Of a stretch of 38,689 nucleotides of DNA, positions 1 through 38,689 are shown piece by piece. The stretch spans positions 1 through 38,689 of the forward strand of contig JAFGUQ010000232.1 of assembly GCA_016938455.1 (NCBI GenBank), written 5' to 3'. Position numbers and translations under genes: made by a program. Position 1 is the stretch's first letter. Every line of letters begins with the position of its first letter. Origin of the DNA: Clostridia bacterium (GTDB taxonomy: Bacteria > Bacillota > Clostridia > DUPQ01). The notes under the pieces were generated by a model. That model was given only the letters and a program-made list of their open reading frames with translations. It had not been told where the DNA came from and searched no databases.

Positions 1-363
1 GACAGTCCCTTCCTGCTTGTTTTCTGAACCAGAGACAAGATAATAAAAGCTTGTGGTGTTGAAAAGCGCTTTGATTTTCAAACCTGAATCATTGAAAAAA
101 ATCAGTGCCATGGTATCTGTCATCGCTCCGTCAATGGCTTTTGTCTGCAAGGCAGTATCACGGTCCACTGCACTGTAAAAAAGTTTTAGCTCGATTGAAA
201 GACCCTGTTCAGAGAAATAACCGTTTTCATAAGCAGCTATAAAAGGAATGGCACCGGTATCAGGTAAGATCCCGATAATAATGGTGTCTGACGTTTTTAC
301 ATGACAGCCTGCAATGCTAAATGTCATTAATAAAGATAAAATCAATGATGCCCATTTTTTCAT
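1..363 (-). CDS. ABC transporter substrate-binding lipoprotein (NMT1/SsuA-like), truncated at the window edge
   Basis: Manual minus-strand translation from ATG at 361-363: MKKWASLILSLLMTFSIAGCHVKTSDTIIIGILPDTGAIPFIAAYENGYFSEQGLSIELKLFYSAVDRDTALQTKAIDGAMTD...; lipobox FSIAGC; open to the window edge, so absent from the ORF track. Divergent from the cluster holding its probable ATPase and permease. Confidence 0.8.
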   Translation of the reverse strand, partial: MKKWASLILSLLMTFSIAGCHVKTSDTIIIGILPDTGAIPFIAAYENGYFSEQGLSIELKLFYSAVDRDTALQTKAIDGAMTDTMALIFFNDSGLKIKALFNTTSFYYLVSGSENKQEGTV

Positions 364-401
364 AAACCTTGTTACGCTCCTTGAGTTTTTGAATTTATTG
401 G

Positions 402-407
402 TATAAT
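402..407 (+). promoter_or_regulatory. Putative extended -10 (TGGTATAAT) for the ubiD-led operon
   Basis: TGGTATAAT in the divergent intergenic region; weak -35 TTGAGT at 381-386 with short spacing. Confidence 0.45.
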
Positions 408-448
408 ATCATAATAACAATAATAACGTCTATTATTTGGAGATAATA

Positions 449-1897
449 ATGAAAAATTACAGAGATATAAAAGAATTCATAAAAGTGTTAAAAGAAAAAA
501 ATCTTATCGTTGAAATAGAAGCAGAAGTGGACTGGGACCTGGAAATTACTGAGATTACTGATATCATCAGCAAAAAAAACGGGAAGGCTCTGCTTTTCAA
601 TCATGTCAAGGGAAGCCGCTATCCCGTACTGATTAACACATTTGGGTCATATGAACGAATGGCATTGGCATTAGGGGTGAAGGATATAAATGACATCAAG
701 GATGAAATAGTGAAATTTCTTGATTTATCAAATTATCAGTCGCTAAAAGATAAGATAAAAGCCATTCCATCATTATTACCGCTGCCTTTTATTTTCCCTC
801 AGAAAGTCAAGAACGGCAAATGTCAGGAAGTGATTGAGAAAAATCCTGATCTGACTCAGCTTCCTGTATTGAAATGCTGGCCGCAGGATGGCGGACGCTT
901 CATTACCCTTCCTATGGTTTTCACCGTTGACCCTGAGACCAGACAGCAGAATGCCGGTATGTACAGAATGCAGGTTTATGATGAGAAAACAACTGGAATG
1001 CACTGGCATATGCATAAAGATGGTAAGAAAATCTATGATAAATACAGAAAGCTCGGTATCAGGAAAATGCCTGTTTCGGTTGCAATCGGCTGTGACCCGG
1101 CTACTGTATATGCTTCAACCGCTCCGCTGCCCCAAAACATAGATGAACTTCTGTTTTCAGGGTTTTTAAGAAAAAAAGCAGTTAAAACAGTGAAATGCAT
1201 CACTAATGATATTTATGTCCCTGCATATTCAGAATTTATCCTGGAAGGATATGTTGATATTGATGAGACCAGAATAGAGGGTCCTTTTGGTGACCATACA
1301 GGGTATTACTCTCTGAAAGATAAGTACCCTGTATTTCATGTTGAATTGATCACTCACCAGAAAGAACCTGTTTATATGGCTACAGTTGTGGGGCAACCAC
1401 CTATGGAAGACTGTTACATGGGAAAAGCAACTGAGAGAATTTTTCTTCCACTGATAAAAATGCAGTGCCCAGAGATTATAGAACTTAATCTGCCGCTTGA
1501 AGGTGTGTTTCATAATTGCGCTATTGTCTCCATTGATAAACAATTTCCTCACCATGCGAGAAAAATAATGAATTCATTGTGGGGGATGGGCCAGATGATG
1601 TACACAAAAATGATCATTGTTGTTGATAAGGACGTCAATCCGCATGATTTATCAAAGGTAATGTGGAAAGTGTTTAATAATATTGATGCCAAAAGAGACC
1701 TTGTCATCTCTGAAGGTCCTCTGGATGCGCTTGACCATTCTTCTGACACTCCTTTGTTTGGAAACAGGCTTGGGATAGATGCAACTAAAAAATGGGAGAC
1801 AGAAGGACATACAAGAGAATGGCCTGATGATGTGACCATGAGTGATGAAATCATAAGAAAAGTAAAAGCACGATGGGGCGAATATGGAATTGATTAA
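449..1897 (+). CDS. UbiD-family decarboxylase (prenylated-FMN dependent; possibly MqnL-like)
   Basis: UbiD-family motifs: YRMQVYDEKTTGMHWHMHKDG, EGPFGDHTGYYS. The ATG at 449 has a good RBS (TTTGGAG), preferred over the TTG at 437. Confidence 0.9.
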   Translation: MKNYRDIKEFIKVLKEKNLIVEIEAEVDWDLEITEITDIISKKNGKALLFNHVKGSRYPVLINTFGSYERMALALGVKDINDIKDEIVKFLDLSNYQSLKDKIKAIPSLLPLPFIFPQKVKNGKCQEVIEKNPDLTQLPVLKCWPQDGGRFITLPMVFTVDPETRQQNAGMYRMQVYDEKTTGMHWHMHKDGKKIYDKYRKLGIRKMPVSVAIGCDPATVYASTAPLPQNIDELLFSGFLRKKAVKTVKCITNDIYVPAYSEFILEGYVDIDETRIEGPFGDHTGYYSLKDKYPVFHVELITHQKEPVYMATVVGQPPMEDCYMGKATERIFLPLIKMQCPEIIELNLPLEGVFHNCAIVSIDKQFPHHARKIMNSLWGMGQMMYTKMIIVVDKDVNPHDLSKVMWKVFNNIDAKRDLVISEGPLDALDHSSDTPLFGNRLGIDATKKWETEGHTREWPDDVTMSDEIIRKVKARWGEYGID

Positions 1898-2744
1898 AAG
1901 AATAAAGACTTATTCAAAATTAGTCATGATGTCGCATACACTGTTTTCCTTGCCTTTTGCCTTGTTAGCTATGCTGATTGCTGCAAAAGGATTACCATCA
2001 TTCTGGAAAATTTTGTGGATTGCAGTAGCATTATTTGGTGCCAGAAATGGGGCAAACGCTCAGAATCGTCTGATTGACAGGCATATTGACAAGAAAAATG
2101 AAAGAACAAAAAACAGAGAGATTCCAGCTGGAAAAGTATCTGTGAAAGAAACGGTCTTTCTAATCGTGTTTTTTTATGCATTATTTGTATTAGCAGCATT
2201 TATGCTTAACACACTATGTCTGATATTATCTCCTGTGGCTATTCTACTGTTTTCGTTATATTCATATACAAAAAGGTATACTTATCTTTGTCATTATATA
2301 CTGGGATTCATATGTGCAGGTGCACCGGTTGGAGCATGGATTGCCATCACAGGGACCATTGCCCTCACACCATTTTTAATTGCCGCTGCAGTCATGTTCT
2401 GGGTAGCAGGATTTGATATCATCTATGCACTGTCAGATATTGAACATGATAAAAAAGAAGGGCTTTATTCGATTCCTTCCAGATTCGGCTATCAAAAGGC
2501 TTCACTGATTTCCTCTGCTTCACACTTTCTCATGGTATGCTTTTTAATTTCAGTTACTTTTTTCACAGAGCTTGGATGGTTGTACTTATCAGGTATCGGA
2601 ATATGTGTGATCTTACTTGTCATTGAGCATATTCTTGTTTTACCATCGAGTGAAAGTAAAATGAAGTTTGTTTCCTATACAATTAACCAGTATATAAGTG
2701 CTGTTGTTTTACTTTTTGCAGTCTTTGATATATTCTTGATATGA
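1884..2744 (+). CDS. UbiA-family prenyltransferase (MqnP/UbiA-like)
   Basis: Two Asp-rich motifs: NRLIDRHIDKKNERTKNREIPAG and DIEHDKKEGLYSIPSRFG; multiple TM segments; overlaps the ubiD end by 14 bp. Confidence 0.9.
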   Translation: MELIKRIKTYSKLVMMSHTLFSLPFALLAMLIAAKGLPSFWKILWIAVALFGARNGANAQNRLIDRHIDKKNERTKNREIPAGKVSVKETVFLIVFFYALFVLAAFMLNTLCLILSPVAILLFSLYSYTKRYTYLCHYILGFICAGAPVGAWIAITGTIALTPFLIAAAVMFWVAGFDIIYALSDIEHDKKEGLYSIPSRFGYQKASLISSASHFLMVCFLISVTFFTELGWLYLSGIGICVILLVIEHILVLPSSESKMKFVSYTINQYISAVVLLFAVFDIFLI

Positions 2745-2752
2745 GGTGAATT

Positions 2753-3310
2753 ATGAAAAAAATAATCATTGGAATTACAGGTGCTTCAGGTGTGATCATA
2801 TCGCAGAAAATCATTGAGTTTTTAAACAGCCATGATAACGTCATTTATATTGTCATTTCAGATAACGGCAAAATTGTTTTTGAAAAAGAAACAGGTCAAA
2901 GTTTCAATGAATATATTAAAAAAATTCAGAATGTGACTGTGGTCGACAATAAAGTCATGGACAGTTTTCTTGCCAGCGGGTCAAATGACATTGACGGCAT
3001 GGTGGTTGTTCCATGCTCAATGAGTTCCTTAGGAAAACTTGCCAATGGAATCACTGACAATCTGATTATTCGTGCTGCGGATGTGATGATAAAGGAAAAA
3101 AGAAAACTGATTATTGTTCCAAGAGAAACACCTCTAAATTCAATCCATCTTGAAAACATGTTGAAACTGTCCCAGCTTAATGTGGTCATATTTCCTCCTA
3201 TGCCTGCTTTTTACAGCGGATTGAAAGATATTGATGACATGGCCAGTCAGATGGCAGGCAGAATCATAAAACTGCTTGAAATCAAAAACAACTTATACAG
3301 GAAATATTAA
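2753..3310 (+). CDS. ubiX: UbiX-family flavin prenyltransferase
   Basis: GITGASGVI, PCSMSSLGKLANGITDNLI, PRETPLNSIHLENMLKL, PPMPAFY. Confidence 0.93.
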   Translation: MKKIIIGITGASGVIISQKIIEFLNSHDNVIYIVISDNGKIVFEKETGQSFNEYIKKIQNVTVVDNKVMDSFLASGSNDIDGMVVVPCSMSSLGKLANGITDNLIIRAADVMIKEKRKLIIVPRETPLNSIHLENMLKLSQLNVVIFPPMPAFYSGLKDIDDMASQMAGRIIKLLEIKNNLYRKY

Positions 3311-4020
3311 TGATAGAATTTGATCATGTCACAGTAAAATATGGTGAGAAAAAAGCACTGGACAGTTTGTCGTTTCACATTGATAAAGGGAAAATTGTTT
3401 CTGTCATCGGCCAGTCCGGCTGCGGAAAGACTACTATGATTAACTGCGCTGCTAAACTGATTGACAATGATTCCGGAGTGATAAGGATGGATCAGCAGTT
3501 TTCGTTAATTCCTCAGGGATATTCTCTTCTGTCATGGAAGAATGTGATGAAGAACATAGAACTTGGATTAGGAATTAAGAAAATGGATCAGTCACAAAGA
3601 AACAAAGCCTGCATGGAAGTCATGAAGCAACTTGGAATTGATCATTTAAAAGATAAATACCCTCAGTTTTTAAGCGGAGGAGAACAACAGAGAGTGGCTA
3701 TTGCCAGAGCACTAGTATTGAATCCAACAGTCATTCTGATGGATGAACCGTTTTCAAGCCTTGATCAGATTACCAGAGAAAAGGCCCAAGAGTTACTTCT
3801 TGAAATTAAAAACAAGTATCATATGACAATTCTGATGACAACTCATAGCATCGAAGAAGCATGCTTTTTATCAGATCAGCTTTTTGTGATGGGAAAAGGA
3901 AAATTGTCTCATGTTGTCAAAAATGAACAGAACAGGGACAATACCTATAGAAACAGTGAGCATTATCATCAAATGACCATACAAATCCGTACTTTGCTTG
4001 AAGAAAGTGTGATGGCGTGA
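3310..4020 (+). CDS. ABC transporter ATP-binding protein (SsuB/TauB-type)
   Basis: Walker A GQSGCGKTT, signature LSGGEQQRVAIARAL, Walker B VILMDEPFSSLD; ATG overlaps the UbiX stop codon. Confidence 0.93.
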   Translation: MIEFDHVTVKYGEKKALDSLSFHIDKGKIVSVIGQSGCGKTTMINCAAKLIDNDSGVIRMDQQFSLIPQGYSLLSWKNVMKNIELGLGIKKMDQSQRNKACMEVMKQLGIDHLKDKYPQFLSGGEQQRVAIARALVLNPTVILMDEPFSSLDQITREKAQELLLEIKNKYHMTILMTTHSIEEACFLSDQLFVMGKGKLSHVVKNEQNRDNTYRNSEHYHQMTIQIRTLLEESVMA

Positions 4021-4763
4021 GAAAAACAATTTTTACCGCATTATCCCTCATTCTGCTGATTCTATTATGGTATATTGTCTCATTTCTTGCAGACACTTCT
4101 GCTATCCCATATTTTCATCAAGTCATCCGGCATATCGACAATCTTACTTTGAAAGAGATTTTACTTAATCTTTCTGTCAGCTTAGTAAGGATATTCATAG
4201 GGATGATTCTAGTGGTGATCATTGCGGTTCCTCTTGGAATCATCATGGGATTAAACAGGAAAGCAAATGAATTCATGAACGGGTTCACTTATCTGCTTTA
4301 TCCAATTCCTAAAGTTGCTTTTCTTCCTGTTATTCTTGTGCTTTTTGGTATCGGTGGAATGACTGCGGTGATTATGGTTTTTCTTGTTCTCTTCTTCCAG
4401 TGCCTTGTCAGCGTCAGAGACAGCATCATAAATGTCGATACTGCTCTTTTCAACTGGATGAAAACGACCGGCGCAACTAAGAGCCAGATGATTTATCATA
4501 TTATACTTCCGTCCATTGTCCCTTCATTATTGACTTGGGTAAGAGTGGGTCTTGGAACATCGCTTGCCGTACTCTTTTTTGCCGAGAACATTGCAACGGA
4601 TAAAGGAATCGGTTTCTTCATTCTGGACAGCTGGTCTAGAATAGATTATATGGACATGTATCTTGGAATCATCTTTCTTTCCATAGCCGGGTTTATTCTT
4701 TTCAATCTGATTGGTCTGCTGGAAAAAAGAGCACTGAGATATCGTAAGGTCATTCAAAAATAA
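4017..4763 (+). CDS. ABC transporter permease (SsuC/TauC-type)
   Basis: Hydrophobic permease with EAA-like loop (NWMKTTGATKSQMIYHIILPSIVPSLLTWVRVGLG); GTG start overlaps the ATPase stop by 4 bp. Confidence 0.9.
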   Translation: MRKTIFTALSLILLILLWYIVSFLADTSAIPYFHQVIRHIDNLTLKEILLNLSVSLVRIFIGMILVVIIAVPLGIIMGLNRKANEFMNGFTYLLYPIPKVAFLPVILVLFGIGGMTAVIMVFLVLFFQCLVSVRDSIINVDTALFNWMKTTGATKSQMIYHIILPSIVPSLLTWVRVGLGTSLAVLFFAENIATDKGIGFFILDSWSRIDYMDMYLGIIFLSIAGFILFNLIGLLEKRALRYRKVIQK

Positions 4764-4917
4764 GGAGATTCATATTTCTTTTTGCATATTGGATGAGAAA
4801 AGAATCAAACGATTAGATTGACTGTATACGAAGTATTTTTATAAGTAAATATTATACATTTTCTTTGAAAATTCCAGCATTTATGACAGGTTTTGACTGG
4901 TTTTTAGTTGAAATACA

Positions 4918-4926
4918 TGTTATAAT
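4918..4926 (+). promoter_or_regulatory. Extended -10 promoter element (TGTTATAAT)
   Basis: TGnTATAAT ~54 bp upstream of the lipoprotein start; immediately followed by a palindrome. Confidence 0.5.
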
Positions 4927-4934
4927 CATTCTCT

Positions 4935-4952
4935 GTGTTAATTAATTAACAC
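4935..4952. promoter_or_regulatory. Perfect 18-bp palindrome GTGTTAATTAATTAACAC, Rex-like operator candidate
   Basis: Contains TGTTAA-TTAA-TTAACA, matching the core of the Rex consensus TTGTTAANNNNTTAACAA; positioned at the probable transcription start. Confidence 0.5.
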
Positions 4953-4979
4953 TAACTTAATATTAAAGGAGCAAAAAAA

Positions 4980-5957
4980 ATGAAGAAATCCCTAATCTTA
5001 ATTTTAACAGTTGTATTGATCGTGACACTACTGGCTGGCTGCGGTAAAGAAGCAGCTACCCCATCTAGCACAGCAACTCCAACTGCGACACCAGCACCAA
5101 CTGAAAGTTCAACAGACGCTGTAACCACAGCTTCCATCGTTGACAATGGTGCAGCATTAATCAATGCATTAAGCGCAAACGGAACATGGATTGCCGCTAC
5201 ACTTAATGACATTACCTTAACAGAGGACTTAGTTGTCGAAGGTATCTTTTACAACAAGGAAGTAGTGGCCAGAAAAATCGGACCATATACTCAGGATGCT
5301 GATCACAACATCACAGCTTCATTTACAATCACAGCACCGAAACTGATTGTCAGAAGTGAAAACACAAAATTCCAGGGTGGAAATTTTGTAGGCGACATTT
5401 ATGTCAATGCTAATGGATTTACTCTTAGTAAAGCTAATATCACTGGAAACATCTATTTTGAAACTAAAGCATACATGGATTCTTTTGTAATAGATGAAAC
5501 AAGCACAGTATCAGGTAAAAAAGAAGTCACAGCAGTAGATGGCGTGACAACAGCATCAATCGTAGATAATGCTGCTGCACTGATTAAAGCTGTAAGCAAA
5601 GATGGTGCCTGGATTGCCTGCACAGTCAATGATGTGACAGTTCTTGAAGACCTGATTGTTGATGGCGAATTTATAAGCAAAGAAAAAATAGCCAGAAAAA
5701 TCGGACCATACACCCAGGATGCTGATCATAATATCACCGCTTCATTCACAATCACCTATCCAAAGATGATTGTCAGAAGCGAAAATACAAAATTACAGGG
5801 CGGAATCTTTGTTGGAGACATCTATGTGGAAGCAAACGGATTCACCCTAAGCAAAGCCACTGTTAAAGGTAATATCTATTATTCAAAACAGGAATATAAA
5901 GACTCATCTGTTACAGATGAAGTGTCTGTAGTCACTGGAGTATCTGAAGTCAAGTAA
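4980..5957 (+). CDS. Secreted lipoprotein with two homologous ~140-aa tandem repeats
   Basis: Signal peptide and lipobox LLAGC, Thr/Pro/Ala-rich linker, then two copies of DAVTTASIVDN...YTQDADHNITASFTIT...VRSENTK.QGG.FVGDIYV.ANGFTLSKA. Confidence 0.85.
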   Translation: MKKSLILILTVVLIVTLLAGCGKEAATPSSTATPTATPAPTESSTDAVTTASIVDNGAALINALSANGTWIAATLNDITLTEDLVVEGIFYNKEVVARKIGPYTQDADHNITASFTITAPKLIVRSENTKFQGGNFVGDIYVNANGFTLSKANITGNIYFETKAYMDSFVIDETSTVSGKKEVTAVDGVTTASIVDNAAALIKAVSKDGAWIACTVNDVTVLEDLIVDGEFISKEKIARKIGPYTQDADHNITASFTITYPKMIVRSENTKLQGGIFVGDIYVEANGFTLSKATVKGNIYYSKQEYKDSSVTDEVSVVTGVSEVK

Positions 5958-5978
5958 TTAGCCGTATAATGAACACTT

Positions 5979-6010
5979 AAAAGATAGCAGAAACCAATCT
6001 GCTATCTTTT
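5979..6010. terminator. Bidirectional intrinsic terminator between convergent genes
   Basis: Stem AAAAGATAGCAGA / TCTGCTATCTTTT with 6-nt loop, followed by a T-rich tract. Confidence 0.8.
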
Positions 6011-6025
6011 TTATTTTATCAGTCA

Positions 6026-7033
6026 TTAATATAATTGAGTAAAAGGAACGGTATTACCTATCCCTGAGGTTTTAAAGATTTCTCCGCTTTGATTAACGAA
6101 AACAGCTTCTGTATCAGGGAGGGTTTCAATCAAAGCCATGGCTTTTTCTATGCTTAGAGCAAAACAGGTGGTTGATAATGCATCTCCATCAACGGACTTG
6201 TCAGAGATAATTGACACACCGGTGATGTCGCTTTCATAAGGATACCCGGTAAAAGGATTAAGAATATGATGGTATCTGATTCCGTTTTCAATAAAGAAAC
6301 GTTCATAAATTCCTGAAGTGACTACTGATTTCACCCCGACATCCACAATGGCCAGATAGTCTCCTCTGTTTGACATAGGATCTTGAATGCCTATTTTCCA
6401 CAGTTCCTTCGTTGGCTTAATTCCGACAGTTAAAACATTACCACCTAAGTTGATTAATGCGCTGTTACACCCATTCTCATCAAGTAGTGCGGCTACTTTA
6501 TCAGCAATATACCCTTTAGCTATTCCGCCAAGATCTATAACCATGCCTTCATATGGCAGAAATACACTGTTCTTAGCGTTATCAATGATAATATCCCGAT
6601 AATCTATATGCATAAGCGCCTGATCTATTTCAGTCTGGGCAGGAACTTTTGCTCCTTCTTCACCGATTTTCCATAAGTTGACTAAAGGTCCGATAGAAAT
6701 ATCAAAAGCGCCATCGGAAAGAGTACCATACTCAATTCCTTTTTTTATGACTTCCATCGTTTCCGGTGACACGACAGTCTCAGAAATCCCTGCATGCTGA
6801 TTGACTAGATAAATATCACTTCCTTCAATGCTTTTTGAAAGAAGATTTTCGAGTCTGGTTATCTCTGTAAAACACTGATCAATAAGATCATGACTGCTGC
6901 CATCATAAAGTGTAATCGTCACGACTGTCCCTAAAGCAAAATAGGTATCAGAAACAGGGGTAGGATCAGTTTTTGGCTGGCAACCGGTCATTATAACAAG
7001 AATCATACATAGTAAAACAATCATTTTTTTCAT
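6026..7033 (-). CDS. FAD:protein FMN transferase lipoprotein (ApbE family; FmnB-like)
   Basis: Lipobox IMTGC; ApbE motifs YFALGTVVTITLYD, DGAFDISIGPLVNLWKIG, DLGGIAKGYIADKVAALL, NLGGNVLTVG, HHILNPFTGYP. Confidence 0.93.
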   Translation of the reverse strand: MKKMIVLLCMILVIMTGCQPKTDPTPVSDTYFALGTVVTITLYDGSSHDLIDQCFTEITRLENLLSKSIEGSDIYLVNQHAGISETVVSPETMEVIKKGIEYGTLSDGAFDISIGPLVNLWKIGEEGAKVPAQTEIDQALMHIDYRDIIIDNAKNSVFLPYEGMVIDLGGIAKGYIADKVAALLDENGCNSALINLGGNVLTVGIKPTKELWKIGIQDPMSNRGDYLAIVDVGVKSVVTSGIYERFFIENGIRYHHILNPFTGYPYESDITGVSIISDKSVDGDALSTTCFALSIEKAMALIETLPDTEAVFVNQSGEIFKTSGIGNTVPFTQLY

Positions 7034-7080
7034 AATATAAGTATTATATGAATGATAGTAAAATGCAACAGGAAATTATT

Positions 7081-7110
7081 ATTGTACAAAATTTGTTATT
7101 ATTTTAACAA
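7081..7110 (-). promoter_or_regulatory. Putative apbE promoter (minus strand TTGTTA-18-TACAAT)
   Basis: Minus-strand -35 TTGTTA (7105-7110), 18-nt spacer, -10 TACAAT (7081-7086). Confidence 0.5.
7093..7110. promoter_or_regulatory. Inverted repeat TTGTTA-N6-TAACAA, Rex-like operator candidate
   Basis: TTGTTATTATTTTAACAA matches TTGTTAANNNNTTAACAA at 13 of 14 defined positions; lies in the divergent apbE/ndh2 intergenic region over the apbE -35/spacer. Confidence 0.5.
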
Positions 7111-7156
7111 TAACCTGCTGTTTTTTGCGATTTTGATGTATAAAATGCTAATTTAC

Positions 7157-7186
7157 TTGTCTAAATCAAGATTAATCATATACAAT
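7157..7186 (+). promoter_or_regulatory. Putative ndh2 promoter (TTGTCT-18-TACAAT)
   Basis: -35 TTGTCT at 7157-7162, -10 TACAAT at 7181-7186, ~39 bp before the ATG. Confidence 0.5.
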
Positions 7187-7224
7187 AGTATCAATGAAAT
7201 ATAAAACGAAGAAAGGTAAACAAT

Positions 7225-9036
7225 ATGAAGAAAATAGTTATATTAGGTGGTGGCTATGGTGGCCTGCTGACTGCTAAGAAAATTGCAAAAAAGGTCAAGA
7301 AAGCAAAAATAACTGATAGTGTCAGTATCACTTTAATAGATAAGAATCCCTACCACACCATGCTTACTGAACTTCATGAAGTCGCTGCCGGAAGAGTTGA
7401 TGAAGAATCAATTAAAATCGATTTTGATAAGGTCTTTGCAAAAAGAAAAGTCGATGTTGTATTAGATGAAATCATAGCAGTTGACTTTGAAGAACAGACT
7501 TTAAAAGGACAGACCGGTAAAGAATATCAGTATGATTATCTTGTCATCGGTGCTGGTTGTCAGCCAGCATGTTTCGGAATAGACGGAGCAAGAGAGAATG
7601 CACTGCCTTTATGGGCATATGAACATGCTGTCAATGTCAAAAATCATATTCTCGATATGTTCAGAAGTGCAGCTTCAGAGCTAGACCCGCTGGAAAGAGA
7701 AAAGAAACTCACTTTTTTTGTTGCAGGTGCCGGCTTTACCGGAATTGAAATGATTGGTGAACTGGCAGAATGGGTTCCGATTCTCTGCAGAAAATTCAAC
7801 ATACCAAGAAAAGATGTCAAACTGTATGTTTCAGATATGATGAATAAGATTTTACCGAATCTTCCACAGAAACTGATTATCAAAGCTGAAGTAAGATTAA
7901 TTAAAATGGGTGTTGAAATTTTAACTGGTAATCCAATTACAGAAGTAGGCTCTGATTTCATTCTTATCGGAAATACAAAATACAATACAAGGACAGTCAT
8001 TTGGACTTGCGGAGTTGAAGGAAAAGAATTCATCAAAGATTTTTCTATTGAACATAACATCAGAAAGAGAATTGCTACCAACTCATTCCTGCAGAGCAAG
8101 GATAAAAGCAATGTCTATGTTGTCGGAGATAATATTCTATATATTCCAGAAGGCGAAACCACTCCTGTTCCTCAGATGGTAGAAAATGCAGAGCATTCAT
8201 CAGCGACAGTAGCTAATAACTTAATGGTCGCTTTAACCGGTAATGGGGAAATGGAAGATTATAATCCAAAGTTTCATGGCATGATGGTCTGCATTGGCGG
8301 CCGATACGGTTTAGCCTATTTAGGTACTCATAAAAAGAAAATGGCTTATCCGAGATTCATCGCCATGTTAGCAAAACATATGATTAATCTCATTTACTTC
8401 ATACAGGTAGCAGGCTGGAATAAATGCTACTCCTATATGATGCATGAGTTTTTCCATATTGATAACAACAGAAGCTTCGTTGGCGGATACTTTGGAAAAC
8501 GCTCTCCGAATTTCTGGATGTTACCGCTTCGTATGTTTGTTGGAATTAAATGGTTGCTTTCAGGCATAGAAAAATTACCTCAGATTATCGAAGATCCTTC
8601 AAAGATATTCCTGTTTCAATTGCCGACAGATGCAGTAACAGCAGCATCAGACGCTGCAGCAGTAAGCACCTATGGAGAAGCATTGAAGGTTCCTGAGTTC
8701 ATTGCCAATATTTCTGACTGGGCATTAAAGATTTTCATCGCACCAATTGCTCCTTTTTTCCAAGGCGGAATGGTAGTGGCAGAGATTATCATCGGATTAT
8801 GTTTTATCGGTGGATTCTTAAGTGCACCTGCTGCTGTAGTCAGTGCCATCATGTGTGTGATGATATATGTATCAGGGTCAGCGGCACCTGAAATACTCTG
8901 GTATTTCTTCGCAGCCATTGCTTTGATTGCCGGCTCTGGAAGCACCTTCGGAATGGATTATTATATACTGCCCTGGTTTAAAAAATTATGGAAGAAAATC
9001 CCATTTGTAAAAAAATGGTATTTGTATAATGACTGA
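7225..9036 (+). CDS. ndh2: Type II NADH dehydrogenase with C-terminal DoxX-like membrane domain (EET Ndh2-like)
   Basis: N-terminal FAD motif VILGGGYGGLLTAKKI, VFVAGAGFTGIEMIGELAEW-type second nucleotide-binding motif, VYVVGDN; C-terminal multi-TM region (LRMFVGIKWLLSGIEKL ...). Confidence 0.9.
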   Translation: MKKIVILGGGYGGLLTAKKIAKKVKKAKITDSVSITLIDKNPYHTMLTELHEVAAGRVDEESIKIDFDKVFAKRKVDVVLDEIIAVDFEEQTLKGQTGKEYQYDYLVIGAGCQPACFGIDGARENALPLWAYEHAVNVKNHILDMFRSAASELDPLEREKKLTFFVAGAGFTGIEMIGELAEWVPILCRKFNIPRKDVKLYVSDMMNKILPNLPQKLIIKAEVRLIKMGVEILTGNPITEVGSDFILIGNTKYNTRTVIWTCGVEGKEFIKDFSIEHNIRKRIATNSFLQSKDKSNVYVVGDNILYIPEGETTPVPQMVENAEHSSATVANNLMVALTGNGEMEDYNPKFHGMMVCIGGRYGLAYLGTHKKKMAYPRFIAMLAKHMINLIYFIQVAGWNKCYSYMMHEFFHIDNNRSFVGGYFGKRSPNFWMLPLRMFVGIKWLLSGIEKLPQIIEDPSKIFLFQLPTDAVTAASDAAAVSTYGEALKVPEFIANISDWALKIFIAPIAPFFQGGMVVAEIIIGLCFIGGFLSAPAAVVSAIMCVMIYVSGSAAPEILWYFFAAIALIAGSGSTFGMDYYILPWFKKLWKKIPFVKKWYLYND

Positions 9037-9412
9037 TAAAAAAAGACGAAGAAATGACTATGTTGTTATCGTTCTGTTATTTCTGATTCCTTTATTATTC
9101 CTTCTTGCATTTTATGCAGGAAGGAATAATTCAACCGCTGATTCAGTTTCTATTGAAGTGAATAATGAAACTTATGGAATATATCCATTGAATGTTGACA
9201 GGGAAATTCATCTTCACGATGATAAAATTGACAATCTGGTGGTTATAAAAAACGGGGAAGTATTTATAAGCGAAGCGAACTGTAAAGATCAGATATGTGT
9301 CTTTCACAGTCCAATCAGTAAACAGGGAGAACAGATTGTCTGTCTGCCAAATAAAGTAGTGGTGGAAATCATAAGCAGTGAAAAAAATATCATTGATTCA
9401 TTGTCTCAATAG
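9029..9412 (+). CDS. eetA: NusG domain II-containing membrane-anchored protein (EetA-like)
   Basis: N-terminal TM; CKDQICVFHSPISKQGEQIVCLPNKVVVEI is typical of NusG_II; overlaps the ndh2 end. Confidence 0.87.
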   Translation: MTDKKRRRNDYVVIVLLFLIPLLFLLAFYAGRNNSTADSVSIEVNNETYGIYPLNVDREIHLHDDKIDNLVVIKNGEVFISEANCKDQICVFHSPISKQGEQIVCLPNKVVVEIISSEKNIIDSLSQ

Positions 9413-9421
9413 GAGAGAAAA

Positions 9422-9955
9422 TTGACAAAGAGAATTGCATTGACAGGAATAATGATGGCGCAAGCCCTTGTATTAAGTTTTTTCGAAAGACTTATTCCGA
9501 TTAATTTCGGGATTCCGGGGGTGAAACTCGGGTTAGCGAATATTGTTTCGCTGGTGGCCATATTCATATTAGGACCTGTTCCGGCACTCATGATACAAAT
9601 TGGAAGAATTCTTTTAGCCGGGTTAATGTTCGGAAGTGGAGTCAGTATCTTTTACTCACTCAGCGGAGGAATGCTGAGCATTCTGATCATGATACTCATT
9701 TATAAAACAGATATGCCGAAAGTAACCATTATAGGACTTAGTACAGTAGGGGCTGTTTTTCATAACATCGGACAGATTCTTGTGGCGGCATTAATTGTCA
9801 AGTCACTGAATATAGCTTACTATTTACCGATTCTTATGGTGTCAGGCGTTATAACAGGAATTTTTGTGGGAATAACAAGCAGGTATCTTGTCAAGGCTTT
9901 ATACAAATGGAATATGACAGGGAGTAATCAAAGTGGAATTTTGGAAAGACTATAA
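9422..9955 (+). CDS. eetB: Gx transporter family protein (EetB-like)
   Basis: TKRIALTGIMMAQALVLSFFERLIPINFGIPGVKLGLANIVSL, typical of Gx transporter / HepA component I family; multi-TM. Confidence 0.87.
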   Translation: MTKRIALTGIMMAQALVLSFFERLIPINFGIPGVKLGLANIVSLVAIFILGPVPALMIQIGRILLAGLMFGSGVSIFYSLSGGMLSILIMILIYKTDMPKVTIIGLSTVGAVFHNIGQILVAALIVKSLNIAYYLPILMVSGVITGIFVGITSRYLVKALYKWNMTGSNQSGILERL

Positions 9956-10895
9956 TGGTCTTGGATCAGAAATAGAATATGTGAAGAATATCATTAAGGA
10001 AAACCTGAGTGACAGTCCTCTATATATGAAAGATATCATCAATCATATTTTAGAAGCCAAAGGTAAATTTATAAGAGCAGCGCTTGTCATTGAATCTGCC
10101 AGTCTTGGAAAGAGTGATTTTAAAAGAGTTGCTGAAATAGCGGCTGCTATTGAAATACTTCATTTAGCTACATTGATTCATGACGATATCATTGATGAGG
10201 CGATCATGAGAAGAGGGACAGAATCCATTCAGCACCGTTATGGAAAAGATAAGGCAGTCGTGTGTGGTGATTACCTGTTTGCCAAGAGCTTTTCACTTTT
10301 ATCTTCAGATTACCAGGAACACATGAAATACCTTTCAAAAGGGGTTGAGAAAATCTGCCTTGGAGAAATTTATCAGCAGACTAACCGGTTCAACACTCAA
10401 TTAACAGTCAGACAGTATCTTCGAACAATTTCAGGAAAAACAGCAGCACTGTTTGCCATGTGCCTGTATGCAGGCGGACTTGAAGCAAAACTGAAAAAAG
10501 CACAACTTAAAAATTTAATAAGATGCGGGTATGCGATGGGAATGAGTTTTCAGATTATTGATGACTGTCTTGATTATAACGGGACAGATCTTACAATTGG
10601 AAAATCTGCAAAGAAGGACTTGCTTCAGGGATACTACACATTACCATTGATCTATGCGATTGATAACGACCAGAACGAAGTGTTAAGCGAAAAACTGGAG
10701 TTGCTTGCAGAAGAAAGTTTTGAACTTGATAAAATCATACAACTGGTCAATCAGCTCGATGGAGTAGTAAAATCAAAAGCTGTTGCAGAAAAATACATCA
10801 ACAGGGCAGATAAGTACCTGATGCTGGTTGATGATAAAGAAAATATCATAAAACTGAGAAAATTAATGCAGTTTCTGTTGAAACGAAATTACTGA
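9933..10895 (+). CDS. Polyprenyl diphosphate synthase (DmkB-like)
   Basis: LIHDDIIDEAIMRRG (FARM) and IDDCLDYNG (SARM) Asp-rich motifs; GTG start overlaps the eetB end by 23 bp. Confidence 0.9.
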   Translation: MEFWKDYNGLGSEIEYVKNIIKENLSDSPLYMKDIINHILEAKGKFIRAALVIESASLGKSDFKRVAEIAAAIEILHLATLIHDDIIDEAIMRRGTESIQHRYGKDKAVVCGDYLFAKSFSLLSSDYQEHMKYLSKGVEKICLGEIYQQTNRFNTQLTVRQYLRTISGKTAALFAMCLYAGGLEAKLKKAQLKNLIRCGYAMGMSFQIIDDCLDYNGTDLTIGKSAKKDLLQGYYTLPLIYAIDNDQNEVLSEKLELLAEESFELDKIIQLVNQLDGVVKSKAVAEKYINRADKYLMLVDDKENIIKLRKLMQFLLKRNY

Positions 10896-10920
10896 AAAAT
10901 CAGAATAGGATAAAGAACTC

Positions 10921-10950
10921 GAGGTGTTAAAAAGTTAACACTCTTTTTTT
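10921..10950 (+). terminator. Putative intrinsic terminator after the EET operon (overlaps a Rex-like palindrome)
   Basis: GTGTTAA-AAAG-TTAACAC stem-loop followed by CTC and TTTTTTT. Confidence 0.6.
10924..10941. promoter_or_regulatory. Inverted repeat GTGTTAA-AAAG-TTAACAC, possible Rex-like operator upstream of nrd
   Basis: Same TGTTAA-N4-TTAACA core as 4935-4952; located just upstream of the nrd promoter region. Confidence 0.35.
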
Positions 10951-10970
10951 GTCTGAAACTCTATATGTGG

Positions 10971-10979
10971 TGGTATAAT
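10971..10979 (+). promoter_or_regulatory. Extended -10 (TGGTATAAT) for the nrd operon
   Basis: TGnTATAAT ~46 bp upstream of the RNR start. Confidence 0.5.
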
Positions 10980-11024
10980 AAAACAATGTACATAAGAAAA
11001 CACATGATATAGAGGGAGATAAAC

Positions 11025-13553
11025 ATGGAAATTATTAAAAGGAACGGGAATATAGAATCATTTCAATATCAGAAAATCAAAAAAGCAATCATGGCAGCTT
11101 TTCGAAGCGTCAACAGGGAAATCGATGAATCGGAACTAAACAGGATTGTCTCAGACATCAATATAAAAGCAGAAAAAGTTTACCAGCTTGATAAAAAAAT
11201 ATCGGTAGAAGAAGTTCAGGATATCGTTGAAGAAAGTCTGGTGGAATTAAACTATTACAAAGTCGTTAAAAGCTATATTCTATACAGGGAGCAGCACAAT
11301 AAGAACAGGGAGATCATCAGCCGATTCCTGTTGTCGCTTCATGACACGAATCTGATCAATGTGCTGAAGAAAATTCAGTCTTTATTTGATCAGAATGTTT
11401 ATTCCCTTGAGATTCTCTATCGAAAGTTTGAGTCATTTGTCACACCGGGGATAGATGAGATACAGCAGCTTGACATGTTAATCAAAGCTGCCAATGAACT
11501 GACAGCCATTGAAGCACCAAAATGGGAATACATCGCTTCTATGATTCTAATGGAGAAAATCAGTAAAAACATTAATAATGAAATGACAAAGATAAAAGTG
11601 AAAACCTTTCATGAAAAATTGAAATACTTTGATGAAAACAACTTATACGGGAAATATATGCTTGAATACTACAGTGAAGAGGAGGTCGCTGAACTTGACA
11701 AATATATGGATGACTCCAGAAATGATTTGTTGACTTACAGCAGTTTAGATTTGCTTCATAAAAGGTACCTGATTAAAAACAATGATAATGTTGTTCTTGA
11801 AAAACCTCAGGAAATGTTTATGGGAATTGCCATGCATCTTGCCATTCCCGAAGGAACTGACAAAGTTTTATGGGCAAAAAAAATATATGATATGACAAGT
11901 AAACTTAAAGTCACACTTGCCACGCCCACTATGTCAAATGCAAGAAAACCATATCATCAGCTTTCGTCATGTTTCATTGACACGGTTCCTGATTCACTTG
12001 ATGGAATCTACCGCTCAATTGAGAATTTTGCTAAAGTATCAAAACATGGTGGAGGAATGGGACTGTATTTCGGTAAAGTAAGAGCCATCGGCTCTGATAT
12101 CAGGAATTTCAAAGGAGTTGCAGGGGGAGTACTCCGCTGGATCAAACTTGCCAATGACACAGCGGTAGCTGTTGATCAGCTTGGAGTAAGACAGGGGTCT
12201 GTCGCAGTGTATCTCGACATATGGCATAAGGATATTCCTGAATTTCTGCAGATGAAAACAAACAATGGAGATGACCGCATGAAAGCTCATGACATATTTC
12301 CGGGAATATGTTATCCAGACCTTTTCTGGAGGCTGGCCAGGAACAATATAGAATCTACCTGGTATATGATGTGCCCTCATGAGATATTAAAGGCAAAAGG
12401 GTATGCACTGGAAGACTATTTTGGAGACCAGTGGGAGGAAAAGTACTTTGAATGTGTCAATGATCCTTCTATTTCAAAAAGAGAGATTTCAGTCAAGGAT
12501 CTGATCAGGTTAATCATAAAATCGCTGACTGAAACAGGGACACCGTTTACATTCAACAGAGATGCAGTCAATAAAATGAATCCTAACGGTCATAAGGGAA
12601 TGATTTACAGCTCCAACCTATGTACTGAAATAGCCCAGAACATGAGTGAAATTGAAACTGTTTCCACAGAAATCACAGATGAATCAGAAAATATTATCGT
12701 TGTGACTAAAACAAAACCTGGAGATTTTGTTGTCTGTAACTTGGCTTCTCTTGTTCTTGGTAATCTCAATGTAGATGATGACAATGAAATGGAGGAGACT
12801 ATCGGTACTGTTGTCCGGGCCATAGACAATGTCATTGATCTTAACTATTATCCTGTTCCCTATGCAAAAATTACTAATCGGCAATATCGGGCTATAGGAC
12901 TTGGAACCAGTGGATATCATCACCTTCTGGCAAAAAAAGGGATACGGTTTGAAAGTGAGCAGCATCTTTTATTTGCTGATAAGTTATATGAAAAAATAAA
13001 CTATTATGCGGTGAAAGCCAGTCACCGCTTAGCGGTGGAAAAGGGAAAATATCAGTACTTCGATGGATCAGACTGGGATACCGGAGAATATTTTGAAAAA
13101 AGACACTATCATGATGAGAAGTGGAATGAGCTTAGAAACCTCATAAAGAAAGAAGGTATTCGAAACGGATATCTGATGGCAGTAGCACCTACAGGCTCAA
13201 CCTCTATCATCGCAGGCACCACCGCTTCCATCGACCCCATCATGAGCAAATATTTTTTAGAAGAGAAAAAAGGGTCCATCACTCCGAGAGTCGCACCTGA
13301 TTTATGCCTGGCTAATTTCTGGATATATAAAAGTGCGCATGAAATTGACCAGGAGTGGGTTATTAAAGCCGCAGCCATCAGGCAGAAACATATTGATCAG
13401 TCACAGTCAGTCAATCTGTTCATCACCCATGACTATACGATGAGGCAGATTATGAATCTGTATATCCTGGCAGGTGAAACAGGAGTGAAATCCATTTATT
13501 ATGTCAGAAGCAAATCACTGGAAGTTGAAGAATGCGAATCATGTTCTTCATAA
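11025..13553 (+). CDS. nrdA: Class I ribonucleoside-diphosphate reductase, alpha subunit
   Basis: N-terminal ATP-cone (MEIIKRNGNIESFQYQKIKKAI), SSCFI, NLCTEI, and C-terminal CESC redox pair. Confidence 0.93.
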   Translation: MEIIKRNGNIESFQYQKIKKAIMAAFRSVNREIDESELNRIVSDINIKAEKVYQLDKKISVEEVQDIVEESLVELNYYKVVKSYILYREQHNKNREIISRFLLSLHDTNLINVLKKIQSLFDQNVYSLEILYRKFESFVTPGIDEIQQLDMLIKAANELTAIEAPKWEYIASMILMEKISKNINNEMTKIKVKTFHEKLKYFDENNLYGKYMLEYYSEEEVAELDKYMDDSRNDLLTYSSLDLLHKRYLIKNNDNVVLEKPQEMFMGIAMHLAIPEGTDKVLWAKKIYDMTSKLKVTLATPTMSNARKPYHQLSSCFIDTVPDSLDGIYRSIENFAKVSKHGGGMGLYFGKVRAIGSDIRNFKGVAGGVLRWIKLANDTAVAVDQLGVRQGSVAVYLDIWHKDIPEFLQMKTNNGDDRMKAHDIFPGICYPDLFWRLARNNIESTWYMMCPHEILKAKGYALEDYFGDQWEEKYFECVNDPSISKREISVKDLIRLIIKSLTETGTPFTFNRDAVNKMNPNGHKGMIYSSNLCTEIAQNMSEIETVSTEITDESENIIVVTKTKPGDFVVCNLASLVLGNLNVDDDNEMEETIGTVVRAIDNVIDLNYYPVPYAKITNRQYRAIGLGTSGYHHLLAKKGIRFESEQHLLFADKLYEKINYYAVKASHRLAVEKGKYQYFDGSDWDTGEYFEKRHYHDEKWNELRNLIKKEGIRNGYLMAVAPTGSTSIIAGTTASIDPIMSKYFLEEKKGSITPRVAPDLCLANFWIYKSAHEIDQEWVIKAAAIRQKHIDQSQSVNLFITHDYTMRQIMNLYILAGETGVKSIYYVRSKSLEVEECESCSS

Positions 13554-13565
13554 GAAAGGGGCAAA

Positions 13566-14609
13566 ATGAGTAATCTAAATAGAAAAGCACTGTTTAATGA
13601 AAACGGGGATATTGAAACCTCAAAAAGACGAATGATTAACGGAAATACCACCAACCTGAATGACTTCAATAACCTGAGATATCAATGGACATCAGACTGG
13701 TATCGCCAAGCAATGAATAACTTCTGGATTCCTGAAGAAATCAATTTGTCACAGGATATTAAAGACTATCATATTCTTCAAAAAGCTGAGCGGACGGCAT
13801 ATGATAAAATCCTGTCATTTCTGATTTTCCTTGACAGTATACAGACAGCAAACTTACCTCATGTCGGAGAATTTATAACGGCTAATGAAGTTAATCTATG
13901 CCTGACTATCCATGCTTTTCAGGAGGCGGTACATTCGCAGAGCTATGGATATATGCTTGACTCTATCTGTTCTCCTGAGGAAAGAAACAGTATTCTGTAT
14001 CAGTGGAAAGAAGACCAGCATCTACTGGATCGTAATAAGTTCATCGGTGATTTATACAATGATTTTCTTGAAAACAAAGATACAGATACTTTGCTTAAAA
14101 CAATGATTGCCAATTATATACTGGAAGGAATCTATTTTTATTCAGGGTTCATGTTCTTCTATAGTCTGGGAAGAAACGGTAAAATGCCTGGAAGTGTACA
14201 GGAAATCAGATACATCAACAGAGACGAGAATACTCATTTATGGCTGTTCCGATCAATCATACTTGAGCTGAAAAAAGAACAACCTGAACTTTTTACAGAG
14301 GAAAAGGTTGGGATCTATCGTGAAATGATCAGAAAGGGTGTGGAAGAAGAGATTTCCTGGGGCCATTATGTCATAGGGAATGATATTTCAGGACTTAATG
14401 AAGACATGATATCAGATTATATTAAGTATCTTGGGAATCTGCGAAGCAGCAACCTTGGTTTCGGTTATATCTATGACGGATATGACACAGAACCTGCTTC
14501 AATGAAATGGGTAAAAGAATACAGTGATCCCAACAAGATCAAGACTGATTTTTTTGAAGCAAAACCATCTGCATATGCAAAATCCAGTATTATTGAAGAT
14601 GACTTATAA
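13566..14609 (+). CDS. nrdB: Class I ribonucleoside-diphosphate reductase, beta subunit
   Basis: Metal ligands and radical Tyr in FLDSIQ, FQEAVHSQSYGYML, YILEGIYFYSGF, NRDENTHLWLF. Confidence 0.93.
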   Translation: MSNLNRKALFNENGDIETSKRRMINGNTTNLNDFNNLRYQWTSDWYRQAMNNFWIPEEINLSQDIKDYHILQKAERTAYDKILSFLIFLDSIQTANLPHVGEFITANEVNLCLTIHAFQEAVHSQSYGYMLDSICSPEERNSILYQWKEDQHLLDRNKFIGDLYNDFLENKDTDTLLKTMIANYILEGIYFYSGFMFFYSLGRNGKMPGSVQEIRYINRDENTHLWLFRSIILELKKEQPELFTEEKVGIYREMIRKGVEEEISWGHYVIGNDISGLNEDMISDYIKYLGNLRSSNLGFGYIYDGYDTEPASMKWVKEYSDPNKIKTDFFEAKPSAYAKSSIIEDDL

Positions 14610-14672
14610 GATTGCTAAAAAAGCGGTTATACTATAAAATGGACATATCAAAACAATCATTACGGGGAGGAT

Positions 14673-15914
14673 TTGGAGATGGAGAACAAAAAGTCGTTTA
14701 ATGAGGTCATGATCATGATCTTGGGTTTTATACTGATGGCAGGATTAGGAGTGCTTGCGTTTTATCTGTTCATTGCAAAAGGGACAAGTTTCATCGGCTG
14801 GGTCATCATGATTGTTCTTCTTTTACTTTTCGGATTTCTGGTATTCAAATTTGCAGTTAAAGGAATCAAGGTAATAGCGATTATGTTTCTGGTGGTCACC
14901 GTTTTAACGACAGGTACTTTTTTATTCACTACATCACTTGGGACCAATCAGGGGAAAACAGTATCATCGGTTGTTTCAGCCGGGGTTAATAAAGATGATC
15001 TTGGAAACATCATCAATGGTCAATTCTTTTTTGATGACGGTAAATATCAGTATTTCTCCAGCCATGATCAATATGACAAAGCTCATATTTACATGGTAGA
15101 TAAGAAAAGCGGAAATACGACCACTATTTTTAACGGGTTTGGCTGGTCACTGGTAGTACGGGATAATTACCTGTATTTTTCAGGTAATGAAGGTGATACG
15201 ATAGACGGATCATATAATCTGTATAAAATGAATCTTGATGATTTATCATATGAGGTCATTAATGACAGCTATTGTTATGGAATGAGCTTTTACAATGACT
15301 GGTTGTATTATATTACTGTTGATTCATCCAGTAATTACCGGTATGAAAGAATTAATGTAGAAACAGGTAAAAAGGAGACTGTGGTTGAAACCGGAGGATT
15401 AGTGGTGGTTGTCTATGATAAGAAACTTTATTATCTTGATCCAGCAGGAATGATCACAAGAGCCGACCTTGATGGGAGTAATCCTGAAACTGTTGTTGAT
15501 GAAGCCTGTAATTACTTCATCATCGGAAATGGTAAAATTGTCTATATTGTAGGGTATACAGAAATAAAATCCTGTGATACAGATGGTAAAAACATCAACA
15601 GTATTAAAGCATCCTATGATAAAAGCATCGGAAGTGTCAATTCATATAAGGACACGCTTATTTATGTGACTTATGCAAGCGACGATTTCAACAGTTCTTC
15701 ATATGGCTATAACTACAGTTTAAACAGTATTGATTTTGACGGTAAAAAAGACACTGAGATTTATAAATCCATTTCCTATGGTTTCTATATCAATGTGATT
15801 GACGGAGATATATATGCATTGGATTACTACTTAAGAGATGGTGACACTTACTATACTGCTATAATCAGTAAAATGAAAATGAATGGTAAATTAATTTCAG
15901 TTCTTGGTGAATAG
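14673..15914 (+). CDS. Membrane-anchored DUF5050/beta-propeller-like surface protein
   Basis: N-terminal TM segments, then repeated YLYFSGNEGDTIDGSYNLYKMNLDD / LYYLDPAGMITRADLDGSNPETVVDE blades. Confidence 0.65.
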   Translation: MEMENKKSFNEVMIMILGFILMAGLGVLAFYLFIAKGTSFIGWVIMIVLLLLFGFLVFKFAVKGIKVIAIMFLVVTVLTTGTFLFTTSLGTNQGKTVSSVVSAGVNKDDLGNIINGQFFFDDGKYQYFSSHDQYDKAHIYMVDKKSGNTTTIFNGFGWSLVVRDNYLYFSGNEGDTIDGSYNLYKMNLDDLSYEVINDSYCYGMSFYNDWLYYITVDSSSNYRYERINVETGKKETVVETGGLVVVVYDKKLYYLDPAGMITRADLDGSNPETVVDEACNYFIIGNGKIVYIVGYTEIKSCDTDGKNINSIKASYDKSIGSVNSYKDTLIYVTYASDDFNSSSYGYNYSLNSIDFDGKKDTEIYKSISYGFYINVIDGDIYALDYYLRDGDTYYTAIISKMKMNGKLISVLGE

Positions 15915-15951
15915 GTGAAATTTATCATGTTTCCAGAGAGGAGATATTTTA

Positions 15952-17091
15952 ATGAACAAAAAATATTTTACTCATGAAATACTGATGGCAGCAATCATAT
16001 GTATCATAATATTTTCAGTATTCCTAATGGTTTCATGCGGTTCTGCAGATGGCTTAGTGAATGACAATGATAAGCTGTCAGAAAACATGTCAGACAAACC
16101 GCAAAAGTCAGAAGCAAGTATGGCATCTGCCATTACCGGTGTTCAATCAACTGTTTCAGAAGGTGTTCCTGACGGGGATATTGGAAACATCTCAAACAGG
16201 CAGCTGGTTTTCAGTGACGGACAAGCACTATATTATGAGAGCTTTGATTTAAATGAACAATCCCATATCTATAGAAAAGATTTAAAGACACAGGAGCTTT
16301 CTACAGTTTTTAACGGGTATGGTATTTATCTGACAGTCAGTGAGAATTTTCTCTATTTTATCGGAAATGAAAGCGGGAATACTACCAAATCTAATTTTAT
16401 CTATAAAGTGAACCTCAGTGACTTGACTTATGAACAGCTGAATGAAGGCGCCTTCAGTGAGATGAGCTATATTGACGGATGGCTGTACTATCTTAGCTCA
16501 TCTGATGACAATAACACTTCCTTTGTCAGGCAGGATATAAACAGTAAGAAGATTGAGACACTTTTGGAAGGAAAAGGCGAACAAGCAATCATATATGATA
16601 ATGAAATATATTATCGATTTGATGGGTATATATATAAAGCTGACTTAAATGGAACCAATCAGGAAAAGGTTGTAGATGACTGGTGTTCGATATTTACGAT
16701 TGGAAACGGGAAAATAATATATGTCAGAGAGATGTATGAAATTAAAACATGTGATATGAACGGGAAAAACATCAAATCAGTGAAGATTAATACTGATAAA
16801 GTTATAAAAAGACTTAATTCATATGACGATTTCATTTATTTTCTGGTCTATGATGAAGGTGATTTTGACGATGACATGTTTGCTTACTCCTATAAAATTA
16901 AAAAAACGGATTTTAATGGGAAAGAAGATTCAACTATTTATGAAGCAAAATCATTGAGGCCTTATTTCAATATCGTTGACAGTGTTGTTTATACACTTGA
17001 TAATTATTCGAAAGACAGCAATTCGGAGAACATGGCTATTATGAATAGTATGAGTTTGGATGGAAGCCATTTTATGGAACTAGAAAGATAG
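15952..17091 (+). CDS. DUF5050-like lipoprotein, paralog of the preceding gene
   Basis: Lipobox LMVSC; shares ...GNI.N.Q, FNGYG, YKVNLSDLTYEQLN, KADLNGTNQEKVVDDWCSIFTIGNGKIIYV with the upstream gene. Confidence 0.7.
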   Translation: MNKKYFTHEILMAAIICIIIFSVFLMVSCGSADGLVNDNDKLSENMSDKPQKSEASMASAITGVQSTVSEGVPDGDIGNISNRQLVFSDGQALYYESFDLNEQSHIYRKDLKTQELSTVFNGYGIYLTVSENFLYFIGNESGNTTKSNFIYKVNLSDLTYEQLNEGAFSEMSYIDGWLYYLSSSDDNNTSFVRQDINSKKIETLLEGKGEQAIIYDNEIYYRFDGYIYKADLNGTNQEKVVDDWCSIFTIGNGKIIYVREMYEIKTCDMNGKNIKSVKINTDKVIKRLNSYDDFIYFLVYDEGDFDDDMFAYSYKIKKTDFNGKEDSTIYEAKSLRPYFNIVDSVVYTLDNYSKDSNSENMAIMNSMSLDGSHFMELER

Positions 17092-17099
17092 GTAAATAT

Positions 17100-17996
17100 A
17101 TGAATACGGAAAAATTTTATAAGAATATGCTCGAAAACATTTCTGATGGTATATATTTTGTTGATGAAAACAGAAAAATCGGTTTTTGGAACAAAGGTGC
17201 AGAGAGAATCACAGGGTATTCAAGTGAAGAAATGGTTGACAAATTATGTTACATGAACATTTTGAATCATGTTGATGTTCATGGTAATGAACTGTGCTTA
17301 AATGGCTGTCCTCTTCAGGCGACAATACATGATGGTAAAGAGAGAGATTCATTTGTTTTTCTAAAACATAAGCAAGGCCATAGAGTACCTGTATTGGTTA
17401 AAACGATTCCTATTAAGGAAAATGACATGATTATAGGTGCTGTTGAGGTATTCAAGTCAGAAAGTGAGAATATAACTGTGACAAAAGAACTGGAAGACTT
17501 AAAGGAAATCTCATTAAAAGATCAGCTTACAGGCCTTCCGAACCGCAGATATCTGGATAATTATCTGTTAGCAAGAAAAAATGAACTGATGTATCTTGGA
17601 GTTCCATTTGGAATTATGTTTATTGATATTGATCATTTTAAGATATTCAATGATACATATGGTCATGATACAGGAGATGAAGTGCTTAAGATGGTAGCAA
17701 ATGTGCTGCTAAATTCAACAAGAAGCAATGATTTGATCGGTCGATGGGGTGGTGAAGAGTTTCTTGGCATTTTTTCTGGGATTGATCTTAAAAGCTTAAA
17801 ATTGTTGTCTGAAAAAATTCGAATACTGGTTGAAAAATCATCAATAAGTAAAGATGAAAATGCTTTACATGTGACGATATCCATAGGTGCTACCATGGTT
17901 GATAAATATGAACATAGAGCGATTGCAGTTGATAGGGCAGACAAGCTGCTATATAAAAGTAAAAATGAAGGCAGGAACAGAGTGACAGTAGGATAA
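17100..17996 (+). CDS. PAS domain-containing diguanylate cyclase
   Basis: N-terminal PAS (ISDGIYFVDENRKIGFWNKGAERITGYSSEEM), DQLTGLPNRRYLD, and GGEEF signature (GRWGGEEFLGIFSG). Confidence 0.92.
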   Translation: MNTEKFYKNMLENISDGIYFVDENRKIGFWNKGAERITGYSSEEMVDKLCYMNILNHVDVHGNELCLNGCPLQATIHDGKERDSFVFLKHKQGHRVPVLVKTIPIKENDMIIGAVEVFKSESENITVTKELEDLKEISLKDQLTGLPNRRYLDNYLLARKNELMYLGVPFGIMFIDIDHFKIFNDTYGHDTGDEVLKMVANVLLNSTRSNDLIGRWGGEEFLGIFSGIDLKSLKLLSEKIRILVEKSSISKDENALHVTISIGATMVDKYEHRAIAVDRADKLLYKSKNEGRNRVTVG

Positions 17997-18008
17997 GGAG
18001 GATTCGAA

Positions 18009-19694
18009 ATGAAAGAAACATTAACCATTGTTCTTTCCGGGGAAGCGGGTCAAGGACTTCAAACCATCGAGGAATTTTTGGTACAGTCAATAAAAAGTGA
18101 CTATCATGTGTTTTCCAATAAGGAAGTCATGAGCAGAGTCAGAGGAGGAAACAATACAGTTGAGATTGTTATCTCTGATAAGCAGGTATATGCGTACAGA
18201 AATGATATTGATGTTCTTTTTTTATTGAATAATGACAGTTTTGACAGATTGAAAAAGCGGGTTCATGAAAAAACAGTTATCATAGGTGAGAGTTCTTTCT
18301 TGAGTGAAGACAATAAAAAGAAATATGAGATGATTGAATTAAATTTAACTGAATTGTCGAAGACTGCAGGAAATAAGCTTTATGCCAACACCATTCTTTT
18401 TGGGTATATTGCCAGGATGATTTCCCTTGAAACAAGCATTTGTGAACAAATCATAAGAAGTAATTTCAAAAAATTAAAAGAAGAAATCATAGAAGCAAAT
18501 ATTCAGGCTTTTTCCCTGGGGTACAATCATTACAAGAAAACGGCAATGATAAAAGAAATCGCAAAAAACAGCATGGCTGATGATTATAAAATGATTGACG
18601 GTACCACTGCTCTGTCAATCGGAGCTTTAGCTGGGGGCTGCAATTTTGTAGCCTCATATCCTATGTCACCAAGTACCGGAGTGCTGATCTATCTGTCTAA
18701 GAAAGCAAAAGAATTCAATGTATTGGTCGAGCAGGCTGAAGACGAAATTGCAGCACTAAATATGGTTATTGGAGCATGGTATACCGGTGCCAGAGGTCTG
18801 GCTACTACCTCAGGAGGCGGTTTTGCTCTGATGGGAGAAGCTTTGAGCTTGTCAGGAATCACAGAAACACCATGTGTCATACACATCGCACAGCGTCCGG
18901 GTCCTGCCACTGGACTTCCGACCAGAACAGAACAGGGAGACCTGAATTTAGCCCTTTATGCCGGACACGGAGAATTCCCGAGAATTATTTTAGCACCTGG
19001 AAAGCTGGAAGATGCATGCCTCTTAGGGCAGAAAGCATTTTATCTGGCTGATAAGTATCAGGTTCCGGTTATTATTCTTACTGACCAGTATTTTCTTGAA
19101 AGCATGGGCGAAATGAAAAAAATGTTTTTTGAAGAAAAATACCTGAAACAGTTCATCGAAAAAACAGATAGCGGGTATTTGCGCTATAAACTTTCAGATC
19201 ATCCGGTTTCAATAAGAGGAGTTCCTGGTTTTGGTGATGGGTTTGTCAAAGTTGACAGTGATGAACATGGTGAAAATGGATTGCTGACTGAGGATTTTGA
19301 TATCAGGGTACAGATGAATGATAAAAGGCTTGCGAAAGAAAAACTGATTCTTGATGATTACCAGGAAGCAAATCTGATCGGGAGCAGTGAGTATGATAAT
19401 CTCATTATAGGGTGGGGATCCACCTATGGAGTCTTGGAAGAATATGTTAGAGAAAGCAAAGACAGCACTTCTTTTCTATATATTAAACAGGTATATCCGC
19501 TTAGCAGCAAATTGCTGCCATATTTAAGAAAAGCAAAGAAAATCATCTGTGTCGAGAATAATGCAACAGGGCAGTTTGCCAATCTGCTTCACTGGTATCT
19601 TGATGTCAAAGCAGATATTAGAATATTGAAATACAACGGAGAACCATTCAGCATTGAAGAGATTAACCTCAGACTTAAGGAGGCAACAAAATGA
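18009..19694 (+). CDS. 2-oxoacid:ferredoxin oxidoreductase, gamma-alpha fusion subunit
   Basis: N-terminal gamma domain (LSGEAGQGLQTIEEFL, VMSRVRGGNNTVEI) fused to alpha domain (ASYPMSPSTGVLIYLS, EDEIAALNMVIGAWYTGARGLATTSGGGFALM). Confidence 0.9.
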   Translation: MKETLTIVLSGEAGQGLQTIEEFLVQSIKSDYHVFSNKEVMSRVRGGNNTVEIVISDKQVYAYRNDIDVLFLLNNDSFDRLKKRVHEKTVIIGESSFLSEDNKKKYEMIELNLTELSKTAGNKLYANTILFGYIARMISLETSICEQIIRSNFKKLKEEIIEANIQAFSLGYNHYKKTAMIKEIAKNSMADDYKMIDGTTALSIGALAGGCNFVASYPMSPSTGVLIYLSKKAKEFNVLVEQAEDEIAALNMVIGAWYTGARGLATTSGGGFALMGEALSLSGITETPCVIHIAQRPGPATGLPTRTEQGDLNLALYAGHGEFPRIILAPGKLEDACLLGQKAFYLADKYQVPVIILTDQYFLESMGEMKKMFFEEKYLKQFIEKTDSGYLRYKLSDHPVSIRGVPGFGDGFVKVDSDEHGENGLLTEDFDIRVQMNDKRLAKEKLILDDYQEANLIGSSEYDNLIIGWGSTYGVLEEYVRESKDSTSFLYIKQVYPLSSKLLPYLRKAKKIICVENNATGQFANLLHWYLDVKADIRILKYNGEPFSIEEINLRLKEATK

Positions 19695-20542
19695 AACCAT
19701 TTGAATTTGAAAATGAAATTGACATAGCATGGTGCCCGGGATGCGGTAACTATTCCATAAGAAAAGCATTGATCAGGGCATTACAGGAATTAGAAGCAGA
19801 TCCACTGCATACTGTCCTTGTGTCAGGAATCGGACAGGCAGCAAAGATGCCTCAATATGTGAATTGCCACTTCTTCAACGGACTTCACGGAAGAGGGCTT
19901 CCAGTGGCTGTTTCTGTCAAGGCATGTAACCCGCATTTAACTGTAATTGCAGAAGGAGGGGATGGAGACATGTATGGTGAAGGTGGAAATCATTTCATTC
20001 ATAATATTCGTCGAAATCCCGATATCACGCATCTTGTTCATAATAATATGATTTATGGTCTAACAAAAGGGCAGGCATCACCAACTTCTCAAAAAGGATT
20101 TGTGACCAATGTTCAGGTTGATGGAGTCATAAATCAGCCGTTCAATCCTTTAGCAGTGGCATTATCACTTGGAGCTACCTTTATTGCCCGGGCCTTTTCT
20201 GGTGACATTGACCAGCTGACAGATATCATAAAAGCAGCTGTTAAGCACAAAGGGTATGCTCTGATTGATATTTTCCAGCCTTGTGTGACATTTAATAAAA
20301 CCAATAATTTTGCATGGTATAAGGAAAACACATATTCACTTGATAGTCATTATGATTCCAGTGATAAAGAAAATGCTGCTAAAAAAGTAATGGAGACAGA
20401 AAAATATCCCCTCGGGATTATTTACCGGGAAAATGGGGTGAAAACGTTTGTAGAGAAAATTAATATATATCAGGACAATAAACAGCCGATTGTTTGCAGG
20501 AACAGGGACCTTGGCAAGGTAAATCAGTTGATTAACGACTGA
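19691..20542 (+). CDS. 2-oxoacid:ferredoxin oxidoreductase, beta subunit
   Basis: WCPGCGNYSIRKAL, TPP motif GDGDMYGEGGNHFIHNIRRNPDITHLVHNNMIYGLTKGQASPT. Confidence 0.93.
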   Translation: MKPFEFENEIDIAWCPGCGNYSIRKALIRALQELEADPLHTVLVSGIGQAAKMPQYVNCHFFNGLHGRGLPVAVSVKACNPHLTVIAEGGDGDMYGEGGNHFIHNIRRNPDITHLVHNNMIYGLTKGQASPTSQKGFVTNVQVDGVINQPFNPLAVALSLGATFIARAFSGDIDQLTDIIKAAVKHKGYALIDIFQPCVTFNKTNNFAWYKENTYSLDSHYDSSDKENAAKKVMETEKYPLGIIYRENGVKTFVEKINIYQDNKQPIVCRNRDLGKVNQLIND

Positions 20543-20645
20543 AAAACAGAAATCTGAAGATATTGTTGATTCCCGGATAAATTGTAGTAAAATGGATAGG
20601 GATAATGCAGATAGACTAAAAAGACAAACAGAAACAGGAGCAATA

Positions 20646-21878
20646 ATGGGTAAGACAATATCATATCGTATGACAATGACTGCATGCTACATCGGAAATA
20701 TTGTTCATGCCAGTGTCATTAACTTAACACCTATCCTTTTTATTCCGTTGAAAGAACAGTTTGGCTTTTCCTATTCACAATTAGGATTACTGATATTAAT
20801 TAATTTCATCACACAGGTGTTTGTTGATATTCTGTTCAGCAAAGTGGTTGATAAGTACGGGTTCAGACGATTCATCGTTGCGGGGAACATCATTTGTGCG
20901 GTGGGATTCTCATTGTTTGCACTGACACCTTATCTGTTTATTTCGAATGAATTCATCGGATTTGTCATTGCCACCATTATCTTTTCCGGTGCAGGAGGAC
21001 TATTTGAGCTTCTTTTAAGCCCGATTGTCGATGCCATTCCATCTGAGGAGGCTTCTAAGCCGATGGCTTTACTTCATTCCTTTTATGCCTGGGGACAGAT
21101 AGCCGTCATACTGATAACCACACTTTGCATATTTCTGAAAATAAACTTCAGCATCATTATTGCATTCTGGATGCTGCTGCCGATTTTCAATACTTTTTTA
21201 TTCATGAAAGTTCCATTGGCTGTAAAGCATCAGGGTATCGCTAAAATGAAAATACGAAAGATGATTGCTAATCCGATTTTCATAATAGCTTTTTTTGCCA
21301 TTGCTTTCGGTGCTGCATCAGAACTGGTCATGGGGCAATGGATGTCCTCTTTTATGGAAAAAGGGCTGCTCCTTCCTAAATTAACCGGAGATATGATTGC
21401 ACTTTGCGGATTTGCTTTCATGCTTGGTATGGGAAGACTGATATATGGTATTTTCGGAGACAGATTTAATATTAATAAAGTTCTTATTTACGGATCAATG
21501 CTGGCCGCTGTCTGCTACCTGATTGTGGCATTATCACCTTTTGCATGGCTGTCTGTTGCTGCCTGTATTATTTCAGGATTGTGTGTCAGTCTTTTATGGC
21601 CTGGTACCTTAGTGGTAGCCTCTGGAAAACTGCCTTTTGCCGGTGCTGCCTTATTTGCACTTTTAGCAGCCGGAGGTGATATAGGTGCTTCTGTCGGGCC
21701 ATGGCTGACAGGAATCATCACAGATTTTTCCATACGAATAGCGCCTGAGACTTTCTTAATTTCCGGTGAACAGTTCGGGTTAAGAGCAGGTGTACTGCTG
21801 GCAGCTGTCTATCCGCTTTTTTCAATGATTTTCCATATTTCTTTAAGAAATAAGTCAAATATAAATCAAGTAGAATGA
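20646..21878 (+). CDS. MFS transporter
   Basis: 12-TM-like hydrophobic protein; KVVDKYGFRRF loop motif; start at 20646 (MGKTISYR) preceded by ACAGGAG. Confidence 0.85.
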   Translation: MGKTISYRMTMTACYIGNIVHASVINLTPILFIPLKEQFGFSYSQLGLLILINFITQVFVDILFSKVVDKYGFRRFIVAGNIICAVGFSLFALTPYLFISNEFIGFVIATIIFSGAGGLFELLLSPIVDAIPSEEASKPMALLHSFYAWGQIAVILITTLCIFLKINFSIIIAFWMLLPIFNTFLFMKVPLAVKHQGIAKMKIRKMIANPIFIIAFFAIAFGAASELVMGQWMSSFMEKGLLLPKLTGDMIALCGFAFMLGMGRLIYGIFGDRFNINKVLIYGSMLAAVCYLIVALSPFAWLSVAACIISGLCVSLLWPGTLVVASGKLPFAGAALFALLAAGGDIGASVGPWLTGIITDFSIRIAPETFLISGEQFGLRAGVLLAAVYPLFSMIFHISLRNKSNINQVE

Positions 21879-21940
21879 TATGATATAATATAGGCACACC
21901 ATTTGTGCAGGCTCGTCGATAATCGATAAGGAGCGTTGTC

Positions 21941-22327
21941 ATGGAACCAAGTATTGAAAATGTAAAGACAATCATCTCATATATACCATATTTTGAAGAT
22001 AATAATAATGATATTGCTGTTGTCATCAGCATGGGAAAAACATCATATATTCAGTATGATGAGAATTTTGAGCAGTTTATTCATGAAGTGTATCAGTCTC
22101 AGATTCTTATGCCGAACTATGTAGAATATCTTGCCTTTTACGAGAAATATCAGGATGACTATATTCCATTGATTGAATCTGCTGATTTTGATACATTGAG
22201 AGCAATCTTGACCGGGTATATTGAACAGGAAAAGATACATGAAGGATTATGGCGAAGAGCTTATGAAGAAGATATATTTCTTTACCTGCTTAAAGCATTT
22301 AAAAAGTTATATGACGCACAGAAATAA
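21941..22327 (+). CDS. Small hypothetical protein, DUF6508-like
   Basis: 128 aa ORF with RBS (AAGGAG); SIENVKTIISYIPYFEDN...HEVYQSQILMPNYVEY resembles DUF6508 proteins; family call tentative. Confidence 0.5.
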   Translation: MEPSIENVKTIISYIPYFEDNNNDIAVVISMGKTSYIQYDENFEQFIHEVYQSQILMPNYVEYLAFYEKYQDDYIPLIESADFDTLRAILTGYIEQEKIHEGLWRRAYEEDIFLYLLKAFKKLYDAQK

Positions 22328-22406
22328 AAGTTTTCAAATGATATTGTGAATCCATATCCGATTGTATATAATGCTTATAGAATTTAGAAACATTTAGGAG
22401 TTCATA

Positions 22407-24566
22407 ATGAGTAAAGCACTATCTTATCAGGACAGACTTGACAGAATCAGAGAGATAAAAATGATTCAGACAAAAGAGAAACAGCGCATCTATGGAACTG
22501 ATGGCTATTGGGATATGGATGATAAAGGATTAATTGCACCGCCAGAGTCATTTACCTTTACACCTGAAAGCGATCAGGATGACGGTGAATATTATGGAGC
22601 TAAAATGACTGGATTGAATTACAGGAAACTTCTGGAATCGCATCCTGTCTATATTAATCCGATGAGTTCACTTGCCGGTGGATGGATGTACAGTTTTTAT
22701 GATATAAAAAAACCGAAATGGGATTCACGCATAGACTACTCTTTTTTACATGAACTTCAGGAAAAATACGACCTTGTTCATGGTATCGGAGGGATTCAAC
22801 ATTTCAATGTTGATATTCAAATGGGTCTTACTCTTGGATTTGACGGATTGCTTGAAAAAATCAATAAATATGAGAAACTGCATGGTGAAGACAAGAAAGA
22901 ATTTTATCAAGCAGAAAGAGATGTTGTCCTTGGTATGCTTGACATGATAAGAAGACATGCAGCAGCTGCAAAAGTAATGGCTGAAACAGAGACAAGAGAA
23001 GACATAAAAGAAAATCTCCTGAAAATGGCCTCTGTTAATGAGAAATTACTGATTAGTGCTCCTGAAACATTTCATGAAGCATGTCAATGGGTGGCCTGGT
23101 TCATTCTTTTTGCTGTCATGTATGACTTTAACGGTGCTGGAGGCTCAATCGATAAATATCTTAGACCTTTTTATGAAAGGGATATCAAAGAAGGAATCTT
23201 GACTGAAGAAGAAGCTGTTTTCCATTTAGCCTGTCTACTGGTAGTTGATAATGCATATTATGAAATCGGTGGTACTTATGAAGATGGCAGGGACAGAACG
23301 AATAAACTGACATATCTTGTGATTGAAGCTGCTCATAGAATCAGAATCCCAACAAGTATCTGTCTGAGAGTTCACGACAATATGGATAAAGGGGTGCTTG
23401 AACTGGCTGTTAAGTATCTGTTTGAAGATGATATGGGAACACCAAGCTTTTTGGGGCATGATGCGGTAGTTGAAGGCTTCATGAAAAACGGGTATCCGAT
23501 TGAACTTGCCAGACAACGTGAAAAAACAGGCTGTCACTGGTGTGCGCTTCCAGGTAGAGAATACACTTTAAATGATATTGTCAAGATCAGCTTTCTCGCA
23601 GTGTATGATGTCGCCTTTAAGGAAGTAATCAATGACTCAGAGCATTCTCCGTCTGTTGAAAGAATATGGGACAGTTTTGTGAAACATCTTTCTATTGCAG
23701 TGGATACTATTGCAGCAGGTATGGATTTTCATTTGAAACATATGCATAAAGTGTTCCCTGAATTAATGCTGAATTTATTATGTCATGGACCGATTGAAAA
23801 AGGACTGGACATCAGCAACGGCGGAGTTGAATATTATAATTTATGTGTGGACGGAGCAGGACTGGCCACTGTCGCAGACAGCTTTGCCGCAATTAAACAA
23901 CGTGTGGAAATTGAAAAGAGAATCAGCTGGGAAAAGTTGAAAGAAGTGATCAACAATGACTTTGAAGGAGCTGAGAACATCAGACTGATGCTTAAAAATA
24001 TAAAACGATTTGGAAACGGAGATTCAATCGGAGATGAATTCGCAAAACGAATTTCAGAAACATTTACACAGCTTGTCAAAGAAAAACCGACACCTGAAGG
24101 AAGAAATATGATTCCCGGTCTTTTCTCATGGGCTAACACGATTCCTTTCGGTAAAAAAATCGGTGCCAGTGCCAACGGCAGACATGCTCATATGCCAATA
24201 TCGCATGGAGCTAATCCAGATCCCGGTTTTTCAGATGGTGATACTCCAACAGCAATGGCTAAAGCGGTGGCATCAGTACAGTGCGGATATGGAAATACCG
24301 CTCCGTTACAGCTTGAATTCGACCCTAAAATCGGTGCCACCGAAGAAGGAATCAAACTGATTGTCTCATTTATTGAGAGCCTCTTTCATATGGGAGGAAC
24401 CTTACTTAACATTAACCTTATCAGCAAGGAGAAAATATTGGAAGCTCATAAGGACCCTTCTTTATATCCTGAACTGGTTGTCAGAGTCACAGGCTTCAGT
24501 GCTTACTTTGCCAGTCTTTCAGAAGAATTCAGACAGCTGGTAGTGAACAGAATTGTTGAAGGGTAG
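22407..24566 (+). CDS. Glycyl radical enzyme (pyruvate formate-lyase superfamily), substrate unassigned
   Basis: C-terminal glycyl radical motif RVTGFSAYF (Gly696) 23 residues from the end; putative active-site TGCHWCALPGREYT (Cys376); followed by an activating enzyme. Confidence 0.9.
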   Translation: MSKALSYQDRLDRIREIKMIQTKEKQRIYGTDGYWDMDDKGLIAPPESFTFTPESDQDDGEYYGAKMTGLNYRKLLESHPVYINPMSSLAGGWMYSFYDIKKPKWDSRIDYSFLHELQEKYDLVHGIGGIQHFNVDIQMGLTLGFDGLLEKINKYEKLHGEDKKEFYQAERDVVLGMLDMIRRHAAAAKVMAETETREDIKENLLKMASVNEKLLISAPETFHEACQWVAWFILFAVMYDFNGAGGSIDKYLRPFYERDIKEGILTEEEAVFHLACLLVVDNAYYEIGGTYEDGRDRTNKLTYLVIEAAHRIRIPTSICLRVHDNMDKGVLELAVKYLFEDDMGTPSFLGHDAVVEGFMKNGYPIELARQREKTGCHWCALPGREYTLNDIVKISFLAVYDVAFKEVINDSEHSPSVERIWDSFVKHLSIAVDTIAAGMDFHLKHMHKVFPELMLNLLCHGPIEKGLDISNGGVEYYNLCVDGAGLATVADSFAAIKQRVEIEKRISWEKLKEVINNDFEGAENIRLMLKNIKRFGNGDSIGDEFAKRISETFTQLVKEKPTPEGRNMIPGLFSWANTIPFGKKIGASANGRHAHMPISHGANPDPGFSDGDTPTAMAKAVASVQCGYGNTAPLQLEFDPKIGATEEGIKLIVSFIESLFHMGGTLLNINLISKEKILEAHKDPSLYPELVVRVTGFSAYFASLSEEFRQLVVNRIVEG

Positions 24567-24568
24567 TC

Positions 24569-25465
24569 ATGGAAGGAATAATATTTGACATACAGCGGTT
24601 TTCAATCAGCGACGGACCAGGAATAAGAACGACTGTCTTTCTTAAAGGCTGTTCTTTAAAATGCATATGGTGTCATAATCCGGAGTCTATCAATAGCAAA
24701 AAAGAATTACAGATTGTCAGTCATAAATGCATTGGCTGCGGTAACTGCATCGCAGTTTGCAGAAATCACGGATATGAAATGATTGACGAAAAAAAAGTTT
24801 ATTATAAAGACAGATGTCAATTATGTGGAGAGTGTGTTTCTCAGTGTTATTCTAAAAGCCTGCAGATGTCAGGGAAAAATATGACAGTAGAGGAAGTCAT
24901 GACAGAAATAAGAAAAGATTTGACCTTTTATGAAGATTCTAATGGAGGGGTGACATTTTCCGGAGGAGAACCTCTGCTACAAAGCTTATTTCTGAAAGAA
25001 CTATTAAAAAAGTGTCAATCAGAAGGGATTCATACCGCAGTGGATACTGCTGGGAACGTACCTTTCGGGTCATTTATGCATATCATCGATTATACAGATC
25101 TGTTTCTTTTTGATCTTAAAATGATGGATAGGGAAAAACATAAAAAATATACCGGTGCTTTTAATGACCTGATTCATGCTAATCTGAAAAAATTGGTTCA
25201 GCTTAAAAAACATGTTTTTATCAGAATACCTGTGATTCCAGGTATCAATAACAGCAAAGAAGACATGCAGAAACTCATCGAATTCATTAAAAATCTACCA
25301 ATCGATTTAGTTGAACTTCTTCCATACCACAGTCTTGGTGGAAGTAAATATGAGAGTCTTGCCATTCCCTATGAACTGGCATCATTAAAAACTCCCACTA
25401 AAGAAGAAATGACTGAAATTGGAAAATGGTTTAAGCAGGCAAATATTAACGTAAAAGTTTCGTAA
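24569..25465 (+). CDS. Glycyl radical enzyme activating protein (radical SAM)
   Basis: GPGIRTTVFLKGCSLKCIWCHNPES (CxxxCxxC) plus two extra cluster motifs CIGCGNCIAVC and CQLCGECVSQC; TFSGGEPLLQ. Confidence 0.95.
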   Translation: MEGIIFDIQRFSISDGPGIRTTVFLKGCSLKCIWCHNPESINSKKELQIVSHKCIGCGNCIAVCRNHGYEMIDEKKVYYKDRCQLCGECVSQCYSKSLQMSGKNMTVEEVMTEIRKDLTFYEDSNGGVTFSGGEPLLQSLFLKELLKKCQSEGIHTAVDTAGNVPFGSFMHIIDYTDLFLFDLKMMDREKHKKYTGAFNDLIHANLKKLVQLKKHVFIRIPVIPGINNSKEDMQKLIEFIKNLPIDLVELLPYHSLGGSKYESLAIPYELASLKTPTKEEMTEIGKWFKQANINVKVS

Positions 25466-25507
25466 TGGTCTTTTAAGAAAACTCCAATGAAATATTTATC
25501 ATAACAA

Positions 25508-25536
25508 TTGACATACCTTGTTGAAACAGTTACAAT
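25508..25536 (+). promoter_or_regulatory. Near-consensus sigma-A promoter TTGACA-17-TACAAT for tetR
   Basis: -35 TTGACA at 25508-25513, 17-bp spacer, -10 TACAAT at 25531-25536. Confidence 0.8.
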
Positions 25537-25561
25537 ATGAATGAACGTTCATTCATATTGT
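25532..25561. promoter_or_regulatory. Perfect 30-bp palindromic operator ACAATATGAATGAACGTTCATTCATATTGT
   Basis: Exact palindrome overlapping the -10 and start region of the adjacent TetR gene; contains the ATGAATGAACGTTCATTCAT TetR-type operator pattern. Confidence 0.85.
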
Positions 25562-25580
25562 GCTGATTAAAGGAGTGTTT

Positions 25581-26225
25581 ATGAGAAAAGAAAGCAGGTT
25601 ACTGATTAAGGAGATTGAAGATAACTTCAATTCAAGTGTCGGTGACGGTAGTAAAAGGAAAATTATAGAGAATGCATTGAAAGTGTTCTCGAAAAAGGGA
25701 CTGGCGGCTACAAGGATCAGTGACATTGCGTTACAGGCAGGTTTCAGTCAGGGATTCATCTATAATCACTTCAAATCAAAAGATGATATCTTTATTGAAA
25801 TTGTGCGACTGGCCTCTTCTGGAGGAGAATACGCTGTTAAGCAGGCAGATAAGCTTAATCTTTGTGCAGCTGATAAAATTTTCTGTCTGACTGAAGCCAT
25901 GCTGTCTGAAGACAGCCTCTCAATGGAACACTTCAGACTGATATTACTTCAGGCAACCACAGGTGAAGCCATCCCTGAGCAGGCGATCAGGATCGCGAAA
26001 GAATCCGCACCAAAACCGATTCAGGCATTAATGAAAATCATACAGGAAGGTCAGGTACAAGGAGATATTATTAATGATGATCCCATAATACTTGCTATCG
26101 CTTATTTTTCGTTTATACAGGGATTGGTCATAACAAAACTGCAGACAAGAAACAAGGAATTGTTTCCTGATGCGGAAATGGTGTTGAGGTTTATGAGAAA
26201 GAAGCCAGCTGATGAAAGTATTTAA
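25581..26225 (+). CDS. TetR/AcrR family transcriptional regulator
   Basis: N-terminal HTH: KRKIIENALKVFSKKGLAATRISDIALQAGFSQGFIYNHFKSKDDIFIEI; RBS AGGAG before ATG 25581. Confidence 0.92.
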   Translation: MRKESRLLIKEIEDNFNSSVGDGSKRKIIENALKVFSKKGLAATRISDIALQAGFSQGFIYNHFKSKDDIFIEIVRLASSGGEYAVKQADKLNLCAADKIFCLTEAMLSEDSLSMEHFRLILLQATTGEAIPEQAIRIAKESAPKPIQALMKIIQEGQVQGDIINDDPIILAIAYFSFIQGLVITKLQTRNKELFPDAEMVLRFMRKKPADESI

Positions 26226-27087
26226 AAATGAAAAAGGAAAGCAACTTATTTTACAATCGTATGACAAGCTATTAAAAATGTGGGATGTAGAATATATAGA
26301 GGAAGATATACAGACAACCTATGGGATGACTCATGTCATCAAGGTAGGAGACAGCCGGAAAAGGACTGTCATCATGTTCCATGGTGTCGGTGACAATTCA
26401 GCCATCATGTGGCTTTTCAATGCAAAAGAGCTGTCAGAACATTTCTATCTGATAGCGGTTGACACCATAGGGGGACCGAATAAAAGTATTCCAAATGAGA
26501 AATATAATGGAGATTTCAATCAGATCAAATGGGTTGATGAAGTCATAGACGGACTGAAAGTCGATCATCCAAGTCTTATTGGTGTTTCAAACGGGGCAGG
26601 AATCATACAGAATTATGGACCGAGAAACCTTGAAAAAATTGATAAAACAGTTTCCATGGCAGGAGGTCTTCTATATGGGAAAAGAGTATCTGTATCCAAA
26701 ATGCTGAAAGTGTTCCTGCCGGAAGCTCTTTTCCCGTCAAAGAAAAATGTCATCAGGCTTCTTAATAAACTGACAGGAGAAGACAGTGCTGTCTTTACTG
26801 AGAATCCGGCATTGATGGAACACTGGATGTTACTACTGAAATATTTTAATAATATGTCAATGGGATTCCATAAAATGACACCTTTGACAGATGATGAAGT
26901 CAATAACATAAGCAAGAGGATGCTTGTAATGATTGGTGATGAAGACCCGATTGCTTACAGCCGTGAATCAGAAGACCTTTTAAAAAAGATGAATATCAAT
27001 TATCTGATCGTAAAGAATACCGGACATGCCATTAACCATGAAAAAGCCTCATTGATTAACAAGACAATCATCGATTATCTGAAATAG
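26212..27087 (+). CDS. Alpha/beta hydrolase
   Basis: MFHGVGDNSAIMW oxyanion-type motif, nucleophile elbow GVSNGAG, GDEDPIAYS, terminal His region NTGHAINHE; overlaps the tetR end by 14 bp. Confidence 0.85.
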   Translation: MKVFKNEKGKQLILQSYDKLLKMWDVEYIEEDIQTTYGMTHVIKVGDSRKRTVIMFHGVGDNSAIMWLFNAKELSEHFYLIAVDTIGGPNKSIPNEKYNGDFNQIKWVDEVIDGLKVDHPSLIGVSNGAGIIQNYGPRNLEKIDKTVSMAGGLLYGKRVSVSKMLKVFLPEALFPSKKNVIRLLNKLTGEDSAVFTENPALMEHWMLLLKYFNNMSMGFHKMTPLTDDEVNNISKRMLVMIGDEDPIAYSRESEDLLKKMNINYLIVKNTGHAINHEKASLINKTIIDYLK

Positions 27088-27095
27088 CGCAAATA

Positions 27096-27132
27096 AAAAA
27101 GCATTTTAATCATGACAATTAAAATGCTTTTT
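27096..27132. terminator. Bidirectional intrinsic terminator
   Basis: Perfect 15-bp stem AAAAAGCATTTTAAT / ATTAAAATGCTTTTT with 7-nt loop between convergent genes. Confidence 0.9.
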
Positions 27133-27147
27133 ATTACTTGAATTCAG

Positions 27148-30100
27148 TTATTCAACATACTCATAACTGGCATAAATGGCATAAAAATAATTACTTATGA
27201 TAAGCATGCCTTTGTCTTCAGTTTTCAACCCAATACCTGAAAGCAATTCCAGTTTTTTCGCTGCATTACCGACAGACCCGTAATCAGGTACCTTAAATAC
27301 TACTATGACAGGAGAAGCGCTTGATTTTCCATCTGTGCTTGAAGTAGAAGATACCAGTCCCTTAGTGTTCCCCCAGCCGTCATAATAAATGCCTAGTCCT
27401 GATGTTGAAGCTGTATCTGTGGTATCACTGATTGTCTGACTTTTATAGCTGAAACTTATTTCCTCACCTGGAATCAGTTTTTCGGGCAGATCATCCCAGC
27501 TGATGATATATGTTGTCGTCTCCACTTTTCCGTCAGGATAAGTGGTTGTGTTTGTTAAATCGAAGGTAGTTTTTGTTGATTTGCTGACAGCTCTGGTTTT
27601 TATTCTCGAATCACTGCTGCTGGTAGTGGTGGTGTCATTGGACAAGGGATCCGGATAGCTGTAATCTACTCTTTTCCAGTAGCCCCCATTACCTTCCTTG
27701 ACAATAAAAGTACCACTGATAGTTACATCAGGTTCCTGGATAAAAACACCTGTCACCAGATAAGTTCCAGGCACATCAGGAGCAATGGTGCTTGGTTCAC
27801 CTGATTTATCTGTATAAAGAATATCCTTACCTGTTGCCTGTTTATACATAGCAGCAGTTTTGTCATCAGCAGGTTTTGCAGACCATTTATAATGATTTAC
27901 AGATTCATAAGTGCTTGTCACAGAATGATTGCTTTCGATTTTTACAGTCATTCTGTCACCTGGAAGGTATTCTGCTTTATCAAAAGCAAGCCATCTTGTC
28001 AAAGCAGCACTTGATGCCTCGGGTGTTTCAGCAGGAACAGGTGAAACATCTACAGATTGAACCTCCACAACAGTTGTACCAAATGCTTTTAAAACAGTCA
28101 TTCCGCTGTTCTCATAAGCCGAGACTTTGACTTGATAGCGTCCAGGTTGACTATAGCTGAATTCTGCTTTTGAAAGGTCTATTTTTTCCTGACTGTTTCC
28201 GTCTCCTGACTCCCACTTATAATATAAGCCAGAGATGAGTTGAGTCTTCATTTCAGCTTTTTGATTAACTTCAGGAGTCTTCGGGGTTACTGATATAGTT
28301 AGAATATCTGTTTTACTGATTTGTATTTTCCCTTCAGCGATGACCTTGTCGGTTGATTTATCGGTCACTTTTGCGATGATATTCTGAATATTATTTTCTT
28401 CAAACTCATAAGCTAAACGACCTTTGATACGCCCATTCTTGTTCTTATAATCTTCTGAACCAAGAAATGTACCATCCTCAAGCTCCCAGCTGACGGTGAC
28501 ATCAGAAATCATTTTGGGGATATTATCTGCTGTAGCATCAAACTTATATAATTTATCAGGTTCTGTTGTTTCTATTTTAGAAGGTTTAAGAATAAGAGAA
28601 ATATCGCTTACTTTCACATTGACTTTCTTTCCGGCTTTATTGCCATATGCGGTTATCATCATGATTTCACTGTTGCCTTCAGTGAAATTTACCACAAGAT
28701 AGTCTCGACTGCTGTTAAGTGAACCAACAGGTTTCTGTCCGCCATCTACTCTCTGATATGAAATGGTATCTCTGTTAAACCCGCTCATTTTAAAGACATC
28801 AATCCAGACACCATCAGGTAAATCTCCGTCAATCTCAACAATAAATGACTTTCTCCCGTCACTGTTATATGTCTTTGCCTCTGTCCAGACAGCAGTCATT
28901 GACAGATCGTTTACGATAGTCATTGGAATGGTTATCACTTTTTTCCCGCCGAAAGATTTAGCTCTGACCCCGATATCTACAAATGAAAAAGCCGGGCGAT
29001 TGCTGTTTGTCAGTACATCCTGCCAGAAAAGCTTATACCTGATATCATTGCCTGTGCCAGTCAATGTCTTGACATAACTGTCCAACCCCTGTGTCGGGGA
29101 AGAGCTGTCTGAGATAATGGTATTCCAGAGAGTCCCGAAATCAGAACCATTATCGACAAGATACTTGATATAACTGGACATGCCATATTCCTGACCACCT
29201 GCTCTGTTTTCATAAAACTGAAGATTTTTATCAGTTCTCGTATAGGTGTGAATCGTTTTTATCTCCAGATTGTTCCCGACATAATAACTGGCATATTCAG
29301 CGGTTGCTTCCATCAGCCAGCGATTGTTATTCATAGTCATTACATTCAGCTTATAATTCTGAAAAGCATGAAACAGTTCATGAGCAGCGGTGGTTTTCAT
29401 ATCTTCTGAATCTTTGTATTTTGAAGGCAGCTTAATATGCTTGCTTATCCAGCCGAATTCTGCTCCATATTTATTATATGAAGAGGAAAGCATGACAATG
29501 GCTCTGGTATCCACTATTTCCTTTGTACTGCTATACCAGCTTCTTGGATTTAATGTCGCGGCGATATATTCATACGCGATTAACTGAAACTGAGGTGTAT
29601 TGCTGACCCCAAGGACATTGTAATAGGATGAGTAAGATTCATCGAGAATATCACCCAGCTGCTTTGCAAGACTTTCCATGCTGGTTGCAGTGTTTACATT
29701 ATCCACATCGGCTTTTTCTTTTCTGTTATATGCAACAAGGAAATGTTTGCTTTCATAAACTGAATACATTTTCTTAAGTGCGAAGAGTCTCCAGTTTGTC
29801 AGATGATCAGTGTAAACACGTACTATTCTATTATTCATGTCTACATGGGAAGGTGCTTCAACCCATTCAAGGCTTTGCTCATCCCAGTATGCAGCTCGGA
29901 TATAACTGCAATCATCAAGTTTTTCGTCAATGCTGAACTCAATGACCATAGCATCATTGAAAGCTGTTTTATCTCCGAGGGTAATACTGAAGACATCAGT
30001 CTGTTCATAGATCTCATCAGAGAAACCAGGAGCATTTAATACCTTTGAAATAGTGAGCTGCTCATCACTGCTGATGATACCAGGCGGTAGTGTGACGCTG

Positions 30101-30489
30101 ATATCCTCTGTACCTGCGGTGACCTCGCTATCAGATGGCTTTACTGTTTTTTCAAAAAGAACTTCATATTCCTCTTTTATAAGCTCAAAAGAAATTGACT
30201 TGCTCTGTTTTTCATCTTTTACAATATAAATTTCTCCTGTTTCTGCACCGACTGGCACTTTAACTTTTATTTCACTTTTACTCCAGAGACTGATTACAGC
30301 CTCCACATCGCCAAAGAAAACTTTTGAGTCTTCGGCAGAATCACCGAAAAAATGTCCCTTGAGTGTAATGGTTTCTCCTACAGCACCGCTTTTTGGCGAT
30401 ACTTTACTTAATTTGGCATCACACCCTGTAAAAAGAACAATCATAAAAACGATTGAACACAAAATTAGCAGTTTTCTAAATTTATCCAT
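27148..30489 (-). CDS. Large surface lipoprotein with IPT/TIG domain, HExxH metallopeptidase-like region and PKD-like domain
   Basis: Lipobox LFTGC; IPT/TIG (KVSPKSGAVGETITLKGHFFG); AHELFHAFQ + NNRWLMEATAEYAS; PKD-like YKWESGDGNSQEKIDLSKAEFSYSQPGRYQVKVSAYE; RBS AAAGGGG before ATG at 30489. Confidence 0.8.
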   Translation of the reverse strand: MDKFRKLLILCSIVFMIVLFTGCDAKLSKVSPKSGAVGETITLKGHFFGDSAEDSKVFFGDVEAVISLWSKSEIKVKVPVGAETGEIYIVKDEKQSKSISFELIKEEYEVLFEKTVKPSDSEVTAGTEDISVTLPPGIISSDEQLTISKVLNAPGFSDEIYEQTDVFSITLGDKTAFNDAMVIEFSIDEKLDDCSYIRAAYWDEQSLEWVEAPSHVDMNNRIVRVYTDHLTNWRLFALKKMYSVYESKHFLVAYNRKEKADVDNVNTATSMESLAKQLGDILDESYSSYYNVLGVSNTPQFQLIAYEYIAATLNPRSWYSSTKEIVDTRAIVMLSSSYNKYGAEFGWISKHIKLPSKYKDSEDMKTTAAHELFHAFQNYKLNVMTMNNNRWLMEATAEYASYYVGNNLEIKTIHTYTRTDKNLQFYENRAGGQEYGMSSYIKYLVDNGSDFGTLWNTIISDSSSPTQGLDSYVKTLTGTGNDIRYKLFWQDVLTNSNRPAFSFVDIGVRAKSFGGKKVITIPMTIVNDLSMTAVWTEAKTYNSDGRKSFIVEIDGDLPDGVWIDVFKMSGFNRDTISYQRVDGGQKPVGSLNSSRDYLVVNFTEGNSEIMMITAYGNKAGKKVNVKVSDISLILKPSKIETTEPDKLYKFDATADNIPKMISDVTVSWELEDGTFLGSEDYKNKNGRIKGRLAYEFEENNIQNIIAKVTDKSTDKVIAEGKIQISKTDILTISVTPKTPEVNQKAEMKTQLISGLYYKWESGDGNSQEKIDLSKAEFSYSQPGRYQVKVSAYENSGMTVLKAFGTTVVEVQSVDVSPVPAETPEASSAALTRWLAFDKAEYLPGDRMTVKIESNHSVTSTYESVNHYKWSAKPADDKTAAMYKQATGKDILYTDKSGEPSTIAPDVPGTYLVTGVFIQEPDVTISGTFIVKEGNGGYWKRVDYSYPDPLSNDTTTTSSSDSRIKTRAVSKSTKTTFDLTNTTTYPDGKVETTTYIISWDDLPEKLIPGEEISFSYKSQTISDTTDTASTSGLGIYYDGWGNTKGLVSSTSSTDGKSSASPVIVVFKVPDYGSVGNAAKKLELLSGIGLKTEDKGMLIISNYFYAIYASYEYVE

Positions 30490-30639
30490 TTGTAACCCCT
30501 TTACATGCAAAAAAATATTTTATTACACATGTGATTCATTTTATCACACAGTGGTTTCTTTTTATATGTTTTTATATTTGAAATCTTGTTTTGACTTATC
30601 CTTTATTATATAATTCAAAAAAGTGAGGAAATTGATTGC

Positions 30640-31692
30640 ATGGAACAGATAATGAAGAGTCAAACAGACAGTAACAAATTTCAGAAAGCTCTTCTTGAAT
30701 GGTATCAGAAGAATAAAAGAGAGATGCCTTGGAGAAGTAAACCGACACCTTACAGAATCTGGTTATCTGAAATAATGCTTCAGCAGACCAGAGTCGACAC
30801 AGTGATTCCATATTTTGAGAAGTTTTTCAAGCACATTCCAACGATTATCGATTTAGCCAGAACCAGTGATCAGGACCTACTGAAATTATGGGAAGGGCTT
30901 GGCTATTATCGAAGAGTAATCAACATGAAAAAAGCAGCCATCCATTTAGTTGAAAACAATAACGGGAAGCTCTATGACAATAAGAAGGATCTGCTGACTT
31001 TAGCAGGAATCGGTGAATATTCAGCAGGAGCCATTGCTTCCATTGCTTTTCAGGAAAAAGTGTGTGCAGTTGACGGGAATGTTCTTAGAATCATGGCAAG
31101 GCTATATGGCGATTATGGCAATATCTTACAGCCTACTGTAAGCAAGCGTTTTACTGATATGGTTGAAAAGCTGTTACCTGACAGCAGCATTGGAGATTTT
31201 AATCAGGCATTGATGGAATTAGGTGCACTGATATGCACTCCGAAATCACCAGATTGTATTCACTGCCCTGTCATGAATTTCTGCATTGCTGAAAAAAGCA
31301 TGCTTCAGAATGAACTCCCTGTCAGGGATAAGCAGGGAGTAAGGAGAAAAGAAGACAAAACTGTTTTAATCATCCAGTTCAAGAACCGGTTTGCCATAAC
31401 AAAAAGAGAAAACAGACTTTTAGAAGGGTTATGGGAATTCCCGGTGATGGATGGTCATCATGATAAAGATGAAGTAATTGAGACAATAGAAAAATGGGGT
31501 ATGAAAGTGCTTTCAATTGCTGCTGTGAAAAAAGAAAAAGCATTGTTTTCACATATCGAATGGGACATGGCGGGTTTTCATATCATGGTCAATAACAAAT
31601 GCGATGGCATGACATTTGAAGCAGCTGATAAAATTGTAGATGAATATCCGATTGCTTCAGCTTATCAAAAATATATCAGTGAACTATTGTGA
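30640..31692 (+). CDS. mutY: A/G-specific adenine glycosylase
   Basis: MPWRSKPTPYRIWLSEIMLQQTRVDTVIPYFEKF, helix-hairpin-helix LAGIGEYSAGAIASIAF, Fe-S motif CTPKSPDCIHCPVMNFC. Confidence 0.95.
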   Translation: MEQIMKSQTDSNKFQKALLEWYQKNKREMPWRSKPTPYRIWLSEIMLQQTRVDTVIPYFEKFFKHIPTIIDLARTSDQDLLKLWEGLGYYRRVINMKKAAIHLVENNNGKLYDNKKDLLTLAGIGEYSAGAIASIAFQEKVCAVDGNVLRIMARLYGDYGNILQPTVSKRFTDMVEKLLPDSSIGDFNQALMELGALICTPKSPDCIHCPVMNFCIAEKSMLQNELPVRDKQGVRRKEDKTVLIIQFKNRFAITKRENRLLEGLWEFPVMDGHHDKDEVIETIEKWGMKVLSIAAVKKEKALFSHIEWDMAGFHIMVNNKCDGMTFEAADKIVDEYPIASAYQKYISELL

Positions 31693-31698
31693 AATCAA

Positions 31699-32154
31699 TT
31701 AAAGGGTTTTCTCCAGCTCATTTACTATTCGTTCAAGATACATCTGGTCAACAGCATCAAACCTGTCAAAAACATAGCTGTCAATATCTAAAACGCCTAT
31801 GACCTGATGATTAACTGTCAACGGGATGACAATTTCTGAATTGGAAGCACTGTCACAAGCGATATGGCCATCAAACTCGTGAACATTACTAACTCTTAAT
31901 GGTGTTTTCAGAAGAGCACTTTTACCACAGACACCATAGCCTAATTTGATTCTGGTACATGCCACTTTACCTTGAAAAGGCCCGAGGACAAGCTCATCAT
32001 TCTTAATAAGGTAAAAACCTACCCAGTTAATCTCTGGAAGATTTTCATTCAAAAGTGCTGAAAGATTCGAAAGATTCGCTATCATATCGGTTTCATTCTG
32101 CAGCAGTGTCACGACTTTTAAAAGTAACATATCATATGTCAATGATTTATTCAT
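31699..32154 (-). CDS. GAF domain protein, free methionine-(R)-sulfoxide reductase-like
   Basis: NWVGFYLIKNDELVLGPFQGKVACTRIKLGYGVCGKSAL...HIACDSASNSEIVIPL.....IGVLDIDS, typical of fRMsr with conserved Cys residues. Confidence 0.9.
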   Translation of the reverse strand: MNKSLTYDMLLLKVVTLLQNETDMIANLSNLSALLNENLPEINWVGFYLIKNDELVLGPFQGKVACTRIKLGYGVCGKSALLKTPLRVSNVHEFDGHIACDSASNSEIVIPLTVNHQVIGVLDIDSYVFDRFDAVDQMYLERIVNELEKTL

Positions 32155-32250
32155 GGTAAGATTATAACAAATATGGATAAATAGTGGAATAATATTTTCA
32201 GTGTGTTAGAATATAAGCAATATTTGATATATTCTAAGGGGGAAAATCGG

Positions 32251-34494
32251 ATGCAATTTAATGATATTAATGTCACAGATGATAAAACCTATCTGGACAT
32301 GGTGCAAAAAGGCGTGGATAACACCTGGAAAATTTATGAAACCCATGATTACAAAAAATGCCTTAATGGCCTTGATACATTCAACGGGCAGTTCAATCAG
32401 ACAACAACATTGACACTGGTTTTTGGTGAAATTCAATATGGTTACTGCATTTTAGGGGCTGCTACACTTTATCTTGAGGGTTATGGAGATCATTACAAAG
32501 AGATTGCATTGGAATTGTTTGAAAGAGTCATTGAGATTTATTCCATTGTAAAGAACAGAACCGCACTTTCAGAATGGGACTTTGATACACTGCAGATTGT
32601 AGAAGCCGGCTTTGCTGGAGGACCGTTTTTAAAAGGATTATTGAAATTATATGAAAATAAAGTAATCGATGAAACCTCACTTACCAGATTTCTGCCGATT
32701 GCTGAAAGTATGATGCGGTTTCTATACCGTCTTCCTGAATGGGGTGGATTCAACCGATGCGGCCTAAGATATACTTCAATGATGTATTTCGCAAAATTAT
32801 TCCCAAAGAGCCAAGAAGCAGAGAAATGTGAAAAAATGTCTCATATGCTGGCAGAAGAATCACTGGGACGATGGACCATTGAAGATACCGCTTTCTATAA
32901 CGGAATCTGGCTGGTCTGTTTAATGGAATACCTGGAAGAAACAGGAAAGTGGAATGCAAAGATAGAAACAGTTTTACGATATTACTCAGCATATTATACT
33001 CATATACAGACTCCAGAAGGAGGAATGCCTGATTATGGTGACAGTCATCCGAGAGAATTCGGATGCACGGCACTTGGTATTTCATTCCTTGAGTGGGCTG
33101 CCAGTAAATTCAGTGATGGCAGGGTGAAATATGCTGCGATGAAACTGGTTGATTTCGGTGTCAAATTCTATGGAGAAACCGGGGGAGCTTATTCATTATG
33201 GATGTGCCGTGCTTATCTGCTGTCTGCTGATGTCATCCGTAAAAACAAAGTGGAGCCGATTTTACCACCATATGAAAGCGGAGAAGTCATGGAAGATCTG
33301 ATCGGAAAGAAAATCTGCTTCAGAAACAAGAATGACGACACTTATTTTCTTTTGAATTACAGGGATGAAGGGAATTTTGCTGCTCCTGCACGATTGAATA
33401 TGCTGCATACAATCCCTGCCCCTGCTGAAAAAAATCATCATGGTCATGCAGATGAGAACAGTATCGTCATGTATTATTACAAAGGGAAACCATTACTGTT
33501 TGATGGCGGGTATAGAGATGCCATTGCTACAGATGGTCACTACAGAGCTGATTTTTATCATAACAGGGTAGTCATGAGAAATGGACGAATTTATCAGGAA
33601 AAGGGATTACTTGAGTTTTCAAAGAATATCGGGACCTATCTTAAAGTCAACACAGAAAAAATATATTATCATGTCATGAATGATGTTGAAATCAGCAGAA
33701 CAAGTGTTGATGATACTCACCATCATACAGTATGGGATAGAACAGTCTGTCATTTTGTCGATAAGAATGTGTTTGCCGTCATAGACAGCATCAAAGCAAC
33801 AAAGCAATATGAGTATACTTTCGGGCCGATGTGGTTTTCAGGTGAGATTACAAAAGATAATGAAACCAGTTATTTTCTTAAATCAAATACTCCAAAACAC
33901 ACAGGGCCTGAAGGAACAGAAGACTTAGGACTTAGAGTCGCTTTTGTGAGAAATGACCTGAAAACTTCTGTAGAGAGCATTAGGCGAGTGGGAACAGATG
34001 GACAGCAGTGTGTTTCTCAATATTTTTCTGAATTTCTTTTAAGAGATGAATATGTATATTTTGTAACTCTTTTGATGCCTGAACAAAATGCAAAAGATAA
34101 AGCAAGGAATGACCTTATCATTGCCAGTGCTGAATCAAACCTGTCAGGCGATGGTAAATGCATGAGTCTGAAACTTGACATTGACGAATCAACCTATACA
34201 GTCGCTCATAAGATGGACCTTGAAAAAGGAATCTATGACTTGAAGACAAAGCCTTCATATGGATTTGAAGCAGGAAAAGCGACATATGGTGATTTTACTA
34301 CAGATGCACTGCTTGCAGTTTTTAAAGAAGATGATGAAAAAGTTGAGTATGAAGCGGCTATGGTTACCAGAATTGATTATATGAATGCTGCTGTTTTCAA
34401 AGCTCCGGAAATAAGTTTCGGTAAGAATGATCTGACCAACTCGACCGGCAGCATTAACTATTACAAGTGGAAAGACAGGATTGTAAAAAAATAA
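32251..34494 (+). CDS. Heparinase II/III family-like protein (predicted cytoplasmic)
   Basis: Alpha-helical toroid-like N-terminus; AEKNHHGHADENSIVMYYYKGKPLLFDGGY typical of heparinase II/III; no evident signal peptide; start at 32251 has RBS AAGGGGG. Confidence 0.75.
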   Translation: MQFNDINVTDDKTYLDMVQKGVDNTWKIYETHDYKKCLNGLDTFNGQFNQTTTLTLVFGEIQYGYCILGAATLYLEGYGDHYKEIALELFERVIEIYSIVKNRTALSEWDFDTLQIVEAGFAGGPFLKGLLKLYENKVIDETSLTRFLPIAESMMRFLYRLPEWGGFNRCGLRYTSMMYFAKLFPKSQEAEKCEKMSHMLAEESLGRWTIEDTAFYNGIWLVCLMEYLEETGKWNAKIETVLRYYSAYYTHIQTPEGGMPDYGDSHPREFGCTALGISFLEWAASKFSDGRVKYAAMKLVDFGVKFYGETGGAYSLWMCRAYLLSADVIRKNKVEPILPPYESGEVMEDLIGKKICFRNKNDDTYFLLNYRDEGNFAAPARLNMLHTIPAPAEKNHHGHADENSIVMYYYKGKPLLFDGGYRDAIATDGHYRADFYHNRVVMRNGRIYQEKGLLEFSKNIGTYLKVNTEKIYYHVMNDVEISRTSVDDTHHHTVWDRTVCHFVDKNVFAVIDSIKATKQYEYTFGPMWFSGEITKDNETSYFLKSNTPKHTGPEGTEDLGLRVAFVRNDLKTSVESIRRVGTDGQQCVSQYFSEFLLRDEYVYFVTLLMPEQNAKDKARNDLIIASAESNLSGDGKCMSLKLDIDESTYTVAHKMDLEKGIYDLKTKPSYGFEAGKATYGDFTTDALLAVFKEDDEKVEYEAAMVTRIDYMNAAVFKAPEISFGKNDLTNSTGSINYYKWKDRIVKK

Positions 34495-34551
34495 CATGGA
34501 ACTATTTCCTTTTTAGATCGTTTAAAAGAAAGAATAAAAAAGGAGACAGTA

Positions 34552-35094
34552 ATGAAAAAAATAGTTTTATGTTTATTAATGACAGTAGTCATATTGTCAA
34601 TGGCAGGATGTGCCTCTAAGAATAATCAAGATGAAGCGGGAACTTCTTCACCGGCAGTTTCACCATCTCAAGAGGTTACACCAACACCTGAACCAGAGGA
34701 AAAAGAACTCACAGGTTCTCTTGAGGAAATACTCAGGAAACTGCATGCTGCAGCAGAGATAGATTCTGACAGAATGTTTTTTACCGTTTTAGATGAAGAA
34801 AACAAGGAATATTTTATAGGGAAAGCAGACATCACTTATATTGAAGCAGTTGCTGCAGAACCGATGATCAATGTACATCCTCACTCCATCGTGCTTTTAA
34901 AAGTTGACGGGAATGCCAATATTGATGATGTTAAAAAGCAGCTCAAGGAAAATGCGGATGGGATGAAATGGATATGTGTCGGGGTGGAACCAGAAAACAT
35001 TCTGGTTGAAAATGTAGGCCATACCATCGTTTTAATCATGGATAATGATTCAACGAAGATTAAAGATGCTTTTTTAGCATTGGATAAAGAATAG
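34552..35094 (+). CDS. Small lipoprotein (DUF4358-like)
   Basis: Lipobox LSMAGC, low-complexity linker, then LDEENKEYFIGKADITYIEAVAAEPMINVHPHSIVLLKV; position upstream of the MBOAT gene. Confidence 0.6.
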   Translation: MKKIVLCLLMTVVILSMAGCASKNNQDEAGTSSPAVSPSQEVTPTPEPEEKELTGSLEEILRKLHAAAEIDSDRMFFTVLDEENKEYFIGKADITYIEAVAAEPMINVHPHSIVLLKVDGNANIDDVKKQLKENADGMKWICVGVEPENILVENVGHTIVLIMDNDSTKIKDAFLALDKE

Positions 35095-35113
35095 CAGGGT
35101 AAGGGAGTACATT

Positions 35114-36514
35114 GTGGTTTTTTCAAGTATCAGCTTTATCTATTATTTTTTACCGGTCATTCTGATTATCTATTTTTCAGTTCCGAAACCGCTTAAAAAT
35201 ATGGTACTGCTGGTTGGAAGCCTTATATTTTATGCTTTCAGTGAGCCGGTCTATGTACTTCTCTTATTATTTTCAAGCTTAGTTGATTTCATTCACGGGA
35301 TAATCATTGAGAACAACAGAGGAAACAAAAAAGCAAAAAGGGCATTGATTTCATCAATTGTTATCAATATCGCTCTTTTAGCTTTTTTTAAATATTCAGA
35401 TTTTATCATTTTAAATATCAACACAATCTTTGACATGAATATTCACTCACTTGGGTTGCGTCTGCCTGTGGGAATCAGTTTTTATACCTTTCAGACAATG
35501 AGTTACACTATCGACGTTTATAGAGGTCAAGCCAAGGTTCAGAGAAATCTTCTAAAACTTGCCACTTATGTTTCTTTGTTTCCCCAGCTGATTGCCGGTC
35601 CAATTGTCCGTTACAGGGATATTCAGGAGCAGATAGACAGCAGAGAAAGTAGCTATGATCTTTTTGCCGGTGGAATAAGCAGGTTTGTGATCGGACTGTC
35701 AAAAAAAGTGATATTAGCGAATACCTTAGGCGAATTAAGTGTGCTGATATCAAATACAGGAAGTCCATCAGTAATTTTTTACTGGATGGGTGCCATTGCT
35801 TTTACACTTCAAATCTATTTTGACTTTTCAGGATACAGTGATATGGCAATAGGATTAGGTAGAATGTTCGGCTTTAAATTCATGGAGAATTTCAACTATC
35901 CGTATATTTCCAAAAGCATTACTGAGTTCTGGAGAAGATGGCATATGTCACTCAGTTCGTGGTTTCGTGATTATGTTTATATTCCTCTTGGGGGAAACAG
36001 AGGGACAAAAATATCCTGGCTCAGAAACATTCTGATAGTATGGCTGCTTACAGGACTATGGCATGGTGCAAGCTGGAACTTTATCATCTGGGGACTTTTT
36101 TTCGGATTGATACTGGTGCTTGAGAAGGTGTTTTTGCTGAAAATTCTTGAAAAAACACCGGGAGTATTCAACCATATCTATGTTATTTTTCTGGTGATTA
36201 TTTCTTTTGTCATTTTTAACAGTGATAATCTTTGCAGTGCTTTTCTTAATTTGAAAGGCATGTTCGGTTTTCTTGATATTCCGTTCATTAATAGAGAAAC
36301 TGTTTATTACCTTAGAAGTTATCTGGGCTTTTTCATTGTAGCCTTTGCCGGAACAACCCCCATGATGAAAATGGGTTTTGACAGATTGAAAAAACGTGGA
36401 ACATGGAAAATTATGGAGTTTATACAACCTGCAGGGTTGTTGACGCTGATGATTATTGTGACAGGGTACATAGTGGATTCATCTTTTAATCCATTTTTGT
36501 ATTTCAGGTTTTAA
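35114..36514 (+). CDS. MBOAT family O-acyltransferase (AlgI/DltB-like)
   Basis: Multi-TM; LPVGISFYTFQTMSYTIDVYRG, FPQLIAGPIVRY, FDFSGYSDMAIGLGRMFGF, SITEFWRRWHMSLSSWFRDYVYIPLGGNRG, LTGLWHGASWNF. Confidence 0.95.
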   Translation: MVFSSISFIYYFLPVILIIYFSVPKPLKNMVLLVGSLIFYAFSEPVYVLLLLFSSLVDFIHGIIIENNRGNKKAKRALISSIVINIALLAFFKYSDFIILNINTIFDMNIHSLGLRLPVGISFYTFQTMSYTIDVYRGQAKVQRNLLKLATYVSLFPQLIAGPIVRYRDIQEQIDSRESSYDLFAGGISRFVIGLSKKVILANTLGELSVLISNTGSPSVIFYWMGAIAFTLQIYFDFSGYSDMAIGLGRMFGFKFMENFNYPYISKSITEFWRRWHMSLSSWFRDYVYIPLGGNRGTKISWLRNILIVWLLTGLWHGASWNFIIWGLFFGLILVLEKVFLLKILEKTPGVFNHIYVIFLVIISFVIFNSDNLCSAFLNLKGMFGFLDIPFINRETVYYLRSYLGFFIVAFAGTTPMMKMGFDRLKKRGTWKIMEFIQPAGLLTLMIIVTGYIVDSSFNPFLYFRF

Positions 36515-36516
36515 AG

Positions 36517-37605
36517 ATGAAAAATAAGCTGACAGTTTTATTATTCATACTATTGATTACAGGTTCTTTACTGGCTAACATAGTGCTTCAGGACAGTGCT
36601 GTTTCATACAGCGAGAGAAGAAAACTGATTCAATTCAATGATGTTGAGTATGACTTGCAGTTCAGTGAGAATTTTGAAAAATATGCCTTGGACCAGTTTT
36701 TTTTAAGAGACTATTTCAGAAAGCTGAAAGGATTGACTGACCTGCACATTTTTGGGAAGACTGATAATAACGGGTTATATATGACAGAACATAATGTTTT
36801 TAAATTAGAATACCCGTTAAACAGTGAAAGTGTAGATGGAATGAGCGAAAAAATCAACAAGATATATGAGTTGTATTTAGAAGGTCATAAAGTATATTAT
36901 TCGATTATCCCTGATAAAAATTACTTTATCAAAGACAGCAGGTTTCTCACTATGGATTATGATCAAATGTTCAAGAGGCTGAGAGAAAATATCACTGGGG
37001 ATATTTCCTATATCAGCATATTTGACAGTTTGACCCTAGATGATTACTATTTTACTGATCATCACTGGAAGCAGAGTCACTTAAACAAGGTAATTGATCA
37101 GTTAGGACAGTTTATGGAATTTGAAAATGATTTTGATTTAAATGATTTTGAAGAGAAATCATATTTCCCGTTTTATGGTGCCTATTACGGCCAGGCATCA
37201 ATTAATATGAATCCGGATACACTAGTCTATCTTGATAATGATGATATCAGCCATTTAAAGATTTCGTTAGTTGAAGATTTCACGGATAAAGTGATCATGG
37301 AAGGAATATATGATGAATCCGCACTGGGAGGCATTGACTCTTATGATCTGTTTTTATATGGCTCAAAACCAATTGTCATCATAGAAAATGACAAAGCGAA
37401 GACGGACAGGGAGCTGATTGTTTTCAAGGATTCCTTCGCAAATAGTCTGGTACCGCTGTTGGCTTCAACATATAGTAGAATAACACTGATTGACTTACGG
37501 CTGGTTAATCACCGTGTACTTGATCAGTTTATTGATTTTGACAATCAGGAAGTACTCTTCTTATATAGTACTCTGATTGTCAATCACAGTGAGATACTGA
37601 AATGA
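36517..37605 (+). CDS. DHHW/AlgX-like accessory protein of polysaccharide O-acetylation
   Basis: N-terminal TM, YFTDHHWKQSHLNKVID (DHHW motif), LIVFKDSFANSLVPLLASTYSRITLIDLR (DSF motif); 2 bp after MBOAT. Confidence 0.87.
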   Translation: MKNKLTVLLFILLITGSLLANIVLQDSAVSYSERRKLIQFNDVEYDLQFSENFEKYALDQFFLRDYFRKLKGLTDLHIFGKTDNNGLYMTEHNVFKLEYPLNSESVDGMSEKINKIYELYLEGHKVYYSIIPDKNYFIKDSRFLTMDYDQMFKRLRENITGDISYISIFDSLTLDDYYFTDHHWKQSHLNKVIDQLGQFMEFENDFDLNDFEEKSYFPFYGAYYGQASINMNPDTLVYLDNDDISHLKISLVEDFTDKVIMEGIYDESALGGIDSYDLFLYGSKPIVIIENDKAKTDRELIVFKDSFANSLVPLLASTYSRITLIDLRLVNHRVLDQFIDFDNQEVLFLYSTLIVNHSEILK

Positions 37606-37607
37606 GA

Positions 37608-38597
37608 TTATTTTATAGACACCCATGCACCGGTTTCTGCAGATTCAAATACAGCATCAATGGTTTTCATGTTTTCTAAACTGTCCTGCAAAGAGAATGG
37701 GAGATCCGAATTATTATTGATGGCATCAGCAAAGGCATCAAACATAATGAGATACTGATTAGCAGGTTCAAATTCAATGATCTGATTTGTCTGGCTGTTT
37801 ATCAGATGAATTGCTCCTTTGATTTCACTTATGTCATTAAATGGAATGGTGACTGAAATCATTCCACTTGTTCCGTATATCTTTACTTCCTGCTGAGGAA
37901 AGCTGGTAGTTGATGTGGTGAAAAGTGCTCTGGAATCACCAAAATCAAGTATGGAAGAAGTAATGCTGTCTGTCTTGAAAACATCATGTTCAGTCATTAG
38001 CGAGATGGCTCTTAATGGAGCTTTGCCTAAAATGAATCTTGCGGAATTAATAGCATAACATCCGATATCCATTAAGGCACCACCGCCAACTTCTTTTATG
38101 TTTCTAATGTTGGTTGGATCTTGATTGTTATATGAAAAAACAGTATGAATTTGAGTTACTTTTCCGATATATCCTAAATCAACAAGATCTTTGGCTTTCT
38201 GCCATTTCGGATGGAATCTGTACATGAAAGCTTCCATGACTTTGTATTTGGAATTTTTTACATATTCCATGACTTCAACGGTTTCAGCAGCGTTCATAGT
38301 CAAAGGTTTTTCACAAAGCACATGTTTTTCAGCATCAATGCATTTATATATCCAGTCTTTATGCATATGATTTGGCAGAGGAATGAAAACAGCTTCTATT
38401 TCGCTGTCCTGCAACAAATCATCATATGAACCATAATGTTTTTTAATGCCGAATCTATTGGCAGCATCTTTAGCTTTTTCAATGTTTCTGGAAGCGATTC
38501 CATATATTTCGACTTTATCTGACTGCATCAGCGGAAGAACAATCCTGGTCAGAAAATGATTAGATACTCCTAATACACCAATTTTCATTTTATTCAT
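37608..38597 (-). CDS. Gfo/Idh/MocA family oxidoreductase
   Basis: MNKMKIGVLGVSNHFLTRIVLPLMQSDKVEIYGIASRN, PLPNHMHKDWIYKCIDAEKHVLCEKPLTMNAAET; start chosen at 38597 on RBS GAGAGGA. Confidence 0.92.
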   Translation of the reverse strand: MNKMKIGVLGVSNHFLTRIVLPLMQSDKVEIYGIASRNIEKAKDAANRFGIKKHYGSYDDLLQDSEIEAVFIPLPNHMHKDWIYKCIDAEKHVLCEKPLTMNAAETVEVMEYVKNSKYKVMEAFMYRFHPKWQKAKDLVDLGYIGKVTQIHTVFSYNNQDPTNIRNIKEVGGGALMDIGCYAINSARFILGKAPLRAISLMTEHDVFKTDSITSSILDFGDSRALFTTSTTSFPQQEVKIYGTSGMISVTIPFNDISEIKGAIHLINSQTNQIIEFEPANQYLIMFDAFADAINNNSDLPFSLQDSLENMKTIDAVFESAETGAWVSIK

Positions 38598-38689
38598 AAT
38601 ATCCTCTCTCATATATCTATTTATTTCCTCTGTTTTTCTCCCGTTTTCGTAGAATTTCATATACATTTAATTTATTTGCCATCAGCTAA

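Follow-up and report, generated by a model that had tools for sequence, protein, structure and literature searches.

A candidate ABC importer of dihydroxynaphthoates encoded beside menaquinone tail genes in Clostridia and other Bacillota

The window analysed here, i.e. the whole stretch of 38,689 nucleotides from a Clostridia bacterium, is a complete contig (G000:C124) that opens with tightly packed genes for a UbiD-, a UbiA- and a UbiX-family protein and for the three parts of an ABC importer (Table 1). The UbiD reading frame starts at ATG 449, with GGAG just 5′ of it, and stops with the TAA at 1897, the listed start TTG 437 being a mere upstream alternative. It shares 14 bp with the UbiA gene (ATG 1884), whose TGA (2742–2744) lies 8 bp from the UbiX ATG at 2753; the UbiX TAA (3308–3310) and the ATPase ATG at 3310 have one base in common, and the ATPase TGA (4018–4020) and the permease GTG at 4017 belong to a 4-bp overlap. 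A preliminary description of this DNA had given all four junctions, and they proved correct on re-reading of the sequence. It had also proposed translational coupling of the ATPase to UbiX, an arrangement that is not conserved in relatives, where the gene of the substrate-binding protein (SBP) separates UbiX from the ATPase.

Table 1. Features of the window that bear on the proposed importer and its quinone context
Feature	Coordinates	Strand	Evidence
SBP lipoprotein, N-terminal 121 aa only	1..363	-	lipobox SIAGC, NMT1_2/NMT1
Divergent intergenic region between SBP gene and mqnL; promoters for both presumed	364..448		sequence
UbiD-family decarboxylase, MqnL type	449..1897	+	TIGR03701, UbiD Pfam domains
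UbiA-family prenyltransferase, MqnP-like	1884..2744	+	TIGR01475 ubiA_other
UbiX-family flavin prenyltransferase (MqnM), predicted prFMN maker for MqnL	2753..3310	+	NF004685, TIGR00421 above cut-offs
ABC importer ATPase	3310..4020	+	PF00005
ABC importer permease	4017..4763	+	PF00528
ApbE FMN transferase (FmnB-like)	6026..7033	-	PF02424
Ndh2-type NADH:quinone oxidoreductase, presumed quinone user	7225..9036	+	PF07992
EetA-like (NusG domain II)	9029..9412	+	PF07009, 97.9 bits
EetB-like (Hpre_diP_synt_I)	9422..9955	+	PF07456, 145 bits
DmkB-like polyprenyl diphosphate synthase (quinone tail maker)	9933..10895	+	PF00348, 206 bits

The divergent NMT1/SsuA-like lipoprotein reported earlier at the contig edge is confirmed by its lipobox, with the lipidated residue at Cys20, and by NMT1_2 and NMT1 matches above cut-offs. 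It stops at 121 aa because the contig ends, a matter of assembly rather than biology. An alignment of 125 aa with the full-length binding protein of the corresponding Mahella trio, encoded at L031:7309–8247, gives 38% identity (E 1e-27). The ATPase carries a Walker A motif (GQSGCGKTT), the signature LSGGEQQR and a Walker B motif (ILMDEP), and the permease is a single subunit that presumably forms a homodimer. An NMT1/SsuA-fold SBP, a BPD_transp_1 permease and an ABC ATPase are the components of a type I NitT/TauT (SsuABC-like) system, so that domain set and predicted SBP fold agree with the three-part SsuABC-type importer first proposed.

Known substrate classes, by contrast, do not accommodate these proteins. 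The SBP scores 104.5 bits against the sulfonate SsuA model TIGR01728 (cut-off 163.5); the best NCBIfam model for the ATPase, the TauB-like PRK11248, gives 172 bits against a cut-off of 357, which leaves the ATPase outside any known substrate class; and the permease falls below every substrate-specific NCBIfam cut-off, with 97 bits against 342 for TauC. The predicted model of a family SBP is confident (pLDDT 93) and of the SsuA/TauA/ThiY type, yet SsuA, TauA, Thi5, ThiY and PqqT all match it at TM 0.64–0.76, a generic result that does not name the ligand. Four residues are invariant in the family, which in the Mahella SBP are numbered Pro46, Asp89, Arg171 and Trp290. A sequence search of solved structures returned distant matches only (3un6, Thi5, a nitrate transporter and a bicarbonate transporter). 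The permease is more distinctive: it scores 314 bits against its own family (A3, a set of 18 rows that includes the window permease itself), compared with at most 153 bits for other NitT/TauT permeases. In a tree of NitT/TauT permeases, the family forms one side of a branch with 96% support, MqnP-linked and MenA-linked clades recur within it, and the window permease sits on a long branch as one of its divergent members.

The enzymes encoded beside the importer point to quinone synthesis. With 642.6 bits against the TIGR03701 (mena_SCO4490) cut-off of 495.9, the UbiD protein falls within MqnL. The UbiA protein reaches the cut-off of the ubiA_other subfamily only (TIGR01475, 293 bits against 180.8) and stays below those of the NCBIfam MqnP exception models (231–258 bits against 375–430), for which reason its MqnP-like function is assigned from gene context rather than from a model. 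On these grounds the predicted set is MqnL–MqnP–MqnM, the tail of the futalosine pathway. The complete pathway was not recovered from the window's genome: the best match in a search for MqnC was a generic radical-SAM hit of 38 bits, and that for MqnA/MqnD (PF02621) reached 29 bits. As this genome is 91.5% complete, absence there weighs less than absence across a sample of genomes.

In Mahella, Caloramator, Thermoanaerobacterium, Thermotalea and Fonticella, among others, the tail genes have the SBP–ATPase–permease trio as neighbours, and the order mqnL–mqnP–mqnM–SBP–ATPase–permease recurs in many lineages. Among the sampled genomes of the phylum, the permease gene lies within 12 kb of mqnL in 30 genomes from 16 families, where about 0.7 would be expected; this adjacency is more than chance. 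Trio copies of Selenomonadales and Syntrophomonadales do not adjoin quinone genes. No thiamine or riboflavin genes were recognised among the genes neighbouring the trios examined.

A second link is to menA. In trio-bearing genomes that have neither MqnL nor MqnC, this gene is repeatedly intermixed with the trio and lies inside or beside it at four loci (L155, L157, L163 and L164; TIGR00751 215–250 bits, cut-off 102). Homologues that we term only MenA-like, since TIGR00751 misses the divergent proteins of the L019/L152/L154 clade (72–77 bits, cut-off 102), are found at trio loci L019, L152, L154 and L172; in the genome carrying L019 (G046), the MenA-like gene adjoins the trio, and MqnL, MqnC and MenD are all absent. 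Because the trio is tied to both MqnP and MenA, the common denominator is a naphthoate that either enzyme prenylates.

Co-occurrence was surveyed in 399 genomes of the phylum Bacillota, with tail-only genomes defined by an MqnL above the TIGR03701 cut-off and no MqnC. The permease family is present in 39 of 41 tail-only genomes (23 of 24 families), in 47 of 88 genomes with both MqnL and MqnC (53%) and in 25 of 258 with neither (10%). The preliminary description had named such a survey as a check on its naphthoate reading, and the outcome is strongly positive: the MqnC-lacking tail genomes have no MqnA or MqnD, and MenD exceeds its cut-off in none of the 56 trio genomes tested. Both features that mark the proposed family, i.e. 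co-occurrence with the tail where ring synthesis is lacking and adjacency to mqnP or menA, are found. The 47 genomes with MqnC and MqnL show that the importer also occurs outside auxotrophs, where a role in salvage must be assumed. Other NitT/TauT permeases are not associated with MqnL, which occurs in 12 of 67 genomes with them versus 32 of 217. The nearest solved folds and NCBIfam models are those of SsuA, TauA and Thi5, as expected for an ordinary sulfonate or thiamine-pyrimidine importer that stands beside the tail genes by chance; yet no substrate-specific cut-off is reached, and recurrent synteny and co-occurrence are peculiar to the trio family, making this explanation extremely unlikely.

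Detection of MqnA and MqnD deserves a closer look. Weak PF02621 matches in the relatives (20–36 bits) are ordinary binding proteins, and MqnC was therefore taken as the main marker of the early pathway. No tail-only genome has a match above 44 bits, compared with 180–267 bits in MqnC-bearing genomes; no more than 23 of 80 of the latter yield two PF02621 copies, however, so that a divergent MqnD could be missed. This frequent single copy is what lends some room to import of futalosine or cyclic dehypoxanthine futalosine, to be converted by an undetected MqnD. Such a route is quite unlikely, as PF02621 scores stay at or below 44 bits in every tail-only genome, MqnA and MqnC are missing as well and the menA linkage would be left unexplained. 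The idea that the trio makes up for loss of MqnD in genomes with MqnC was also considered and rejected: two PF02621 copies occur in 14 of 44 such genomes with the trio and in 9 of 36 without, no clear difference.

A few kilobases downstream, the FLEET gene set of ndh2, eetA, eetB, dmkB and apbE is found at 6026–10895; the lipoprotein at 4980–5957, considered as a PplA-type FMN_bind lipoprotein, has no Pfam FMN_bind match. Both UbiX and ApbE are flavin users, and apbE adjoins the SBP gene at L158, L159 and L184, which could suggest that the trio imports riboflavin or FMN for prenyl-FMN synthesis by UbiX and flavinylation by ApbE. Riboflavin-binding NMT1-like proteins (RibY) do exist. Nevertheless, a flavin substrate appears unlikely: menA-linked trios occur in genomes without MqnL, carriage differs with the early pathway (93% versus 53%) although both groups have MqnL and hence a need for prenyl-FMN, and published work assigns EetB of such loci the role of ECF-S subunit for flavin export (PMC9973259).

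Taken together, the trio is very probably an ABC importer of 1,4-dihydroxynaphthoates. Synteny and co-occurrence support the naphthoate (quinone-precursor) transporter of the preliminary description, and from them we infer the substrate: since the window's downstream enzymes are MqnP and MqnL, the 6-isomer, 1,4-dihydroxy-6-naphthoate, is most likely expected in the window organism, while linkage to menA leads us to expect DHNA, the 2-isomer, in the relatives concerned. Transport would be inward, with the lipoprotein capturing extracellular dihydroxynaphthoate and the ATPase and permease bringing it into the cytoplasm. MqnP would then join a polyprenyl tail from the DmkB-like synthase to the imported naphthoate, and MqnL, with prenyl-FMN from UbiX/MqnM, would strip the carboxylate to give demethylmenaquinone, which may serve the Ndh2/EetAB/ApbE locus. 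Without ring-synthesis genes, the window organism would depend on cross-feeding. Some quinone auxotrophs use decarboxylated or preformed naphthoquinones (1,4-naphthoquinone, menadione or short-chain menaquinone), e.g. MK-4 in S. agalactiae (PMC6030563), but import of such a compound by the trio is very unlikely, as it would render MqnL and MqnM needless, and both are kept in the importer's gene row.

Many bacteria retain just the final steps of menaquinone synthesis and have the ring supplied by neighbours. Published work holds that uptake systems for soluble precursors of menaquinone have to exist, although they are as yet undescribed (PMC4746308, PMC5738691). In 2016, Ravcheev and Thiele noted that such transporters 'remain to be annotated' and called for prediction followed by validation (PMC4746308). 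Our literature searches found no published dihydroxynaphthoate importer. The trio family is a specific, widely distributed candidate for this missing transporter, and we consider it likely to be the first dedicated ABC importer family for menaquinone ring precursors, spanning dozens of Bacillota families, handling both dihydroxynaphthoate isomers according to clade and marking a large hidden class of tail-only quinone cross-feeders, some with flavin-based extracellular electron transfer. The trio could also serve to flag quinone auxotrophs and cross-feeders from their genomes and hint at which additive to try for growing fastidious anaerobes. Cultured hosts, i.e. Caloramator quimbayensis, Thermoanaerobacterium butyriciformans, Thermotalea metallivorans and Fonticella tunisiensis, make direct testing possible.

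Several known systems resemble parts of this arrangement. SsuABC and TauABC share its domain set (an NMT1/SsuA-like SBP, lipoprotein or periplasmic, one ATPase and one permease) and SBP fold (3e4r, 2x26, 6ssy), but the trio misses the sulfonate and taurine cut-offs by a wide margin, has its own permease branch and is partnered with quinone prenyltransferases. ThiXYZ/Thi5-like systems and the predicted RibXY have the NMT1/Thi5-like SBP fold (3ix1, 4h6d), whereas the trio is linked to mqn genes or menA, and the neighbourhoods examined showed no recognisable genes for thiamine or riboflavin. The same fold is seen in PqqT of Methylobacterium extorquens (9b1u, E 4.5e-17, 17% identity), which binds PQQ, a carboxylated aromatic quinone cofactor, with a Kd of 50 nM (PMC12124388); it differs in its cofactor, Gram-negative host, very distant sequence and lack of a menaquinone context. 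S. agalactiae and L. plantarum, users of exogenous DHNA with a partial Men pathway, likewise combine a late prenyltransferase with no ring synthesis and need an external naphthoate, yet the available portions of the reports on them name no importer (PMC6030563, PMC10746273). Finally, the enzymes of the MqnP–MqnL–MqnM futalosine tail are those of the window's UbiA/UbiD/UbiX set. In 254 gut genomes, mqnP, mqnL and mqnM were reported only alongside the Mqn pathway (Ravcheev and Thiele 2016, PMC4746308), whereas here the tail occurs without MqnA, MqnC and MqnD, in the importer's own gene row.

The importer genes are packed as the preliminary description had it, with every junction found exact: ubiD and ubiA overlap by 14 bp, ubiA and ubiX lie 8 bp apart, the UbiX and ATPase genes share 1 bp (TAATG), and the ATPase and permease genes overlap by 4 bp. 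The divergent NMT1-like lipoprotein, the substrate-binding protein (SBP), likewise held up, passing the NMT1_2 and NMT1 cut-offs. Because the window spans the entire contig C124 of its genome (2.99 Mb, 301 contigs, 91.5% complete), the lipoprotein gene is cut by the assembly; the encoded part aligns with the complete SBP of the Mahella trio (SBP, ATPase and permease) at 38% identity (E 1e-27). The window ATPase and permease, like the family's SBPs that were scored, fall below every substrate-specific NCBIfam cut-off.

Features of the window
Feature	Position	Arrangement	Match or remark
SBP lipoprotein, 121 residues	1-363	divergent to UbiD row	lipobox SIAGC; NMT1_2, NMT1
UbiD, MqnL type	449-1897	head to tail with UbiA	TIGR03701
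UbiA	1884-2744	head to tail with UbiX	ubiA_other
UbiX	2753-3310	head to tail with ATPase	two UbiX models
ABC ATPase	3310-4020	head to tail with permease	
ABC permease	4017-4763		GTG start
Lipoprotein, 325 aa	4980-5957	between importer and ApbE	two imperfect internal repeats
ApbE, Ndh2-type dehydrogenase, NusG-II protein (EetA-like), Hpre_diP_synt_I protein (EetB-like), polyprenyl diphosphate synthase	6026-10895		
PFL-like glycyl-radical enzyme and its activating enzyme	22407-25465		far under every specific cut-off (best score 286, cut-off 678)
Lipoprotein-like protein, 1120 aa	27148-30510	minus strand	by eye, apparent IPT/TIG, PKD-like and metallopeptidase-like parts

The UbiD scores 642.6 bits on the menaquinone biosynthesis decarboxylase model TIGR03701 (cut-off 495.9), the UbiX passes both its models, and the UbiA passes its general model and matches the MqnP models below their strict cut-offs. 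In the nomenclature of Ravcheev and Thiele (PMC4746308), the three enzymes are MqnL, MqnP and MqnM, which make up the tail of the futalosine pathway; they are not a ubiquinone set. In profile searches of the window genome, MqnC yielded only a generic 38-bit radical-SAM match, MqnA/MqnD (PF02621) nothing beyond an ordinary binding protein at 29 bits, and MenD 49 bits (cut-off 244). As these early-step markers were not found, the ring would be made elsewhere and only the tail steps retained; judged by gene content, the organism seems equipped to prenylate a dihydroxynaphthoate and to decarboxylate it, yet not to synthesise it.

This pattern recurs across the phylum, from which 399 genomes were evenly drawn and MqnL and MqnC located in each. 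Defined by an 18-sequence profile (at least 222 bits, plus one 161-bit gene fragment adjoining mqnL; other NitT/TauT permeases listed reach at most 153 bits), the permease family occurs in 115 genomes. The preliminary description's expected co-occurrence with ubiAXD where mqnA-D and men are lacking is borne out: 39 of 41 ‘late-only’ genomes (MqnL above the curated cut-off, MqnC absent) carry the permease, in 23 of 24 taxonomic families, or 39 of 42 if MqnL matches up to E 1e-130 are counted. With both MqnL and MqnC the proportion is 47/88, with neither 25/258. The association with MqnL (Fisher p 1.4e-29) and the excess in late-only over complete-pathway genomes (p 3.4e-6) take no account of phylogeny, so the family-level count is safer. 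As a control, MqnL is no commoner in genomes with solely other NitT/TauT permeases (12 of 67) than in those with none (32 of 217; p 0.56). Permease gene and mqnL are no more than 12 kb apart in 30 genomes from 16 families, where about 0.7 would be expected.

Assembly incompleteness was ruled out as the cause of the late-only pattern, since several such genomes (G047, G144, G175, G217, G403, G492) consist of one contig and have a completeness of 99% or more. MqnA/MqnD matches never exceed 44 bits in the late-only genomes tested, against 180-267 bits in MqnC-bearing ones, and MenD is above cut-off in none of 56 trio genomes tested. Most MqnC-bearing genomes of the sample show a single PF02621 copy, so MqnD is divergent or replaced in many Bacillota; because PF02621 does not always detect it, a divergent MqnD may have been missed in late-only genomes.

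Permease relatives, at least 484 in a scan of a species-level genome collection, extend to distant families. The order ubiD-ubiA-ubiX-SBP-ATPase-permease is found in G022 and G047, and among the best 80 of these loci a full or partial row occurs in Mahella (L031), a Thermoanaerobacteraceae MAG (L035), Thermotalea (L038), Thermoanaerobacterium (L052), Anaerosolibacter (L077), Caloramator (L096), Fonticella (L032), L036 and L099. In Selenomonadales and Syntrophomonadales the trio lies apart from quinone genes. In two loci from different families (L188:10454-13841, L189:10729-14100), the SBP gene and ubiX are separated by inserted genes for a class III aminotransferase and for a member of the U32 peptidase family that distantly resembles UbiU/TrhP. 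In family f133 (L158, L159, L184), apbE directly precedes the SBP gene, and a conserved row including a ferredoxin-type protein, so named by sequence appearance, follows the trio.

In the window, the cluster beginning 1.3 kb past the importer on the same contig is, from its predicted products, a flavin-based extracellular electron transfer locus; L032, L035 and L096 likewise have such genes beside the trio. The intervening 325-aa lipoprotein, with no Pfam domain above cut-off and no FMN_bind match, is a possible stand-in for PplA. Flavin import by the trio would account for its UbiX and ApbE linkage and leave unexplained both its excess in genomes lacking the early pathway and its linkage to MenA. 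Among the 25 sampled trio genomes with neither MqnL nor MqnC, a UbiA-family prenyltransferase adjoins the trio in eight. In L155, L157, L163 and L164 it is an unmistakable MenA (TIGR00751, 215-250 bits; cut-off 102) encoded between SBP and permease; a divergent MenA-like protein (72-77 bits) takes its place in L152 and L154, as it does in L019, a locus from outside the sample, and L162 and L172 have further relatives. The genome of L019 (G046), the one menA-linked genome searched for MenD, lacks MenD, MqnL and MqnC by profile search. In the menA-linked clade, a conserved protein of ~205 aa, TetR-type in appearance, is encoded just 5′ of the ATPase gene (L157, L160, L163-L167) and is a candidate naphthoate- or quinone-responsive regulator.

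MqnP and MenA have two substrates in common, a polyprenyl diphosphate, produced intracellularly, and a 1,4-dihydroxynaphthoate, which leaves the latter as the only sensible import. The trio is thus very likely a dihydroxynaphthoate importer, and the 6-isomer is probably its main substrate in the window organism; where MqnC and MqnL are both present, about half of such genomes carrying the trio, it would serve as a salvage system. The importer type is already known; the proposed substrate class would be new. No paper naming an importer for dihydroxynaphthoates was found in a literature search outside subscription journals and preprints, and a 2023 study on DHNA use by L. plantarum still expects uptake pathways that are yet to be identified (PMC10746273).

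The permease family forms one side of a branch (96% SH-aLRT) against seven other NitT/TauT permeases, and to fit the tree, MqnP linkage and MenA linkage must each have changed several times. Within the family the window permease is divergent and on a long branch, its nearest neighbour being the ubi-linked permease of G022, from the same class. A confident AlphaFold model of the Mahella SBP, built from 47 family sequences (pLDDT 93.1), predicts a standard SsuA/TauA/Thi5/ThiY-type protein. Gly37, Pro46, Ala77, Asp89, Arg171, Pro186, Gly197 and Trp290 are invariant in an alignment of 46 long SBP sequences, with Arg171 a candidate carboxylate ligand. Among the fold matches of the model is PqqT, whose ligand is the carboxylated quinone PQQ.
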